A stretch of 64,000 nucleotides of DNA, from the NCBI RefSeq assembly GCF_004025585.1, contig NZ_QTZO01000003.1:62001-126000 (forward strand). The letters run 5' to 3'. Origin of the DNA: Pseudodesulfovibrio sp. S3. Its GTDB lineage: Bacteria; Desulfobacterota; Desulfovibrionia; Desulfovibrionales; Desulfovibrionaceae. The position numbers and the translations under genes were made by a program. The notes below the pieces were generated by a model. That model saw nothing but the letters and a program-made list of their open reading frames with translations. It was not told the DNA's origin and ran no database searches. Positions 1-64,000 of this stretch are shown piece after piece (positions within the stretch are counted from its first letter, which is position 1; each line of letters opens with the position of its first letter).

Positions 1-1
1 G

Positions 2-274
2 GAGGCAGTCAGAAATGCCATTCAGTCCGTGGAGAACGGCAAGGGCGTAGTTGCACTGACAGACCTTTTTGGAGGGTCTCCTACCACCATGAGCCTTTCC
101 CTGATGAAATCCGAAAACATGGAGGTCATCACCGGGGTCAACCTGCCCATGCTCGTATCCACGCTGCAATCACGATCCATGAAACTTCACGCGTTGGCCG
201 AAAAGGCCAAGGAAGCTGGCCAGCAGGGTATCAAGGTCGCGGGTGCCATGCTGCGCAAAAAAGCAGCAAAGTAA
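2..274 (+). CDS. PTS mannose/fructose-type EIIA component (C-terminal part)
   Basis: The frame is open from the first bases of the window, so the start and the N-terminal phosphorylated His lie upstream. The visible part carries the LTDLFGGSPTT segment typical of the mannose-family EIIA domain, followed by a helical tail ending in a basic stretch. EIIA accepts phosphate from HPr and passes it to EIIB. The EIIB gene follows after 9 nt, and an EIIC-like gene follows that. No EIID gene is seen before the next operon. In Desulfovibrio-type bacteria such PTS proteins are often thought to be regulatory rather than transport systems; that is inference here. Confidence 0.85.
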   Translation, partial: EAVRNAIQSVENGKGVVALTDLFGGSPTTMSLSLMKSENMEVITGVNLPMLVSTLQSRSMKLHALAEKAKEAGQQGIKVAGAMLRKKAAK

Positions 275-283
275 GGTGACACC

Positions 284-745
284 GTGATTCTTGTCCGAAT
301 TGACAACCGCTTGATTCACGGTCAGATAATTGAAGCATGGCTGCCGTATACCGGTGCCAGGACGCTCATCGTCGCCAATGACGAACTCGCGCATGATGTG
401 TTGCAGCAGGAGATAATGTCCCTGGCGATCCCGCAGACCGTCAACAGTTCCTTCGTTATAGTGGAAAATGTTGCCCAGGCATTATCATCTCTGAATGCCG
501 ATGACGGGACGGAAGCTCTGGTCCTGTTTTCCAGTTGCGTGGATGCCCGTAGGGCATTTGATTCCGGCTTCGGTTTCGCTGTGCTGAATATCGGAAATGT
601 GCATTACAAACCGGGGAAAAGACAGGTCTCTCCGAGTGTCGCTTTATCGGATGAAGACGAGAGTTGTCTGAGGCATCTGAGTCGGAAGGGTGTTGAGCTC
701 GACTTCAGATGCGTTCCAAACGACCCAATTCAGGTGAGGTTCTGA
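284..745 (+). CDS. PTS mannose/fructose/sorbose-type EIIB component
   Basis: This 153-aa cytoplasmic protein starts MILVRIDNRLIHGQI; His12 in the RLIHGQ motif is the expected phosphorylation site of mannose-family EIIB. Its length matches a free-standing EIIB domain. It would receive phosphate from EIIA and donate it to a sugar held by the EIIC membrane component. The GTG start at 284 is preceded by AAGGTGA. It lies 9 nt after EIIA, and the next start codon (749) follows its stop by 3 nt, so the three genes look co-transcribed. Confidence 0.88.
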   Translation: MILVRIDNRLIHGQIIEAWLPYTGARTLIVANDELAHDVLQQEIMSLAIPQTVNSSFVIVENVAQALSSLNADDGTEALVLFSSCVDARRAFDSGFGFAVLNIGNVHYKPGKRQVSPSVALSDEDESCLRHLSRKGVELDFRCVPNDPIQVRF

Positions 746-748
746 TTC

Positions 749-1446
749 ATGCTCATTCATAATCCACTTGCTTGGTTTGCCCTGGTCGCTTTTTTTTTGC
801 CCTGTTCTCCTTATTTCGTTTCTCCATAAGCATCGGCTTGCTGGAACGTCCCCTCGTGGTAGGATTCTTTTGGGGCATCTTTACCGGCGAGTACTCGACA
901 AGTCTTTCCATAGCCATATTCTTTGAGCTTTTTTGGCTCGACATGATTCCTGCCGGTACATTCATTCCGCCGCAGTTGACGGCGGCCACATTTGCGGCAC
1001 TTTCGTTGACCACTTTTTTCGGTTTGGAGAATCCGGCAAAAATCATGGGGATTGTTTTTGCCAGTATGCCCTTGGCGTGGCTTGGAACCAAACTGGAAGG
1101 CTGGCTTCGCGATCGTGAGCGGGCCGGGTACAACACCTTGTTAAATTGGGCACGAAATCCTGAATCCTCTCATGTGCCCAGCCGACTCATTCTGCAATCC
1201 CTGGGAAGAACCCTGATCATGGGATGGGTGACTTTCTTCATTTCCATTTTACTTTTGAAACAATTCTTCCAATTCATATTTTCAATGTATCCTGAGCTGT
1301 TTACGTCCATAAATGTGACCTGGGTGCACCTGTGGATGGCTGCCACGTTGGGCGGGGTGATGGCCCTGCGCTTAAAACGTGCCTATGTCATCCTGGCAAC
1401 AGGCATAAGTCTTTTCATTCTTTTCGCTATTTGGCCACGCTTTTAG
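749..1446 (+). CDS. PTS sorbose/mannose-type EIIC component, frameshifted in a T9 tract
   Basis: A good ribosome site (GGTGAGG, 733-739) precedes ATG 749, which reads MLIHNPLAWFALVAFF and then hits a stop near 830. The rest of the protein, from about 799 onward, lies in another frame and reads ERPLVVGFFWGIFTGEYS and further hydrophobic helices typical of EIIC. The two frames meet at nine T residues (790-798). One extra T, or two fewer, would give a continuous protein of about 232 aa with a complete first helix. The downstream frame has only a TTG (772) as a start, without a good ribosome site. The gene is therefore a frameshift mutant, a slippage-expressed gene, or carries a sequence error. 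Confidence 0.75.
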
Positions 1447-1506
1447 CTTGGCAGTCGAGGCAGGTTGTGATATTCGTCACATTCTCTTTTGACTGCACAA
1501 TTTCCT

Positions 1507-1512
1507 TATAAT
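1507..1512 (+). promoter_or_regulatory. possible -10 element upstream of ppaC
   Basis: TATAAT stands 28 nt before the ppaC start codon. A TTGACT lies upstream at 1489-1494 but only 12 nt away, too close for a standard sigma-70 spacer. So only the -10 is proposed, and the promoter is uncertain. Confidence 0.35.
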
Positions 1513-1540
1513 GAGGATAATTCAATTAGGAGGACTAAAT

Positions 1541-2461
1541 ATGGCTATTCTGGTTGTTGGACACAAAAACCCCGATACCGACACTGTCGCCTGCGCGATT
1601 GGTGCCGCCGATTTGTACACCAAGCGTGGAATGGCAGCTAAGGCTGTTACCCAGAGTGAAATTGCCCCTGAGAGCGCTTTCGTTCTCAAAAAGTTCGGCT
1701 TTGCCGCTCCCGAGATCGTCGCCGATGCCACCGATCAGCAGATCATTCTGGTCGACCACACTGACATTTCCCAGACCATCGACAATCTGGACAAGGGCGA
1801 GCTCCTGGCCGTCGTCGACCACCACAAGTTGGGCGACATCACCACCTCCGGCCCGCTGGAGATGTGGGTCTGGCCCGTGGGTTGCAGCTGTACCGTGCTG
1901 AAGTCCATGTATGATTTCTACGACATTGAAATCCCTGCCAATATCGCCGGCATCATGCTGTGCGCCATTCTGAGCGATACCGTCATGTTCAAGTCCGTCA
2001 CCTGCACCGACGCCGACAAGGCTGCTGTCGAAGCTCTGGCCAAGATCGCCGGTGTTGCTGACACCATGGCCCTGGGCATGGAAATGTTCAAGGTCAAGTC
2101 TGCTGTTGACGGCGCCACTCCCACCGAGCTGGTCTTCCGTGACTACAAGGACTTCGACATGTCCGGCAACAAGGTCGGCATCGGCCAGTTGGAAGTCGTT
2201 GACCTGTCCATGCTGGACGCCCACAAGGCTGCCCTGCAGGCTGAGATTGAAAAGGTCAAGGCTGACGGTCGTCACTCCGTCTTCCTGCTCCTGACCGACA
2301 TCATGAAAGAGGGTTCCGAAATGCTCATCGCCTCCGACGATACTTCTGTCGTCGAGAAGGCCTTCGGTGTTGCCACTGATGGCTCCCCGGTTTGGCTGGA
2401 TGGCGTCATGAGCCGCAAGAAGCAGGTTGCTCCCAACTTCATCAAGGCCTTCGAAGCCTAG
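1541..2461 (+). CDS. ppaC: manganese-dependent inorganic pyrophosphatase (family II)
   Basis: The 306-aa protein hydrolyses pyrophosphate to two phosphates in the cytoplasm. In sulfate reducers this pulls ATP sulfurylase forward. The N-terminal DHH domain shows HKNPDTD (His8, Asp12, Asp14), VDHTD (Asp72), VVDHH (Asp93-His95) and LSDT (Asp146), the metal-ligand set of family II enzymes. The C-terminal DHHA2 domain ends with the substrate-binding SRKKQ motif (about 291-295). AGGAGG 7 nt ahead of ATG 1541 fixes the start, although the frame stays open upstream. No CBS insert is present. A strong terminator follows, so this gene is the end of the plus-strand unit. Confidence 0.96.
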   Translation: MAILVVGHKNPDTDTVACAIGAADLYTKRGMAAKAVTQSEIAPESAFVLKKFGFAAPEIVADATDQQIILVDHTDISQTIDNLDKGELLAVVDHHKLGDITTSGPLEMWVWPVGCSCTVLKSMYDFYDIEIPANIAGIMLCAILSDTVMFKSVTCTDADKAAVEALAKIAGVADTMALGMEMFKVKSAVDGATPTELVFRDYKDFDMSGNKVGIGQLEVVDLSMLDAHKAALQAEIEKVKADGRHSVFLLLTDIMKEGSEMLIASDDTSVVEKAFGVATDGSPVWLDGVMSRKKQVAPNFIKAFEA

Positions 2462-2490
2462 TTGAATTGATCTGATCAAGCGCAAAGTAG

Positions 2491-2521
2491 CCCGGTGCGG
2501 ATTGTCCGCACCGGGTTTTTT
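2491..2521 (+). terminator. intrinsic terminator after ppaC
   Basis: An 11-bp perfect stem CCCGGTGCGGA / TCCGCACCGGG with a 3-nt loop is followed by six T. Confidence 0.92.
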
Positions 2522-2540
2522 GTGGCCAACGACAAAAGAA

Positions 2541-2566
2541 AAGGGACGGCCGATGCCGCCCCTCAA
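2541..2566 (-). terminator. second (distal) terminator after dapA
   Basis: On the minus strand AGGGGCGGC and GCCGTCCCT pair around a 4-nt loop and are followed by TTTTCTTTT. It backs up the nearer terminator at 2577-2605. Confidence 0.65.
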
Positions 2567-2576
2567 GGAGATGACG

Positions 2577-2605
2577 AAAAAGCCCCTGCCCGAAAGGCAG
2601 AGGCT
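2577..2605 (-). terminator. intrinsic terminator after dapA
   Basis: On the minus strand AGCCTCTGCC pairs with GGCAGGGGCT (one G-U) and a T tract follows, just past the dapA stop codon. Confidence 0.85.
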
Positions 2606-2611
2606 TGAATA

Positions 2612-3493
2612 CTATAGGACTCCGGCAGTTTTCAGCACGGCTTTCAATTTCGGTTTATTCTCGTCCTGAAGGGGAACGATGGGCAAACGGAATTGGGCGT
2701 CCTTGAAAATACCCATCATGGACAAGGAAGTCTTGACCGGAATGGGGTTGGTCTCCATGAACATGGCCCGGTTCACAGGAGCCATCTTCAGGCTCAGGTC
2801 CAATGCCTTCTCAAGATCCTTGTCAAAGAACGCCTTGCACATGTCACTCATGGTCTTGGGCATGATGTTTGAGACAACGGAAATGACACCGACACCACCC
2901 ACGGCCAGCAGCGGCAAAACCGTGAAGTCGTCGCCGGACAACAGACTGAAATCCTTGCCGCAAACCTCTACGACTTCAGCGCACTGACACAGATTGCCCG
3001 TCGCCTCCTTGACGGCCACGGCTTCAGGCACGGCGTCCTTGATCATCTTGAGGGTAGACGGCAGACAGTTGAGCCCGGTGCGTCCGGGGACATTGTAGAT
3101 GACCAAGGGCATGGATGCCGCGGCAGCAATGGCCTTGAAATGCTCCACCAGGCCGCCGGGGGTGGGTTTGTTGTAGTACGGCGTAATCTGCAGGGCAGCG
3201 TCAGCGCCGGCGGCTTTGGCCATCTTGGTCAGCTCTATGGCTTCCTTGGTGGAGTTGGAGCCTGCCCCGGCAATGACGGGAACGCGACCTTTGGCCTGTT
3301 CCACACAAATTTTGATGACACGCCCCTGTTCCTGGTGGGACATTGTCGCAGCTTCGCCTGTAGTGCCGCACGGCACCAGCCCGTTGATTCCCTGCTCGAT
3401 CTGCCATTCAATGAAATCGCGATAGGTCGATTCGTCGATTTCGCCATCCTTGAACGGGGTCGAGAGGGCTGTGAATGCTCCTCTGAATTCCAT
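2612..3493 (-). CDS. dapA: 4-hydroxy-tetrahydrodipicolinate synthase
   Basis: This enzyme condenses pyruvate with aspartate semialdehyde, the first committed step to diaminopimelate and lysine. The 293-aa protein has the TIM-barrel signatures: CGTTGE (Thr44, Thr45), the IYNVPGRTG segment with Tyr133, and the Schiff-base Lys162 in VAVKEATGN. Residue numbers are close to the E. coli enzyme. The frame is open further upstream, but AGGAG six bases before ATG 3493 and the family's usual length (about 292 aa) decide the start. It is the last gene of a minus-strand unit with a selenoprotein and HU ahead of it; lysA of the same pathway is at 59-60 kb. Confidence 0.96.
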   Translation of the reverse strand: MEFRGAFTALSTPFKDGEIDESTYRDFIEWQIEQGINGLVPCGTTGEAATMSHQEQGRVIKICVEQAKGRVPVIAGAGSNSTKEAIELTKMAKAAGADAALQITPYYNKPTPGGLVEHFKAIAAAASMPLVIYNVPGRTGLNCLPSTLKMIKDAVPEAVAVKEATGNLCQCAEVVEVCGKDFSLLSGDDFTVLPLLAVGGVGVISVVSNIMPKTMSDMCKAFFDKDLEKALDLSLKMAPVNRAMFMETNPIPVKTSLSMMGIFKDAQFRLPIVPLQDENKPKLKAVLKTAGVL

Positions 3494-3544
3494 CGTCATC
3501 TCCTTTGATGTATCAAACTTTCCGAATTGACTAGAAGGCAAGCC

Positions 3545-4402
3545 CTAATGAAGCAGGGCCTCTATTTTCGGATCGTCTTTTATCTCGTCATTCATGCCTA
3601 TGGAAGTCGTTTTATAATTGTTCGTTTCCTTCCAGGCAAATGAATTATTTCGTTCCGGCCATTTGTAGATAACAACCTCGGCTACGCTACGTCCCTTGTC
3701 ATAGGGGCGAACCCAAACACAACGGTCATCAGCCAGTATGCGGCCGTTAACGCCGGACCCGCCGCCGCTTCCGAATAGAAAGTCGGGAACGTGGCGAGGG
3801 TTTTCCTTGAGATAGTTGTTTTCCGCCACCCATCCCCAGTCGGATAGGGCGATAAGCAGGTCGACATGGTCTTTTATTTTGGCGATACGTTCGGAAAGCT
3901 GGCCTATAAGTTCGTCGGAAGGAGCAGACGCGTCTTTGGATAAGGCCGGGAAGCGTAACATACCTATAGTATGACCATCTTCGGTAGAAATTACCGTGTA
4001 CGGCTCTTCTTCGGCTGTCTTTGACAAGCCGGGGGAGACACCGTTTGCAGAAAAGGACGCTGCTTCTTCCTCTGAAATCAGTCCCACGTCATAGGGCATG
4101 TGCGCAAAGGCTTTGCCCAGGGCGGTCATGTCTTCTGCGGAGGGAGCAGGGCCGTTGGGGCGCATGTATTCCCATGCGCCGGAAACCAGCAGTAACGGTG
4201 ACGCAGTTTTGTGAACGTCAAAAAAATACGTAGCCCGACGAGCCACCCCCCCGAGGGTTTTACCACCTCAGGTCGGGCATGGCTGCACCGTGCCATACGT
4301 ATTTGCCGTATATAGAATGGTCAGGACAGATTGTTGTGCTTCCGCGATATTGCACACGGAAAGACACACCGCCACAATCAGGCAGTAAAAAAGCCGTCTC
4401 AT
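3545..4402 (-). CDS. UshA-like selenoprotein, in-frame UGA read as Sec
   Basis: Read from ATG 4402, the gene encodes 285 aa with one internal TGA (4268-4270, codon 45). It starts with a Sec-type signal peptide (basic MRR, hydrophobic core, AEA cleavage site near residue 22). The text then continues as YTANTYGTVQPCPT-U-GGKT and LGGVARRATYFFDVHKT without a break. This CPTUG context matches the UshA-like (seleno)protein families reported in Desulfovibrio-type bacteria, which are distantly related to periplasmic 5'-nucleotidases. ATG 4402 lies one base after the HU stop, so translation is probably coupled. A G-rich segment just after UGA can form a short stem usable as a bacterial SECIS. Function is unknown. 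A caller treating TGA as stop would start at GTG 4246 and lose the signal peptide and the active site. Confidence 0.8.
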
Positions 4403-4403
4403 C

Positions 4404-4679
4404 CTATTGGTTGATAAACTCTTTCAGCTCTTTACCAGGACGGAAGAAGGGAAGTTTCTTGGATTTTACCTGAACAACGGTACCCGTCTTCGGATTGCGT
4501 CCAGTGTAACCCTCGTAGTCCTTGATCTTGAAGCTGCCAAAACCTCTGATTTCGACTCGGTCACCGCGCAAAAGGGCTTCCTTGACGGAATCGACAAAAG
4601 CACCAACCACTTTGGTTGCTTCGTCAACATGCATTTTCTTCTGTTCTGACAGAGCCTTGATCAATTCGCTCTTATTCAT
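4404..4679 (-). CDS. HU-family DNA-binding protein
   Basis: This 91-aa histone-like protein has the HU/IHF fold: an N-terminal helical dimerisation part (MNKSELIKALSE), the RGFGSF turn (about 45-50), and the beta-arm GRNPKTG (about 61-67) ending in FFRPGKELKEF. It binds and bends DNA without strong sequence preference. AGGGGG lies 6 nt before the ATG. It is the first gene of the HU-selenoprotein-dapA unit, directly behind a good sigma-70 promoter. A second HU gene occurs at 17.5 kb; the two differ clearly, so they may form homo- or heterodimers. Confidence 0.93.
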   Translation of the reverse strand: MNKSELIKALSEQKKMHVDEATKVVGAFVDSVKEALLRGDRVEIRGFGSFKIKDYEGYTGRNPKTGTVVQVKSKKLPFFRPGKELKEFINQ

Positions 4680-4769
4680 GATGTTCCCCCTGAAACATTG
4701 CGTTGTCCGCGGGATACACGATCGTACCGCGAGGAAACTAAAAAGGAATCAGTCCCGAAATTCTTACTA

Positions 4770-4799
4770 ACTATGCCGAAAAATAACTCTTTTCGTCAA
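4770..4799 (-). promoter_or_regulatory. sigma-70 type promoter for HU-selenoprotein-dapA
   Basis: On the minus strand TTGACG (4799-4794) and CATAGT (4775-4770) are separated by 18 nt. The pair stands about 90 nt ahead of the HU start codon. Confidence 0.65.
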
Positions 4800-4816
4800 C
4801 CCCTTATTTACAATTT

Positions 4817-5626
4817 TCATTCTGAAGGAAAATTCTTTAGGATCGGACGGTCTCCAATGCGTTCGAGGTTGTCATTCCGGTAGCGCATGATCTTTCGGGC
4901 GACCCCGATGATATCCTTGCTGGCTGTGGCTTCCGGGGCATATTTCATGAGCGGCGTCTGGCGGCGGACAGATTCGACCAGGGTGGAATCCTGGTGAATG
5001 AAACCGAGGTTGCGCAGTTCGATATTCAAGAAATTCCGACATGCAGCCGACAGTCTGTCAAACGTCTGGTTGGCTTCTTTTGCGCTGGTTGCCTGGTTTA
5101 CCAGCACCAGGAAGTCCTTGACGTCGTGTTGTGTGACCAGGATCTTGATCATGGCATAACTGTCCGTCAGAGAGGTTGGCTCCGGTGTAACGACCACGAT
5201 CCGCAGTTGGGACAGGGCGGCAAAGGACAGCACAGTATGGCTGATGCCTGCTCCCAGATCGAGCATGAGAAAATCATACTCACCGGCCAGGGTCACGAGC
5301 TTCTTGAAAAGGATATCCTGGAGGTCTTCGTCCATTTCCACCAGTTCAGGAACGCCGCTCGTGGCGGGAAGCATGTCGAAACCGTCTTCAATGGAAACCA
5401 GGATGTCTTCGGCGTTAACTCCGGTCTGCAACAGATCGTTCAGGTTTCGGTCCGGGGAGATGCCGAGCAAGACATCAAGGTTGGCCAGTCCGAGGTCGCA
5501 ATCCATGAGTAAGGCCGTCATCTTGGCGAAATGCAGGGCATATCCAAGGTTGAGAACGATATTGGTTTTGCCAACGCCGCCCTTGCCGCTCATTATGGAG
5601 AGACTGAGTGTATTATTATGATTCAT
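4817..5626 (-). CDS. MinD/ParA-family ATPase, FlhG (YlxH)-like
   Basis: A 269-aa cytoplasmic ATPase of the deviant Walker A type: SGKGGVGKT at residues 13-21 with signature Lys15 and Lys20, DCDLGLANLDVLLG (about 42-55) and the Walker B-like FLMLDLGAGI. The DLGLANLD wording and the overall length favour the FlhG/YlxH branch that controls flagellar number, rather than septum-placing MinD. No flagellar gene is adjacent here, although fliM is at 30 kb. The start is preceded by GGAGA, 12 nt after the stop of the GGDEF gene, so the two are likely co-transcribed. Confidence 0.85.
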   Translation of the reverse strand: MNHNNTLSLSIMSGKGGVGKTNIVLNLGYALHFAKMTALLMDCDLGLANLDVLLGISPDRNLNDLLQTGVNAEDILVSIEDGFDMLPATSGVPELVEMDEDLQDILFKKLVTLAGEYDFLMLDLGAGISHTVLSFAALSQLRIVVVTPEPTSLTDSYAMIKILVTQHDVKDFLVLVNQATSAKEANQTFDRLSAACRNFLNIELRNLGFIHQDSTLVESVRRQTPLMKYAPEATASKDIIGVARKIMRYRNDNLERIGDRPILKNFPSE

Positions 5627-5638
5627 TGGCTGTCTCCG

Positions 5639-6490
5639 TTATTTTCCACCGAACAGGAATTGCTTCTCGTTTGCATGGACCAGCGTGTCGCGAGGGACGG
5701 TTTCCACGAAGGAGAGTTTGGACACTTTGACCTGGTCCTTGCCTGATGATTTGGCTTCGTAAAGGGCCTCGTCGGTCAGCTTTATGAGTTCTTCAGCCGA
5801 AAGGGTCACAGTACCTTTGAAGCAGGTGAGTCCGACGGAGCAGGTGACGTTGAAAGTCGTTTTCCCGTCCGGGGATTTGAATTCTATTTGTTTGAATTTT
5901 GTCAGTACCCGATTCAGGAGTCCTTGTGATTTTACCAGTCCGGATCCAGCTAGGATCAGGGCGAATTCCTCCCCGCCGAACCGGGCTGCCAAGTCATATC
6001 GCCGGGTGGACTCCTCGAGATGACGGGCAAATTTCGACAGGACTTCATCGCCTTTGGGGTGGCCGTAATTGTCATTGACCGCCTTGAAGTTGTCGAGATC
6101 CAATATGGCCAGAGACAAGGGCGTCTTGGCCCGCTTGGAACGTTCCATCTCTATGTCAAGAATGCGGTCAAAGGCCCTGCGATTGGCCAAGCCGGTAAGG
6201 GGGTCATGGTCGGTCTGGTAGGCGAGTCGTTCCAGGGTTTCCTGGAATTGTTTCAGATGAGGATATGCATTGCCGTTAATGGGCAGGGTGAGCCATTGCC
6301 TGAGATCGTGCCTGGCTGAGACCGATTCCCATTCTTCGGTTGAGACACCCTGAAAAAGTCTGAAGACCCAGACCGCCTCGTCAAGCTGTTCGGAATCATC
6401 CTTTGAAATGGCGCTCAATTCTTCTTGAAGCGCGGAGAGTTCCGTGGCAAGGGCATCCTCGGGGAAGCTGATTTTATTTTCCGTGGGCAT
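5639..6490 (-). CDS. GGDEF-domain diguanylate cyclase
   Basis: This soluble 283-aa protein has an uncharacterised N-terminal half (about 1-90) with no membrane segment and a C-terminal GGDEF domain. The active-site motif is GGEEF (172-176), an accepted active variant, and RRYD at 163-166 fits the RxxD product-inhibition I-site five residues upstream. DLDNFKAVND and GHPKGDEVL are the usual metal- and substrate-binding segments. It should make c-di-GMP from two GTP with feedback inhibition. Its start overlaps the 3' end of prfB by 17 nt and it precedes the FlhG-like ATPase, suggesting a link to motility control. Confidence 0.92.
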   Translation of the reverse strand: MPTENKISFPEDALATELSALQEELSAISKDDSEQLDEAVWVFRLFQGVSTEEWESVSARHDLRQWLTLPINGNAYPHLKQFQETLERLAYQTDHDPLTGLANRRAFDRILDIEMERSKRAKTPLSLAILDLDNFKAVNDNYGHPKGDEVLSKFARHLEESTRRYDLAARFGGEEFALILAGSGLVKSQGLLNRVLTKFKQIEFKSPDGKTTFNVTCSVGLTCFKGTVTLSAEELIKLTDEALYEAKSSGKDQVKVSKLSFVETVPRDTLVHANEKQFLFGGK

Positions 6491-7587
6491 GGATGAATAG
6501 TAGGTGGTTTCTGATCATTTCGTCCAGATCACCGTCCAGAAAAGCGTCGACATTGCCGCTTTCACTGTTGGATCGGTGATCCTTGACCAAACGATACGGT
6601 TGCAGAGTATATGTCCGTATCTGGCTGCCCCAGGCAATGGAATCCTTGGCCTGGTAGTCCTGTCTGCGGCTTTCCTCAATCTTTTTCAATTCCACCTCAT
6701 ACAACCGGGCTTTGACGAGACGTAACGCCGTGGCCTTGTTGCGGTGCTGGGATTTCTCGTTCTGACACTGGGCGACGATGCCCGTCGGGATGTGAGTAAT
6801 ACGGACAGCCGAACTGGTTTTGTTGACCGATTGACCGCCGGGACCGCTGGAGCGGAAGGTATCCACCCGCAAATCCTCGTCCTTGACCTCGATTTCAATA
6901 TCGTCATCCATGTCCGGGTAGACATCGACAGAGGCAAAAGACGTGTGCCGTCTTCCGGATGAATCAAATGGAGAAATGCGAATAAGCCTATGAACGCCGG
7001 CCTCGCCCTTGAGCAGGCCGTAGGCGAACAAGCCTTCGATTTGAAGGGTGACGGATTTGATTCCCGCTTCATCCCCGGCCTGATAGTCGAGTTGGGAAAC
7101 CTTGAACCCCTTGCGCTCGGCATATCGGTTATACATGCGCAGAAGCATCTCGGCCCAATCCTGTGATTCGACGCCGCCTGCTCCGGGGTGGATTTCAAGA
7201 ATGGCGTTTCCTTTGTCATGTTCAAAGGCGAACATGGTCGCCATTTCGGTCACGTTCAACCGGCTTTTGAGCAAAGCGACCTGAGCGTCGAGAGCGGTCA
7301 GAGACTCTTCTTCAGGGTCTTCCTGGGCCAATTCCAACCATGCATCGAGATCTTCGCGAGCTTCGGACAATCCGTCATACATGCCCAGCTTGGAGGAGAG
7401 TTGACTTTTTTCCTTGAGGAATGGGGTCAGGGCATCTGGCTTATCCCATGCGCCGGGCTTGGAGAGTTCCTTTTCTATTTCTTCGAGCCGGGACTTGGTT
7501 TCGCCATAGTCAAAGACGCCCCCATAGGGAGTCGAATTGTTCTATGAGATCCGCTGAAGCGGCTTTGAGTTCTGGATAATCTGGCAT
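6474..7587 (-). CDS. prfB: peptide chain release factor 2, with programmed +1 frameshift
   Basis: RF2 ends translation at UGA and UAA. The gene needs a frame change: ATG 7587 opens 25 codons (MPDYPELKAA...) ending in CTT followed by TGA at 7512-7510. Skipping one base (7512) then reads GAC and continues to the stop at 6474. The site CTTTGAC with the upstream SD-like GGGGGCG is the classical autoregulatory frameshift, and UGA is codon 26 as in E. coli. The product is about 370 aa with the peptide anticodon-type SPFDSSGRRHTS and the catalytic GGQ (GPGGQSVNKTSS). The ATG overlaps the lnt stop as TAATG. Confidence 0.96.
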
Positions 7588-9104
7588 TATGTGGCTATTC
7601 CTTTATTACGTATGGCAGCGTAGCCTATAAACCCGAATGCGGCCAATGTCATGACATAAACAAACAGGGCCAATCGGTTCTGTATCTGATGGTATACGGT
7701 CATTTTATTCAGGGCTGCGATCTTCAAACTCAGACTCTCGGCCCGGAACTGGTTGCTCACGGCTGCTATGCGCCCCGTGGGATCAATGAAGGCGGATATG
7801 CCGGTATTGGTGCAGCGTACCAGCCACCGCCCCTGTTCGACGGCCCTCATGATCGACAGGCTGAGATGTTGACCTGGGGCGGACGTGTTTCCGAACCACG
7901 CGTCATTACTGATATTCAAAAGCACAGTAGCGCCCCGTTCAACCTGCTTCTGTGCAAGCTCCGGGAATATGGCTTCATAACAAATGAGCATACCGAGGGC
8001 AACGCCGTTCAGGCGAAGCGGGTGATTATCTTCACCGGACTTGAAATTGCCTGCAGCCTGGACCAGCTTGTCAAACGGAACCCACTTTTCCAATGGCATA
8101 TATTCGCCGAATGGGACCAGATGTTCCTTGTCGTAAAATTGGGTGGTCCTGCCGGTCGAATCCATGAGCCAGGCTCTGTTGTAGAGGACGTAGGCGTTGG
8201 TCTTCATGTTTATGATGCGATAGGCGGGAGAACCGGTGACGATGGGCGTATTCGTGTCGCGGGCGAGCATCTCGACGGCCTTGCGAAAGGGCGTGTGGTC
8301 CTGAAGGTAAAACGGCATGGCCGTCTCCGGCCAGATAATCAGGTCGGGCGCGTCGGCATGGATGGCGTCAAGGCTGAGCTTGCTGTAATTCTTGATGGTC
8401 TCCGCCTGATATGACGGGCTCCACTTCAGACCCTGGTCAACGTTGCCCTGGATGATGGAGACCGTGTAATCCCGGCTACCGACATCCACCGTCGATGTTT
8501 GGTAGAGTCCGAAGCAGGTCAGGGATATTGTGAGGCCCAGGGCCAGCCAGAGTGCGCTGCGATAGGTGGAGTAGAGCAGGACTGCAACGGCAAGGGTGGT
8601 CAGGATGCCGGAAAGACCAAACGCGCCGACCAGGGATGCCCCCTGTATGGCAAAGGGCCAGGGAGCGAAGGCCGATGCCAGGTTGATCCATGGAAAGCCG
8701 GAAAGGAGTGTTCCCATGAGCATTTCCATGGTCGTCCAGGCAAAACCGGCCAGCAGGCAAAGCGGAATTCCATTGAGCAGTCGCCCGGCCTGATACATGC
8801 CAAAGGAAAAAAATGCAAAGTAGAGACCGATGAAGGCGGCCAGCAGCACGGGGCAGGGCAGGGCGATGAACCAGGGCAATCCGCCATAGATTTGAACTGG
8901 AATGACCATCCAGTAGAAACAGCCGACTGCCGCGAGAGTCCCGGACATCCAGCCGTACTTGAAGGCTTTTTTGCCCGAAGTGGCCCGCAGTCCGATCCAG
9001 GCCAGACCAAGGGGAAAGGCGAGTGCGGCCAGAGGGAATTGGAAGAGCGGGTTGGCAAACCCTATCCAGGCACCGAGCGTTGCGATGAGAATCAGCTTGA
9101 ACAC
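7587..9104 (-). CDS. lnt: apolipoprotein N-acyltransferase
   Basis: Inner-membrane enzyme that adds the third acyl chain to the N-terminal Cys of lipoproteins. The 505-aa protein has an N-terminal block of about seven to eight membrane helices (to about 205) and a periplasmic nitrilase domain. The catalytic triad is visible as Glu260 (IWPETAMPF), Lys326 (YDKEHLVPFGEY) and Cys375 (ICYEAIFPE). A final helix (about 483-500) anchors the C-terminus. It starts 3 nt after the CorC-like gene and its stop overlaps the prfB start, so the three are one transcript. Confidence 0.95.
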   Translation of the reverse strand: MFKLILIATLGAWIGFANPLFQFPLAALAFPLGLAWIGLRATSGKKAFKYGWMSGTLAAVGCFYWMVIPVQIYGGLPWFIALPCPVLLAAFIGLYFAFFSFGMYQAGRLLNGIPLCLLAGFAWTTMEMLMGTLLSGFPWINLASAFAPWPFAIQGASLVGAFGLSGILTTLAVAVLLYSTYRSALWLALGLTISLTCFGLYQTSTVDVGSRDYTVSIIQGNVDQGLKWSPSYQAETIKNYSKLSLDAIHADAPDLIIWPETAMPFYLQDHTPFRKAVEMLARDTNTPIVTGSPAYRIINMKTNAYVLYNRAWLMDSTGRTTQFYDKEHLVPFGEYMPLEKWVPFDKLVQAAGNFKSGEDNHPLRLNGVALGMLICYEAIFPELAQKQVERGATVLLNISNDAWFGNTSAPGQHLSLSIMRAVEQGRWLVRCTNTGISAFIDPTGRIAAVSNQFRAESLSLKIAALNKMTVYHQIQNRLALFVYVMTLAAFGFIGYAAIRNKGIAT

Positions 9105-9107
9105 GGA

Positions 9108-9929
9108 TTATCCAAGTCCCGACGGTTCAACCTTGATGGTCCATATCTGGCGATCGTCAGCTTCAAGTATGGTGAAGCGCCATCCATTGAACGTAAAAAG
9201 CTCTCCCTGTGCAGGGATACGCCCCGACATGGCCGCAAGGAATCCGCCGATGGAATCGACATCTTCGCTTTCCAGGCCCAGAGCATACTTTTGACTTACT
9301 TCTTCGAGGGAGGTTCGGCCAGAGACAATGAAAGTTCCGTCCGATGATTCCTGAATTTCGTCCGGACGCTGCTGGTCGTATTCATCGGCAATTTCACCGA
9401 CGATTTCCTCCAGGACATCTTCCATGGTGACCATGCCGGAGGTTCCGCCGTATTCGTCTTGAACGATGCCCATATGCAATTTCTCCCGTTTGAAGGAAGA
9501 AAGCACTTCGTTCAAAGGGGTTTCCTCGTACACGAAATAGGCGGGTCGCATCAGATCGTGCACAAGCGCGTCCATACGGCCTTCCAAAAGAGGGGCAAGC
9601 AAATCCTTGGCGTGAACGACACCAAGGATATAATCCTTGGAGTCCTGGTAAATCGGAATCCGGGAGTGTGCACCTTGCTGAACAATGATCTCAGCAACAT
9701 CCTTGACCGTGCTGGCAGAATCGGCACAGACCATGTCCGTTCTCGGAACCATGATCTCCTCAACCAACTTCTCGTCCAGCTCCAGGACGTTGAGCAACAT
9801 GGAGACTTCGTGGCTGTCTAATTCGCCATCGGCCTTGGCTTCAAGGATATGTTCCTCGATATGATGACTGTTGGAGCCAAATATTTTTTTGAAGATAGTG
9901 AGAAATCGACTGTCAGATCCTTCGTCCAA
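9108..9929 (-). CDS. CorC/HlyC-family protein with paired CBS domains
   Basis: From TTG 9929 this is a 273-aa soluble protein: a short helical N-terminus, two CBS domains (beginning near VEEIMVPRTDMV and ALVHDLMRPAYFV) and a C-terminal CorC/HlyC transporter-associated domain. It matches the layout of E. coli CorC (YbeX), which sits next to lnt there too; linked roles in Mg2+/Co2+ handling are proposed for the family. The TTG is chosen because AAGGAG lies 6 nt ahead; the frame stays open to 10037 but upstream candidates lack a ribosome site. The N-terminal membrane domain of larger HlyC relatives is absent. Confidence 0.85.
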   Translation of the reverse strand: MDEGSDSRFLTIFKKIFGSNSHHIEEHILEAKADGELDSHEVSMLLNVLELDEKLVEEIMVPRTDMVCADSASTVKDVAEIIVQQGAHSRIPIYQDSKDYILGVVHAKDLLAPLLEGRMDALVHDLMRPAYFVYEETPLNEVLSSFKREKLHMGIVQDEYGGTSGMVTMEDVLEEIVGEIADEYDQQRPDEIQESSDGTFIVSGRTSLEEVSQKYALGLESEDVDSIGGFLAAMSGRIPAQGELFTFNGWRFTILEADDRQIWTIKVEPSGLG

Positions 9930-10059
9930 GACCGACTCCTTGAAAGGGTTTGTTACAATGTATGAAAGATGAAGATTATTAGTAATAACCAATTCGTCAT
10001 ATGTATTATACTTAGACAGACTGCAACACTGTGTCAATACGGGAAGTTCAGACTTTGAG

Positions 10060-11943
10060 TTACAATAAACCGAGTTTTTTCAAGTGAATTTCAAGACAGG
10101 ACAGGGCTGCCGGGGTGATGCCGGATATGCGTCCGGCCTGGCCCAATGTCATGGGTTGAACTTTTGTCATTTTTTCAACGACCTCGCGGGTCAATCCAGA
10201 GACTGCGGTATAATCAAAATTGTCTGGAAGAACAGCGTGTTCCAATGATTTTGACTTGGCAACCAGCTCCTCTTGTTTGACCAGGTATCCCTCGTACCGA
10301 ACCTGAGTTTCGGCTTCACGCAGGACGTCTTCATCAAGGTCGGCTATGGCGGGGTGGAATATCGTCAGTTTCTCGATGGTCATTTGGGGTTGCCGCAGCA
10401 GGGCTGCCAGTTCAACGGCCTTGCCCGGTATGGCCGCACCGATCTGCTGCATGGTCTCCCTGTTTGCGGCGTCCGGCCGGATGCGTATGGTCCGCAGCGC
10501 TTCGAGGGTTGCCTGCAACTTGTTCTGCTTTGTGAGGAACAAACTCCATTGCGCGTCATCAACAAGCCCGAGCGCCCGCCCTATGGGCGTCAGCCGTTCA
10601 TCCGCATTGCCCTCACGAAGCAAGAGCCGGTGTTCGGCTCGTGAGGTGAACATGCGGTAGGGCTCTTCCGTCCCCTTGGTGACCAGATCATCTGTCAACA
10701 CAGCCATATACGCTTGATCTCTGGACAGAATGAACGGTTCCCGACCAAGAATCCGGTTGCTGGCATTGATGGCGGCCCACAGTCCCTGAGCGGCTGCCTC
10801 TTCATACCCGGAGGTGCCGTTGATCTGGCCCGCGAAATAGAGCCCCGGAACTCCCTTGGTTTCAAGGGTGGGCTTCAACTGCGTGGGCGGAGCAAAATCG
10901 TATTCTATGGCATATCCGGGGCGCACTATCTGCGCGTTTTCCAGGCCGACTATGGCCCGAACCATCTTTTTCTGTATATCGAACGGCAGGCTGGTGGGAA
11001 TGCCGCTCGGATACATCTCGGGGTTGTTCAGCCCTTCCGGTTCCACGAAAATCTGATGCCTATCCTTTTCCGGGAACCGGGCAACCTTGTCCTCGATGGA
11101 CGGACAGTAGCGGGCGCCGGTTCCCTCGATGACGCCGGTGAACATGGGCGAACGATCGAACCCAGATCGGATGGCCTCGTGCGCTTTTTCATTGGTGTAC
11201 GTAAGGTAGCAGGGCACCTGCGGCAGCGGAACCGTGGTATTGCGAAAACTGAACGGTTGCGGCGGATCGTCGCCGTGCTGAATCTGCATGGCGTCGAAGT
11301 CGATGGAATCTTTCAGCAGCCTCGGCGTGGTGCCGGTTTTAAGGCGTCCCAGTTCGAATCCAAGTTCGCGCAGGTTGTCGGACAGGGCATTGGAGGCAGG
11401 GTCGCCCATGCGTCCTCCGCTGAAATTTTCCAGCCCGATATGCATCAAGCCGCGCAGAAAGGTGCCTGTGGTCAAAAGCACGGCCTTGGCGGGAAACCGT
11501 TCACCAAGCTCGGTGAGCATGCCGCTTACCCGACCGTCTTTGGTCATCACTGCCGCACCGATATCCTGAAAGACCCAGAGGTTGTCTTGGCTGAAAATGG
11601 AGTCCTGGACAACCCGCATATATTCAGCTCGGTCGATCTGAGCGCGACTGGACCGGACAGCCGGTCCTTTGCTGGTGTTGAGGATACGGAACTGGATACC
11701 GGCGGCATCTGCCCACAATCCCATCATGCCGCCAAGGGCGTCGATCTCCTTGACCATGTGTCCCTTGGCCAGTCCGCCGATGGCGGGGTTGCACGACAGA
11801 TGGCCGATACGGTCGATGTTTATGGTCAGGAGCAGCGTTTTGAGGCCCAGCCGGGAAGAGGCCATGGCGGCTTCACAACCGGCATGGCCCGCACCGACCA
11901 CAATGAGATCGAAGCGTTCCGGGAACGGGGTCTTATGCTGCAT
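10060..11943 (-). CDS. mnmG: tRNA uridine-5-carboxymethylaminomethyl modification enzyme MnmG
   Basis: A 627-aa FAD protein that works with MnmE to modify U34 of tRNAs reading split codon boxes. The N-terminal dinucleotide-binding motif [12 protein letters not shown] (about 15-26) and the [23 protein letters not shown] block are diagnostic, as is the CPSIEDKV(A)RF segment. The C-terminal helical domain includes RYEGYL. Length is normal. It lies 15 nt after a peptidase gene and about 130 nt ahead of the CorC-like gene start. mnmE is not in this window. Confidence 0.96.
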
Positions 11944-11958
11944 ACACCCTCCGCCGGG

Positions 11959-13182
11959 CTAGCTGGTCAGGAGTATGTCACCGATGACTTTGGCGTCACC
12001 GATGGTGCTTTTGATAGACGCGGATTCATTGGGCTGATGGGCGTTGTGATTCAACGTGGCCCACACAACGGCCTGATACCCCTTGCGGCGCAGGAAAGCG
12101 GCCACTGTGCCCCCCCCCACACCCACGGTGCGCGGATTGTTATTATATACTTTTTTGACGGATCGTATGGTCCTGATTGCAATTTCGCTGTCCACCGGAG
12201 TGGCCGGTGCCGCCTGTTCGGACTGGGTGACTTCATAGGTGATGGCCACGCCGTACTTCTGCTCGATTTCCTTGCCGAAACCTTTGATGGTGTCGAGTAC
12301 TTCAGCCACATCGTATTCGGGCATGACTCGGGAATCCACGTAGAAGACATCGCGCCCAGGGATGGTGTTGATGTTGGCCACGTTGGCTTCCTTCATGGTC
12401 GGCTGGAACGTGGAGCAGGGCGGGTCGTAGATGGGGTTCTCGGCCGGGTACATCGCTTCGAGATCCTTGATGCGGAGGATGAATTCGGCACAGGGCACCA
12501 ACGTGTTCAGTCCTTGAGCGGGCGTGGATGCGTGGCACTGTTTGCCTTGGATAATGATCTTCAGCCAGAACATCGACTTCTCGGCCACTTCGACCATCTC
12601 TGAATTGGGTTCGCCGAAGTCCGGGATAAGAAAGAGGTCGTTTTTTGCAAAAAGGTCTTCATGTTCGCGGACCAGGTAGTCCAATCCGAAGGTGGAACCG
12701 GTTTCCTCGTCAGCCACGAACAGCAGGCCATAATTTATTTCGGGGGTGATCTTGAGGTCCAGCAAGGCCTGGGCGGTCAAGATCGAGGAAACGATGCCCT
12801 GCTGGTTGTCCTCGACACCGCGGCCGATGAGAATATCTCCGTTCCGGATCATTGTGTAGGGATCAGAGTTCCAGAGTGAAAGATCGCCCGGAGGAACCAC
12901 GTCGATATGGGAGATGACCCACAGGGTCTGAGAAGTTTTTTTACCGGGAATAACGGCAGCAATATTGGGGCGGTATCCGCAGGGAACGGACGGGTCCGGA
13001 GCATTGAATTCGCGAATGTCGGCAAGGCCCATGGACTTGAGATGATCAAGCAGAAATTCCGCTTTTTCCTTTTCTCCGTCGCCGCCGTTCATGGGGCCGA
13101 GCGCAGGAATGGCCGTAAGCTTGCTTTGCAGTTCTACGACAGCTTCAGACTGTTTATCCAATTCGCAAAAAAGTGCGTCCAT
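11959..13182 (-). CDS. M20-family metallopeptidase / amidohydrolase
   Basis: A cytoplasmic di-zinc hydrolase of 407 aa. The metal ligands are in SHIDVVPPGD (His92, Asp94), RGVEDNQQG (Asp125), ADEETGSTFG (Glu159, Glu160) and a late His in NHNAHQPNE. A dimerisation (lid) domain occupies roughly residues 205-310. The family includes ArgE/DapE, di- and tripeptidases and carboxypeptidases; the sequence does not settle the substrate. CGGAGA ahead of ATG 13182 chooses the start over an upstream in-frame ATG. The gene lies 15 nt ahead of mnmG. Confidence 0.85.
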   Translation of the reverse strand: MDALFCELDKQSEAVVELQSKLTAIPALGPMNGGDGEKEKAEFLLDHLKSMGLADIREFNAPDPSVPCGYRPNIAAVIPGKKTSQTLWVISHIDVVPPGDLSLWNSDPYTMIRNGDILIGRGVEDNQQGIVSSILTAQALLDLKITPEINYGLLFVADEETGSTFGLDYLVREHEDLFAKNDLFLIPDFGEPNSEMVEVAEKSMFWLKIIIQGKQCHASTPAQGLNTLVPCAEFILRIKDLEAMYPAENPIYDPPCSTFQPTMKEANVANINTIPGRDVFYVDSRVMPEYDVAEVLDTIKGFGKEIEQKYGVAITYEVTQSEQAAPATPVDSEIAIRTIRSVKKVYNNNPRTVGVGGGTVAAFLRRKGYQAVVWATLNHNAHQPNESASIKSTIGDAKVIGDILLTS

Positions 13183-13235
13183 GGGAATCTCCGTTGATTT
13201 TTCTATAGAGTAGGCCATCTGAAAAACAATACAAA

Positions 13236-13266
13236 CAAAAAAAGGCGGGGACAATGCCCCGCCTTT
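13236..13266 (-). terminator. terminator after the PxxKW protein gene
   Basis: On the minus strand AAAGGCGGGG and CCCCGCCTTT form a 10-bp stem around a 6-nt loop, followed by a T tract. Confidence 0.85.
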
Positions 13267-13281
13267 CTTGATTGCTGTTGC

Positions 13282-13569
13282 CTAGCGGCCGCGTGCAGCG
13301 CGCTTGGAGGCCTTGAGCGGGTTGACCTTGACCTTACCGGTCTTGTCGACTTCTGCGCGGACGTGGGTGGCGAAATTGCAGACGCCGTGAGCCCATTTAC
13401 GCGCGGGCTGTGCATAGGTGGGGCAGAATTTCTCGTCTTCAAAGGGGACGATGCGTTCACAACCTTCACATTTCTCATCAATGGGTTCCATGACAACGCC
13501 TTTGTAGGTCAGACCTGCATCGGTCTTGACTGCGCCATCAAAGGAAACGGTAACTTTTTTCTTGGCCAT
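13282..13569 (-). CDS. PxxKW-family cysteine-rich protein
   Basis: A small basic protein of 95 aa with CEGCERIV (Cys34, Cys37), a CPTYAQPARKW segment (Cys49 and the PxxKW motif) and a further Cys near 64 (HGVCNFATH). The family of this name is known mainly from sulfate-reducing and related bacteria and has no assigned function. The Cys pattern suggests a bound metal. The tail is Lys/Arg-rich (ASKRAARGR), which could touch nucleic acid. TAGGAGGAAGG precedes the ATG. It is monocistronic, with its own likely promoter and terminator, which suggests abundant independent expression. Confidence 0.85.
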   Translation of the reverse strand: MAKKKVTVSFDGAVKTDAGLTYKGVVMEPIDEKCEGCERIVPFEDEKFCPTYAQPARKWAHGVCNFATHVRAEVDKTGKVKVNPLKASKRAARGR

Positions 13570-13650
13570 GTTGTGCCTTCCTCCTAAAAATAATGCGGCT
13601 CACAGGATGCCAGCGGCATAAAAAATTTCATATTAATGCAAGAGCAGAAT

Positions 13651-13680
13651 TCGATATGCATCAGGGGTGGGTGTTGTCAA
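13651..13680 (-). promoter_or_regulatory. possible sigma-70 promoter for the PxxKW gene
   Basis: On the minus strand a consensus TTGACA (13680-13675) and TATCGA (13656-13651) are 18 nt apart. The -10 is weak. Confidence 0.45.
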
Positions 13681-13699
13681 GTTATTTGCGATTCTTTTT

Positions 13700-15046
13700 T
13701 CATTTTCTTGCCGTCTCAAGTGCCCATTGAGTACACTGGAAAGCCTCGTCCCGCAACGACTTTACGTCCATTGTCCGATATTCTCCGTACAGATACAGAA
13801 TCTCGCCGGCCACCATGGTCATGCACACTTCCAGGCCCGTGGCCGCATAAACGGCATGGGAGACATAATTGAACACCGGCATGAGATTGGGGCTGCTCAG
13901 ATCCAGGGCGATCATGTCGGCGGCATAACCGGCTTCTATGCGTCCAAGCTCCGGCCAGCCAAGGCACTTTGCCGAGTTGCGGGTGGCCATGTCCAACGCC
14001 GTTTGAGCGTTGACTGCCGAAGCGTCGTTGTGGCGTATCTTTCCGATCAGAGCGGCAAGCGCCATGTCGCGAAACATATTAAGTTGATTGTTGCTCGAAG
14101 CGCCATCCGTGCCAAGCCCCACAGTGATTCCGGCATCCAGCATCTTTTGCACCGGAGATAGGCCGGAGCACAGCTTCAGGTTGGAACCGGGGTTGTGCAC
14201 CACGTTAACGCCGCCATCGGCCAGAATCTCGATTTCCCCGTCGGTCACGTCCACGCAGTGATGCAGGGTGGTGCGCGGCGTGAGAAGGCCGAGGGATTGC
14301 AGCAACTCGACGGGACGTTTTCCGTATTTGCCCAGACAGACGGCGGTTTCCGTGGGGGATTCCGCCAGGTGAATCTGCCAGGGGATGTCCAGGCGTTCGG
14401 CAAGCTCGAAGCTGGCCACCAGATCATCCGGGGCCACGGTGAAAGCGGCATGGGGCGTGACTGCCGTGCGAACCCGGGGGTGGTTTTCGAATCGTTTGTT
14501 CAGCTCGCGGAGGGTCTTCCAGCAGTCTTCAGCTGAAGAAAACATGGGTGAGGGGAAACTGAAGAAGCCTTCACCCAGAACGGCACGCAGGCCGCAATCT
14601 GAAACGATCTGCCCCGTGACATACTCATTGAAGTATCCGTTGAGAAACGAGGTGCAGCCGGTTCGGATGAATTCGGCACAACCGAGTCTTGCGCCCACGG
14701 CCAGCAGATCGTCGTTGAGGTGACGTTCCAACGGCCAGATGTGGTTTTCCAGCCAGTCCATGAGCGGAAGATCGTCGGCAAAGCCGCGCAGCAGCGTCAT
14801 GGGTAAATGGGTATGGCCGTTGACAAGGCCGGGCATGAGCATCTTACCGGAAAGATCCAACCTTTGAACGGGGATATAGCGTGTTTCAAGAGTGGCGTAG
14901 TCGTCCACTTCAAGCACGTTGCCGTCCTTGACGGCCACTCCTGCCGAGGTCAGGACACGGCGGTCGTTATCCTGAGTTACAATGACATCCGCCCTGACGA
15001 GCAGGTCGCAGGGCGGCAGTATGTTTTCTGTTGTTGATTGCGACAT
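13700..15046 (-). CDS. TrzA/ATZ-type amidohydrolase: MTA/SAH (or aminofutalosine) deaminase
   Basis: A 448-aa metal-dependent deaminase. Ligand motifs are NGHTHLPMTLLRG (near 72), IHLAESPTE, LHHCVDVTD and GTDGASSNNQLNMF. The family deaminates 5'-methylthioadenosine and S-adenosylhomocysteine; close relatives deaminate 6-amino-6-deoxyfutalosine in the menaquinone pathway. The neighbours mtnP and apt favour a role in nucleoside salvage, but the futalosine role cannot be excluded. ATG 15046 is 10 nt after the mtnP stop; an in-frame extension into mtnP is considered spurious. Confidence 0.82.
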   Translation of the reverse strand: MSQSTTENILPPCDLLVRADVIVTQDNDRRVLTSAGVAVKDGNVLEVDDYATLETRYIPVQRLDLSGKMLMPGLVNGHTHLPMTLLRGFADDLPLMDWLENHIWPLERHLNDDLLAVGARLGCAEFIRTGCTSFLNGYFNEYVTGQIVSDCGLRAVLGEGFFSFPSPMFSSAEDCWKTLRELNKRFENHPRVRTAVTPHAAFTVAPDDLVASFELAERLDIPWQIHLAESPTETAVCLGKYGKRPVELLQSLGLLTPRTTLHHCVDVTDGEIEILADGGVNVVHNPGSNLKLCSGLSPVQKMLDAGITVGLGTDGASSNNQLNMFRDMALAALIGKIRHNDASAVNAQTALDMATRNSAKCLGWPELGRIEAGYAADMIALDLSSPNLMPVFNYVSHAVYAATGLEVCMTMVAGEILYLYGEYRTMDVKSLRDEAFQCTQWALETARK

Positions 15047-15056
15047 GATATCCCGG

Positions 15057-15806
15057 CTAATCAATATGCTTGATGACTTCGACAAGCAGGGAGGTGACCT
15101 TCTCGACGTTGCCTTGGAAAACTTCAAGGATGTCTTCCCAGGTGACCGGGGCTTCATCCGACTTCCAGCAGTCATAATCAGTGCTCATGGCCACGGCGGC
15201 ATAGGGAATACCGGCCTCGTTGGCCAAGATGCATTCCGGCGCCACGCTCATGTTGATGACGTCCGCGCCCCACATCCGAAACATGTTCGATTCCGCCCTG
15301 GTGGAAAAACGGGAACCTTCAATGGTGATGACAGTGCCGGTTTCGTGGGAGGTGAGCGCCAGGGCTTTGCATGCCTGGTTGAACAGAGAGCGCAGCTTTT
15401 CGTCAAAAGGATCGGCCATGCCGGTATGGACTGCGCCATGCGGCTCGAATTCCTCGTAGAAGGAAACAGGGCGGCGACGGGTAAAATCGATGAACTGGTC
15501 CAGGATGACAAGGTGTCCCCGGTCAATTTCCTCTCGCAGGGAGCCGCAGGCGGTGGTGGCCAGAATCCTCGTGCATCCGGCATCTTTCAGGGCCTGGATA
15601 TTCGCACGGTAATTGACAAATGTTGGAGGAATGGTGTGTGCACGACCATGACGGGCAAGCAAAAGCACGTCCTTGCCCTCGATGGTTCCCGCCTTGAGGG
15701 GGGCTGAGGGTTTTCCGAATCGGGTGTCGACCTCAATGTCGCGGGCGTTCTGCAACAGATCCGGATCATCCAGTCCGCTGCCGCCTATAATACCTATTAT
15801 CGTCAT
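15057..15806 (-). CDS. mtnP: S-methyl-5'-thioadenosine phosphorylase
   Basis: A 249-aa purine nucleoside phosphorylase-type enzyme that splits methylthioadenosine with phosphate into adenine and methylthioribose-1-phosphate. Visible signatures are GIIGGSGLDDPDLL near the N-terminus, TRFGKPSAPL, the phosphate-binding RHGR with HTIPP, and NMSVAPECILANEAGIPYAAVAM. Downstream of it lies the deaminase and upstream apt, which would turn the adenine into AMP, so the three genes form a compact salvage operon. Confidence 0.93.
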   Translation of the reverse strand: MTIIGIIGGSGLDDPDLLQNARDIEVDTRFGKPSAPLKAGTIEGKDVLLLARHGRAHTIPPTFVNYRANIQALKDAGCTRILATTACGSLREEIDRGHLVILDQFIDFTRRRPVSFYEEFEPHGAVHTGMADPFDEKLRSLFNQACKALALTSHETGTVITIEGSRFSTRAESNMFRMWGADVINMSVAPECILANEAGIPYAAVAMSTDYDCWKSDEAPVTWEDILEVFQGNVEKVTSLLVEVIKHID

Positions 15807-15818
15807 AAAATATCCTCG

Positions 15819-16340
15819 CTAGTCTATTTCAACCAGGAAATCGTGTTTGATGCCAGCCGCACGCATGACTTCGTCGCCGTCCAGAAAACTGAGTTGAATG
15901 ACAAAACCTGCTCCCACGATCTCGCCTCCGGCCTCCCTGACCAGCTTTATCATGCCTTCGGCAGTGCCGCCGGTAGCCAGCAGATCGTCAATTATCAGGA
16001 TCTTGTCACCTTCCTCAACGGCGTCGACATGCATACACAAGGTGTCGGAACCGTACTCCAGATCATAGGTGACGCAACGATTCTTATAGGGCAGCTTGCC
16101 GGGTTTGCGGATGGGGACAAAGCCGATGCCGAGCTTGAGCGCCAAAGGGGCTCCAAAAATGAAACCGCGGGCATCGGCGGCCACGATCTTGGTGGCTCCG
16201 CAATTCTTGTATTTTTTCACAAATTGATCAATAACATACTCAAATGCTTTGTGATTGATCAATATTGGAGTGATGTCGAAAAAGGTGATGCCTTTTTTGG
16301 GATAGTCCGGAATGTCTCGGACATGCAGTCGTAAATCCAT
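15819..16340 (-). CDS. apt: adenine phosphoribosyltransferase
   Basis: This 173-aa enzyme converts adenine plus PRPP to AMP. The PRPP-binding motif is ILIIDDLLATGGTAEG (about 117-132), and ADARGFIFGAPLA together with RKPGKLPYK are typical of Apt. Length is standard. It is the first gene of apt-mtnP-amidohydrolase, starting behind GAGGCAAC. It is transcribed divergently from rsmA; the 113-nt gap between them must hold both promoters. Confidence 0.95.
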   Translation of the reverse strand: MDLRLHVRDIPDYPKKGITFFDITPILINHKAFEYVIDQFVKKYKNCGATKIVAADARGFIFGAPLALKLGIGFVPIRKPGKLPYKNRCVTYDLEYGSDTLCMHVDAVEEGDKILIIDDLLATGGTAEGMIKLVREAGGEIVGAGFVIQLSFLDGDEVMRAAGIKHDFLVEID

Positions 16341-16453
16341 GTTGCCTCCTCAAAGACGAATATCAAAGAGCCATACGTTTTGAGTGACTTGGGTGTCAAT
16401 GCTGTTGCCAGACAATTGGGCATCGGCTATCCAGTGGTCACGGAGAACAAAAC

Positions 16454-17239
16454 ATGTCTGACGCACGACCGCACCATAGGGCCAAGAAGAGCTTGGGCCA
16501 GAATTTTCTCACGGATCAGAATATCTGTCGAAAAATTGTGAACGCTCTCGATCCGCTAGAGGATGACCATATCATTGAAATCGGTCCGGGACGAGGAGCC
16601 TTGACCGAGCATCTGGTCGAAGTCGGAGCGCGCAGGCTTTCTGTCATCGAAATGGATGATCATCTCGCAGACAATCTGGCCCGGGATTGGCCCGAACTGG
16701 ATGTGATCCGAGCGGACGCCCTGAAATTTCCATGGCCATCGCTCAACCAAAGCGGACCGTGCAAGATCATCGGCAACCTTCCCTACAATGTCGGCTCCAA
16801 GCTCATATGGGATATTGTCAGTCAGGTGAATACGCTTGAACGGGCTGTATTCATGGTCCAGCACGAAGTGGCTCTCAGGTTGACGGCCGAGCCCGGCTGC
16901 AAGGCCTTCGGCGGGTTGACCGCCTGGGTGAAAAATTTTTGCCGCACCCGATATCTTTTCAAAGTGCCTCCGACAGTCTTCAGGCCTCAGCCCAAAATTG
17001 ATTCGGCAGTGGTTCGTTTCGACCCGCTGCCCATGGAAGACTGGCCTGATGACAAAGACAAGTTGTCGGAATTGATAAAAATTCTGTTTCAACAACGAAG
17101 AAAACAGATCTCCACCATTCTGAAAAATCGAATGACGCCCGCCGTCGAGCAATGGTTCGAAGCCCAGGGCGTCGATCCCCGAATGCGCCCGGAAAACCTG
17201 AGTCCGGAGCAATTCAGGTCTCTTTCCGTGCTGTTTTAG
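16454..17239 (+). CDS. rsmA: 16S rRNA A1518/A1519 dimethyltransferase
   Basis: A 261-aa SAM-dependent methyltransferase that dimethylates two adjacent adenosines in helix 45 of 16S rRNA late in small-subunit assembly. The KKSLGQNFLTD start, the SAM motif IIEIGPGRGALTEHL (about 41-55) and the catalytic NLPYNVGS motif (about 109-116) are clear. The C-terminal helical domain ends SPEQFRSLSVLF. It stands alone between the divergent apt and the HU gene. Confidence 0.96.
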   Translation: MSDARPHHRAKKSLGQNFLTDQNICRKIVNALDPLEDDHIIEIGPGRGALTEHLVEVGARRLSVIEMDDHLADNLARDWPELDVIRADALKFPWPSLNQSGPCKIIGNLPYNVGSKLIWDIVSQVNTLERAVFMVQHEVALRLTAEPGCKAFGGLTAWVKNFCRTRYLFKVPPTVFRPQPKIDSAVVRFDPLPMEDWPDDKDKLSELIKILFQQRRKQISTILKNRMTPAVEQWFEAQGVDPRMRPENLSPEQFRSLSVLF

Positions 17240-17449
17240 TGCAACGATTCACAATTATTGAAGTCCTCTCCGTTGCGGCAGACCTGAAAGCGGTTTTTCG
17301 GGAGTATGATCACAATGCCAAAAACACCCCAGAAGCTCCATATAGCGTTGTTTTTTTCGTTTTTTTCAGCTCACAGGCTGGACACAGACCGAAAGTTCAA
17401 TTAAAGGCCAAGAGGTGAGTTGTAAAAGGAAACAAAGTGCGAGTGCATT

Positions 17450-17478
17450 TTGTGCTCTGGCTGCACTTTAACTAGATA
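17450..17478 (+). promoter_or_regulatory. possible sigma-70 promoter for the second HU gene
   Basis: TTGTGC (17450-17455) and TAGATA (17473-17478) have a 17-nt spacer, 36 nt ahead of the HU start. The rest of the 275-nt gap after rsmA shows no gene. Confidence 0.45.
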
Positions 17479-17514
17479 CGTTAAGGTAATTATTTCACTG
17501 AGGAGGAAGGACTA

Positions 17515-17787
17515 ATGACAAAGGCTGAATTGGTTGTCAAAATCGCAGAAAAGGCTAACCTGACCAAAGCGAATGCAGAGCGTGCTCTGAACGCATTCCT
17601 CGAAACCGTTGAAAGCACACTGGTTTCCGAAGGAAAGTTGACCCTGACAGGTTTTGGCACATTTATGGTCGAAGCTCGTAAGGCACGTGTTGGCCGCAAC
17701 CCCCGTACCGGTGCCGAGATTAAGATTCCGGCTACGAAGGTTGTCAAATTCCGTCCCGGCAAGATCCTCAAGGACACCGTAAAATAG
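17515..17787 (+). CDS. HU-family DNA-binding protein (second copy)
   Basis: A 90-aa nucleoid protein starting MTKAELVVKIAEKANLTKAN, with LTGFGTFMVEARKAR and the DNA-binding arm GRNPRTGAEIKIPA, ending KFRPGKILKDTVK. It is closer to classical HU than the copy at 4.4-4.7 kb. GAGGAGGAAGG precedes the ATG, an unusually strong ribosome site fitting an abundant protein. A 57-aa membrane protein gene follows after 15 nt under the same terminator. Confidence 0.94.
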   Translation: MTKAELVVKIAEKANLTKANAERALNAFLETVESTLVSEGKLTLTGFGTFMVEARKARVGRNPRTGAEIKIPATKVVKFRPGKILKDTVK

Positions 17788-17802
17788 TTTGGAGATAATC
17801 CT

Positions 17803-17976
17803 ATGATGATTCACGGTGAAACCGTTCACAGCCCGCTGCCCATGGACCTTCCTTGGTGGATGCCTGATCATTTCGTTTTCTTCGGCGTCCTGTATATAGT
17901 CCTCGGCATCATAGGCGTTGCCTTGGCCGTTACTGTCATGCAGTCCCTGCGTGACGCTAAGCAAGCTGACCACTAG
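17803..17976 (+). CDS. 57-aa single-helix membrane protein, function unknown
   Basis: A short gene starting at ATG 17803 (a second ATG follows at once) behind GGAGA. The protein has a polar N-terminus with SPLPMDLPWWMPDH, one hydrophobic helix (about 25-45, FVFFGVLYIVLGIIGVALAV) and a short charged tail RDAKQADH. It lies between HU and a strong terminator, 15 nt after HU, so it is co-transcribed. Real-gene evidence is the ribosome site, the clean helix and the position before the terminator. No family is recognised with confidence. Confidence 0.7.
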   Translation: MMIHGETVHSPLPMDLPWWMPDHFVFFGVLYIVLGIIGVALAVTVMQSLRDAKQADH

Positions 17977-17995
17977 CCTGTTTGTATGAGAATTG

Positions 17996-18030
17996 AAGGC
18001 CTGCTCGGCAATTCCCGAGCAGGCCTTTTT
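17996..18030 (+). terminator. intrinsic terminator after HU and the 57-aa gene
   Basis: A 13-bp stem AAGGCCTGCTCGG / CCGAGCAGGCCTT with a 6-nt loop runs into a T tract. Confidence 0.93.
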
Positions 18031-18056
18031 CTGTGAAAAGTATCGTGATCCAATTA

Positions 18057-18085
18057 TGGATTTATGGTTGCTTTTCGATTATAAT
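18057..18085 (+). promoter_or_regulatory. possible promoter for rpsU and the downstream genes
   Basis: A consensus TATAAT (18080-18085) stands 74 nt ahead of the rpsU start. The matching -35 (TGGATT, 18057-18062, 17-nt spacer) is weak. Confidence 0.5.
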
Positions 18086-18158
18086 GCGTATATGTAGTTG
18101 CTCCTATTTCGCTGGCCCGCCATCGCAAGCGGGCAGTTCACCGAGGAGGTGATTTCCA

Positions 18159-18359
18159 TTGCCAGGTGTATACTTTGACGAAAACGACAATTTCGACATC
18201 TCTCTCCGCCGCTTCAAGAAGCAGGTTGAGAAGGCCGGAATCCTGTCCGAGCTGAAAAAACGTCAGCACTACGAAAAGCCCAGCGTGCAGAAGAAGAAAA
18301 AGAAAGCTGCCGCCAAGAAACGGCTTGCCAAAAAAATGCGCAAAGTTCGCAGCATTTAG
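18159..18359 (+). CDS. rpsU: 30S ribosomal protein S21
   Basis: A very basic 66-aa protein ([20 protein letters not shown]..., Lys/Arg-rich tail) of the bS21 family, needed for initiation on the 30S subunit. Translation must begin at TTG 18159: a near-perfect anti-SD match AGGAGGTGA lies just upstream and there is no in-frame ATG or GTG before the conserved text. It heads an rpsU-yqeY-mutS2-dnaG-rpoD series, an expanded form of the macromolecular synthesis operon. Confidence 0.93.
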
Positions 18360-18362
18360 AAT

Positions 18363-18809
18363 ATGAGTCTGTCAAAACAAATAGACAAAGACTACATAGA
18401 GGCCTACAAGGCCAAAGCTACGGTAAAAGTGGCCGTCTTGAGACACCTCAAGACGGCCATTAAAAACCGTATGGTCGAAGACAAAGTCGCAGATCTTTCC
18501 GATGAGATCGTTCTTGATCTTATCGCCAAGCAGGTTAAACAGCGCAAGGATTCCTTCGAGCAGTATACCAAGGCAGACAGAAGCGACCTGGCACAGGTCG
18601 AAGCCCTGGAGCTCGTCGAGCTTGAAGTGTATCTTCCCAAGCAGTTATCCGACAAGGAACTTGACGCGGCCATAGACAAGGCCATAGCCGATGTCGGCGC
18701 GTCTTCCATGGCAGATATGGGCAAGGTGATGCAGGCTGTTCTTGGCGCCTACACGGGACAGATCGACGGCAAGAAAGCCAGCGGGCTGGTCAAGGCCAAA
18801 TTATCCTAA
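18363..18809 (+). CDS. yqeY: GatB/YqeY-domain protein
   Basis: A 148-aa helical protein of the YqeY family, which resembles the tail domain of the GatB amidotransferase subunit and may contact tRNA. The typical pieces are LRHLKTAIKNRMVE, IAKQVKQRKDSFEQY and LPKQLSDKELDAAI. Its biochemical role is not established. It starts 3 nt after the rpsU stop, a pairing with rpsU seen in many bacteria. Confidence 0.9.
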   Translation: MSLSKQIDKDYIEAYKAKATVKVAVLRHLKTAIKNRMVEDKVADLSDEIVLDLIAKQVKQRKDSFEQYTKADRSDLAQVEALELVELEVYLPKQLSDKELDAAIDKAIADVGASSMADMGKVMQAVLGAYTGQIDGKKASGLVKAKLS

Positions 18810-18829
18810 CTTTCCAACCCCGGTTCACG

Positions 18830-21124
18830 ATGGAATCCAGAACTTACCAAGTATTGGAATTCCCCAAGATTCTCGGGGTACTATCCGGTTTCGCCGTTTC
18901 CGAACCCGGTGTTTCCGCGTGTCTGAGCATCCGGCCATTTGAGACCATTGCAGAAGTTCTGCGCGCAGGGCTGCTGTTCGAGCAGGCCGCGTCATGGGTG
19001 AATGAATCCGGGTTCACCATCCGACCGTTTCCTGAACTGGATGGCATCTTTCCCCATCTCGAAAGCGAATTGGCCGTATTGGATCAGGACGCGCTTTTTG
19101 CGCTCAGAATCATACTCGATCAGGTCAAAACTGCCCGAGAATCCCTGGATACATACGAAGATCGCGACTGGGACATCCTGAATCAGGATCTGTTCGCCTA
19201 CGACTGGCCGCAAAAGACCGTATCCGGCATAGTGCGTTGTCTGGATGCCGAAGGACAGATCAGGGACGAAAGCTCCCCCGGCCTTCTGGCGGTTCGTCAG
19301 GAAATCCGTGCCATCCATCAGCGTTGTACCAAGCGGGTCAAGGATTTCATTTTGCAGGAAAACATGGCTTCGGCCATGCAAGATGAATACATGACGATCT
19401 CATCAGATCGTTATGTCTTGCCCATCAAGGCGAATTTCAAGAACAAAACCAAGGGCATAATCCACGACTATTCGCAGACCGGGGAAACCTGTTACTTCGA
19501 ACCCATTTTTTTGGTGGAGACCAACAACAGGCTTCAAGAGCTGAAGCGTGAAGAGCGGGCTGAAGAATACAAGATCCTGCAATATCTGACCAGTCTTGTC
19601 CGTCAGGAACGCCATGATATTCATGGTGCCTACAAGGGACTTGTCCTCTTGGACGTGCTCATGGCCAAGGTGCGACTTGCCCAGGCATACAATGGTCGGA
19701 CTATAGATATCGTGGAGCAGGGCGTTCCCAATCTTCTCAAAGCCCGTCATCCGCTCCTGGCCTTGACAGACGACTCGGTGCAGCCGCTTACCCTGGAGCT
19801 GCTTGACGGTCAAAAAGCCATGATCATCACCGGCGGCAATGCCGGTGGAAAAACCGTCTGCCTCAAAACCCTGGGCCTCATAAGCCTGATGGCCTTTTCC
19901 GGACTGCCGGTGCCAGCATCCGAGGGAAGCCGGTTGCCTTTCTGGAAAGATATTTTCGTGATTATCGGTGATGAGCAGAGCCTGGAAGAAAACGTGTCCA
20001 CCTTTACGGCGCAGATACAATACCTGCGTCGGGTGTGGGATCAGGTAAACGCACATTCGCTCTTTATATTGGACGAATTCGGCGCTGGCACTGATCCGAC
20101 TCAAGGCGCTGCACTGGCTCAGGCCGTCATCGATTCTTTGGTCGAAAAACAGGCGACGACTTTCACCGCCACCCATTTCCCGGCTCTCAAGGCTTATGCC
20201 ATGGCCGCTTTATCCGTGCGGGCCGCAAGCGTGCTTTTCGATCCCGGCACCAAAAAGCCGCTCTTCAAATTGGCCTATGATCAGGTCGGTGCGTCCATTG
20301 CGCTGGATGTGGCCAAAGAACACGGATTACCTAACGTAATCCTGGAACGCGCCGAAAAGTATTTGTTACTGGACGGTTCGGATACGACCACAGTTTTGGA
20401 TCGTCTCAATGCCATGGCCGTCAAGAAAGAGGACGAGCTGGACGCCATTGAAAAGGAACGCACCAGGATTGAGCAGAAAAGGGCCAATCTCGAAGTTAAA
20501 TTCGAGAAGGAACGCACCAAGTTGCTCAAGGATATCCAGGCTCGCGCCCAGGATGTGGTCAAAGAGTGGAAAGCTGAAAGGATCGGGCGCAAGGAAGTGC
20601 GAAAGAAACTTGCCCAGATGCGGGTGCAGATTGAAGAAATCGACACAACGAAGCCAGAGGCTCCGGCCTTTTCTTTTTCCGATGTTGTCCCGGGCATGAA
20701 AGTGTCGTATCTGGCTTGGAACAAGTCCGGTGTTGTGCTGGAAATCAATGAGAAAAAGAAGCAGGCCAAAGTCGACATCGGCGGAGTGGCCATGTGGGTC
20801 AAAGTCGACCATCTTGGTCCGGCCACCAAGGACTCCAAAGGAGTCAGGCAGGTTGTCGAGTCCGCTCCGATCCCCAGTGACCTGGTTGTGGAAGTGGACC
20901 TTCGCGGCAACCGTGCGGATGTTGCCATCAGTGAACTTGAAAGAGCTATGGACAGTGCCTTGCGCAAAGGTGCTGGTAAAATGGAAATCGTGCATGGCCG
21001 CGGAACCGGAGCGCTCAGGCGCGAGGTGCATGAATTTCTTACATATTATCCTGCGGTAGAGAAATTTTCTCTGGCACCCGAAGATCGGGGCGGAGACGGT
21101 ATGACTGAAGTAACGCTTAAATAG
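18830..21124 (+). CDS. mutS2: endonuclease MutS2
   Basis: A 764-aa MutS paralogue without the mismatch-binding N-terminal domains. It has a core/clamp region, an ATPase with Walker A TGGNAGGKT (about 335-343), DEFGAGTDPTQGAAL and THFPAL, then a long coiled coil (about 520-600) and a C-terminal Smr domain with VDLRGNRADVAI and HGRGTGALRR. Family members suppress recombination or rescue collided ribosomes. The usual LDxR of Smr is present as VDLRG. It lies 20 nt after yqeY. Classical mutS is separate, at 61-63.6 kb. Confidence 0.95.
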   Translation: MESRTYQVLEFPKILGVLSGFAVSEPGVSACLSIRPFETIAEVLRAGLLFEQAASWVNESGFTIRPFPELDGIFPHLESELAVLDQDALFALRIILDQVKTARESLDTYEDRDWDILNQDLFAYDWPQKTVSGIVRCLDAEGQIRDESSPGLLAVRQEIRAIHQRCTKRVKDFILQENMASAMQDEYMTISSDRYVLPIKANFKNKTKGIIHDYSQTGETCYFEPIFLVETNNRLQELKREERAEEYKILQYLTSLVRQERHDIHGAYKGLVLLDVLMAKVRLAQAYNGRTIDIVEQGVPNLLKARHPLLALTDDSVQPLTLELLDGQKAMIITGGNAGGKTVCLKTLGLISLMAFSGLPVPASEGSRLPFWKDIFVIIGDEQSLEENVSTFTAQIQYLRRVWDQVNAHSLFILDEFGAGTDPTQGAALAQAVIDSLVEKQATTFTATHFPALKAYAMAALSVRAASVLFDPGTKKPLFKLAYDQVGASIALDVAKEHGLPNVILERAEKYLLLDGSDTTTVLDRLNAMAVKKEDELDAIEKERTRIEQKRANLEVKFEKERTKLLKDIQARAQDVVKEWKAERIGRKEVRKKLAQMRVQIEEIDTTKPEAPAFSFSDVVPGMKVSYLAWNKSGVVLEINEKKKQAKVDIGGVAMWVKVDHLGPATKDSKGVRQVVESAPIPSDLVVEVDLRGNRADVAISELERAMDSALRKGAGKMEIVHGRGTGALRREVHEFLTYYPAVEKFSLAPEDRGGDGMTEVTLK

Positions 21125-21147
21125 TAGTGATAGCCTGGAGGCGTTTG

Positions 21148-22896
21148 GTGGACAGAAGTGGTGTCGAGGCTGTCAAGGCCCGAATCAACATCTCGGACAT
21201 AGTGCGCCGTTACGTGGACCTGAAGCCGGTTTCTGGCCGGTGGATGGGGGCGTGTCCGTTCCACCAGGAGACCAAGCCTTCCATGTCCGTCAATGACGAT
21301 GAGGGCTTCTTTTATTGTTTCGGGTGTCAGGCATCGGGCGATGTCATTGATTTTTACGGACGCATTAACGGTCTTGATTTCAGGGAATCCTTGGAGCAGT
21401 TGGCGGCTGAGGCCGGAGTCGAACTGTCTCATGTTCCCCACGATCCCAATGCTTCGGCGCATAAGGCTCGGAAGCAGTTGCTCCTTGACATACATGAAGA
21501 AGCGGATCAGTGGTTCCAGCGCAACCTTCGTATGGCGGCCGGGGATCATTGCCGACGGTATTTGATGAATCGAGGTATGACCGAGGAGATGATCAACCGA
21601 TTCGGTCTCGGATACAGCCCTGAAGATTGGCACGGTCTGGACAATTTTCTCAAGACAAAAGGCAGGAATTCCGAACAGGGTGTGGATGCAGGACTTTTGT
21701 CAAAAAATGAAAAAGGTAATATTTACGACAGGTTTCGTGGAAGACTGATTTTTCCCATCCAAAATTTATCAGGGCGGGTTATTGCTTTTGGCGGCAGAAT
21801 CATTACAGATGGAGAACCCAAGTATCTGAACAGCTCGGATACGCCTATCTACAAGAAGGGCGACCACTTGTATGGGCTGAGCCTGGCACGGTCTACCATG
21901 ACTCGTTCAAAGAGAGCCATTCTGACCGAAGGATACATGGATGTTATATCGCTCCATCAGTTCGGCTATACCGATTCCTGCGGCGTTTTGGGCACAGCCC
22001 TGACATCGGACCAGGTGAAAAGGTTGGCTGGATTTTGCTCGCGTGTGGACCTGGTGTTTGACGGCGATGGAGCAGGGCGTAAGGCCGCCATGAAGTCGAG
22101 CAGGATGATTCTCCTGCAAGGCGTGGCCTGCAAAGTCGTTCTCATGCCGGATGGCGAGGACGTGGACAGCCTGCTTCAGACGAAGGGCGCTGAAGGGTTC
22201 GAAGCCTGCATGGGGGAGGCTCCGGACGGTTTGAATTTCTGTATGAACACCCTGCGGACGGAGTATGCTCCCAGGGACATAGTGGCTTGGGCCAAGAGTT
22301 TTTTGTCGGATTTGTCCGATGCATCCTTGCGGGCGTATTACCTGCCTCGGTTGGCAAACGGACTTGGATTGTCGGAGGCTGATTTCAGGCGTGATGCAGG
22401 GGCTATGCCGCTGTCGCGCAATCCACAGCAACAGCCTAGACAAGCAAGTGCAATCGTTCAGCAACCGGCCATGGGCGTTGGCAAGGATGATCAGGATGAC
22501 AGGTTTTTTTTGCAGTTTCCGATCCAGTATCCGGATTATATACCGGAATTGACCAAAAGAGGTTTTGAACAGATTCTTCGTACTGATTGGGCAAAGGCAC
22601 TTTGGGAAAAGCTTACAACGACGCAGCCAGGCCAAGCAACGAGCCTGCTGAACGAACATGAAAAAGGCTTTTACTTCAGGTGCCGCGAAGAGATGCACAC
22701 AAACGCACTTTCCGGTCGGGAATTATCGAATGAGTGGAATCATATTTGTAGTAAGATAGCGTTTGAACTTGAAAAAATGGACAAACGTCAGCTCACAGAG
22801 GCCATACGTCAGGCATATGAAAGCGGCAACACCGAGAAGGCGATGCAACTTTTGGCCTTGAAAGAATCTCGCAGGAGGGATGATGAGCAACATTAA
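21148..22896 (+). CDS. dnaG: DNA primase
   Basis: A 582-aa primase that makes RNA primers for lagging-strand synthesis. The N-terminal zinc finger [11 protein letters not shown]...[11 protein letters not shown] is complete, followed by the Toprim core ([21 protein letters not shown]) and a divergent C-terminal helicase-binding region. GTG 21148 is chosen because GGAGG lies 6 nt ahead; the frame opens slightly earlier. The 3' end overlaps the rpoD start by about 14 nt, and rpsU-dnaG-rpoD order is preserved apart from the inserted yqeY and mutS2. Confidence 0.94.
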
Positions 22897-24634
22897 GGAA
22901 ATTCAGCAGATAAAAACCCTTATTGCCGAAGGCAAAAAAAAGGGGTTTTTGACATACGAGGAGTTGAGCAAGGCTCTGCCTTCCGACTACAACACCCCGG
23001 AGCAGCTTGAAGAAATTCACGCCATTTTCGATCAGATGGATATCGCTATCGTCGATTCCGAAGACATGGCCAAAAAGGTCACGGAAGATGACGACAATTC
23101 GGAATTGGAGTTGGAAGACAACGACGAAGATTCCACGGAGTATGCCTCTCGCAGCACCGACCCTGTACGCATGTATCTGCGCGAGATGGGCGCTGTGCCG
23201 CTTTTGGATCGTGAAGGCGAGGTCGTCATCGCCAAGAAGATCGAAAACGGCGAGATGGACGTTTTGTATTCTCTGGTCGAGGTTCCTGTTGCCGTTGAGG
23301 AGCTGATCTGCGTGGGGGAAGACCTGGAAGAAGGTCGCATAAAGCTCAAGGATGTCGTCAAGACCATCGAAGAGGATGATCCCTCCGAAGACGAGATGAA
23401 CCAACGCCAGCGGGTCATTTTCCTGCTTGCCGAAGTCAGGAAGCTCTACAATAAAAAGAAAAAAATCTACGAAAAGCTTGATTACTGCGCGTGCCTGGAC
23501 AAACGCGTTTATAGCGTGCAGATGGACATTCTCAACTTCAAGGAAGAGATTGTCACAAGGTTGCGCGACATCAAGCTTGAAAAGACACTCATTGACCGCA
23601 TCATTGAAACGGTCAACGATTACGTGCGGCAGATGCATAACTGTCAGCGCGATCTTTCTGCTTACGTCCTGTCTGTGGGCCAAACCAAGGCCGAAATAAA
23701 GGAACTGTTCAAGCAGGTTGACGACCGCGAGATCAACCCAGTGGTGGCCGCCGACAAACTTGGCATGACTGTGGAGGAGTTCTTCTCCTTCAAGGAAATG
23801 CTGGCCGGCAAACTGGAAATCATGGGGCGGCTTCAGGACAAGTGCTGCCATTCCGTGCATGATCTCGAAGAGGTCCTGTGGCGCATCAAATCCGGTACAC
23901 GCACGGCCATGCAGGCCAAGCAGGAGCTCATTCGTGCGAACCTGCGGCTGGTGGTGTCCATCGCCAAGAAGTACACCAACAGAGGCCTTCAGTTCCTGGA
24001 TCTCATTCAGGAAGGCAACATCGGTCTGATGAAGGCCGTGGACAAGTTCGAATATCAACGCGGCTACAAGTTCTCGACTTATGCCACCTGGTGGATTCGT
24101 CAGGCCATTACCCGTGCCATTGCGGACCAGGCCCGGACAATTCGTATTCCGGTGCACATGATCGAGACTATCAACAAGCTGATCCGTACCTCCCGCTACC
24201 TTGTGCAGGAATTGGGACGCGATCCTTCCCCGGAAGAAATAGCCGAGCGCATGGATTACCCGCTGGAAAAGGTCAAGAAGGTACTCAAGATCGCCAAGGA
24301 GCCCATTTCCCTTGAGACTCCCATCGGAGACGAGGAAGATTCGAGCCTGGGTGATTTCATCGAAGACAAGAAAGCCACCGCACCCGCCGAGGAAGTGGTC
24401 TCCACCAAACTTGGCGAACAGATCGCTTCGGTCCTTTCCGACCTGACTCCTCGTGAGGAGCAGGTGCTCAGGAAGCGATTCGGCATCGGCGAGAAGTCTG
24501 ACCACACCCTTGAGGAAGTCGGCAAGTTGTTCAATGTAACCCGTGAGCGTATCCGACAGATCGAGGCCAAGGCGCTCCGTAAACTGCGCCATCCCGTCAG
24601 AAGCGCGCTCCTGCGGTCCTACTTCGAAAACTAG
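22883..24634 (+). CDS. rpoD: RNA polymerase primary sigma factor RpoD
   Basis: About 583 aa. Region 1.1 is N-terminal, an acidic stretch precedes region 1.2 ([11 protein letters not shown]), a non-conserved insert follows, and then regions 2 ([31 protein letters not shown]), 3 and 4 ([40 protein letters not shown]). This is the full housekeeping sigma layout. Two ATG codons stand in a row (22880, 22883); the second is better spaced from AGGAGG (22873-22878). The start is inside the dnaG 3' end. A terminator follows directly. Confidence 0.97.
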
Positions 24635-24642
24635 ATCAGACC

Positions 24643-24678
24643 GGGCCGGAAAGACACAGTGCTTCCCGGCCCTTTTTT
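24643..24678 (+). terminator. intrinsic terminator after rpoD
   Basis: GGGCCGG and CCGGCCC form a 7-bp stem with a long loop, followed by six T. It ends only 7 nt before the cbiB start codon. Confidence 0.85.
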
Positions 24679-24685
24679 ACGCCCC

Positions 24686-25636
24686 ATGCAATCAACAATC
24701 CTCATTTTCACGATTCCAGTACTGGCCGTCATTCTTGACGGTATCTTCGGCGATCCGAAGTCACTGCCGCATCCTGTCAGGCTGATCGGAAAAGGACTCG
24801 ATCTCTACGAGGCCTCGGCCCGCAGAGTCGGCCTTGATCTGCGGGCAGCAGGCTGGATAGCCGTATTCCTGTTCGGAGCAGGAGCCTGGGCTTTGGTGGC
24901 GCTGCTCATGCACATTCCCTATCTGGGGGTGATCATAGGCGTCTATTTCGCCTATGCCGGGCTTGCCTTGGGCTGCCTGGTTCGTGAAGCGCGCAAGGTG
25001 ACTCGCCTCCTCGACACCGGAGACCTTGCAGGGGCGCGTCATGCGCTGTCCATGTTGGTCAGCCGCGATACCAAAGGACTTGACGCCAACGGCATCCGCC
25101 GAACCCTGGCCGAAACCATGAGTGAGAACCTCAATGACGGATTCGTCGCTCCATTGTTTTACCTCGCCCTGTTCGGTCCCGGCGGATTGTGGGCCTACAA
25201 AACGGTCAGCACCATGGATTCGATGTGGGGATATCGAACCAAACAATACAATGACTTGGGTCGCGGTGCAGCCAAGACGGATGATTTCCTGGCTTATATC
25301 CCGGCCCGAATCACAGCGTATCTGCTCATATTCGTTGGAAAACGACAAAAACTTGCCCACGAACAGGCCCGAGCCCGCTTCAAAGCCGATGCACTGAAGA
25401 TGGAAAGTCCCAACGCCGGTTGGCCCATGGCTGCGGCAGCCTGGCTCATGGGCGGACAAATGGGCGGTCCCACAGTCTATTTCGGCAAGATCAAGGATAA
25501 ACCCGCACTCGGACCTAAAGGGAAAGTATGGGACAAGTCCATGATCCTTTCCCTGATGTCATTGTGCCAGAAGACCGGCAGTCTGGCGGCGTGGGTGCTC
25601 ATCCCAACGCTCGGACTGCTGCAGCTCATGTTCTGA
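24686..25636 (+). CDS. cbiB: adenosylcobinamide-phosphate synthase
   Basis: A 316-aa inner-membrane enzyme that attaches aminopropanol phosphate to adenosylcobyric acid in cobalamin synthesis. Family marks are LDGIFGDPKSLPHPVRLIGK (about 16-35), SRDTKGLD, SENLNDGFVAPLFYLALFGPGG and TVSTMDSMWGYRT. Several membrane helices are apparent. ATG 24686 lies directly behind the rpoD terminator without a recognisable ribosome site, so expression may depend on read-through or a short leader. The frame is open upstream to a TTG inside the terminator loop, which is not credible. No other B12 gene is adjacent. Confidence 0.92.
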   Translation: MQSTILIFTIPVLAVILDGIFGDPKSLPHPVRLIGKGLDLYEASARRVGLDLRAAGWIAVFLFGAGAWALVALLMHIPYLGVIIGVYFAYAGLALGCLVREARKVTRLLDTGDLAGARHALSMLVSRDTKGLDANGIRRTLAETMSENLNDGFVAPLFYLALFGPGGLWAYKTVSTMDSMWGYRTKQYNDLGRGAAKTDDFLAYIPARITAYLLIFVGKRQKLAHEQARARFKADALKMESPNAGWPMAAAAWLMGGQMGGPTVYFGKIKDKPALGPKGKVWDKSMILSLMSLCQKTGSLAAWVLIPTLGLLQLMF

Positions 25637-25656
25637 TTCTTCAAGTAACACCAATA

Positions 25657-25689
25657 AAAAAAGGGGCTTCAAATGAAGCCCCTTTTTTT
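25657..25689. terminator. bidirectional terminator between cbiB and proC
   Basis: AAGGGGCTTC and GAAGCCCCTT form a 10-bp stem with a 4-nt loop; A and T tracts flank it, so it can serve both converging genes. Confidence 0.92.
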
Positions 25690-26491
25690 AGTTTTTGCCG
25701 AGTTCGATACTTCGATAGTAGGATTCGAAGACACCGTCGATGATGTCTCCTTTCATGCCCTGACGATCAAAGTGCATGAGTGCGCGGATGGTCGTCCCCC
25801 CGGGAGAAGTGACCATCTCCCGAAGCTGGGTGACGGAGTAATCGCTCTCGTCAGCCATTGCGGCAGAGCCGAGGAACAGCCCCTTGACCATTTCAGTGGC
25901 CTGGGGACGACTCAGGCCCAATGCCACGCCGGACTCGATCATGGCTTCCATGAAGTAGAAGACATATGCCGGACCGGAACCGATCACTCCGGTAAAAGCA
26001 TCAAATTGCTTTTCCGGCAGAATGTGTGTTTGACCGATACTCATGAACACCTCGGGGACAAAGGTCTTCATCCCATTTGAAAGGTGGTGGTTATCCAGAC
26101 AAATGGCAGACACACTTTGCCCGACGAGGGCGGGAGTATTGGGCATGACGCGCACAACGGCACACCGGTCTTCGGTCCAGTCTTCGTATTGCGCCAGGGT
26201 GATACCGGCACAGATGGAGATGAGACATTTGGACGTATCCAAATCGATCGTCAACTCCTTGACCACGGGCTCGGCGTGCTGCGGCTTGACGGCAAGGACG
26301 ATGTAGTCACATGCCTTGGCAAGGTCGGCGGCGCTCTTCTGAACGACCAGACCGTATTTCTTGCTCAGTCTTGCAAGGGTGTCCGTGTGCAGGTCGGCTC
26401 CGTGCAATTCAATGTCATCACGTGAAGCCAGCCCTTTGATGATGGCTGACCCCATGTTGCCAACGCCTATGAACCCGATTTTCTTATTCAT
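25688..26491 (-). CDS. proC: pyrroline-5-carboxylate reductase
   Basis: A 267-aa enzyme for the last step of proline synthesis. The Rossmann motif GFIGVGNMGSAIIKGL (about 5-20) binds NAD(P)H; VKPQ, SICAGI and MPNTPALVGQ mark the family, and the C-terminal dimerisation domain shows GSGPAYVFYFMEAM and TSPGGTTIRAL. Its ATG overlaps the ndk stop (TAATG), so the pair is translationally coupled. Confidence 0.95.
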   Translation of the reverse strand: MNKKIGFIGVGNMGSAIIKGLASRDDIELHGADLHTDTLARLSKKYGLVVQKSAADLAKACDYIVLAVKPQHAEPVVKELTIDLDTSKCLISICAGITLAQYEDWTEDRCAVVRVMPNTPALVGQSVSAICLDNHHLSNGMKTFVPEVFMSIGQTHILPEKQFDAFTGVIGSGPAYVFYFMEAMIESGVALGLSRPQATEMVKGLFLGSAAMADESDYSVTQLREMVTSPGGTTIRALMHFDRQGMKGDIIDGVFESYYRSIELGKN

Positions 26492-26913
26492 TATCCCACC
26501 AGCTCATCGTTTTTGAAAAAGTAGGCCACTTCGGTTTTGGCGGTGTCGGGACCGTCGGAACCGTGGCAGGAATTGTTTTGGATGTCCTGACCGTAAGCTG
26601 CGCGGATGGTTCCTTCCTCGGCATCAGCCGGGTTGGTGGCACCCATCAGGGCGCGGTATTTTTCGATGGCGTTTTCGCCTTCAAGGCAGGAAACCACGAC
26701 CGGACCGGAAATCATATAATCAACCAGTTCGCCGAAGAAGGGCCGTTCCTTGTGAACAGCGTAAAAACCCTCGGCTTTGGCGCGGTCCATGTGGATCATC
26801 TTCATGGCTTTGATCTTCAGACCGGAGTCAGTGATCATTTTCAGGATTTCCGCGATGAGGCCACGCTCAACCGCATCAGGTTTGATGATGGAAAAAGTTT
26901 TTTCAATAGCCAT
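26491..26913 (-). CDS. ndk: nucleoside diphosphate kinase
   Basis: A 140-aa enzyme that transfers phosphate from ATP to other nucleoside diphosphates through phospho-His117 ([13 protein letters not shown]). The start [18 protein letters not shown] is characteristic and the length is standard. GGAGGC precedes the ATG. It is the first gene of the ndk-proC pair. Confidence 0.97.
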
Positions 26914-26973
26914 TAAAAGCCTCCGTTTGTCTGTGTGTATGTCTTATACGTATTGGCAATGATTTGCCAGTAT

Positions 26974-26998
26974 ATGCCAAAAGGCCTGCACAGGGCCT
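26974..26998 (-). terminator. terminator after the ABC importer genes
   Basis: On the minus strand AAGGCC and GGCCTT pair around a 7-nt loop and run into TTT; the stem begins inside the stop codon of the ATPase gene. Confidence 0.6.
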
Positions 26999-27792
26999 TA
27001 ACTCAACAACATTCGATCGGATATTCCTTCATCTCCACGCAGCTTGGAAAAGCGCAGGAGCAGGTCTTCCACCTTAAGAGTCTGTTTTTCCTCACCGCAG
27101 ATATCCAGAACAATCTGACCGCGGTGGAACATGATCAGCCGGTTGCCCATGGCAATGGCCTGGTTCATGTTGTGAGTAACCATCAGGGTGGTCAATCCCA
27201 ATGACCTGACAATCTCGGCCGTCAGGTCAAGAACCATGCCTCCGGTCTTGGGGTCAAGGGCAGCGGTGTGTTCATCCAGGAGCAGCAACTGAGGCCTCAC
27301 CAAGGTGGCCATCAGCATGGTCAGGGCCTGGCGCTGTCCGCCCGAGAGCAGCCCTGTATGGGTTTTGAGGCGATCTTCAAGCCCGAGCCCGAGGATGGAA
27401 AGCTTTTCTTTGAAAAACACGCGGTCGCCGGCTTTGACTCCAAAAGACAGGCCACGGGGCAGGCCCCGCTTGTTGGCCATGGACAAATTCTGTTCGATGG
27501 TGGCCCCGGCACAGGTGCCGAGCAACGGATCCTGGAATACACGCCCGATCAGGGAGGCTCGTTTGTGCTCAGGCCATTTGGTGATGTCGGTTCCGTCGAG
27601 GACTATCTTTCCGGAATCTATGGGGAAGGAGCCTGCAAGTGCATTGAGGAATGTGGATTTTCCGGCACCGTTCGAGCCGATGATGGTGATGAAGTCACCG
27701 TCCTTCACTTCCAGGTTCACGCCGGTCAGGGCGGCCACTTCGTTGACGTCGCCTTTGTTGAAGGCTTTGGTTACCCCGGTAATGGATATCAT
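26998..27792 (-). CDS. ABC importer ATPase subunit
   Basis: A 264-aa ATP-binding subunit with Walker A GSNGAGKST (39-47), the signature LLSGGQRQAL, Walker B LLLLDEHTAALDP and the H-loop VTHNM. It would drive the adjacent permease, whose 3' end it overlaps by 4 nt (ATGA). Its closest general type is the ATPase of amino-acid/purine-like importers that work with PF04392 binding proteins. Confidence 0.9.
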   Translation of the reverse strand: MISITGVTKAFNKGDVNEVAALTGVNLEVKDGDFITIIGSNGAGKSTFLNALAGSFPIDSGKIVLDGTDITKWPEHKRASLIGRVFQDPLLGTCAGATIEQNLSMANKRGLPRGLSFGVKAGDRVFFKEKLSILGLGLEDRLKTHTGLLSGGQRQALTMLMATLVRPQLLLLDEHTAALDPKTGGMVLDLTAEIVRSLGLTTLMVTHNMNQAIAMGNRLIMFHRGQIVLDICGEEKQTLKVEDLLLRFSKLRGDEGISDRMLLS

Positions 27793-28688
27793 TTGGACCT
27801 CCCGGCAAGGAACTTGCGCTTCATTCTGGGCATTATCAGGGCGCAGACCACCAGGATGGCCGTAATCAGATTCAGGTCGCTCGGGGTGATGGAAAAGGAA
27901 CCCAGTTTGAGGCCCAGGGCCAGACCGATGGCGATCCGATACAGCACCGAGCCGAGCAGGGCGGCAATCAGTGCGCGGCTGATGGTCTTGTCGCCGAACA
28001 CGGTTTCACCGATGATGACGGACGCCAACCCCGCAACGATGGTTCCCACCCCCATGTTGACATCGGCAGCACCCTGGTTCTGGGCCACCAGTGCCCCGGA
28101 CGCGGCCACCAGGGCATTGGACAGGCCGACCCCGAAAATTATGACGTTGTCCGTGTTCACGCCCTGGCTGGTGATCATTTGCTTGTTGTCGCCTGTCGCC
28201 AGAAAGGCCAGTCCTTTTTCCGTGTGCAGGAACCAGATGAGTACGGCCACGATTACAAAACAGATGACAGCAAAGAGCAGCGGGGCGGCATGTTGCGGCA
28301 ACAGTCTGGAAAAATTGATAAATCTGTCAACAACGGTATCCTGTCCCAAAAGTGCCATATTGGGGCGGCCCATGATGCGCAGGTTGATGGAATAGAGCGC
28401 TATCATGGTCAGGATGGATGCCAGCAAATGCAGTATCTTGAACTTGGTGTTGAGAATTCCGGTGACCATACCTGCAAGGAATCCAGCCCCGCTGGCCATG
28501 AGGATGGCGAGGACCGGCGAGTAGCCGGAAGTAATGGCCACGGCTGAAACAGCCGCTCCCAGAGGCAGGCTTCCGTCAACCGTCAGGTCAGGGAAATCGA
28601 GCACCCGAAAGGTCAGATAGACGCCAATGACCATCAGGCCATAGGCAAACCCTTGCTCCAGAGCTCCCAAAAAAGCGTACAGTGTCAT
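27789..28688 (-). CDS. ABC importer permease subunit (BPD_transp_2 type)
   Basis: A 299-aa membrane protein with about eight helices, resembling branched-chain amino acid and sugar permeases of the BPD_transp_2 family. LDFPDLTVDGSLPLGAAV near the N-terminus and VGLSNALVAASGALVAQNQG in the middle are typical of permeases partnered with PF04392 binding proteins (TrpXYZ-like systems). It likely forms a homodimeric channel. An intercistronic hairpin separates it from the binding-protein gene. Confidence 0.88.
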   Translation of the reverse strand: MTLYAFLGALEQGFAYGLMVIGVYLTFRVLDFPDLTVDGSLPLGAAVSAVAITSGYSPVLAILMASGAGFLAGMVTGILNTKFKILHLLASILTMIALYSINLRIMGRPNMALLGQDTVVDRFINFSRLLPQHAAPLLFAVICFVIVAVLIWFLHTEKGLAFLATGDNKQMITSQGVNTDNVIIFGVGLSNALVAASGALVAQNQGAADVNMGVGTIVAGLASVIIGETVFGDKTISRALIAALLGSVLYRIAIGLALGLKLGSFSITPSDLNLITAILVVCALIMPRMKRKFLAGRSK

Positions 28689-28744
28689 ATGTCATCCTAA
28701 TTTGCCGAGGTAAATTTTGCTTGAGAGCCTCGGCGAACACAACG

Positions 28745-28773
28745 AAAAAGGCGCGTTGTAAGCAACGCGCCTT
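28745..28773 (-). terminator. intercistronic hairpin, likely partial terminator
   Basis: On the minus strand AAGGCGCGTTG and CAACGCGCCTT make a perfect 11-bp stem with a 4-nt loop followed by TTT. It lies between the binding-protein and permease genes of one operon, where it would reduce permease/ATPase expression or protect the upstream mRNA. Confidence 0.75.
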
Positions 28774-28812
28774 GTATCGTTATTGAGCAGAATTAGCAAA
28801 TCGGTTCAATAC

Positions 28813-29763
28813 CTATTCGATGATCTTTGCGGCCCGATTGAGGGTCGCCTCGGGCAGGGTCACTCCCATGGCAGCGGCAGCCTTCTTGTTGATGTGCAGG
28901 TTGAGGTCGTTGAGGAACTCGATAGGCATGTCGGCGGGGGCAACTCCGTCAACAAGAATTTTTGCAATCATGTCGCCAGTCTGAAGGCCCATCTTGTAGT
29001 AATCGACGGCCACAGCGGCAATGGCGCCGCGGGCAACGGAGTCCACATCGGCGACGATCAGAGGAAGCTGGCTCTGGGTGCAGACCTTGACTGCGGACTC
29101 CACAGCGGAAATGACGGTGTTGTCGGTGGGAATGTAGATGACGTCACAACGGCCCACAAGGCTCTTGGCGGCCTGATACACGCCGCTGGAGTTTGCAATG
29201 GTGGCCTCTTCGACGATCAGGCCGGCCTTGGCTGCCTCATCGCGCAGTTTTTCGACCAGGACCACGGAATTGGGTTCGCCCGCGTTGTAGATGACGCCGA
29301 TGGCCTTTGCCGAAGGCACGATTTCCCTGATCAGTTCCACGTGCTTGTTGATGGGGCTGAAATCGGACATGCCGGTGATGTTCTTGCCATCCGTGTTGTT
29401 CAAATCCTTGACAAGACCGGCGGAGACGGGATCTGTGACGCCGGTGAAGACGATGGGGCGGTCATGGATCTTCTGCGCGGCAGCTTGTGCGCCCGGTGTG
29501 GCGATGGCCATGACCAGGTCGGGGGCCTCGCCCATAATCTGGCTGATAATCTGGACGTTGGTGGCCGGATTGCCCTGTGCAATGTGGACATTGAAAGTGG
29601 CCTCAATACCTTTTTCCTTCAATCGGTCGGCTGCACCGATCCGCATGGCGTCAAGGGCGGGATGTTCCACAATCTGGGTGACGGAAATAGTGTAGGTCTT
29701 GCCTGCAAAGGCAGAAGCGGCAACTAACAGAATCGCCGCAAGGGTCAGAAATATTCTTTTCAC
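28813..29763 (-). CDS. ABC importer substrate-binding protein (PF04392 type)
   Basis: A 316-aa periplasmic protein with a cleavable signal (MKRIFLTLAAILLVAASAFA, cut near 20). The mature part begins KTYTISVTQIVEHPALDAM and has GVTDPVSAGLV and GVIYNAGEPNSV, as in the ABC_sub_bind (PF04392) family related to TrpX. Known relatives bind aromatic amino acids or other small nitrogen compounds; the ligand here is unknown. GTG 29763 is preceded by AAGGAG. It is the first gene of the importer operon. Confidence 0.88.
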   Translation of the reverse strand: MKRIFLTLAAILLVAASAFAGKTYTISVTQIVEHPALDAMRIGAADRLKEKGIEATFNVHIAQGNPATNVQIISQIMGEAPDLVMAIATPGAQAAAQKIHDRPIVFTGVTDPVSAGLVKDLNNTDGKNITGMSDFSPINKHVELIREIVPSAKAIGVIYNAGEPNSVVLVEKLRDEAAKAGLIVEEATIANSSGVYQAAKSLVGRCDVIYIPTDNTVISAVESAVKVCTQSQLPLIVADVDSVARGAIAAVAVDYYKMGLQTGDMIAKILVDGVAPADMPIEFLNDLNLHINKKAAAAMGVTLPEATLNRAAKIIE

Positions 29764-29815
29764 GGAAGCAACTCCTTTTCTTGTGTATTGTAAAATTTAG
29801 ACATGACTTTCAGAG

Positions 29816-29828
29816 TGACTTTTAGTCA
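29816..29828. promoter_or_regulatory. 13-nt inverted repeat upstream of the ABC importer
   Basis: TGACT-TTT-AGTCA is a perfect 5-bp dyad, about 53 nt before the binding-protein start. On the minus strand it overlaps a TTGACT that could serve as a -35, so it may be an operator. Half-sites of the same type (TGACTTT) recur at about 29804. Confidence 0.4.
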
Positions 29829-29851
29829 AGATATTTTCATTTGAGGGCAAC

Positions 29852-29876
29852 AAAAAGGGCCGCGTTTTGCGGCCCT
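29852..29876 (-). terminator. intrinsic terminator after fliM
   Basis: AGGGCCGC and GCGGCCCT form an 8-bp stem with a 5-nt loop, followed by TTTT on the minus strand. Confidence 0.88.
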
Positions 29877-29899
29877 CTCTAATCGTAGATAGTAAGGTA

Positions 29900-30877
29900 T
29901 TAGAAGCGAATCGCTTCTTCTTTGACAACCTGAAAAGATTTGTTGCCCTTAACGCGGCCAGGCAACCCCTGAAACTTGCGGATACCTTCGATTTCAGCTT
30001 CCAGAAGCTCGTCTTCGTCAGTATCGAGCAGAATGATGTCGCCTTCTTGCAGGTAGAGAAGCTGGCGGCCACTGATGGTGGTTCTGCCCATGCGCACGAC
30101 CATTTCCACCGGCGTTTCCATGAGCCGCTCCTTGAAGCGGTTGATCCACACATGGTCAACTTCCAGTCGTTCGGACTGGAAGGAGGCGTGCAGCTTCGAG
30201 CGGATGGGCTCCATGGTGGCGTAGGGCAGACAGACAATGAGCGAGCCTATGGCATTTTCCAGTTCCACTTCGAAAGTGACGACGATGACGACGTCCGAAG
30301 GCGGGACAATGGCCGCAAATTGAGGGTTGACCTCCGTGCGGACCATCTCCACATGCACTTCATGCACCGGTTTCCAGGATTCCTCCATATTTGCCAGTGC
30401 AATCTTGACCACGCGTTCGACAATGGCCTGTTCGATGGGCGTGAAATCACGGCCCTCGACCTTGGGCTGACTGCCCGCGCCGCCGAAGAAATTTTCGACC
30501 AGGGCAAAAACCAGACGGGAATCGACCACAAGCAGGGCGTTGCCGCGCAAAGGGTCCATCTTGAAAATGGAAATGGACGTAGGCACCGGCAGGGAGCGCA
30601 TGAAGTCGCCGAATTTGGACATGTCAATGGATATGGGATTGATATCCACCCGTTTGCGCATGGTGTTGGCCAGCGCATTGGTGCACAGTCTGGCGAAACG
30701 GTCGTTGACGATTTCGAGAACGGGCATACGACCGCGAATGATCCTGTCCTGATTGGCCAGGTCAAAGGCGACTACACCGGTATCGTCCTCCGGTATCTCT
30801 GTCTCCGTTTCAACATCCCCGCCGGAAAGACCTCGGAGCAGGGCGTCAACTTCATCTTGTTCGAGGATTTTGCTCAT
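29900..30877 (-). CDS. fliM: flagellar motor switch protein FliM
   Basis: A 325-aa C-ring protein. The N-terminal ILEQDEVDALL (about 4-14) is the CheY-P docking motif. The middle domain has the GGxG-type segment ENFFGGAGSQP, and the C-terminal SpoA/FliN-like domain shows METPVEMVVRMGRTTISGRQLLYLQEGDIILLD. It sets motor direction. The gene is alone here, flanked by a terminator and a long AT-rich leader region, so it is not in a flagellar cluster. Confidence 0.95.
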   Translation of the reverse strand: MSKILEQDEVDALLRGLSGGDVETETEIPEDDTGVVAFDLANQDRIIRGRMPVLEIVNDRFARLCTNALANTMRKRVDINPISIDMSKFGDFMRSLPVPTSISIFKMDPLRGNALLVVDSRLVFALVENFFGGAGSQPKVEGRDFTPIEQAIVERVVKIALANMEESWKPVHEVHVEMVRTEVNPQFAAIVPPSDVVIVVTFEVELENAIGSLIVCLPYATMEPIRSKLHASFQSERLEVDHVWINRFKERLMETPVEMVVRMGRTTISGRQLLYLQEGDIILLDTDEDELLEAEIEGIRKFQGLPGRVKGNKSFQVVKEEAIRF

Positions 30878-31253
30878 GGGGAAAAAGCCTCATGTTTGCC
30901 GATTTTCGGCCCGTTTTGAACCGGCATGTGCCGGGAATTTGAACGTCTAGTATATATTAGCAAAATCCGGGCCGGATATAATATATTGTATCGACTGAAA
31001 TCAGAATTGCTTAAATCCATTTCTACACATGACATTGAACAATGGCAATACAAAGGCGGATTATGAGCCCATTTTATCATGAAATGGTTTAGAGAATCAT
31101 GAGACAAATTCAAATATCAACATCAAAGTCTATGAATATAGAAGACATTCAAACAGGTTATAAAACAATAAAACAAACGACATCATTCGAGCTTTGAATG
31201 GTCGCTGAAAACAAACGGAAGTCATCAAAAATGAATTTGGATGAGCGGGTGAG
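30878..31253. other. 376-nt AT-rich gap between fliM and the yibQ-like gene
   Basis: No gene is recognised. Near fliM on the minus strand TACAAT/TATATT boxes (about 30975-30990) could form its promoter, and a short dyad CCGGCA-TG-TGCCGG lies near 30934-30947. The part from about 31050 to 31230 is distinctly more AT-rich than the surroundings and shows no terminator for the upstream yibQ-like gene. Confidence 0.5.
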
Positions 31254-32486
31254 TTATTCAGGAGAAAGTTTAGAAATAGGAATGACCGTGATGGCCTGAT
31301 TACGACTATTTTGCCACACCTTCAAAGCAGCCAAAGTTTCCGCGTGGGGGTGGCCGATGGCGATGGCCCAACCTTTTCCGAGAGCGACCCGTTCGGTCTT
31401 CTTGAGTTGATGGAGAATGGCATTCACATCCTTGACATTGTCGAGGAATGTATCGCGCTCGTAGAAGGGAGTTTCGGTGGTCTTGGCAACAGCTCTGCCC
31501 ACGCTCCGGGAAGAAGTCAGGCTGTCCAGGAAAAACAATCCGTTACGTCGGAATTCGGACAGGGCCACGGTCATGCCCGGCTCATTTGCCGTGAACAGCG
31601 ACCCCATATGGTTGTTGACGCCGATGGCTTCAGGAATCTTGTTCAGATTATACTTGATCTGCTTTCGTATGCCGTCGCTCGACATGGAAACGAAGAGCGC
31701 GTCATTCCCAGGCTTTACAGCTGGATATCCCTTTGGCTCCATGGGGAAATGGACAATCAGGTCGCGTTTCTTTTTGCAGATCAGTTCAACCGAGGCTCTG
31801 GTCTTGCTCGCGTTGGGCCAGACCGCAAATGTCAGTGGTATGTCCAAACCGATCAGTCCCTTGAGAATACCGTAATTTTCGCCGACATCGTCTATGACTA
31901 TGACGATTTTCGGGCCTTTGGCCTCGGGACGGGCCAGCGTGCTGGGCTTGGACTCAAGCAATAGACGGTGGGTGGGAAGCTTGTTGATTTCCACAATGGC
32001 TTCACTGTCGCCGTTGTCGAGCAGGACAGCCTCGGGAAGTCTGTTATAGAGGCGTTTGCGCAAGGTCACGAGGAATTGAGTTCTATTCTCCACCTTTGGG
32101 AACTGAAGAACCTGGTAATGATACCCTCGGCCGTCATATTGACGCAGCTCAACGTCAACGAGGTCGAGCTCATTCATCTTGAAACTCAGGTCACGCATGG
32201 TTTCGATGATGGCGAGATCGGCCTGTTTGACCCAGTCTTCCATTTCGGAGGTCTTTTCCTCGTATTCTTTTGCCTGATCGATCTCAATAGACTCGGCAGC
32301 CATGGGTGCCATGATGATCTCGGGCGGTGGTGGGTCATCTTTCAGCACCAAGTAGCCGAGACCGGCAAGAGCAAAAAAAGCCAGTGAAAACAAAAAAACA
32401 AGAGGACCGGGCCGATATATCTTCCTGAGAAGATTATCGACCCCGGTCTGTTCTTTCGGTGTTTTATCGGGAGAATGGTCGTCCAT
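31254..32486 (-). CDS. divergent polysaccharide deacetylase-like protein (YibQ family)
   Basis: A 410-aa envelope protein with an N-terminal anchor helix (about 28-50), a linker, and a catalytic-type domain beginning KIVIVIDDVGENYG (about 190). PLTFAVWPNA, DLIVHFPMEPKG, GVNNHMGSLFT and GHPHAETLAAL follow. The domain belongs to the divergent polysaccharide deacetylase family (YibQ in E. coli, adjacent there to envC). It comes after ctpA with a 16-nt gap, in an envC-ctpA-yibQ order. The substrate is unknown; cell-wall glycans are plausible. Confidence 0.85.
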   Translation of the reverse strand: MDDHSPDKTPKEQTGVDNLLRKIYRPGPLVFLFSLAFFALAGLGYLVLKDDPPPPEIIMAPMAAESIEIDQAKEYEEKTSEMEDWVKQADLAIIETMRDLSFKMNELDLVDVELRQYDGRGYHYQVLQFPKVENRTQFLVTLRKRLYNRLPEAVLLDNGDSEAIVEINKLPTHRLLLESKPSTLARPEAKGPKIVIVIDDVGENYGILKGLIGLDIPLTFAVWPNASKTRASVELICKKKRDLIVHFPMEPKGYPAVKPGNDALFVSMSSDGIRKQIKYNLNKIPEAIGVNNHMGSLFTANEPGMTVALSEFRRNGLFFLDSLTSSRSVGRAVAKTTETPFYERDTFLDNVKDVNAILHQLKKTERVALGKGWAIAIGHPHAETLAALKVWQNSRNQAITVIPISKLSPE

Positions 32487-32502
32487 GAATGGAGCCTGTT
32501 TT

Positions 32503-33786
32503 CTACTGAATCTCTTTCAGCCTGGGCAGACTCTTGACCAGTTCGAGGGCCATGCGAAGCTGGTTGTCACGAGCCAGCATATCCTTGGCCTTTTCGGCAT
32601 CCTCATCCTTCTTGTTCTTCGTGGACTTATCGCCATTTTCAAGATGGCCGCTCAGATCTTTTTCCCTGACGGTGTAAAGATCACGCATGTTGTTTTCGTT
32701 CTCGCTAGGCGCAATATACGGCAAGCGGATGTCCGGTTCGATTCCCTTGGCCTGAATGGAACGGCCGCCCGGAGTGTAATAAAGGGCAGTTGTCAGTTTG
32801 ATTCCTGAGCCGTCGGACATGGGAATAATGGTCTGGACTGATCCTTTGCCAAAGGAGCGTTCGCCAACGATGAGCGAACGTTTGTGATCCTGTAAGGCTC
32901 CGGCCACGATTTCCGAGGCGGAAGCGGAACCCGCGTTGATCAGCGTAACCAAAGGAACCTGAATTTCATTGGCGTTTTTGGTGGCATAAAAGTCTTTGCG
33001 GCTGGCTTTGTCCTTGCCCTGAATATAGACGATGGTGCCGTCTTCAATGAAGGTGTCGGCAACGGAGACAGCTTGCCCCAAAAGTCCGCCGGGGTTGTTG
33101 CGCAGATCAAAGACGATACCTTTGAGGGTGTGCTCTTTTTGGTATGCGGCGATCTCGTCACGCAAGTTTCTGGTGGAGGACTCTTGGAACTTGGTCAGAC
33201 GCAGATAGAGATAGCCGTCTTCCAGGGACTGGGTTTTGACATTGACGATGGGAATGGTGCCGCGAACAATGGCGACCTCTTCGGGCTTGTTCGTATCCTT
33301 ATGCAAAATAAGCAGAGTGACGGTTGTTCCCTTTTCGCCTCGAATTCTCTTAACCGCATCCATCAATGTCATATCCTGGGTGGATTCGCCGTTTATCTCA
33401 AGAATGAGGTCTCCGGCAAGAAGACCAGCCTTATAGGCCGGAGTATCTTCAATGGGGGAAACCACGATGAGCCGTCCCTGGTCCAGGCTGATCTCAATGC
33501 CGATACCGCTGAACTTGCCCGCCGTATCAGATTGCATATCCTTGAAATCTTCAGGTGAAAGATACGTCGAGTGAGGGTCTAACTCTTCGAGCATTCCTTT
33601 GATGGAATTATCTATGAGTTCTTTTTGGGTAACAGGCTGTACGTAGTTGCCCTCGACCAGATCAAGAATTTGAGAAAAGCGTTTGAGTGCTTCAAAATGG
33701 TCTTCGTTGCCGGCGATGGTAGGAGCCGGGGCAACAGTCAGAGTGAAAAGGAAAAGAAAAGTTACTATCCAAAGCGTAACACGCAT
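32503..33786 (-). CDS. ctpA: S41-family carboxyl-terminal processing protease
   Basis: A 427-aa periplasmic protease. A signal peptide (about 1-25) is followed by a CTP N-terminal domain, a PDZ domain (about 95-165, GIGIEISLDQGRLIVVSP, AGLLAGDLILEING) and the protease domain. The catalytic Ser is in NAGSASASEIVAGAL and the Lys in GERSFGKGSVQT. The tail (about 370-427) is charged. Such enzymes trim cell-wall hydrolases or other exported proteins; the adjacent EnvC-like activator fits that role. Confidence 0.94.
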   Translation of the reverse strand: MRVTLWIVTFLFLFTLTVAPAPTIAGNEDHFEALKRFSQILDLVEGNYVQPVTQKELIDNSIKGMLEELDPHSTYLSPEDFKDMQSDTAGKFSGIGIEISLDQGRLIVVSPIEDTPAYKAGLLAGDLILEINGESTQDMTLMDAVKRIRGEKGTTVTLLILHKDTNKPEEVAIVRGTIPIVNVKTQSLEDGYLYLRLTKFQESSTRNLRDEIAAYQKEHTLKGIVFDLRNNPGGLLGQAVSVADTFIEDGTIVYIQGKDKASRKDFYATKNANEIQVPLVTLINAGSASASEIVAGALQDHKRSLIVGERSFGKGSVQTIIPMSDGSGIKLTTALYYTPGGRSIQAKGIEPDIRLPYIAPSENENNMRDLYTVREKDLSGHLENGDKSTKNKKDEDAEKAKDMLARDNQLRMALELVKSLPRLKEIQ

Positions 33787-33834
33787 GTATGCCTCCCGAA
33801 AAACGGAGTCCTAATAAGTTGGTTTAACTAGATA

Positions 33835-34941
33835 TCATTTTACGGCTGTTAACCAAGTTTTTGGGTTAATTGGTTTTTGATGAAAACGCAATTCAAAATA
33901 CAACCCCGGCCCATCGGCTTTTGGATAATAACCGACTGTTCCCAAGGGTTCATTCTTTTCCACTTCTTGCCCGTTTCGCACGAACGTTTCTGACAAGTAT
34001 GCGTAAAGGCTGTAATAGTTGTACCCATGGTAGATGATGATCACATGCCCGAACCCACGCAACGTGTCATTGTGAACTATTTTTCCCCAAAATATAGATT
34101 GAACCGTTGCCCCGTCATTTGTTCCAATAACAAGCCCTCTGACCGGCGGTTTGGCCTGGGGACTGTATTCCGATACGACACGCCCATTGACCGGCCAGGG
34201 AAGGGCACGTTTATATAATGAAAATTGTTTGGTTTTTTGAGATTGTAGCTGATATTTGAGATTCTCGATGGTGGACAGGATCTCGGTCAGTTCGGTTTCC
34301 GCATCCTTGCGTTGTTTTGTTATCGAGCGCAAATTCTTGCGAAGAGCGTACTTGTTGCCCAGAAGTCGGTCTTTGCTCTGATTGACCTGTACCAATTGTT
34401 TTTCCGCCTCAGCCTCCAATCTCCGCTGATGCTCAAGATTTTTGATTATTTTTTCGGAATTGGATTTGGCCTCGGCCAACTTGAGACTTGTTGCCTCGTA
34501 AATACCTGCAAGCCAGTTGAAACGGCGATCGAACATTGCCCAGCTGTCCACGCCTCCGAATCTGGCCCTGACATTTTGCAGATGCACCGGCCATAACGTC
34601 TGCATCAACCCCGACAATTCCAGAGTAATGCGCTGCTGTTCCTTTTCAAGGGCAAAATGATCGTTGCGGGTCTTGAGTTCGTTTTCCTTGATTGTGTTCA
34701 ACACTTTTTCCTGTTCACGAATCTTGCTCTGCAGCAGTTTTACATCGTGCTCGATGTCGGAAAGCCGCGTTGAAATCTGTCCGGCCTTTTGCGTCAGTTC
34801 ACGGACTTTCTGTTCGTTTTCATCGGCGCGCTGATGCTCCTGCTGCAAGGTCTCGCTTAATACCTCATCCCGATCCTGTGCCGGAGAAGCGCCGGATATG
34901 AAAAGGATTGAGAGAATGATCAGCAAAATGAATCGATACAT
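33835..34941 (-). CDS. envC: EnvC-like murein hydrolase activator (degenerate M23)
   Basis: A 368-aa exported protein: signal peptide (about 1-21), a long coiled coil (about 25-240), and a C-terminal LytM/M23-like domain (about 250-365). The M23 zinc ligands look lost: HxxxD and HxH sites are replaced in RGLVIGTND and GPGLYFELRFHQKP, as in EnvC, which activates amidases rather than cutting wall itself. It precedes ctpA and the yibQ-like gene. The upstream gene is an endonuclease III-like protein with a 6-nt gap. Confidence 0.85.
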   Translation of the reverse strand: MYRFILLIILSILFISGASPAQDRDEVLSETLQQEHQRADENEQKVRELTQKAGQISTRLSDIEHDVKLLQSKIREQEKVLNTIKENELKTRNDHFALEKEQQRITLELSGLMQTLWPVHLQNVRARFGGVDSWAMFDRRFNWLAGIYEATSLKLAEAKSNSEKIIKNLEHQRRLEAEAEKQLVQVNQSKDRLLGNKYALRKNLRSITKQRKDAETELTEILSTIENLKYQLQSQKTKQFSLYKRALPWPVNGRVVSEYSPQAKPPVRGLVIGTNDGATVQSIFWGKIVHNDTLRGFGHVIIIYHGYNYYSLYAYLSETFVRNGQEVEKNEPLGTVGYYPKADGPGLYFELRFHQKPINPKTWLTAVK

Positions 34942-34947
34942 GCGGCC

Positions 34948-35601
34948 TTAGAGTTCCAAAAAAGGTTGGAGGGGGCAGGTTTCACACAGTCCGGCTTTCT
35001 TTTTACACCAATTTGCTCCGACCCGGACGACAAGAGCATGATACTCATTATACAATGCCACATCTTCCGGCAAGGCGTCCATGAAAATGGTCTGCAACCC
35101 GTGATAGTCGATGTCCTCGTAAGCCAGACCGTGCCGGCCCATGAGGCGAGCTGTGTACGTGTCCACGACGAATGTCGGAAAACCCAATGCATACAGCAGG
35201 ATGCAATCTGCCGTCTCCGGCCCTATGCCGTTGATGTTGAGTACCTTTGGTCTGAGGTCATACAAAGAGTGCTTCTTCAGTGCGGGAAGATCGAAATCGA
35301 CCTCGTTTCTGAGGAATTCCAGAAAATGATGAATGCGCCTGGCCTTGATATTGTAATATCCGGCAGGGCGGATCAACTCGGCCAGTTCGGTCATGTCCAA
35401 ACCGTGCATGGCTTCAGCATCAAGCAGGTCGTTGGCTTTGAGATTGGCTATGGCCTTTTCCACGTTTTGCCAGTTGGTGTTCTGGGTCAAAATGGCACCG
35501 ATGGATATTTCAAAAGGGGTATCGCCTGGCCACCAATGGCTCGGCCCGAGTGCCGTTTTCATGGTCTCGAACATGTCCATCAATATGTCAGCCCGCGCCA
35601 T
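34948..35601 (-). CDS. endonuclease III-like HhH-GPD DNA glycosylase/lyase
   Basis: A 217-aa base-excision repair protein. It shows the helix-hairpin-helix NINGIGPETADCILLYALG with the catalytic Lys position replaced by Glu/Thr context, and the catalytic Asp in FVVDTYTARLMGR. A partial iron-sulfur motif C-x6-C-x2-C is present near the C-terminus (CKKKAGLCETCPL), but the chain ends before the usual fourth Cys. It is the branch of small Nth-like proteins common in this group rather than true Nth. ATG 35601 has GAGG upstream. It overlaps no neighbour; the prmA stop is 5 nt away. Confidence 0.85.
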   Translation of the reverse strand: MARADILMDMFETMKTALGPSHWWPGDTPFEISIGAILTQNTNWQNVEKAIANLKANDLLDAEAMHGLDMTELAELIRPAGYYNIKARRIHHFLEFLRNEVDFDLPALKKHSLYDLRPKVLNINGIGPETADCILLYALGFPTFVVDTYTARLMGRHGLAYEDIDYHGLQTIFMDALPEDVALYNEYHALVVRVGANWCKKKAGLCETCPLQPFLEL

Positions 35602-35606
35602 GGTCG

Positions 35607-36470
35607 TTACCTCTCGATGTTTTCCCAGACCAGGCAGACCCACTCTGCATCCTCAAAGCGCTTGGGTTGCCCCAATCCGCGTTTGTCATAGGCCTGGGCC
35701 ACTGCATCAGATTGGTTCTCCGTCAGGATACCAGACAATATCAACGACCCGCCGGGGGCTATGCGAGAGATGATTTCAGGTGCCATCTCGATAAGTGGGC
35801 CGGACAGGATGTTTGACACCACCAAATCAAAAGTAAGATCCGTTTCCAGGCAATCAATGGTGCCGACCGCCAAATGCATGGCGTGATCAACTCCGTTGTT
35901 CTTCACGTTTTCCAGAGCGCAGACAATGGCTAGCGGGTCGTTGTCCAGGCCGACGCCGGTCAGCCCGAGTTTGCCCAATCCTATGCCGAGGATGCCGGAA
36001 CCGGTACCCAGGTCCAGAAATGTCTGTCCTGCACGAATGACGTTGTTTTTGACCAGTTTGCCGATGGTCACCAAACACAATGATGTGGTGGGATGATGGC
36101 CGGTTCCAAAAGCCATTTTGGGTTCAATGACAATATGAGTGAAACCGTTGTCCTCGCCATCATTCAACCACGGAGGGTATATCCTGAATGTTTCCCCGCA
36201 ATTGACAGGGACGAAGAAATCCTTCCATGCCATGGTCCAATCTTCGGACGCCTGTTCAGACCAGGTAACGTCCGCTTCTGCGAACTGCGCCTGGAACTCC
36301 TTCACCATCTCAAGACCCAGAGGATGATCTTCCAGGTACAGGGTGAACTTCCGGCCGGTTTCATGTGCAGTTTCCTCCCAGCCATGCGGTACTTTGGAAG
36401 CAATGAAAACTTCGGCTGCATCGGCCATGTCTTCGGGGATGATGAATTCGATCTTGAGCAGGGTGGGCAT
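35607..36470 (-). CDS. prmA: ribosomal protein L11 methyltransferase
   Basis: A 287-aa SAM-dependent enzyme that trimethylates ribosomal protein L11. The N-terminal substrate domain precedes MAFGTGHHPTTSLCL and the SAM motif FLDLGTGSGILGIGLGKLG; VVSNILSGPLIEMAPEI is the NxxY/L-like substrate motif region. Length is typical. It is followed 5 nt later by the endonuclease III-like gene. Confidence 0.93.
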   Translation of the reverse strand: MPTLLKIEFIIPEDMADAAEVFIASKVPHGWEETAHETGRKFTLYLEDHPLGLEMVKEFQAQFAEADVTWSEQASEDWTMAWKDFFVPVNCGETFRIYPPWLNDGEDNGFTHIVIEPKMAFGTGHHPTTSLCLVTIGKLVKNNVIRAGQTFLDLGTGSGILGIGLGKLGLTGVGLDNDPLAIVCALENVKNNGVDHAMHLAVGTIDCLETDLTFDLVVSNILSGPLIEMAPEIISRIAPGGSLILSGILTENQSDAVAQAYDKRGLGQPKRFEDAEWVCLVWENIER

Positions 36471-36500
36471 ATAAGTGCTATTCTCCGAATGTTGAATATG

Positions 36501-36530
36501 ACAAGGCCGGGGACCATGCCCCGGCCTTGT
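36501..36530. other. perfect 12-bp hairpin without a T tract
   Basis: ACAAGGCCGGGG and CCCCGGCCTTGT pair around 6 nt between the 69-aa gene and prmA. Neither side has a proper T run. It could be a Rho-independent pause site or a processing site in the minus-strand transcript. Confidence 0.7.
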
Positions 36531-36555
36531 CCAATGCTATCAGTCTAAAATTACA

Positions 36556-36765
36556 TCAAAAGATCTTGTCTACAAATGAGCCTTTGCCCGTATATTTGAA
36601 ATCGTTGAGCGTGGTTTTTTCAGCCTGCTTCTGCACATCGGCATCGACTGCCGCCGGAGGTTTATCCTCAACGGGTTGCTTGCTCGCCGGTTCAATGCGT
36701 TCCAGTTCATCTTCGCGTCTGGGACGATATTCCGACGCAGGACCTACGGGAGCAACGGTACTCAT
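36556..36765 (-). CDS. 69-aa hydrophilic protein, function unknown
   Basis: A charged, Pro-rich small protein without Cys: an N-terminal part with APVGPASEYRPRREDELERI, a middle KQPVEDKPPAAVDADVQKQ and a C-terminal FKYTGKGSFVDKIF. It looks mostly disordered. It lies between argD and prmA on the same strand, with a strong hairpin after it. The composition and clean start suggest a real gene; no family is recognised. Confidence 0.6.
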   Translation of the reverse strand: MSTVAPVGPASEYRPRREDELERIEPASKQPVEDKPPAAVDADVQKQAEKTTLNDFKYTGKGSFVDKIF

Positions 36766-36810
36766 GACTTCGAACCTCTAGCCAATAAATACCTCTTCAA
36801 TTGAGGCCGG

Positions 36811-38028
36811 TCAAGCCGACTCGATTTGTATCGTAGCCAGTATGGAGTCCAGAACTTCCATGAAGGCAATGATATCGGCCTCTTCGATGGTCAGAGGCGG
36901 TACCAGGCGGAGAATCTTTCCCTGGGTCAAATTGCAGACCATCTTGTTGTCCAACAAGGCTTTCCAGACATCGGTGCCGGTAAAAGTCAGCTCAATGCCG
37001 AAGAGCAGGCCCAACCCTCTGGTTCCTGCGATCTTGTCGGGATACTTGTCTTTCAGCTTCTGCGCTTCGGCCCTGGCAAAATTGCCCAGTTCCAAGGCGC
37101 GTTCACTCATTTTTTCGTTGATCATGATGTCCAGCACCTTGGAGGCTACGGCAGCGACCACGGCCCCACCTCCGAAAGTGGTGGCATGGGAACCCGGCTC
37201 GAATCCCCTGGCCACAGTGTCGGTGCACAAAACTGCGCCCATTGGCAGCCCGTTGGCCAACGCCTTGGCCGAAGTGAAGATGTCGGGGGTGATGCCGTAG
37301 TGTTGGTGCGCCCAGACCCTGCCGGTGCGGCACAGGCCTGTCTGGACTTCGTCCACGATGAGCAGGATGCCGTTTTCCTTGCATACCGCGGTGATGTCGT
37401 TGACGTACTCCGTCGGCAGAGGGCGGACACCGCCCTCACCCTGGACCATCTCAATCATGATGGCGGCCGTATGCTTGTTGACGGCGCCGCGCAGGGTGTT
37501 CACGTTGCCGAAGGGAACCGTTATGAATCCTTCGGGCAGGGGGTTGAAGCCATCCTTGATGGGTCCGGTCTGTCCGGTGGCCGTCAGTGTGGACAACGTC
37601 CTTCCATGAAAGGACTTTTCCAGAGTGATGATCTCATGGCGGTCCTCATTGCGGACCATGTGCATGTACCGCCGGGCCAGCTTGATCGCGCCCTCGTTGG
37701 CCTCGGCCCCGGAGTTGCAAAAAAAGACCTTGCCAGCATGACAGGTGGACAGGAGCTTTTCAGCCAATTCAAGCTGGGGTTCCTGGTAGAACAGGTTGGA
37801 CACGTGGACCATTTTTCGGGCCTGTACAGCCATGACGTCCGCCAGGTCGTCCCGGCTGTGACCGAGGCTGCACACGGCAATACCGGCCAAAAAGTCCAGA
37901 TACTCGACACCGTCGAGATCATAGAGCCTGCACCCCTTTGCCCTGGATATTGCCAACGGATACCTGCCATAGGTATGGCAGAGGAGGTTGGATTCCCTTT
38001 CTTTCATCTCTTCAAATTTATTGTTCAT
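36811..38028 (-). CDS. argD: acetylornithine aminotransferase
   Basis: A 405-aa PLP-dependent class III aminotransferase that makes N-acetylornithine in arginine synthesis (and may act on succinyl-diaminopimelate). Motifs are GIAVCSLGHS, FFCNSGAEANEGAIKLARRY, SFHGRT, DEVQTGLCRTG and the PLP lysine in FTSAKALANGLPMGA. GTRGLGLLFGIEL is typical of ArgD. It follows dut by 17 nt, so the two are probably co-transcribed. Confidence 0.94.
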   Translation of the reverse strand: MNNKFEEMKERESNLLCHTYGRYPLAISRAKGCRLYDLDGVEYLDFLAGIAVCSLGHSRDDLADVMAVQARKMVHVSNLFYQEPQLELAEKLLSTCHAGKVFFCNSGAEANEGAIKLARRYMHMVRNEDRHEIITLEKSFHGRTLSTLTATGQTGPIKDGFNPLPEGFITVPFGNVNTLRGAVNKHTAAIMIEMVQGEGGVRPLPTEYVNDITAVCKENGILLIVDEVQTGLCRTGRVWAHQHYGITPDIFTSAKALANGLPMGAVLCTDTVARGFEPGSHATTFGGGAVVAAVASKVLDIMINEKMSERALELGNFARAEAQKLKDKYPDKIAGTRGLGLLFGIELTFTGTDVWKALLDNKMVCNLTQGKILRLVPPLTIEEADIIAFMEVLDSILATIQIESA

Positions 38029-38045
38029 TATCAGTCTCTTGTTGC

Positions 38046-38504
38046 TTAGTGTTTCCCTGTGGATCCGAATCCTCCGGCCCCGCGGTCGGTTTTGCCAAGT
38101 ACGTCCACAGGCGTGATTATGGCTTGGAAAACGGGCATGAACACGAGTTGGGCTATGCGCTGTCCGCGCTTTATTCGTCGGACCTCGCCGGAGGTGTTGA
38201 GCAGGGAAACCTTGATTTCGCCACGATAGTCGGGATCAATGACCCCCACTCCCTGGCTGACGGTCAGACCGTCCTTAGTACCCAGGCCGCTGCGGGAAAA
38301 AACATACCCGGCGACACTCGGCTCACGAATTTCAATGGCGACACCGGCCGGAATAGCGGCTTTTTCACCGGGTCCGATCTCAAGGTCATCGGTGTCTATG
38401 CAGGCGCGCAGATCCAGGCCTGCCGAATGTTCCGTTGCATAGGCCAATTCATTTTCCTGCCAAACCGGATGCAGGAATTGTACGTTCACATCAATCTTGT
38501 TCAT
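38046..38504 (-). CDS. dut: deoxyuridine 5'-triphosphate nucleotidohydrolase
   Basis: A 152-aa trimeric dUTPase that converts dUTP to dUMP and keeps uracil out of DNA. Family motifs are present: AGLDLRACID, RSGLGTKDGL, GVIDPDYRGEIKVSLLN, RIAQLVF and the C-terminal RGAGGFGSTG arm that closes over the active site. It is the first gene of the dut-argD pair. Confidence 0.96.
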   Translation of the reverse strand: MNKIDVNVQFLHPVWQENELAYATEHSAGLDLRACIDTDDLEIGPGEKAAIPAGVAIEIREPSVAGYVFSRSGLGTKDGLTVSQGVGVIDPDYRGEIKVSLLNTSGEVRRIKRGQRIAQLVFMPVFQAIITPVDVLGKTDRGAGGFGSTGKH

Positions 38505-38574
38505 TGCAAGTCCAGTCCTTGTTTAAAGCGAATGGTTGTTTATGTTCGTATTGAAGGCAACTGTCAATCGGACA

Positions 38575-38611
38575 TAAAAAAAGGGCGCCGAAGCGTCTGC
38601 TCCGGCACCCT
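38575..38611 (-). terminator. intrinsic terminator after the symporter gene
   Basis: On the minus strand AGGGTGCCGGAGC and GCTTCGGCGCCCT pair (one mismatch, one G-U) around 4 nt, followed by seven T. Confidence 0.9.
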
Positions 38612-38633
38612 GAATACGTCAACATTTCAAAGG

Positions 38634-40241
38634 TTAACAGAGTCCTTCCCAGCAGAGATCCAAGTGTTTCTCTTCAATTCGTCGGGTGGCCAGACTGACA
38701 CCTACAGCCAGGGTCAGGGAGACAGGCAGGGCAACCACGTTGGGATCGACCCATTGCATCATCCACATCCACGACATGGGAGCAGCGTCGGCAACCAGGG
38801 TGACCTTGCCGAAGATGGCCTGACACAGACCAATGGGCGCGGCTTCCTTGAGATGGATGAACAACAGCCAGAACATGGAGAAGGCAAATCCGCCCACCAT
38901 GGAGACTTTGGCACCGATCTTGGTCATCCCTTTCCAATACAATCCAAGAACGTAGATGGGCAGAAAGGCTGCAGCGCACAGGCCGAAGAAGAAGGCGGTT
39001 GCCGGGGCGATGACGCTTCCGGGCAGCAGCCAGGCCCAAACCAGGGTGGCGATAACGGCCACGGTCACACCGAGACGGTTCAACTTCATGGAGGAACCCT
39101 CGTTGCCGATCTTGACGTGTTGCTCCAGGAAATCACGGGAGAGCGAGGTGCCGCCCACATGATACTGGGAGCTCATGGTAGACATGGCCGCAGCGAACAT
39201 GGCCACCAGAAAGAGTCCTGAAAACCAGCCGGGCATGATCTTGTCAATATAGAGAGGAATGATCTTGTCGAAGTTGCCCTCGGCCATGGCGATGGATATC
39301 TTACCGAATTCCTTGTAAAAGACCACGTTTGACAATGCTCCAGTCAGAAAGGCAACGCCGGTCATGAGCAGAATGAAGATACCGCCGATAGCCACGGCCC
39401 TGTTGAGTTCGCGGTCAGACGGAACAGTCATGTACCGAATGGCGAGCTGGGGTTGGGCCAGGACGCCGATACCAACACCGTAAATGATGGTGGTGTAAAT
39501 AGTCAGTCCGATGGGCGACTGGAAGTTCGGGCCGGTGGTCCAGCCAGTCAGGCCGCCTTTCAGCAGTTTTTCCGGCACCAGATTGACCATGTCGGTGAGG
39601 GCCTGATGGGCCTCGGTCACACCGCCGAGCATAGAATAAGTGGTAATGATGAGGATAAGCATCATCATGGCCATGATCGACCCCTGGAAGGCGTCGGTGT
39701 ACATGACCGCCTTCAGGCCGCCGGTGATGACGTACATGGCCACGATCGCCGTGACAATCAGCAGCCAGAAGCCGTAGCTGACAGCCGGGAAGGCCACTTC
39801 GAGCATGCGGCAAATGCCGATGAGTACGGCTGCGGCGTATACCGGGATGAAGACGAAAATGACCACGCCGGTGAACTGCTGGATGAATTTGGACTTGTAA
39901 CGCCGTCCCAGGAGCTCTGGGAAGGTATGTGAATTCAGAGCCAGTCCCATGCGGCGGGTACGCTTTCCGAAAAAGACCATGGCCACGAATATCCCCACGA
40001 AAATAGTCAGAAAAGTCAGCCAGAGCAAGGACATGCCAAACATGCCCGAAACGCCGCCAAAACCGACAATGGCTGATGTGGAAACAAAGGTCGCGCCATA
40101 GGACATGGCCAGGATGAAGGGATTCATCGAACGGCCGGCGAGCATATAGTCAGTAGATTCCCTGGTTTTCTTCCAGGCCTTATAACCGAGATAAAAAATG
40201 ACTCCTAAATATATGGCAATACCGAGGATTTTACCTTCCAT
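38634..40241 (-). CDS. sodium:solute symporter (SSS family)
   Basis: A 535-aa inner-membrane protein with about 13 hydrophobic helices and the LeuT-like SSS fold. SYGATFVSTSAIVGFGGVSGMFG (about 49-71), the TGGLKAVMYTDAFQGSIM block and AAAMSTMSSQ carry the Na+-site Ser/Thr residues. It resembles the ActP/PutP/phenylacetate-type branch; the substrate cannot be read from the sequence. A 44-aa accessory protein gene abuts its start codon, and both lie behind a Phe-codon leader and terminator, which suggests phenylalanine or a related compound. Confidence 0.88.
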   Translation of the reverse strand: MEGKILGIAIYLGVIFYLGYKAWKKTRESTDYMLAGRSMNPFILAMSYGATFVSTSAIVGFGGVSGMFGMSLLWLTFLTIFVGIFVAMVFFGKRTRRMGLALNSHTFPELLGRRYKSKFIQQFTGVVIFVFIPVYAAAVLIGICRMLEVAFPAVSYGFWLLIVTAIVAMYVITGGLKAVMYTDAFQGSIMAMMMLILIITTYSMLGGVTEAHQALTDMVNLVPEKLLKGGLTGWTTGPNFQSPIGLTIYTTIIYGVGIGVLAQPQLAIRYMTVPSDRELNRAVAIGGIFILLMTGVAFLTGALSNVVFYKEFGKISIAMAEGNFDKIIPLYIDKIMPGWFSGLFLVAMFAAAMSTMSSQYHVGGTSLSRDFLEQHVKIGNEGSSMKLNRLGVTVAVIATLVWAWLLPGSVIAPATAFFFGLCAAAFLPIYVLGLYWKGMTKIGAKVSMVGGFAFSMFWLLFIHLKEAAPIGLCQAIFGKVTLVADAAPMSWMWMMQWVDPNVVALPVSLTLAVGVSLATRRIEEKHLDLCWEGLC

Positions 40242-40376
40242 CTAAGCATCCTCCCCCGGCTTTTCATTCCCTTTATTGTTCCAGTTCACAATTCCGTAAA
40301 CCACGCACAATATCGTTGCCCCAATGGAAAGCCAAAAGGCCAACGCTATTTCAACACTTCCGAATCCCAGCATCAT
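40242..40376 (-). CDS. 44-aa symporter small accessory protein
   Basis: The short frame from ATG 40376 (a second ATG follows) encodes MMLGFGSVEIALAFWLSIG and goes on into one membrane helix (about 8-30) and a polar tail NWNNKGNEKPGEDA. Its stop TAG is directly followed by the symporter ATG, so translation is coupled. A purine-rich AAGGGGG lies ahead. Small one-helix partners of this kind accompany SSS transporters in Desulfovibrio-type genomes and probably assist folding or stability; their role is not proven. Confidence 0.8.
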   Translation of the reverse strand: MMLGFGSVEIALAFWLSIGATILCVVYGIVNWNNKGNEKPGEDA

Positions 40377-40420
40377 AACCAACCCCCTTGCTAGAGGCCG
40401 AGAACACCCTTGCGACCCAT

Positions 40421-40455
40421 AAAAAAAGGGGCCGCAAGCTTGTCGCCTGCGGCCC
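40421..40455 (-). terminator. attenuator terminator upstream of the symporter genes
   Basis: On the minus strand GGGCCGCAGGC (40455-40445) and GCTTGCGGCCC (40439-40429) form an 11-bp stem with loop GACAA, followed by seven T (40427-40421). It ends 45 nt before the accessory gene, so it would cut off transcripts before the symporter. Confidence 0.9.
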
Positions 40456-40570
40456 TTGTTGTGGATGAATCTAACTCGCGTTACACGCACACTCCAAGAC
40501 CGCAGGCGCTTCTAAAAAAGCGGAAGCTAAAAAAGAAAAAGAAGCTGAAGCGGTTCTGTAGTGAATTCAT
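40444..40570 (-). promoter_or_regulatory. putative phenylalanine attenuator (leader plus anti-terminator)
   Basis: Within the end of the leader frame, CGCCTGCGG (40508-40500) is exactly complementary to CCGCAGGCG (40452-40444), the 5' arm of the terminator; with wobble pairs the stem extends to 13 bp (40508-40496 with 40456-40444). Either this anti-terminator or the terminator can form. A run of Phe codons lies just upstream of the anti-terminator arm. A ribosome stalled there would free the arm and allow read-through; one finishing the leader would cover it. This is the pheL/trpL logic. Not tested. Confidence 0.72.
40481..40570 (-). CDS. Phe-rich leader peptide of the symporter operon
   Basis: A 29-codon frame from ATG 40570 to TAA 40483-40481. 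Residues 8-19 read FSFFFFFSFRFF: nine Phe in twelve positions, more than in the E. coli pheL leader stretch. The tail RSACGLGVCV overlaps the anti-terminator arm, and the stop lies 25 nt ahead of the terminator stem. No clear ribosome site is seen; a possible promoter just upstream would give an almost leaderless message. The Phe run could in principle reflect only a pyrimidine tract, but its placement argues for a sensor. Confidence 0.65.
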   Translation of the reverse strand: MNSLQNRFSFFFFFSFRFFRSACGLGVCV

Positions 40571-40577
40571 GAAAAAT

Positions 40578-40606
40578 TCATTAGTCTTAACCAGTGACAA
40601 AGTCAA
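40578..40606 (-). promoter_or_regulatory. possible promoter for the Phe-rich leader
   Basis: TTGACT (40606-40601) and a weak TAATGA (40583-40578) have a 17-nt spacer on the minus strand. Transcription would begin near 40571-40570, at the leader's ATG. The remaining part of the gap up to 40883 is AT-rich and shows no gene; a TTGACA at 40738-40743 on the plus strand may belong to the next operon. Confidence 0.35.
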
Positions 40607-40883
40607 GCTGAAAGCGAATGCGCAACACATGCATACTACATAATTGGCAACAAGGGTGATCCATACAATTTCAATATGGTTCGATAGTATTTCCAAATAT
40701 ATACAAGTACTGTAAATTCAGTAAGTTAACAGTTTTCTTGACAGGATATGCAGTCCTGTGCTTTGGTGTTTCCCCTTTGTTGTTCGGTGTTATTGACTGA
40801 ATTGTGAAAGTTTCGGAGGCCTGCTCCATCCATCTTGTTCTCAAGATGACTTTTTTGGCAACAAACGAAAGAGGTTACCTGTC

Positions 40884-42413
40884 TTGCTTTTTCAGCCCAT
40901 CAACAAGAACTACCATGAGTTTTGCATCGAGCGGGACTCCGACCTGTGCATAAACTGCAAGGTCTGTGTCCGTCAGTGCTCGTATGAAGCTCATTTTTGG
41001 GATGAAGCCCGGCAAAAAGTCATGCACGACAATACCAAGTGCATCGGCTGCCACCGCTGCGAAGCCCTGTGTCCCACAGCCGCCCTGAATATCGTCAACA
41101 AGCCGTCTGACTTCAGGACAAACAAGCTGTGGCGTCCCGTGTTCCTGCAGAACATTTACAAACAGGCGGATACTGGCGGCGTTCTTCTGGCAGGCATGGG
41201 TTCACCTGTGGATATCCCGGTTTACTGGGACCATATCCTGCTTGATGCCAGCCAGGTGACCAATCCGTCCATCGACCCTCTGCGCGAGCCGATGGAGCTC
41301 AAGACCTTTCTTGGTGCCAAACCGCGAAAATTGGACATCGTCACGGACAAGAAGACCGGCAAACCGAAACTGAAAACCAAACTGACTCCGCAACTTGAGC
41401 TTGATGTTCCGATCATGTTCGCGGCCATGAGCTTCGGTGCCATCAATTTCAATCTCCATCGGGCAATGGCCCGTGCAGCCACGGAAACCGGCACCTATTA
41501 CAACACAGGTGAAGGCGGTCTGCACAAGTCATTATATAAATACGGCGCCAACACCATCGTTCAGGTGGCGTCCGGTCGTTTCGGGGTGCATCGCGACTAC
41601 CTTCAGGCTGGTGCAGGTATCGAAATCAAGGTGGGGCAGGGTGCAAAGCCCGGCATCGGCGGCCATCTGCCCGGCGAAAAGATCAACGACAAGGTGTCCG
41701 AGACCCGGATGGTTCCCATCGGTTCCGATGCCATTTCTCCGGCACCGCACCATGATATCTATTCCATTGAAGACCTGCTTCAGCTCATATACGCGCTGAA
41801 GGAGGCCTCTGAATACAAGGCCCCGGTATCGGTCAAGATCGCTGCCGTGCACAACGTGGCCGCCATAGCTTCGGGCATTGCCCGGGCCGGTGCGGACATC
41901 ATCACCATTGACGGTATGCGCGGCGGAACGGGTGCGGCTCCGGCCATGATCCGTGACAACGTGGGCATTCCCATCGAACTGGCCCTTGCCCAGGTGGATC
42001 AGCGTTTACGCGACGAGGGCATCCGGAACAACGTCTCCGTGGTCGCTGCCGGCGGCATCCGTTGTTCCGGCGACGTCATCAAGGCCATCGCCCTGGGGGC
42101 GGACGCTGTGTACATCGGAACGGCCACCCTGATCGCCGTGGGCTGTACCATATGCGGTCGGTGTTACACCGGCAAATGTCCGTGGGGCATCGCCACCAAC
42201 GATCCCAAGCTGTCCAAACGCCAGAATCCGGATATCGCAGCCAAAAAACTGGCCAATCTCATCCGGGCCTGGGGCCATGAAATTGAGGAAATGCTCGGAG
42301 GCATGGGGCTGAACTCCATCGAGTCTCTTCGCGGCAACCGCGACAAGCTGCGCGGCGTGGGCATATCCGACACTGAACTCGACATCCTCGGCATCAAACA
42401 TGCCGGACGCTAA
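40884..42413 (+). CDS. glutamate synthase FMN/synthase domain (archaeal-type, ferredoxin-fused)
   Basis: A 509-aa protein with two N-terminal 4Fe-4S sites (CINCKVCVRQC at 22-32 and CIGCHRCEALCP at 52-63) joined to a TIM-barrel glutamate synthase core: MSFGAINFNLHRAMARAA, NTGEGGLHKSLYKYG, GQGAKPGIGGHLPGEKIN, DGMRGGTGAAPAMIRDNVG and a CTICGRCYTGKCPWG cluster near 430. It would use reductant to turn 2-oxoglutarate and ammonia into glutamate. The start is TTG 40884 behind AGAGG. The other GltS parts (ferredoxin, reductase, amidotransferase, GXGXG domain) follow as separate genes. Confidence 0.88.
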   Translation: MLFQPINKNYHEFCIERDSDLCINCKVCVRQCSYEAHFWDEARQKVMHDNTKCIGCHRCEALCPTAALNIVNKPSDFRTNKLWRPVFLQNIYKQADTGGVLLAGMGSPVDIPVYWDHILLDASQVTNPSIDPLREPMELKTFLGAKPRKLDIVTDKKTGKPKLKTKLTPQLELDVPIMFAAMSFGAINFNLHRAMARAATETGTYYNTGEGGLHKSLYKYGANTIVQVASGRFGVHRDYLQAGAGIEIKVGQGAKPGIGGHLPGEKINDKVSETRMVPIGSDAISPAPHHDIYSIEDLLQLIYALKEASEYKAPVSVKIAAVHNVAAIASGIARAGADIITIDGMRGGTGAAPAMIRDNVGIPIELALAQVDQRLRDEGIRNNVSVVAAGGIRCSGDVIKAIALGADAVYIGTATLIAVGCTICGRCYTGKCPWGIATNDPKLSKRQNPDIAAKKLANLIRAWGHEIEEMLGGMGLNSIESLRGNRDKLRGVGISDTELDILGIKHAGR

Positions 42414-42425
42414 GCGGAGGGCGAT

Positions 42426-42872
42426 ATGAAAAGAGTCTATCCGGATAAAGAATACTGTATCGGCTGCCATCTCTGCGAGTTGGCGTGCATCACTGCCCAT
42501 TCCAAATCCAAGGATCTGATATTGGCCTACCGCGAAGAGCGGGGAAAGGACGGCCTGTCCGCCTGCAAGAAGGTCTTTGAAAAGGGTGATACCTGTGTCG
42601 CCATCAGTTGCCGTCATTGCGACGAGCCTTCCTGTGTGGCTGCCTGCATCTCCGGCGGATTGTACAAGGATCCCGAAACCGGCCGCACGGTCTATGACCG
42701 CAACAAGTGCGTGGGATGTTGGTCCTGCCTTATGGCCTGTCCATACGGGGCGATAAAACGGCATCCGATCGAGAGCAAAATCGTCAAGTGCGACCTGTGC
42801 GAAGGACGCGAAGAGGGACCGGCCTGCGTGGCTGCCTGTCCCAACGCTGCGTTGAAATTCGAGGAACGGTAG
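42426..42872 (+). CDS. polyferredoxin-type 4Fe-4S electron carrier of the GltS cluster
   Basis: A 148-aa protein with up to four 4Fe-4S sites: CIGCHLCELAC, CRHCDEPSCVAAC, CVGCWSCLMACPYG and CDLCEGREEGPACVAACP. This is the DMSO-reductase-B/HycB-like arrangement. It presumably carries electrons between the FAD reductase encoded next and the FMN-type glutamate synthase core encoded before it. Spacing is 12 nt before and 10 nt after, so it is part of the operon. Confidence 0.9.
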   Translation: MKRVYPDKEYCIGCHLCELACITAHSKSKDLILAYREERGKDGLSACKKVFEKGDTCVAISCRHCDEPSCVAACISGGLYKDPETGRTVYDRNKCVGCWSCLMACPYGAIKRHPIESKIVKCDLCEGREEGPACVAACPNAALKFEER

Positions 42873-42882
42873 GGAGCAGAGC

Positions 42883-44169
42883 ATGAAATACGTCATCATC
42901 GGCAACGGCATTGCTTCCATCGGAGCCATCGAAGGCATCCGCAAGGTCGACACCGAAAACGAAATATTGATCATCGGGGCAGAAGATTCCCCTGCCTATG
43001 GCCGTCCATTGATATCCTACCTGCTGGCAGGCAAGATCGGGCCGGACCGTCTGGCTCTCAGGCCTCAGGAATTCTTTGAGAAAAGCAATGTCTCGTTGAT
43101 GCTCGGCACCAAGGTCACCGGTATCGATGCCAAGGCCAAGACCGTATCCACCGACAAAGGCGAGACCGTGGCGTTCGAGCATCTGCTCATCGCCACTGGC
43201 GGTATTCCATTTACGCCGCCCATTCCGGGGGCCGACGGATCGGATGTGTACAACTTTACCAATCTCGCACACGCACAAACCCTCATTTCCAAGGCCAAGG
43301 ATATAAAAAGGGCAGTGGTCATCGGTGGCGGGCTCATCGGTCTCAAGGCAGGCGAATCCCTGTTCGACCGTGGTGTGGATGTGACTATCCTGGAACTCTC
43401 CCCGCGCATCCTGAGCCTGGCCTTCGACGAGAACGCGGCTTCCCTGGCCGGAGGCCGTCTTGCCGAGGTGGGCCTTAACGTCCGTTGTGGCGTTTCCGCC
43501 AAGGAAATTCAGCGTGACGCCGAGGGCAACCTCAAGGGCGTGCACCTGACGGACGGTGATTTCCTGCAATGCGATGTCGTGGTCATCGCCATCGGTGTCG
43601 TGCCCAACTACAACCTCGCCAAGGAATCCGGCATTGAAGTGGATCGCGGGATAAAGGTCGATGAGCACATGCACACCAGCGCCGACAGCGTATTCGCGGC
43701 AGGAGACGTGGCCCAGGCCAAGGACCTGCTGTTCGGCGAAGACCGCGTCATCCCCATCTGGACCAATGCCTACAACCAGGGATTCTGTGCCGGCAAGAAC
43801 ATGGCCGGCGCGGATATCCGGTACACCGGTTCCCTGTCCATGAATTCCATTTCCTTCTATGGACTGCCCACCATCTCCGTGGGAACCGTCAATCCGCCAG
43901 AAGGCGACGACTCCTTCGAGATCGCCGCAGCCCTGGACGAGAAGAAAAAAAGCTACCGCAAGCTCGTTTTCCAGAACGACCGGCTCGTGGGTTACGTGTT
44001 GGTCGGCGATATCGATATGGCCGGCATGTATACGGCATTCGTCAAGTTCCAGATGGCAGTCCCGGAAGACGCCAAGAAGCAGATCATGGCAGGTGAGCCT
44101 GACGTGCTCATGTGGCCGGACGATTTCTTCAAGGAAACATGGAACCCCGGCGTCGTGGAACCCGACTAA
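42883..44169 (+). CDS. FAD-dependent pyridine nucleotide-disulfide-type oxidoreductase
   Basis: A 428-aa flavoprotein with an N-terminal FAD motif IIGNGIASIGAIEGIRK (about 4-20), IATGGIPFTPP, a second dinucleotide motif AVVIGGGLIGLKAGESL (about 144-160) for NAD(P)H, and VFAAGDVAQA near 275. It resembles NADH-dependent reductases of the nitrite/rubredoxin reductase kind. As part of a split glutamate synthase it would take the place of the GltD/GltA subunit and feed electrons to the ferredoxin. Confidence 0.88.
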   Translation: MKYVIIGNGIASIGAIEGIRKVDTENEILIIGAEDSPAYGRPLISYLLAGKIGPDRLALRPQEFFEKSNVSLMLGTKVTGIDAKAKTVSTDKGETVAFEHLLIATGGIPFTPPIPGADGSDVYNFTNLAHAQTLISKAKDIKRAVVIGGGLIGLKAGESLFDRGVDVTILELSPRILSLAFDENAASLAGGRLAEVGLNVRCGVSAKEIQRDAEGNLKGVHLTDGDFLQCDVVVIAIGVVPNYNLAKESGIEVDRGIKVDEHMHTSADSVFAAGDVAQAKDLLFGEDRVIPIWTNAYNQGFCAGKNMAGADIRYTGSLSMNSISFYGLPTISVGTVNPPEGDDSFEIAAALDEKKKSYRKLVFQNDRLVGYVLVGDIDMAGMYTAFVKFQMAVPEDAKKQIMAGEPDVLMWPDDFFKETWNPGVVEPD

Positions 44170-44176
44170 GAGGAGT

Positions 44177-44291
44177 CTGTTGAAAAACACACGATTGCTT
44201 CGTTGCTCAAAAGAGACAAATCCTCACGTACGAGGAATACGCTTCGGCCTTGCCTCTTTTTCGCGCCTCGCACTCGCATATTTTTGAACAG
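44177..44291. repeat. 115-nt imperfect palindromic extragenic element
   Basis: The element opens CTGTTGAAAAAC and closes with GTTTTTC-like TATTTTTGAACAG, so the ends are inverted copies (CTGTT / AACAG with AAAAA / TTTTT inside). The arms stay partly complementary (GAGAC/GCCTC, TTGCTTCG...). The middle has the dyad CCTCACGTACGAGG. It fills almost the entire gap between two genes of one operon and has no reading frame. It has the look of a REP/MITE-like repeat. Copies elsewhere were not visible in this window. Confidence 0.65.
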
Positions 44292-44311
44292 CCTCATACA
44301 AGGAAAATGCA

Positions 44312-45409
44312 ATGAAAGCACCTGACAGATATTATGATTTCGAAAAGGATATCTCCGGTTGCGGAATATTCGGCGTCATCCACAAGAAGCGGGGGCTGAT
44401 CCCCGGGGACATGCCCATCCAGGCAATGGCCTGTATGCATGATCGGGGTAACGGCCTGGGCGGCGGATTTGCGGCCTATGGCATTTACCCGGATCACGCA
44501 GAAAAATACTGTTTTCACATGATGTGCGACGATGATGCGTCCATCAAGGGCTCCGAGGAAATGATCAAGACGTACTTCGACTTGCATTTTTACGAGCCCA
44601 TTCCCACCCGCCGGACTTTGGCCATCCCCAATCCGCCGAAATTCAACCGGTATTTTGTGACCGTACCCGAAAAGCCGGATAACGAATTCTGGGAGCTGCC
44701 GGAAGAGGACTACATCGTGGCCGTGGTCATGAAAATCAATACCGCGGTTTCCGGCGCCTTCGTGGTTTCCTCCGGCAAAAACATGGGGGCCTTCAAGGGC
44801 GTGGGGTTCCCTGAGGACATCGCCGACTTCTTCCGCCTTGAAGAATACAAGGCGTACATCTGGACCGGCCACAACCGCTTCCCCACCAATACCCCGGGCT
44901 GGTGGGGCGGGGCGCATCCCTTCACCATCCTGAACTGGTCCATCGTGCATAACGGCGAGATCTCCTCTTACGGCATCAACCGTCGCTATTTGTGCGAACA
45001 CGATTACCTGTGCACCATGATGACCGACACCGAGGTCGTGGCCTACGAACTGGACATGCTCATTCGCAAGCATGGACTTTCCTGGGAAATGGCAGCCAAA
45101 TGCTTTGCGCCGCCGTTTTGGGATGAGATCGAGCGCATGGACGATGACGACAAGGAACTCTACACCACGCTGCGCGCCACCTACGGCCCGGCCATGCTCA
45201 ACGGTCCCTTCGCCATTCTGGTGGCGGACAACACCCGGCTCATGGGACTCAACGACCGAATCAAGCTCAGGCCGCTGCTGGTGGCCGAGAAGGACGACAT
45301 GGTTTTTATGTCGAGCGAGGAATCGGCCGTGCGCGACGTGTGTCCGGAGTTGGACCGCGTCTGGATGCCCAAAGCGGGCGAACCCGTCATCGTGGATCTG
45401 GAGGATTAG
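44312..45409 (+). CDS. glutamate synthase class II glutamine amidotransferase subunit
   Basis: A 365-aa N-terminal nucleophile-type amidotransferase that releases ammonia from glutamine for the synthase core. After SGCGIFGVIHKKRG the nucleophile Cys18 (DISGCGIFG) is followed by HDRGNGLGGGFA, and the conserved HNRFPTNTPGWWGGAHPF and NWSIVHNGEISSYG contact the substrate. The family normally has the Cys exposed at position 1 after processing; here up to 17 residues precede it, as in the archaeal-type separate subunits. GGAAA lies upstream of ATG 44312. Confidence 0.88.
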   Translation: MKAPDRYYDFEKDISGCGIFGVIHKKRGLIPGDMPIQAMACMHDRGNGLGGGFAAYGIYPDHAEKYCFHMMCDDDASIKGSEEMIKTYFDLHFYEPIPTRRTLAIPNPPKFNRYFVTVPEKPDNEFWELPEEDYIVAVVMKINTAVSGAFVVSSGKNMGAFKGVGFPEDIADFFRLEEYKAYIWTGHNRFPTNTPGWWGGAHPFTILNWSIVHNGEISSYGINRRYLCEHDYLCTMMTDTEVVAYELDMLIRKHGLSWEMAAKCFAPPFWDEIERMDDDDKELYTTLRATYGPAMLNGPFAILVADNTRLMGLNDRIKLRPLLVAEKDDMVFMSSEESAVRDVCPELDRVWMPKAGEPVIVDLED

Positions 45410-46171
45410 ATGGCAGCAAAGAGAATAAAGAAGACCCTCACGGCAGGGCGGACATATTACAAGCAGTTCAATGAAGAAATTCGGGCGCTTGTAAAAGAGG
45501 GTGTGACCGATTTCACCATCAAGGAGTGCAACGGCCAACGCTATATTGCCACGGCTCTGGATGGGGATTTGACTTTTGACATCTATGGTGTCCCGGGTCA
45601 GGATCTGGGCGCGTTCATGCGTGGTCCCAGAGTGCATATCCATAATAACGCCCAGGACGGCGTGGGCAACACCATGGATGACGGCCGGGTGATCATTGAC
45701 GGCATAGCCGGTGATGTCATCGGGTACGCCATGCGCGGCGGCGAAATATTCATCAAGGGCGACGTCGGCTACCGAGTCGGCATACACATGAAAGCCTATC
45801 TCGACCACCAACCCAAAATCGTGGTCGGAGGCAAGGCCGGGGACTTCCTCGGAGAATACATGGCTGGCGGAATTATTTTGCTCTTGGGTATGTTTTCTGA
45901 TAAGCCTGATGCGCCTATCGCGGGACGGAGTCTCGGGACTGGCATGCACGGTGGCGTAATCTACGTTCGTGGCGATATCCCCGAAGTTCAGCTTGGTCCA
46001 GGTTTGACTGCCACCCCTGTTGATTCGGAAGATATCAAGGCCATCGAGGCCTTGGTCAACGAGTACGCCAGAGAATTGAAGCTGGACAGCAAGGCAATTT
46101 TAAGCGAGAACTTCGTGAAAATTCGTCCGTTTTCGCACCGACCATATGGCAATCTCTACGTTCATTGCTAG
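45410..46171 (+). CDS. glutamate synthase GXGXG-domain subunit
   Basis: A 253-aa protein with the right-handed beta-helix of the glutamate synthase C-terminal domain; repeated Gly-rich strands are visible: GDVIGYAMRGGEIFIKGDVG, GKAGDFLGEYMAGGIILLLG and GTGMHGGVIYVRGD. It has a structural role in linking the amidotransferase and FMN domains. The ATG follows the amidotransferase stop codon with no gap. This completes a five-gene split synthase. Confidence 0.88.
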   Translation: MAAKRIKKTLTAGRTYYKQFNEEIRALVKEGVTDFTIKECNGQRYIATALDGDLTFDIYGVPGQDLGAFMRGPRVHIHNNAQDGVGNTMDDGRVIIDGIAGDVIGYAMRGGEIFIKGDVGYRVGIHMKAYLDHQPKIVVGGKAGDFLGEYMAGGIILLLGMFSDKPDAPIAGRSLGTGMHGGVIYVRGDIPEVQLGPGLTATPVDSEDIKAIEALVNEYARELKLDSKAILSENFVKIRPFSHRPYGNLYVHC

Positions 46172-46212
46172 ACGGCGGGTAAGATACAACACTAACACTC
46201 TTGGAGGAACCT

Positions 46213-46563
46213 ATGTTCTTCGATTCTGTAGCCTACGCAATGGCTCCACCTTCCGGTGGCGGTGAAGCAGGTGGCCTGAGCGGCATTCTCGGCGGTCCGC
46301 TGCCGATGCTGGTCCTGATGTTCGCCATTTTCTATTTCCTGCTCATCCGCCCGCAGCAGAAAAAGCAAAAGACCCACAAGGCCATGCTCGAAGCCCTCCA
46401 AAAGGGTGACAAGGTTTGGACCAACGGCGGCATCCTCGGAACCATCGTGAATATTGATGGCGACAATCTCACCATCGAGATCGCTGCAGGCGTCAACGTC
46501 GTGATCAAGCGCGGTTTCGTTGCCGACAAGGATGGCGGCGCATCCGCAGCTGGCAAGAAGTAG
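46213..46563 (+). CDS. yajC: preprotein translocase subunit YajC
   Basis: A 116-aa inner-membrane protein of the SecDF-YajC complex. It has a Gly-rich N-terminus, one helix (about 25-45, LPMLVLMFAIFYFLLIRPQQKK) and the cytoplasmic domain with LEALQKGDKVWTNGGILGTI. GGAGG fixes ATG 46213 rather than the TTG 12 nt upstream. It comes before secD and secF, as in many bacteria. Confidence 0.95.
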   Translation: MFFDSVAYAMAPPSGGGEAGGLSGILGGPLPMLVLMFAIFYFLLIRPQQKKQKTHKAMLEALQKGDKVWTNGGILGTIVNIDGDNLTIEIAAGVNVVIKRGFVADKDGGASAAGKK

Positions 46564-46592
46564 GTTTTTGCACCAGTACCTGAAACTTCCGT

Positions 46593-46629
46593 GCGGATCG
46601 GACCACATCCATATGGTGGCCCGATCCGC
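46593..46629 (+). terminator. hairpin between yajC and secD, possible attenuator
   Basis: GCGGATCG and CGATCCGC pair, with an inner ACCA/TGGT, and a G/T-rich tail follows. It has an imperfect T tract, so partial termination or mRNA protection is more likely than full termination. Confidence 0.55.
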
Positions 46630-46691
46630 GTTTGTGTTTATCAATGAAAGTTTCAGGCAGGTAGCAACCAGTTCGTATTAAGGGAGTTTTC

Positions 46692-48287
46692 ATGCAAAGT
46701 TTGCGTTGGAGAGCCATAATTGCTCTCATCGTCCTGGCCACGGGACTGGCTTACATGCTGCCGTCCCTGCCCGGAGTCAAGGAATCGGCACTCGGCAAGT
46801 TCCTGCCGGGCGACTCCGTCAGTCTCGGTCTTGATCTCAAGGGCGGCATCTATCTGACTCTCGGAGTCGACATGGTCACCGCCATGGACAACAATCTCGC
46901 TCGGTTGGGCGACGACCTCAAAGCCGCTTCCCGCGACCAGGAAGTCTTTGTCCTGCGTCCGACAGTACTCAATGAATCCCAGATAGAAGTCGTGCTTCTC
47001 AAGAGTGAACAAAAGGAAGCATTTGAAGGGATCATCAAAGATTTTTCGCAGTTTTCCGTGGAAGAGAGCAACCCTCTCGACGGCGGCAAGGAAAAATACA
47101 TCCTGTCCATTTCACCGCAGTACCGCAGCGATATCGAAAAGCTGACCATGGAACAGGCCATCAAGACCATCCGCAACAGGATCGACCAGTTCGGTGTTGC
47201 CGAGCCTGACATCCGCAAGCAGCAGGGCAATCGCATTCAGGTGCAGCTGCCCGGCCTGCAAGACCCGGAACGGGCCATCAAGATCATCGGCCAGACCGCC
47301 CACCTCGAATTCAAGATGGTGGATGATACGGCTGACGTGAAGAAGGCCCAACAGGGCATTCTCGCCCCCGGCCGTGAACTCTCGGTCATCCTTCATAAGC
47401 TGCCAAACGGCAAATATGGGGAAACGCCTATTGTCCTTAAAAAGGACTCGGTGCTGACAGGCGAATACGTGACCGACGCAAAGGTGCTGCTGGACCAGTG
47501 GAATACCCCTTATGTTTCCATGACCTTCAACACACGCGGCGGAGCCATTTTCACCAACCTGACAGGTGAAAACGTGAACAAGCGCATGGCTATCGTTCTG
47601 GACGGCAAGGTCTATTCCGCACCGGCCATTCGTGAGCGCATCTCCGGCGGCCGCGCTTCCATCACAGGGCAGTTCACCCGCGAGGAAGCCCGCGACCTGG
47701 CTGTCGTACTTCGCGCCGGTTCCCTTCCAGCCCCCGTGGACATCCTGGAACAGCGATCGGTCGGTCCGTCCCTCGGACAGGAATCCATCGACAACGGCAT
47801 CTTGTCCGCGCTCATCGGCATGGCAGCAGTGCTCCTTTTCATGGTTGTCTACTACGGCTTTGCCGGTTTAGTGGCTGATGTGGTGCTGTGCATCAACATC
47901 ATGCTCATCATGGCCGGTCTGGCCGCATTCGGAGCCACACTGACCTTGCCGGGCATCGCGGGTATCATTTTGACTATCGGTATGGCCGTTGACGCCAACG
48001 TGATCATCTTCGAGCGTATCCGGGAGGAACTGCGGCGCGGCTTGTCCGCCACCCAGGCCGTATCGGAAGGCTATGGCAGGGCAACCCTGACCATTCTTGA
48101 CGCCAACGTGACAACGATCATTGCAGCCGTCATCCTCTACCAGTTCGGTACCGGACCGGTTCGCGGATTTGCCGTCACCCTGACGCTCGGCATCATCACT
48201 TCCATGTTCACGGCCATCTTCGTGTCGCGCATTCTGTTCGACCTGTATTTAAAAAGCCGCGCAGACAACGCGAAACTGAGCATTTAG
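46692..48287 (+). CDS. secD: protein translocase subunit SecD
   Basis: A 531-aa membrane protein. It has an N-terminal helix, a large periplasmic domain (about 35-350; LGLDLKGGIYLTLGVD, IRNRIDQFGVAEPDI), and five C-terminal helices with the RND-type VADVVLCINIMLIMAGLAAFGATLTLPGIAGIILTIGMA... text and FERIREELRRG. It pulls exported proteins through SecYEG using the proton gradient. It is 10 nt ahead of secF. Confidence 0.96.
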   Translation: MQSLRWRAIIALIVLATGLAYMLPSLPGVKESALGKFLPGDSVSLGLDLKGGIYLTLGVDMVTAMDNNLARLGDDLKAASRDQEVFVLRPTVLNESQIEVVLLKSEQKEAFEGIIKDFSQFSVEESNPLDGGKEKYILSISPQYRSDIEKLTMEQAIKTIRNRIDQFGVAEPDIRKQQGNRIQVQLPGLQDPERAIKIIGQTAHLEFKMVDDTADVKKAQQGILAPGRELSVILHKLPNGKYGETPIVLKKDSVLTGEYVTDAKVLLDQWNTPYVSMTFNTRGGAIFTNLTGENVNKRMAIVLDGKVYSAPAIRERISGGRASITGQFTREEARDLAVVLRAGSLPAPVDILEQRSVGPSLGQESIDNGILSALIGMAAVLLFMVVYYGFAGLVADVVLCINIMLIMAGLAAFGATLTLPGIAGIILTIGMAVDANVIIFERIREELRRGLSATQAVSEGYGRATLTILDANVTTIIAAVILYQFGTGPVRGFAVTLTLGIITSMFTAIFVSRILFDLYLKSRADNAKLSI

Positions 48288-48297
48288 GGAGACGATC

Positions 48298-49368
48298 ATG
48301 GGACTGCAAATAATCAAACCCGATACTAAAATCGACTTCATCGGCCTCAGGAAGATCGCCTACCTTGCTTCGGCTATCATCATTCTGATCGGCCTCGGCT
48401 CCCTTGTCATCAAGGGCGGCCCCAAATACGGCATCGATTTCGCCGGCGGCATGATCGTCCAGGTGAAGATCGACAAAGACACCAACATCGACGTGGTCAA
48501 AGACGCTGTTCGCGGCGTGGATCTGCCCGGCCTTGTCGTGCAGACCCTCGGCCTGGACGGGGACCATGAATACATGATCCGTACCTCCAGTTCGAACATC
48601 TCTTCCGAAGATGTCCGGGCAAAGGTGACGGAGGCGCTCTCGTCCAATCTGGACGGTGCGAAATTCGACATACAGCGGCTTGAAATGGTCGGCCCCAAGG
48701 TCGGTGCGGATTTGCGCTCAAAAGCGCTTGAGGCGCTGTTCTACGCGGTTCTGCTCATAGCCGTGTATATCTCCGGCCGCTTTGAACAGCGGTGGACCGT
48801 GGCCGCCATCATGGCTGCCGCCCTGGCAGGCGGAGTATACGGCATCGGCCTGCTTGGCCTGGAGATGGGCTGGCTGATCATCGCGGCCCTGGTCATCACC
48901 GTGGGATTGTGCTGGTACCTCAAACTCAACTACGCCCTTGGCGCAGTGGTCGCCCTGATTCACGACGTGATCATCACGGTGGGCATCTTCTCCATTCTGG
49001 GCAAGGAATTCGACCTGACCATCATTGCGGCCCTGCTGACGATCATCGGTTACTCGCTCAACGACACCATCATCGTGTTCGACCGTATCCGCGAAAACAC
49101 GCTCGCCCGCAGAGCCAACTCCTCGTTTGCCGCGATAATCAACATGTCCGTGAACCAGACCCTGTCTCGCACGATCATGACCTCGGCCACGACCCTGATG
49201 GTCGTGTTCTGTCTGTTCGTCCTGGGCGGTTCCGTCATCCACGACTTCGCCCTGGCCCTGCTCATCGGTGTGGGCGTGGGTACCTATTCCTCCATCTTCG
49301 TTGCCAGCCCGATCCTCCTTGGATTCGGTCCCAGCGTTCTTCCCGAGAAGGAAAAAGTCGAAGCCTAG
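48298..49368 (+). CDS. secF: protein translocase subunit SecF
   Basis: A 356-aa partner of SecD with six membrane helices and a short periplasmic domain: KYGIDFAGGMIVQVKID near the N-terminus, then LNYALGAVVALIHDVIITVG, TIIGYSLNDTIIVFDRIREN and ILGF at the C-terminus. Such motifs are diagnostic. It follows secD by 10 nt and ends the plus-strand transcript. Confidence 0.96.
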   Translation: MGLQIIKPDTKIDFIGLRKIAYLASAIIILIGLGSLVIKGGPKYGIDFAGGMIVQVKIDKDTNIDVVKDAVRGVDLPGLVVQTLGLDGDHEYMIRTSSSNISSEDVRAKVTEALSSNLDGAKFDIQRLEMVGPKVGADLRSKALEALFYAVLLIAVYISGRFEQRWTVAAIMAAALAGGVYGIGLLGLEMGWLIIAALVITVGLCWYLKLNYALGAVVALIHDVIITVGIFSILGKEFDLTIIAALLTIIGYSLNDTIIVFDRIRENTLARRANSSFAAIINMSVNQTLSRTIMTSATTLMVVFCLFVLGGSVIHDFALALLIGVGVGTYSSIFVASPILLGFGPSVLPEKEKVEA

Positions 49369-49391
49369 TCGACTGAACGGATATTGAATCA

Positions 49392-49424
49392 GAAGGGGAG
49401 GGCCATTCGGTCCTCCCCTTTTTA
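49392..49424 (+). terminator. intrinsic terminator after secF
   Basis: AAGGGGAGG(G) and (T)CCTCCCCTT pair around a short loop, followed by TTT. Confidence 0.88.
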
Positions 49425-49446
49425 CTGGCCCTTCAACCGGCACAAG

Positions 49447-49479
49447 AAAAGTCCCTCCGGCATCAGCCGGAGGGACTTT
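49447..49479 (-). terminator. intrinsic terminator after adk
   Basis: On the minus strand AAAGTCCCTCCGG and CCGGAGGGACTTT pair around a 6-nt loop with a T tail. It faces the secF terminator. Confidence 0.88.
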
Positions 49480-49502
49480 GAACATTCTGTATGAATACTG
49501 AA

Positions 49503-50168
49503 CTAGACGAGCTGTGTCATCAGGTATTCTTTGATGGCGGTGATGGAATCTTCACCATCAAGCTCGATGTATTTGAAGCCGCCGTCCTTCATGTTCTTGT
49601 AGAAGTTGCATGCGGCCATGGTTCCGGTCTCTTCATCGTAGTAGATGTTGTGGCGCACGTCGATGGCGCCTTCGTCCTGGTCGTCGTCGCGGGCGGACAG
49701 GGCTCCGCCACAGACGCGGCACTTGTCGCCGTCAGGAGCGATGACAGGGATACCGACGTTGTTGGGGTGGTTGGGATTGTTTTCACACAGACGACGGCCC
49801 ATGATGCGACCCTTGGCGATTTCACGGGGCAGCTTGATTTCGATGACGTAGTCGAGCTTCACGCCGTCTTTCTGCAGGGCTTCCCACAGCTTTTCACCCT
49901 GAACCAGGGAGCGGGGGAAACCGTCGAGCAGCCAGCCGTTCTTGGAGCTGGCCAGAACGTCAAGAACCATGGGGATGGTGATGTCATCAGGAACCAGTTC
50001 ACCCTTGTTGATGAATTCCTTGGCTTTCATGCCGAGTTCGGTGCCGCCACCGATGTGCTTGCGGAAAATGGCGCCGGATTCGATGTGATCCAGACCGTAT
50101 TTGTCTTTAGCCAGGGTACCCTGGGTGCCTTTACCGGAGCCGTTGGGGCCGAAAATCAGAATATTCAT
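49503..50168 (-). CDS. adk: adenylate kinase with CX5HX15CX2C metal site
   Basis: A 221-aa enzyme that interconverts ATP+AMP and 2 ADP. It has the P-loop GPNGSGKGTQ (7-16), the AMP-binding ESGAIFR and LDGFPRSLVQ, and an LID domain with Cys128, His134, Cys150 and Cys153. This CX5HX15CX2C spacing is the one described for the zinc-, cobalt- or iron-binding adenylate kinase of Desulfovibrio gigas. ATG 50168 has AGGAGG ahead; the upstream in-frame extension is not used. Confidence 0.95.
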   Translation of the reverse strand: MNILIFGPNGSGKGTQGTLAKDKYGLDHIESGAIFRKHIGGGTELGMKAKEFINKGELVPDDITIPMVLDVLASSKNGWLLDGFPRSLVQGEKLWEALQKDGVKLDYVIEIKLPREIAKGRIMGRRLCENNPNHPNNVGIPVIAPDGDKCRVCGGALSARDDDQDEGAIDVRHNIYYDEETGTMAACNFYKNMKDGGFKYIELDGEDSITAIKEYLMTQLV

Positions 50169-50262
50169 ATTTCCTCCTGATGATGAAAAAGCAAAATGCC
50201 AGAGTGGCATTTTGGGACATTGTGCAAAAGATCACATGTATTATACCGGGAAATCCCGGAAG

Positions 50263-51273
50263 TCAATGGGTGCCCTTGAAAAGCACACCCGAAGCAGTAA
50301 CCGAAGCGGTTTTGTCCCCCGGAAATTGGAAGACCGTTCCCACCCGTTTGTCCTGCCAGGCCTCATCGAGCTTGAACAGGGTTTCTGCCAACACCTGCCC
50401 CGGACCAAACGTGTCCAGACAGGCCTTGTAGAGGCGAAGCCTGCATGCCTTATGGAGTTTTTGCAGTCGGTCGTTTTCCAAACACTCTGTCGTGTCAGCG
50501 GTAGCAACATCCCAGTAATCAGTTTCAATCCGGCCAATTTTCCATAACCGAGCCACGGATTGCCAGAAATTCGGATTTTCCCTTTGAATAAGCGGAAGGA
50601 TCTCATTCCTGACACGATTCCGTGTCATGTTCAGGTCGGTATTGGTGTGGTCTTCCCTCCAGACGATACCCAAATGCGTGACAAAGGCGATCAGGGTGGA
50701 TTTGGGAATCATCAGCAAAGGACGAACAAGGGCGCGGTCAGGGTCGTAGCCGGCCATGCCTGACAGGCCGGGCCAACCCGTGCCGCGGATGAGGCGCATG
50801 AGCACGTCTTCGCTCAGATCGTCCAGTTGATGGCCCAGAGCGACGTAATCGGCACCATTCTCCATACAGACGTCCGCATACAAAGCGTATCTCGCATTCC
50901 GTCCAGCCTCTTCGATGCCAACGGCCTGCTTCTGCGCCAATCTGCTGACGTCCTGCGCCGCCACATGACATTCAACGCCGAGCGTATCGCATAGAGACTT
51001 GACCCAGATAGCGTCCTGAGTGGCTTCGGGCCGCAACCCGTGATTGAGATGCGTTGCCAGAACATGGAAACCGGCCCGTTGCGAAAGGTAATGCAGTACA
51101 CACAACAGGGCGGTCGAATCCACGCCACCAGATAGACCAACCAAAATCCGTTTTCCGGACAGGTCGATCCCCAGTTCCTCTGTAATGAATTTTTCTACGT
51201 AAAGACAGAAATGCGCCCATTTAGGGAGCAGGTCCTGCAAGGATTGCGGAATGTTGCAGGGAGTGCTGTTCAT
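50263..51273 (-). CDS. tilS: tRNA(Ile)-lysidine synthetase
   Basis: A 336-aa N-type ATP pyrophosphatase that modifies C34 of the CAU-anticodon isoleucine tRNA. It shows LVGLSGGVDST (about 44-54), THLNHGLRPEA, EEAGRNARYALY and the ALGHQLDDLSEDVLMRLIRGTG block. It is somewhat shorter than the long TilS of enterics, without a clear C-terminal extension. The start is 1 nt after the stop of an unknown 115-aa gene. Confidence 0.93.
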   Translation of the reverse strand: MNSTPCNIPQSLQDLLPKWAHFCLYVEKFITEELGIDLSGKRILVGLSGGVDSTALLCVLHYLSQRAGFHVLATHLNHGLRPEATQDAIWVKSLCDTLGVECHVAAQDVSRLAQKQAVGIEEAGRNARYALYADVCMENGADYVALGHQLDDLSEDVLMRLIRGTGWPGLSGMAGYDPDRALVRPLLMIPKSTLIAFVTHLGIVWREDHTNTDLNMTRNRVRNEILPLIQRENPNFWQSVARLWKIGRIETDYWDVATADTTECLENDRLQKLHKACRLRLYKACLDTFGPGQVLAETLFKLDEAWQDKRVGTVFQFPGDKTASVTASGVLFKGTH

Positions 51274-51274
51274 A

Positions 51275-51622
51275 TTACACGGAAATTTCCAGCTCCTCGA
51301 TGAACTGGTCAAGATATTCGATCATATGCTTGCGTTGGGCGGCGGTGGCGTAAGTGACGCAGGAGCATCGAATCTTGTTCCTGCCGCGTACGAGCAATTC
51401 CAGCATAAGACGGTTGTCGTCCGGCGATTCAATGCCCTCAAGGGCCATGAAATAGGGACCACACTCATCCAGATGCGCCTGCTGTTCACTCTGAAGCAGC
51501 TCTGACGGCATGGGTAAATAATAAATACCATCCAGAGGGCCTTTGAGGCCAAGTTCGTCAAAAGCCGAGAGAATGGTTTTGTAGTCTTTGTCGACCAGAT
51601 CCTCAATAAGATAACTACGCAT
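51275..51622 (-). CDS. 115-aa conserved-looking protein, function unknown
   Basis: A mixed helix/strand cytoplasmic protein with a strongly acidic character: MRSYLIEDLVDKDYKTILSA, GPLDGIYYLPMP, and a C-terminal RGRNKIRCSCVTYATAAQRKHMIEYLDQFIEELEI. It has a close Cys pair (CSC). It sits exactly between hemA and tilS: its ATG overlaps the hemA stop (TAATG) and its stop is 1 nt before the tilS ATG. Such tight packing suggests it is a real gene with steady expression; no family is recognised. Confidence 0.75.
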   Translation of the reverse strand: MRSYLIEDLVDKDYKTILSAFDELGLKGPLDGIYYLPMPSELLQSEQQAHLDECGPYFMALEGIESPDDNRLMLELLVRGRNKIRCSCVTYATAAQRKHMIEYLDQFIEELEISV

Positions 51623-52992
51623 TATTGTTCCTTTTTTGACGCATTGATGAGCTGCTCGACATCTTCGGGAGTACAGGCTGCCGACTTGCGATCCAGATGG
51701 GCTGTGTCCGGGATGGATTCTTCGTCCAGATTGAACATGCGCCGGGCCAAATCAATGAAACGTTCAGCCGAGCCTTCTTCCTGAGTCCGACGTTTCAAAA
51801 AACAGATAGGCTCATGCAAAGACTTACGGGCAACAGAAAGAACCAACGTTTCAAGTGAGTTGCGAGTAGACTCATCAACCATGCCGATTTTTTTCAAGGT
51901 TTTGTTCAATTCGCGCATGGCCACATCTTCCGCCTTGTCCACCAAATCCACAATGGTGGGCTGAAGGCTCAGGGAATTGAGCCAGTTCCCAAAGGTCTCC
52001 GTCTCCAATTCCACAACAGCGTGGGCCTTGGTGGCCTCTTCCTGCCGCTGGGCCATGTTGTCCTCGACCACCTCCTTGAGGTCATCGATATCGTAGAGAT
52101 AGACGTTGTCGAGGGCATTGACGTCGGGATCGATATCGCGGGGCACCGCGATGTCGATAAAAAACATGGGCTTGTTCTTGCGTTTCTTGAGAACGGTTTT
52201 GACGTCCTTGGCCTTGATCACGGCCACCGGAGAACCGGTGGAACTGATGACGATATCAACTTCATGCAACCGATCGGACAAGTTTTCGATCTGGATGGGT
52301 TCGCCCCCCAGGGTGTCGGCCAATTCCTTGGCGCGGGACAGGGTCCGGTTGGCAATGATGATATCTTCAACACCATTTCTGAGCAGGTGTGTGGCAGCCA
52401 ATTCAGCCATTTCACCGGCTCCGACGAGCATGGCCTTGGTGCCGTGCAGATCTCCGAATATCTTGCGGGCCAGTTCCACAGCGGCATAACTGATAGAGAC
52501 TGCGCTGGAGGCAATGGCCGTTTCCGTGCGGATTCGTTTTGCCACGGAAAAAGACTTGTGAAGCAAGCGGCTTACTATCGTCTTGGCGGTTCCATGTTCA
52601 ACTGCAGAGCGATAGGCATCCTTGAGCTGGCCCAGAATTTGAGGCTCGCCCATGACCATGGAATCCAAGCTGCTGGCAACAGTGAAAAGGTGCTTCACGG
52701 CCTGGATGTTGGTGTATTGGTAAATATTGTCCACCAAAAGTTCGGGGGCACCCTTGCAGACACTGGCCCAATATTCGATTATGGAATCCATGACTTCACG
52801 GTTGGGAGTACGTTTGGCCACGGCAACGATTTCAACCCTATTGCAGGTCGAAAGCGCCATACATTCAAGGACCGGACAGTGGGCCAGTAAGCCCTGTTCG
52901 AAATTATCCACATCGGTCAGGGCGAATTTTTCACGTATGTCCACACCGGCAGTACGGTGGTTGAGGCCTATGAGTATGATCTGTCTATTCAT
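51622..52992 (-). CDS. hemA: glutamyl-tRNA reductase
   Basis: A 456-aa NADPH-dependent enzyme that commits glutamyl-tRNA to tetrapyrrole synthesis. The N-terminal GLNHRTAGVDIREKFAL and the catalytic Cys50 in MALSTCNRVEIV are clear; SYAAVELARKIFG, the Rossmann MLVGAGEMAELAATHLL and a C-terminal dimerisation helix follow. It overlaps ccsA by 4 nt (ATGA). The cluster Met8-CcsA-HemA provides sirohaem and cytochrome c needs of a sulfate reducer. Confidence 0.96.
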   Translation of the reverse strand: MNRQIILIGLNHRTAGVDIREKFALTDVDNFEQGLLAHCPVLECMALSTCNRVEIVAVAKRTPNREVMDSIIEYWASVCKGAPELLVDNIYQYTNIQAVKHLFTVASSLDSMVMGEPQILGQLKDAYRSAVEHGTAKTIVSRLLHKSFSVAKRIRTETAIASSAVSISYAAVELARKIFGDLHGTKAMLVGAGEMAELAATHLLRNGVEDIIIANRTLSRAKELADTLGGEPIQIENLSDRLHEVDIVISSTGSPVAVIKAKDVKTVLKKRKNKPMFFIDIAVPRDIDPDVNALDNVYLYDIDDLKEVVEDNMAQRQEEATKAHAVVELETETFGNWLNSLSLQPTIVDLVDKAEDVAMRELNKTLKKIGMVDESTRNSLETLVLSVARKSLHEPICFLKRRTQEEGSAERFIDLARRMFNLDEESIPDTAHLDRKSAACTPEDVEQLINASKKEQ

Positions 52993-53801
52993 GGCATGGC
53001 CTTGAAGGTAATGCTGTGATGGATAAGTGAGACGCACATCCCGGCAAAAACCCAGATGGCCAGAATGGCGGGTTTGCGGCCGCGCCAACCGAGGACGATA
53101 CGTTGATGGAAAAGAAATGCATAAAGAAACCAGACCGCCAGAGACCCGATCTTCATGATGTCCCAGGCAAATTGTTTATTGGGTGCAATAAGATACCAGA
53201 AAAATGTAGAGAAGAGTCCGAGCGTATACAGGGGAAAGCCAAGGGCAACGGCCCACCGGTTCACCGAATCAAATTTATCTAAAGACGGAATGCCGTGCCC
53301 CATGCTGGTCAAACCGGCCTTGGTCTTGAGTTTTCGATTATAATAAATAAAGGCCAGGCCTGCCCCGAACGCCATCATGAGTACGACCAGAGTCAGGACC
53401 AGCGAGCCGATATGCAGCCCGAAAAAGAGCAGAGTCAACTGCGGAGGCATTATCACCCGGATGCCGCCGATGGCCATGGAAGCCACGAACAGCAGCAAGG
53501 CGAAGGGCAGGGCGGTGATGGCCAGGAATTCAAGCCGCAACCGCCACCACAGAAAGAAGTACAGGGCCAAAACGCACCAGCCGAGGATGTTCAGATAGAA
53601 CGTTCCTCCACTCAATGCGGCCGGGTCGCGGTTGATGATGAAAGCCAGGTCAACGGTGTTGAGAAAAAAGCCGAGGACGGCAAAATAGATGGCAATCCGT
53701 TTCAACCGACCATTGTCCGTGGATATACCAGTCAGGAACAACACCGTACCGAGAGCGTACAGTGCGAGAATGAATATATGGAGCGTATCAAACAAGCCCA
53801 T
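52989..53801 (-). CDS. CcsA/HemX-like cytochrome c assembly protein
   Basis: A 270-aa membrane protein with about eight helices from the CcsA/HemX family. ILGWCVLALYFFLWWRLRLEF, VLMMAFGAGLAFIYYNRKLK, VNRWAVALGFPLYTLGLFSTFFW and the late HQRIVLGWRGRKPAILAIW segment are visible, including His residues that could bind haem. The full CcsA WWD motif is not conserved, so a HemX-like role next to hemA is as likely as true haem export. It overlaps the Met8-like gene by 14 nt. Confidence 0.85.
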   Translation of the reverse strand: MGLFDTLHIFILALYALGTVLFLTGISTDNGRLKRIAIYFAVLGFFLNTVDLAFIINRDPAALSGGTFYLNILGWCVLALYFFLWWRLRLEFLAITALPFALLLFVASMAIGGIRVIMPPQLTLLFFGLHIGSLVLTLVVLMMAFGAGLAFIYYNRKLKTKAGLTSMGHGIPSLDKFDSVNRWAVALGFPLYTLGLFSTFFWYLIAPNKQFAWDIMKIGSLAVWFLYAFLFHQRIVLGWRGRKPAILAIWVFAGMCVSLIHHSITFKAMP

Positions 53802-54465
53802 CTAGCAACTCCGGGATATTGTCGTGCAATGGTTCGGGCAACGATTCTTTAAGTATTTCCATGGACACGTCAAGGTCGCGACTCTTTATTGACGCCAAAA
53901 GTTCGGAATTGGCCAGCCTCCTGAATACGGCGGTATTATCGCATGTCCCCAGGCCGAGTCCGAGCATGAGCGGACGGATGCGACCCATGACTGTGAGTAA
54001 ATGGGCATATTCGTCACCGAAACTCTCCTGCAAATCCTTGCGGATACGCTTTGCCATGGCAGGACTCTGTCCGGCGGTGGAGATGGCAACGGTCAGGTCG
54101 CCGCGTTTGACCGTGGCCGGAACGATGAAGCTGCACTTCTCCGGCTGATCAACAATATTGCACAGAATTCCGCGCTCGGCGCAAAGGTTGCTGATACGCC
54201 AATTGACCTCTTCGGAAGAGGTGCAGGCAATGACCAGAAATACCCCGTCCAGGTCGATATCCAGAAATTCGCGGCATTGGAAGACCACATTGGGCTGCGC
54301 CAGGATGAAATTCATCTCAGGATCGGCCTCACGCGTGTCGATGATGGTCACATGATCCGCCCCGGAATCAAGCAGGGACTGGATCTTCCGCTTGCCGACC
54401 TCGCCTGCGCCGACCACGAGACACCGCTTGTTTTCCAAGTTCACAAAGATGGGATAATATCGCAT
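53788..54465 (-). CDS. precorrin-2 dehydrogenase / sirohydrochlorin ferrochelatase (Met8/SirC type)
   Basis: A 225-aa cytoplasmic protein similar to the N-terminal half of CysG. It starts MRYYPIFVNLENKRCLVVGAG with the NAD motif LVVGAGEVGKRKI, then VIACTSSEEVN, CNIVDQPEKCSFIVPATVKRGDLTVAISTAGQSPAMAKRIR. It would oxidise precorrin-2 and insert iron to give sirohaem, which sulfite reductase needs. ATG 54465 is taken rather than distant upstream starts because this matches the family N-terminus. It is the first gene of this unit. Confidence 0.92.
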   Translation of the reverse strand: MRYYPIFVNLENKRCLVVGAGEVGKRKIQSLLDSGADHVTIIDTREADPEMNFILAQPNVVFQCREFLDIDLDGVFLVIACTSSEEVNWRISNLCAERGILCNIVDQPEKCSFIVPATVKRGDLTVAISTAGQSPAMAKRIRKDLQESFGDEYAHLLTVMGRIRPLMLGLGLGTCDNTAVFRRLANSELLASIKSRDLDVSMEILKESLPEPLHDNIPELLDGLV

Positions 54466-54518
54466 GTGCCTTGATAACCAATGCCACGGAACATGTAAAA
54501 TGGGAAATTGCCCGGTTC

Positions 54519-54548
54519 TTGCAATATTCACCGGTATTACGCTACTAT
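54519..54548 (+). promoter_or_regulatory. possible promoter for the glycosyltransferase pair
   Basis: TTGCAA (54519-54524) and TACTAT (54543-54548) are separated by 18 nt. Transcription would begin only about a dozen bases before ATG 54568. Confidence 0.5.
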
Positions 54549-54567
54549 TTTGACACGCGCACTTATC

Positions 54568-55818
54568 ATGAAAAACTACCTTGTCATACAACTTGCCCGT
54601 TTCGGGGACCTCATCCAGACCAAGCGACTGCTGGCGACCCTTTCCGCCCGCCCGGACACACAGGTGCATCTATGTCTCGACGCTTCCCTGGAGCCTTTGG
54701 CACGCCTTGTTTATCCTGATGTGGTTCTGCACCCGATCATGGCCCATGGCTCAGGGATGAGCGGTCCTGAGTCCGCCATGAAAATACTGGTGGAAAACAG
54801 ACAGGCATTCGCCTTGCTGGCGGCCCGGGACTTTGACACCGTGTACAACCTCAATTTCTCGGGGCTGAACTTTCGGCTCGCTGCCCTGTTCGACCCGGAT
54901 CGAGTTAAGGGGTACGGCTGGAACAACGGCCAGGAGATGATCGGGAAATGGCCGGCCATGGCCATGCGCTGGTCGAATTACCGGCGGCTGGGCATGAATC
55001 TGGTGGATTTCTGGGGCGGCTATTGTTCGGACATGATCTCGCCGGAAAAAGTCAACCCCAAGGCTCGCCCCAAAGGCGACGGCATCGGGGTGGTGCTGGC
55101 CGGACGGGAATCCCGACGTTCTTTGCCTGCGCCGCTTCTGGCAAAAATAATCGGTACCACCGTCAACATGACCAAGGCGGACAGCATTACCCTGCTTGGC
55201 AGTGCGGCCGAAAGACCGGCGGGGCAGACCGTATTGAAGGAAATGCCTGCATCGCTGCAATCCCGAACCAAGAATCTGGCCGGTCAGACCAACTGGCAAC
55301 AGCTTGTCAGTACCGTGGGTTCCCTGGACATGCTGCTGACGCCCGACACAGGCACCATGCATCTTGCCGCCCACCTGGGCACCCCGGTTACCGCTTTTTT
55401 CCTGTCTTCGGCCTGGTGCTTCGAAACCGGCCCCTATGGTGAGGGACACACCGTATTCCAGGCCAGGACAGACTGCCTGCCATGCCTTGAGGTCAGCCCC
55501 TGCAATGAGGGCGTCAAGTGCCTGAACGGATTCAGCGATCCGGCATTCATGCGTTTTCTGGCTACTGGAAAGAGTGAACATGCCCCTGCGGGAATCCTTG
55601 GATTCCACTCCTCCTTTGACGCATTAGGCCAGGTTTACACGCCTTTTGCCGGTGATGATGCGGACGCCGAGCAAAGAACTGCGCTCAGGAATTTCATCAG
55701 GCATCATCTCTGCGGAAGCGAACAAGGGTTTTCAGAGCTTGAACATTTTTTTGCCCAACAACTGTATAGGGACAAGGACTGGATGACCCCTGAAAAGCCC
55801 GGTGATATACATGGATAA
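54568..55818 (+). CDS. glycosyltransferase family 9 protein
   Basis: A 416-aa ADP-heptose:LPS heptosyltransferase-like protein. The N-terminal LVIQLARFGDLIQTKRLLA and the C-terminal nucleotide-binding LLTPDTGTMHLAAHLGTPVTAFFLSSAWCFETGPYG are diagnostic for GT9. A Cys-rich segment CLPCLEVSPCNEGVKC follows, as in some relatives. No other LPS genes are near. ATG 54568 lacks a good ribosome site. The next gene, another glycosyltransferase, overlaps its end by 8 nt. Confidence 0.88.
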   Translation: MKNYLVIQLARFGDLIQTKRLLATLSARPDTQVHLCLDASLEPLARLVYPDVVLHPIMAHGSGMSGPESAMKILVENRQAFALLAARDFDTVYNLNFSGLNFRLAALFDPDRVKGYGWNNGQEMIGKWPAMAMRWSNYRRLGMNLVDFWGGYCSDMISPEKVNPKARPKGDGIGVVLAGRESRRSLPAPLLAKIIGTTVNMTKADSITLLGSAAERPAGQTVLKEMPASLQSRTKNLAGQTNWQQLVSTVGSLDMLLTPDTGTMHLAAHLGTPVTAFFLSSAWCFETGPYGEGHTVFQARTDCLPCLEVSPCNEGVKCLNGFSDPAFMRFLATGKSEHAPAGILGFHSSFDALGQVYTPFAGDDADAEQRTALRNFIRHHLCGSEQGFSELEHFFAQQLYRDKDWMTPEKPGDIHG

Positions 55819-57103
55819 CAATATGAATACATTACGCATTCTTGTGGTGTTGCCGTTTTACGGCGGCTCACTTCCCATAGGGAGATACGTTGCTTCGGCC
55901 CTGAACGAAGACGGGCACTTGGCAGAAGTGTTCGAGGCCCCGGAATTCTACTCGGCCTATGACTCGCTCAACAACCTGAAGGTAACCACGGACCGCTTGG
56001 AATACTTGCGGAATTCCTATCTGAATGTCGTCAGCCAATCAATTCTGGCCAAGGTGGAAACCTTTGAGCCGGATCTGGTCCTGGCCATGGCTCAGGCCCC
56101 GCTCAACCACCAGGCTCTCAAACGGCTTCGCCGTGACGGGGTAGCCACGGCCATGTGGTTCGTGGAGGACTACAATCTCTTTACCTACTGGAAATCCTTT
56201 GCTCCCATGTATGATGTTTTTGCCGTCATCCAAAAAGGAAAAATATTCGAGGATCTTGCAACAATAGGCCAACCAAATGCCCTGTATCTGCCCTTGGCCG
56301 CCCAACCGGATTTTCACAAGCCAATGGACCTGACCCCGGTGGAAAAACGCAAGTTCGGTTCCGAGGTTTCCTTCATGGGAGCAGGGTACCCCAACCGCAG
56401 AGTGGCCTTCCGGGAACTGATCAATCATGATTTCAAGATATGGGGCAATGAATGGGATGGCGACCATGTGCTCCAACCTCTGGTTCAGCTCAAGGGAGCA
56501 CGCGTAACCCCTGAAGAATGCGTAAAAATTTTCAACGCCACCAAAATCAACCTGAATCTGCATTCAAGCATTCAAACCGATGAATTGGTGACGTTGAGCG
56601 ATTTCGTCAACCCGCGTACATTCGAACTGGCTGCCTGCGGAGCCTTCCAGTTGGTGGACAAGCGTACCCTCATGAAAGATGCGTTTACGGAAGAGGAATT
56701 GGCAACCTTTACTTCGATGGAGGAACTTGTCGATAAGATTGACTATTTTGCATCCAGACCCGAAGAGCGGGAACAGATTGCAAAAAAGAGCAGAGAGCGG
56801 GTCCTCAAGGAACATACATATGTCCATCGTATGCGCTCACTTATCGCTTTCACCAGGGAACGCATTGAATCCTGGCCCAGGAAAAGGACTGTCTCTCCTG
56901 TTTTTGCTACCAACTTTCCACCGGAACTTGAAAAGGATATCCGTAATCTCCTTGGAAAACTGAGCCTGCCCAACGATGTCTCCTTTGAAGACCTTGTCTG
57001 GGCAGTCAGACAACAACAGGGCACATTATCGGATTTGGATACGGCCATTCTCTTTTTGGATGAGTGGCAGAAACTCTACAAAAAAAAACACCTGATTCCT
57101 TAA
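55811..57103 (+). CDS. CgeB-like glycosyltransferase (spore-protein-type domain)
   Basis: A 430-aa GT-B-like protein. The N-terminal part starts RILVVLPFYGGSLPIGRYVA; the C-terminal domain has NLNLHSSIQ, DFVNPRTFELAACGAFQLVD and the final helical KIDYFASRPEEREQIAKKSRERVLKEH of the PF13524 type seen in CgeB-family proteins. Coupled to the preceding GT9 gene, it probably glycosylates a shared acceptor such as an LPS or a flagellar protein; the acceptor is not known. ATG 55811 follows the GT9 frame; an alternative start is 55823. Confidence 0.82.
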   Translation: MDNNMNTLRILVVLPFYGGSLPIGRYVASALNEDGHLAEVFEAPEFYSAYDSLNNLKVTTDRLEYLRNSYLNVVSQSILAKVETFEPDLVLAMAQAPLNHQALKRLRRDGVATAMWFVEDYNLFTYWKSFAPMYDVFAVIQKGKIFEDLATIGQPNALYLPLAAQPDFHKPMDLTPVEKRKFGSEVSFMGAGYPNRRVAFRELINHDFKIWGNEWDGDHVLQPLVQLKGARVTPEECVKIFNATKINLNLHSSIQTDELVTLSDFVNPRTFELAACGAFQLVDKRTLMKDAFTEEELATFTSMEELVDKIDYFASRPEEREQIAKKSRERVLKEHTYVHRMRSLIAFTRERIESWPRKRTVSPVFATNFPPELEKDIRNLLGKLSLPNDVSFEDLVWAVRQQQGTLSDLDTAILFLDEWQKLYKKKHLIP

Positions 57104-57121
57104 AGCAACAGTTAAAGAAAA

Positions 57122-57155
57122 GGCCCACTTGAATTTTCAAATGGGTCTTTTCTTT
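57122..57155. terminator. bidirectional terminator after the glycosyltransferases and rarA
   Basis: AAGGCCCACTTGA and TCAAATGGGTCTT form a long stem (G-U containing) with a 3-4 nt loop, with A and T tracts on the two sides. Confidence 0.8.
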
Positions 57156-57162
57156 GATAAAT

Positions 57163-58386
57163 TTACCGTTGGCGTTTGAACTGTTTGATCCAGGACAAGA
57201 GTTTCAGTTCTTCTCCCTGTTCTTTGGGGTGATAGAATTTCCGACCAACCAGTTCGCTCGGCAGGTAGTCCTGATCAGCCCATGATTTGGGAAAATTGTG
57301 CGGATAAAGATAACCGCGTCCATATCCCCATTCACGCTGTAGGGAAGTGGTGGCATTACGCAGATGCAATGGCACCGGCATGGGACCGTTTTCCCGGACC
57401 TCTTTTTGTGCAGTCCTGTAAGCGGCATAGGTGGAATTGCTCTTCGGGGCCAGGGCAAGATAGACGGCCGTTTGCGCCATGGGGATAAAACCCTCAGGCA
57501 TTCCTATGGCTTCCACAGCCTGATGGCAGGCCATGGCATGATTGAGAGCAGAGGAATCGCCCAAGCCGACATCTTCCGAAGCCGATATTATCAGCCTGCG
57601 TGTGACAAAACGGGGATCCTCACCGCTCTCAAGCAGGCAGGCCAGATAATACAAGGCCGCATCAGGGTCGCTGCCGCGAATGGATTTGATCAAAGCAGAC
57701 ACCAGTTCATAATGCGAATCCCCGTCGCGATCGCCGCGCACCAATATTTCCGGCAATGATTCACGCAGGCATTCAGGGCATCGCTTTTCTTTGGGCAATT
57801 CAGCGGAATATTCAAGCAGATTCAACAGGGTACGTGCGTCACCTCCAGCCATGGCCGCCAACATCTTGTGACTGTCCGCTTCCAGTTCAACTCCGAGCTC
57901 CCTGGCCCCACGCATGCTCACGTCTATCAATTCCTCACGACTGAGCTGCCGAAGACGAAGGACGTGCAAGCGAGAGAGCAACTGACGAGTCACACTGAAG
58001 GAAGGGTTCTCCGTGGTGGTGGCGAGCAGGGTGATTTCGCCGCTCTCCAGGATAGGCAGAAAAAAATCCTGCTGCGCCTTGCTGAATCGATGCAGCTCAT
58101 CAAGAATGAGAATATCCTGACCGGGCAGCATCTTGCGCAAGGCGGTCAACCCGGCTTCAGGAGCGCTGACCCGAAGATACTTTTTGCCGGTCAACTGGGC
58201 CAGGAGCATGGCCAGGGTGGATTTGCCACAACCAGGCGGACCGAACAGCAGCAGGCTCGGCATGCGCCGAGACTGTGTAAAGGCCTCTATCCGGTTGCGA
58301 ATATGACCCTGCCCTACGAAATCATCCAGCGTTGTTGGGCGAATTCTATCCGCAAGAGGTTGATTTTCTTCAATTTCAAGCTTCAT
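57163..58386 (-). CDS. rarA: replication-associated recombination protein RarA (MgsA)
   Basis: A 407-aa AAA+ ATPase that acts at stalled forks. It shows PLADRIRPTTLDDFVGQGHI at the start, Walker A LLFGPPGCGKSTLA (about 46-59), Walker B ILILDELHRF, sensor TTTENPSFSV and the C-terminal GYLYPHNFP/YLP segment. ATG 58386 overlaps the rsmE stop as ATGA; a further upstream in-frame start would fall inside rsmE. Confidence 0.95.
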   Translation of the reverse strand: MKLEIEENQPLADRIRPTTLDDFVGQGHIRNRIEAFTQSRRMPSLLLFGPPGCGKSTLAMLLAQLTGKKYLRVSAPEAGLTALRKMLPGQDILILDELHRFSKAQQDFFLPILESGEITLLATTTENPSFSVTRQLLSRLHVLRLRQLSREELIDVSMRGARELGVELEADSHKMLAAMAGGDARTLLNLLEYSAELPKEKRCPECLRESLPEILVRGDRDGDSHYELVSALIKSIRGSDPDAALYYLACLLESGEDPRFVTRRLIISASEDVGLGDSSALNHAMACHQAVEAIGMPEGFIPMAQTAVYLALAPKSNSTYAAYRTAQKEVRENGPMPVPLHLRNATTSLQREWGYGRGYLYPHNFPKSWADQDYLPSELVGRKFYHPKEQGEELKLLSWIKQFKRQR

Positions 58387-59123
58387 TGTATATCCTGAAT
58401 TCCATACATAGCAAGACTGAGACAATACAGTGCAGCGGTTTCCCATCGGAGTATGGAGCTACCGAGAGTCACCGGAATGAATCCGGCTTGAATCAATTTC
58501 TCGGCCTCGCTGGGATCAAAACCGCCTTCAGGGCCGATTACTACAAGAGTTGGGCCTTTGGAAAGCATTGGTGGAGCCAATGGCGTGATTGCCTCTTCAG
58601 CTTCCCAGGCCAAATAGCAGTGGTCGAATCGGTCAGCCATGGCAATCAGGGAATCAATGCCACCAGACACTGTTTCCAACACAGGAATAAACGGGTTGCC
58701 GCATTGCTTCGCCGCTTGAACGCATTTATCAGTCCACGTCTCCTTTATATCCTTTGGAACGTTTCCCTGACTCCTTAGGGCCTGCCACAGGATAACCCCA
58801 AGCCCCTTTAACTCAACTACTTTTTCAAAGAGAAATCCGCGTCTCTTGGACTTGCCCCAACCTATGGCCAGGGTGAGACCCGAAGTCGGAACAGGATGAG
58901 CCTTGAGTTCAAGGGCTTCAAGCCTGGCCTGGTTTTTCGATATTTCGACAACCGAGAAGAGTCCCTCGTGCCCCATGCCGTCAAACAGTCTGACTGTCTG
59001 ATCCTTTTCGGTGCGGAGAACGGTACCCATATGGCGAGCCTCGGCCCCGCTCAGGGAGACGGTATCGCCTGCCTTGCAGGGCCATTCGTTCGGGGACAGG
59101 AAAAATGAGTTCAATCGCGACAT
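58383..59123 (-). CDS. rsmE: 16S rRNA m3U1498 methyltransferase
   Basis: A 246-aa SPOUT-type methyltransferase. An N-terminal PUA-like domain (LSGAEARHMGTVLRTEKDQTVRLFDG) precedes the trefoil-knot domain with GWGKSKRRGFLFEKVVELKGLGV, and VVIGPEGGFDPSEAE plus LGSSILRWETAALYCLS at the C-terminus. This fits RsmE of about 245 aa. It is translationally coupled to rarA. Confidence 0.94.
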   Translation of the reverse strand: MSRLNSFFLSPNEWPCKAGDTVSLSGAEARHMGTVLRTEKDQTVRLFDGMGHEGLFSVVEISKNQARLEALELKAHPVPTSGLTLAIGWGKSKRRGFLFEKVVELKGLGVILWQALRSQGNVPKDIKETWTDKCVQAAKQCGNPFIPVLETVSGGIDSLIAMADRFDHCYLAWEAEEAITPLAPPMLSKGPTLVVIGPEGGFDPSEAEKLIQAGFIPVTLGSSILRWETAALYCLSLAMYGIQDIQ

Positions 59124-59133
59124 AAGTTAACCT

Positions 59134-59168
59134 GAAAAAAAGGGCCGAAGGAGAACCTCCGGCCCTTT
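59134..59168 (-). terminator. intrinsic terminator after lysA
   Basis: On the minus strand AAGGGCCGGAGG and CCTTCGGCCCTT pair around 4 nt with a seven-T tail. It separates lysA from rsmE. Confidence 0.9.
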
Positions 59169-59171
59169 GGA

Positions 59172-60410
59172 CTAGAGTTCGTTGATTATGAGATCGTCGT
59201 ACGTCTCGCGTTTCCTGGCGACAGTGACCTTGTCTCCATCCACGAGCAACTCGCAGGCACGAGGTCGGCTGTTGTAATTGGAGGACATGGTGAAACCATA
59301 GGCTCCGGCGGAGTAGAGCACAAGACGCTCCGTCTGCTTCACCTCGGGCAACTCCCGGTCACGAGCCAGGAAATCCCCTGATTCGCATATGGGACCAACC
59401 ACATCAAAAGTCTTGGGCGCCCGACCTTTCGGCTCCACTTCTTCAATGCGATGGAACGATCCGTAAAGGCTGGGGCGAATCAGGTCATTCATACCAGCGT
59501 CTACAATCAGGAAGTTCTTGCTGGGATTGGACTTGGTATACACCACCTTGGTGACCATGATACCAGCATTCCCGGCAATCACGCGACCAGGCTCCAGAAT
59601 GACTTTGAGGGGCAGCCCTTTGAGTTTCTCGCTCAAGGCCTGTCCGAACTCGGTGGGATGCGGCGGTTCCTCGGCGTCATAAGGGATACCAAGGCCTCCA
59701 CCGAGATCAAGGTATTTGATATTGATGCCGATTTTTATGAGTTCTTCATAAAAAGAGAGTAATATATCAAGAGCTTCCAGAAATGGCGAGATACTGGTCA
59801 GTTGGGAGCCTATGTGGCAATCCATGCCTATAGGTTCCACGTTGGGCATCTCGGCAGCCATCTTGTAAGCTTCCATCGAATGTTCGACATCCAGACCGAA
59901 TTTGTTTTTCTGCATACCCGTCGAAATATAGGGATGGGTCTGCGGGTCCACGTTGGGATTGATGCGAAAGCCGACCTGGGCGATGGTTCCCATTTCCCCG
60001 GCAACGGCATTGATTCTTTCCAGTTCTGCCACGGATTCCACATTGAACATGAGAATGCTGGCTTCCAGGGCTTCACGTATTTCCGAATCGCGTTTGCCAA
60101 CACCGGAGTAAACGATTCTGGAAGGATCCACACCTGCTCGCAGGGCGCGATAAAGTTCTCCTCCAGAGACGATATCCATGCCCGCCCCTTGTTCGGCAAG
60201 CAACTTGAGAACCGACAGATTGGAATTTGCTTTAACCGAAAAACAGGTCAGGTGATCCAGGTCCTTGAAGGCGGAATCAAAGGCTTGATAATGCCGTTTG
60301 AAGGTGGCTGCGGAATAAATATAGAGCGGGGTACCGTATGTTTCGGCCAATTGGGTGACGCTCAGTTCTTCAGCAAACAGTACGCCGTCGCGATGTTCAA
60401 AATGATGCAT
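59172..60410 (-). CDS. lysA: diaminopimelate decarboxylase
   Basis: A 412-aa PLP enzyme (fold type III) that makes L-lysine from meso-diaminopimelate. The PLP Lys is in LTCFSVKANSNLSVLKLL (about 60); CHIGSQL, LDLGGGLGIPY, LEPGRVIAGNAG and the C-terminal GPICESGDFLARDR with AGAYGFTMSSNYNSRPR supply the remaining active-site residues. It stands alone between terminators, with AGGAGA upstream of the ATG; a TATACT box at about 60473 may belong to its promoter. Confidence 0.96.
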   Translation of the reverse strand: MHHFEHRDGVLFAEELSVTQLAETYGTPLYIYSAATFKRHYQAFDSAFKDLDHLTCFSVKANSNLSVLKLLAEQGAGMDIVSGGELYRALRAGVDPSRIVYSGVGKRDSEIREALEASILMFNVESVAELERINAVAGEMGTIAQVGFRINPNVDPQTHPYISTGMQKNKFGLDVEHSMEAYKMAAEMPNVEPIGMDCHIGSQLTSISPFLEALDILLSFYEELIKIGINIKYLDLGGGLGIPYDAEEPPHPTEFGQALSEKLKGLPLKVILEPGRVIAGNAGIMVTKVVYTKSNPSKNFLIVDAGMNDLIRPSLYGSFHRIEEVEPKGRAPKTFDVVGPICESGDFLARDRELPEVKQTERLVLYSAGAYGFTMSSNYNSRPRACELLVDGDKVTVARKRETYDDLIINEL

Positions 60411-60510
60411 GGTGGGTCAATCTCCTAGAAAGTGATATATAGAGACGACTACGCTGTAATGAAAAGTATAATCCAATACTTTTATGATATGGAAATTGCA
60501 TCGGACACAA

Positions 60511-60957
60511 TTACGGCGCAGCCTCATAGACGTCGGTGTATTTGAGGGGCATGGTCGGCAACTCGCTTTTCCCCGACACACGGAATCGATATTCCGTGCC
60601 AGGTTCAAGCCCGCAGATGCTGAGTTTCAAGATATTGCCTTGCATAACGAATCCTTCTTGATCCCGTGTGAAATGTACGGCTTCACGCGGCACGAACGGA
60701 CAACCGGCACACCCTTGGCCTTCGTCGCTGCCCACGGCCTCGTACAGTACACTGGCCCTCCAGAGACGGTGCACAGCGCCTTTGACCGCCACCTGCAACA
60801 TCAGGCAATCATCTTGCCGGACGCCCTCAATCAGGTTGAGCGAAAAGGTATCTTCGCTCTTGTTTGCGGATGGCCACTCCTTGCGACCAAGAGCACAACC
60901 GGACACAACGGCCAAACCGAAAAAGAGCAGGGGGATGATGACTAAACGCTTGCACAC
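60511..60957 (-). CDS. small lipoprotein, function unknown
   Basis: A 148-aa protein with a lipoprotein signal: basic MCKR, hydrophobic core and lipobox VVSGC (Cys21). The mature part is a beta-rich domain with two CxxC-like pairs (CAGCPF) and EPGTEYRFRVSG, reminiscent of a fibronectin-type strand. It follows mutS by 4 nt, so it is co-transcribed with it, and precedes lysA after about 100 nt. No family is recognised. Confidence 0.8.
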   Translation of the reverse strand: MCKRLVIIPLLFFGLAVVSGCALGRKEWPSANKSEDTFSLNLIEGVRQDDCLMLQVAVKGAVHRLWRASVLYEAVGSDEGQGCAGCPFVPREAVHFTRDQEGFVMQGNILKLSICGLEPGTEYRFRVSGKSELPTMPLKYTDVYEAAP

Positions 60958-60961
60958 GGGG

Positions 60962-63592
60962 CTATTCCTTGACCATGTCTTTCCATTGGTTAAGCAGCAT
61001 TAGCGCCTGAATGGGCGTCATGCCGTCCACATCAAGCTCAGTTAGCTGGGTGACGATCGGATGCTCAGTCAACTCACCACTGATCACGATGGGAGGAGCG
61101 CCGAACCCTGGCAGAAGAGTTTGCGATGCCCGTTCAACTGATCCTTTGGATTGGTTATCCTGCGATTTTTCTTCGAGTTTCGCAAGGATTTCGCGAGCGC
61201 GGTCTACCACCGATTTGGGCACACCTGCCAGACGGGCCACCTCGATGCCGTAGCTGCGATCGGCCGGGCCGGGTACAAGTCGGCGTAAAAACACGATATC
61301 GCCTTTCCATTCCTTGACCGCGATATTGAGATTCCGCAATCCCTCGATCTTGCCTTCAAGAGACGTCAGCTCGTGATAATGGGTAGCGAAAAGGGTACGG
61401 ATGCCGCCGCGAGCACGGGTGGATAATTCTTCGACTACGGCCCATGCCAGGGAAAGGCCGTCATAGGTGCTGGTGCCGCGTCCGATTTCATCCAATATCA
61501 CCAGGCTGCGTTTGGTAGCCTGCCTGAGAATGCGTGCTGTTTCAGTCATTTCCACCATGAAGGTCGAATGCCCCTGGGCCAGGTTGTCCGAAGCTCCCAC
61601 CCGCGAAAAAACACGATCGGCAAGCCCCAAGCGAGCGGATTTTGCCGGAACGAATGACCCGATCTGGGCCATGATGGTCAGAATGGCCACCTGCCTGAGT
61701 ACCGTGGACTTACCGGCCATATTCGGGCCGGTGATGAGCAGGATGCGCCGGTCCGGGTCCATTCTCAGATCACCCGGTATGTAGTTGGACGCGCCCATGG
61801 CGGCTTCCACCACAGGGTGACGCCCCGATACGATTTCGATTTCCAGCCCGTCATGAAGGACAGGGCGGCTCCATTCATTCGTCCGGGCCGCCTCGGCCAG
61901 TCCCTGCCAATAGTCCAGGGCCGCCACGATGTCGGCCATGAACTGAAAACGACTGCGAGCCTGGGCAAGACGTTCACGCAACTGCTGAAACAATTTGTAT
62001 TCCAGACTCTTGCGTTCCTCAGAGGCAGAAATAATCCGGTCTTCGAGTTCTTTGAGTTGAGGCGTGATATACCGCTCGCTGCTGACCAGGGTCTGGCGAC
62101 GGATGAAATACTCGGGCACTTGCCCCTTGTACGCCTTGGAAACTTCGAAATAATAACCAAAGACCTTGTTGAAACCCAGTTTGAGCTTGGGAATATCGTT
62201 CTTGGACAACTCTTCTTTATAGAGCTCGTTGAGCTTGTCTTCTCCATGCTCGTTGAGTTCGATCAGCTCATCCAAGGTCGGATCAAACCCTTTTTTGAAC
62301 AAACCGCCGTCAGTGATCACCGGGGGGGGATTTTCCACCAATGCAGAATCAAGAAGGGCGGAGAGATCTTCCATCCCATCCCATTTGTCGAATATTTTAT
62401 TCAAGCTTGGAGCATTGTCCATAACTTGATCCTCCAGATGATTCTTGAGGATCGGTAGCGTGGACAGGCTTCGCTGAAGGGCGATGAAATCCTTTGGAGT
62501 GGCTCGGCCCAGAAAAATACGCGTGGAGAGCCGTTCGAGATCGTACACGGAATCCAGGCCGTGCCGGATGCCGCTGCGCAGCTGGTCCCGCTCAAAGAAG
62601 AAGCTCACGCAATCGAGCGTTGCTTCAATAGGCCCCAGTTGCCGCCAGGGCTGACGCAGGCGTGCTTCAAGCAGTCGACCACCCATGGGGGTCAAGGTTT
62701 TATCCATGACATGCCAGAGTGTGCCGATACCGGTCTTGCCATCAAGGCGTCTGAATATTTCAAGATTTCTTTCAGTTATCTCATCAAGCAACAGATGTTT
62801 GGTCAGATTCAAGGGTTTGAATTCGCCCAAATGCCCGAATTTCCCTTTCTGGGTATGATCCAAATAGGTCAAAAGACAGCCACAGGCCCGTACCAATTCG
62901 TTCCGGTTGGACAGCCCCAGACTGTCCAAGTCGGCAACTCCCTGCATTTCAAGGATTCTATTCCTGCCTGTGGCAAGATCGAAATATGTCCCCGGCACAA
63001 CATAGGTTACCTGAGAGGACAGCTCTCCGAATTGCGGCGGTACCTTCTTGCCCTGGGGGAGAAGGAGTTCACTGGGATTGATTTTGACCATCCACTGCCA
63101 CAGTTCGGATTCCCGGCGGCTATGCAGTCCCGACCACTGACCAGTGGAAAAATCGAGCCAGGCAATGCCGCCTGCGTCCTTGGCGGAATCCCAATAGAGG
63201 GACCCAAGATAATTGTTGCCTTTGGATTTCAGATTGGAATCTTCAACCACGGTTCCAGGCGTGAGCACCCGCGTCACGTCACGTTTAACCAACCCCTTGG
63301 CTTCCTTGGGGTTCTCAATCTGATCACAGATGGCGATCTTGTACCCTTTGTTGAGCAATTGGCTCAAGTATGGCTCCACTGAATGGTGGGGCATACCGCA
63401 CATGGGAATAGGATTTTCATCGTTGGGGTTACGGCTGGTCAGGGTAATCTGCACGGCCCTGGCCACTATCTCGGCGTCTTCGAAGAAAAGCTCATAGAAA
63501 TCGCCCATGCGAAAAAACAGCAGGCAATCGGGATGTTCCTCCTTGAAATGGAGGTACTGCTCAAGCATGGGAGTCAGTTTTCTTTGTATCAC
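60962..63592 (-). CDS. mutS: DNA mismatch repair protein MutS
   Basis: An 876-aa mismatch sensor. The N-terminal mismatch-binding domain has MLEQYLHFKEEHPDCLLFFRMGDFYELF with the Phe-x-Glu motif (GDFYELF, about 29-35), then connector and lever domains, and a C-terminal ATPase with Walker A TGPNMAGKST, DEIGRGTSTYDGLSLAWA and TTHYHELTSLE-type text (here ATHYHELTSL). Full length. The window also holds MutS2 at 18.8-21.1 kb; no mutL is present. Confidence 0.97.
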   Translation of the reverse strand: MIQRKLTPMLEQYLHFKEEHPDCLLFFRMGDFYELFFEDAEIVARAVQITLTSRNPNDENPIPMCGMPHHSVEPYLSQLLNKGYKIAICDQIENPKEAKGLVKRDVTRVLTPGTVVEDSNLKSKGNNYLGSLYWDSAKDAGGIAWLDFSTGQWSGLHSRRESELWQWMVKINPSELLLPQGKKVPPQFGELSSQVTYVVPGTYFDLATGRNRILEMQGVADLDSLGLSNRNELVRACGCLLTYLDHTQKGKFGHLGEFKPLNLTKHLLLDEITERNLEIFRRLDGKTGIGTLWHVMDKTLTPMGGRLLEARLRQPWRQLGPIEATLDCVSFFFERDQLRSGIRHGLDSVYDLERLSTRIFLGRATPKDFIALQRSLSTLPILKNHLEDQVMDNAPSLNKIFDKWDGMEDLSALLDSALVENPPPVITDGGLFKKGFDPTLDELIELNEHGEDKLNELYKEELSKNDIPKLKLGFNKVFGYYFEVSKAYKGQVPEYFIRRQTLVSSERYITPQLKELEDRIISASEERKSLEYKLFQQLRERLAQARSRFQFMADIVAALDYWQGLAEAARTNEWSRPVLHDGLEIEIVSGRHPVVEAAMGASNYIPGDLRMDPDRRILLITGPNMAGKSTVLRQVAILTIMAQIGSFVPAKSARLGLADRVFSRVGASDNLAQGHSTFMVEMTETARILRQATKRSLVILDEIGRGTSTYDGLSLAWAVVEELSTRARGGIRTLFATHYHELTSLEGKIEGLRNLNIAVKEWKGDIVFLRRLVPGPADRSYGIEVARLAGVPKSVVDRAREILAKLEEKSQDNQSKGSVERASQTLLPGFGAPPIVISGELTEHPIVTQLTELDVDGMTPIQALMLLNQWKDMVKE

Positions 63593-63613
63593 GAGATATG
63601 AAGCTGATTAGAA

Positions 63614-64000
63614 TTATTCAGAAATATCAATTCGAAAAGCGATGGAGTGCCAACTGCGACAGCGAGGGCAATTGAAAAACAGTTGATCACGTTTCAGACC
63701 GCAACGGCGGCAAAAGAACCTGCGAACATTTCGGGCGCGGCCAATGAAGAAGGAAAGCTGTTCCTTGTAGAAAGGGGTCAATGTCTGATCAGCCCGTGAC
63801 AGCTCGAAAAGCTCCAACCGCGCAAGCCAGAAGTTTGGTTGCAGCATCAAGGCCTTTTCAAGCCAGGATCGGGCGTTGTCAAGGTCACCGATCTTGAGAA
63901 GCAACAAGGCCCCATAGTAAAGCAACAGTGCGTCCGGCTCCTGAGTTTCAATAATCGGCAAAAGAACAGCAACAAGCTTGTTGTCTGAACAAGCACTGGA
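63614..64000 (-). CDS. LapB-like TPR protein, C-terminal part (runs off the window)
   Basis: The frame stays open to the window end, so the N-terminus is missing. The visible text has a TPR-like ALLLLKIGDLDNARSWLEKALMLQPNFWLARLELFELS and a terminal zinc-ribbon CRRCGLKRDQLFFNCPRC. This last domain is the rubredoxin-type tail of LapB (YciM) proteins, which help control LPS synthesis through FtsH/LpxC. It ends 22 nt before mutS. Identification rests on the tail alone. Confidence 0.75.
   Translation of the reverse strand, partial: SSACSDNKLVAVLLPIIETQEPDALLLYYGALLLLKIGDLDNARSWLEKALMLQPNFWLARLELFELSRADQTLTPFYKEQLSFFIGRARNVRRFFCRRCGLKRDQLFFNCPRCRSWHSIAFRIDISE

Follow-up and report, generated by a model that had tools for sequence, protein, structure and literature searches.

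An element on the minus strand (40606-40421) of the analysed window, a 64,000-nucleotide stretch of Pseudodesulfovibrio sp. S3 DNA, precedes the genes of a small accessory protein and of a sodium:solute symporter of the SSS family. It is very probably a transcription attenuator of the trpL/pheL kind that works through the ribosome, responds to phenylalanine and controls both genes as a unit. The element belongs to a family of aromatic attenuators of the Desulfovibrionales, in which the codons of the leader match the genes located downstream. The features of the locus are the following:

40578..40606, minus strand: promoter, with TTGACT at 40606-40601, a 17-nt spacer and TAATGA at 40583-40578
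40481..40570, minus strand: leader peptide ORF of 29 aa, MNSLQNRFSFFFFFSFRFFRSACGLGVCV, stop at the end, predicted to be leaderless
40514..40549, minus strand: regulatory codons, residues 8-19 (FSFFFFFSFRFF), with 9 Phe codons
40496..40508, minus strand: region 2, the 5' arm of the antiterminator, CGCCTGCGGTCTT, within leader codons 21-25
40444..40456, minus strand: region 3, the 3' arm of the antiterminator, AGGGCCGCAGGCG, which doubles as the 5' arm of the terminator
40421..40455, minus strand: intrinsic terminator, with an 11-bp stem (40455-40429), a loop of 5 and then C plus seven T
40242..40376, minus strand: symporter small accessory protein of 44 aa (NF045580 match), with the Shine-Dalgarno-like AGGGGG upstream
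38634..40241, minus strand: SSS-family sodium:solute symporter of 535 aa (PF00474), a predicted Na+/phenylalanine importer by inferred substrate
38576..38611, minus strand: terminator-like hairpin and T tract located 3' of the symporter gene, stem 38611-38582
40884-42413, plus strand: divergent ORF on the other side of the element

The coordinates, codons, complementarity and terminator given in the original prediction were all confirmed on the minus strand. The segment CGCCTGCGG (40508-40500) is complementary to 40452-40444 at every position, and the antiterminator extends to 13 bp (40508-40496 with 40456-40444), consisting of 11 Watson-Crick and 2 G-U pairs. Enteric pheL, pheM and trpL combine a short leader ORF, a run of regulatory codons and an antiterminator that overlaps a terminator. 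A leader ORF with a codon run and overlapping antiterminator and terminator are found here too, but the present element stands before a transporter, has no ribosome site and carries the leader stop beyond region 2, and its region 1 is putative.

Leaders and symporters in related genomes

The symporter was found in 32 of the 36 genomes of the genus searched (E <= 1e-60), and an in-frame Phe-rich leader with a terminator is present in all 30 congeneric genomes that could be assessed; 28 of these leaders come from the 30 loci fetched, and G003 and G011 contribute one copy each. Loci L033 and L034 were not assessable because the contig ends too near the gene. Second symporter copies in G003 (L075) and G011 (L074) are without any leader. 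Of the 288 genomes searched in the family, 67 have the symporter. Among these, 35 are outside the genus; the leader is present in 26 of them, which fall into three genus groups (13 in g34, 10 in g24 and 3 in g37), and absent from the copies in the other 9. In total, 63 leaders were collected, 57 rich in Phe and 6 rich in Tyr.

Extension of the search to the order (348 genomes) added four genomes: one with a Phe leader, but with TTGAC missing at the usual place (L078), one with a mixed Phe/Tyr leader (L079) and two without leader. The L079 leader, MNNQVVSSFYFYGYYFFGRYRTAAK, precedes the symporter of a distant relative within the order (G334), and its change of residue is apparently independent. 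In the phylum, a sample of 395 genomes from a larger group yielded 34 further copies, and none of the 33 that were fetched (G512 was left out) showed a promoter-spaced leader or a terminator in the scan; four of these loci (L083, L099, L106 and L113) contain chance-like ORFs only, with four F, W or Y. The absence of a leader at many copies in the family, order and phylum, as well as at L074 and L075, indicates that the transporter does not need attenuator control.

In 22 of the 28 congeneric leaders, which are of equal length and have an alignable core, TTT and TTC vary synonymously at codons 8, 14, 16 and 18, and Phe is not universal at three of its nine positions (codon 8 is Phe in 19/22, codon 10 in 21/22 and codon 12 in 19/22). 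The shorter leaders L020 and L024, which are of the same type, differ by whole codons. An inverted repeat at the end of the Phe run, CGCTT-TTTTAG-AAGCG (window 40507-40522, minus strand), is possibly a pause hairpin, and its codons are near-invariant in the same 22 leaders. The refutation test named in the original prediction had a sequence part, which concerned conservation among relatives; Phe codons, frame and complementarity were all found to be conserved, which supports the attenuator interpretation.

Tandem symporters, each preceded by its own attenuator, are present in six g24 genomes of a sister genus (G177, G179 and G182-G185; loci L054, L056, L059, L061, L062 and L065). One leader of each pair is like MNKLNTNFFFAFFGFRGIQACGSVECV and rich in Phe, and the other is like MNTINRHMNSYFYAYYGYRVIKTCGSVECV and rich in Tyr. 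The remaining g24 genomes have one or two copies with Phe leaders, and in G180 only the first of two successive copies carries a leader. A tree of 114 symporters, constructed by a quick method without bootstrap, places the Tyr copies in a single clade (SH-aLRT 98) adjoined by their Phe sisters (99). Symporters with Tyr leaders and their sisters with Phe leaders show fixed differences that include positions 294, 295, 298 and 422. At positions 295/298, the six Tyr copies have G/Y, the six Phe sisters F/F and the 52 other Phe-leader copies G/F; the fixed differences are suggestive only. The Phe and Tyr leaders of the paralogues tie the residue of the leader to the transporter, and this natural codon swap is the strongest sign that the leader follows the substrate.

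The symporter of the window matches PF00474 with 175 bits (gathering score 22.8) and is under the equivalog cut-offs of PutP (190.9 vs 515.5) and PanF (170.5 vs 328.05), and the 44-aa protein is over the cut-off of the NF045580 model, named 'symporter small accessory protein' (55.1 vs 35 bits). Solved SSS structures are distant relatives only (best 2xq2, E 4e-15), and an AlphaFold2 model of the symporter, made with the window sequence and six close relatives, was unusable (mean pLDDT 36.2, pTM 0.33). No report of an SSS member with an aromatic amino acid as substrate was found in searches of open-licence papers, so that the assignment of the substrate derives from the regulatory link alone. 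From this link, phenylalanine itself is a likely substrate of the symporter. It is less likely, although by no means far-fetched, that a genuine Phe-sensing attenuator controls the import of some other nutrient that is useful when Phe is short, such as an aryl acid, a peptide or amino acids in general, since regulation is no proof of substrate, SSS members carry many different solutes and many homologues of the symporter are without attenuator. However, a duplicate of the same transporter has a leader with Tyr codons, and the simplest reading of that duplicate is that its substrate has changed from Phe to Tyr.

Promoter spacing and the start of the leader

The sequence TTGAC starts 35-38 nt before the leader ATG in 63/63 leaders, the distance being 36 nt in the element of the window. 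This spacing is obtained in 62/63 when the nearest match is taken, because the Tyr copy of L054 has TTGAC at both 7 nt and 37 nt. By comparison, TTGAC was found at that distance in only 1 of 48 accessory-gene starts (those located by motif among 63), and 32-42 nt before the first ATG in 7 of the 444 ORFs of 30 aa or more in the window. Shine-Dalgarno-like tetramers precede 11/63 leaders (15% expected from composition) versus 48/48 accessory starts. When the last 120 nt were scored, the best promoter ended at a distance of 6-10 nt upstream of the ATG in 58 leaders, and it was located elsewhere in the other 5. The promoter scan with a threshold of 9 of 12 did not report the leader promoter, and the numbers of promoter-like and terminator-like hits in the region are not clearly above those of shuffles; the promoter is supported because its spacing is fixed across relatives.

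With a -35 box located 36 nt before the AUG, the transcript is predicted to start at the AUG or within 1-2 nt of it, and the leader is probably translated leaderless. The lack of a ribosome site, a caveat of the original prediction, would be explained by a promoter predicted to place the transcript start at the AUG. An ordinary 5' untranslated region with a ribosome site, transcribed from an undetected promoter further upstream and leaving the TTGAC spacing as a relic, is improbable. Such an arrangement could draw on the threshold scan, which missed the site at TTGAC, on the weak -10 boxes and on the 5/63 leaders with the best promoter elsewhere, but it has against it the constancy of TTGAC in 63/63 symporter leaders (35-38 nt) and in 48/49 leaders of the operon described below (35-39 nt), as well as the lack of Shine-Dalgarno enrichment upstream of the symporter leaders.

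Leaderless leader peptides have been described for trpL of Sinorhizobium meliloti, whose transcript begins at the ATG (PMC7298713), and for leuL, trpL, ilvL, metL and thrL of Streptomyces lividans, where metL precedes the MetNIQ importer (PMC8079986). Both the leaderless arrangement and the transporter target therefore have precedent. These leaders belong to other bacterial groups and concern other amino acids, and neither a Phe or Tyr case nor a leader swap between paralogues appears in the portions of these two papers considered here.

Alternative RNA structures and the proposed switch

Folding of the element yielded a z of -4.14, with 0/200 shuffles as good as the real sequence, and its antiterminator score was reached by 0/100 shuffled ORFs. 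When this control was applied to 62 of the 63 leaders (L037 was omitted, its terminator having been mis-picked), 37 had 0/100 shuffles as good and 59 had at most 5/100. For L031, L050 and L053, 9-10 of 100 shuffles scored equally well, and one antiterminator pair is broken in L030 and L031.

Covariation was analysed in 62 of the 63 leaders, after dropping L014, identical to L012. In the antiterminator, 88.5% of the cells are paired versus 35-41% when slid one to three columns, with double-sided change at 5/13 pairs; in the terminator, the corresponding values are 94.4% versus 24-56%, with double-sided change at 6/11 pairs. For both structures, the percentage paired, the number of cells with double-sided change and the covariation score were reached by 0-1 of 500 shuffles. 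Two other measures stood out less from the shuffles. As many pairs with double-sided change were present in 16/500 shuffles for the antiterminator and in 112/500 for the terminator, and as many pair types in 41/500 and 499/500, respectively. In the Tyr copies ACCTGCGG pairs with CCGCAGGT, and in their Phe sisters GCCTGCGG pairs with CCGCAGGC, so that A-U replaces G-C; this is probably one change inherited by the six Tyr copies within their clade. A U-A pair has become A-U, with both sides changed, in the operon elements L160 and L165. The 1:2 anti-antiterminator comprises 9 pairs in the full-length fold of the window sequence, with 79.1% of the cells paired in the alignment, 15 rows gapped and covariation no better than in shuffles.

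An RNA that ends before region 4 folds into the 2:3 structure (segment -34.4 kcal/mol). The complete RNA folds into 3:4 (hairpin -23.9) whichever 5' part is masked, and the switch must therefore be kinetic. Masking to nt 66-70 of the leader reduces the stability before region 4 to -22.2 and -15.2, the 2:3 pairs themselves having been counted only to nt 62 in this series.

In the proposed mechanism, transcription would start at the leader AUG and a ribosome would load at the 5' end of the transcript with no Shine-Dalgarno site to guide it. If charging of tRNA-Phe is poor, the ribosome would stall in the Phe run (codons 8-19), leaving region 2 free to pair with the emerging region 3; the terminator would not form and the polymerase would read on. 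When tRNA-Phe is charged, the ribosome would reach the stop and disrupt or cover region 2, region 3 would pair with region 4 and transcription would end at the T run. A shortage of charged tRNA-Phe would in this way raise the level of the probable Na+/phenylalanine importer.

Homologous elements before aromatic genes

Two further elements are present in the same genome (G000):

L118:13537-13632 (G000, contig 6), minus strand: second element, with the F/Y/W composite leader MNATTVSNAYFSNFYFWYWYNHARGLGRGAV, an antiterminator and a terminator, before the aro-phe-tyr-trp operon
G000:C4:120998-121090 (L200), minus strand: third element, with the Phe-rich leader MHNITARFFFFFSFYFRNTCGLGVR and TTGAC 36 nt upstream, before a second ADH synthase (TIGR01949)

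The operon includes genes for ADH synthase, dehydroquinate synthase II, prephenate dehydratase, aroA, a prephenate dehydrogenase-like protein, a trpE-like protein and trpG, D, F and B, the best model matches of the prephenate dehydrogenase-like and trpE-like genes being below cut-offs. A match to ADH synthase was found in 258 of 287 genomes, and 49 operon loci were examined, of which the search supplied 30 and 19 were selected by hand; 34 of the 49 are congeneric and 15 belong to other genera. All 49 leaders include Phe, Tyr and Trp, and TTGAC is located 35-39 nt upstream in 48. At L166 (G178) the leader is mixed F/Y/W, but TTGAC is missing at the usual distance, and the start or the promoter may differ. 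Weak operon antiterminators, for which shuffles were as good, were those of L163 (50/60), L135 (18), L142 (7), L144 (6) and L140 (4). The E. coli ilvGMEDA leader is also multivalent and responds to several end products, but these are branched-chain amino acids and not aromatic ones.

A covariance model was trained on 34 elements of both kinds, including the operon and symporter elements of the own genome. In a search that covered 60 relatives under stricter filters, it gave three matches at E <= 0.01 in the own genome: the operon element (76.4 bits) and the symporter element (73 bits), both inside the training set, and the third element (58.6 bits), which is outside it. The congeneric third elements have a Phe-rich leader in 17/17 fetched, with TTGAC at 36-37 nt (the weakest, L215, has four Phe), and the order-level elements L217-L219 have mixed F/Y/W leaders. 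The arrangement at L200 gives the impression that one first-step isozyme is under general aromatic control and the other under Phe control. As many as 11 model matches were obtained in G031 and more than three in several relatives, many of them weak; one extra match is the opposite strand of a true element, and further attenuators may hide among the matches.

A leader scan of the window, of L118 and of the PheS locus L119 found two aromatic leaders and none at the PheS locus; an Arg-rich candidate at window position 13396 was weak and was attributed to chance. No Rfam family reaches its gathering score for the element. The sole leader family seen was Thr_leader (14 bits vs 55, E 8.6), and the best by E-value of the 7 families listed was BjrC68 (20.1 vs 39, E 0.011). 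A putative attenuator before the aroA'-aroB'-pheA-aroF-tyrA-trp supraoperon of Desulfovibrio vulgaris, taken from Merino's database, appears in Table 7 of a 2005 paper (PMC1173090), and it is probably the operon homologue of the present element. It is listed there without a leader peptide, a term that occurs 0 times in the main text, and neither a symporter element nor a leaderless start is described in the portions of the paper considered here.

These homologues modify one aspect of the original prediction, which had placed the element before a transporter rather than a biosynthetic operon: the transporter target stands, but the same type of element is also located before the aromatic operon and the ADH-synthase isozyme of this genome. 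They also bear on two other readings of the leader. The short ORF could encode a functional small protein, for instance a membrane-active peptide, the terminator being incidental or ending a short RNA only; this is very unlikely, because the strong conservation of the C-terminal half (RFFRSACGLGVC) in the genus, which would favor a protein, coincides with the antiterminator arm, and the Phe run becomes Tyr or mixed F/Y/W in homologues that keep the RNA pairing. Even less credible is that the Phe codons, which are TTY in a T-rich run, are a by-product of a pyrimidine tract (for an RNA-binding protein, Rho loading or slippage) without ribosome stalling, since the Tyr-leader paralogues have TAT/TAC codons instead of the tract, the operon homologues encode Trp and Tyr, and the length variants keep the frame. 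The Tyr-codon leader of the paralogue and the Trp and Tyr codons of the operon homologue thereby remove the caveat about the pyrimidine tract that accompanied the original prediction.

Amino acid attenuators, leaderless leaders and a transporter target (metL-MetNIQ, PMC8079986) were already known. No report of a Desulfovibrio leader peptide, of a leaderless leader in Desulfovibrio or of an F/Y/W leader was found in searches of open-licence papers. As far as these searches reach, the new aspects are the Phe/Tyr attenuator pair on SSS paralogues, the prediction of an aromatic substrate and the leaderless F/Y/W family in sulfate reducers.

The attenuator reading adds for sulfate reducers a probable family of aromatic attenuators that are leaderless and multivalent. 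One attenuator seems to sense a different amino acid since a gene duplication, in what amounts to a natural experiment of codon swapping. The reading also offers a clue, from sequence only, to what an SSS subfamily transports. On balance, although with considerable reserve, the elements may form a leaderless aromatic regulon of the Desulfovibrionales, in which one switch has been copied and re-coded for each gene (Phe, Tyr and Trp for the operon, Phe for the ADH-synthase isozyme and the symporter, and Tyr for the symporter duplicate) and in which this SSS subfamily would consist of Na-driven Phe/Tyr importers. If this is true, the codons of the leader would read out the specificity of the transporter.
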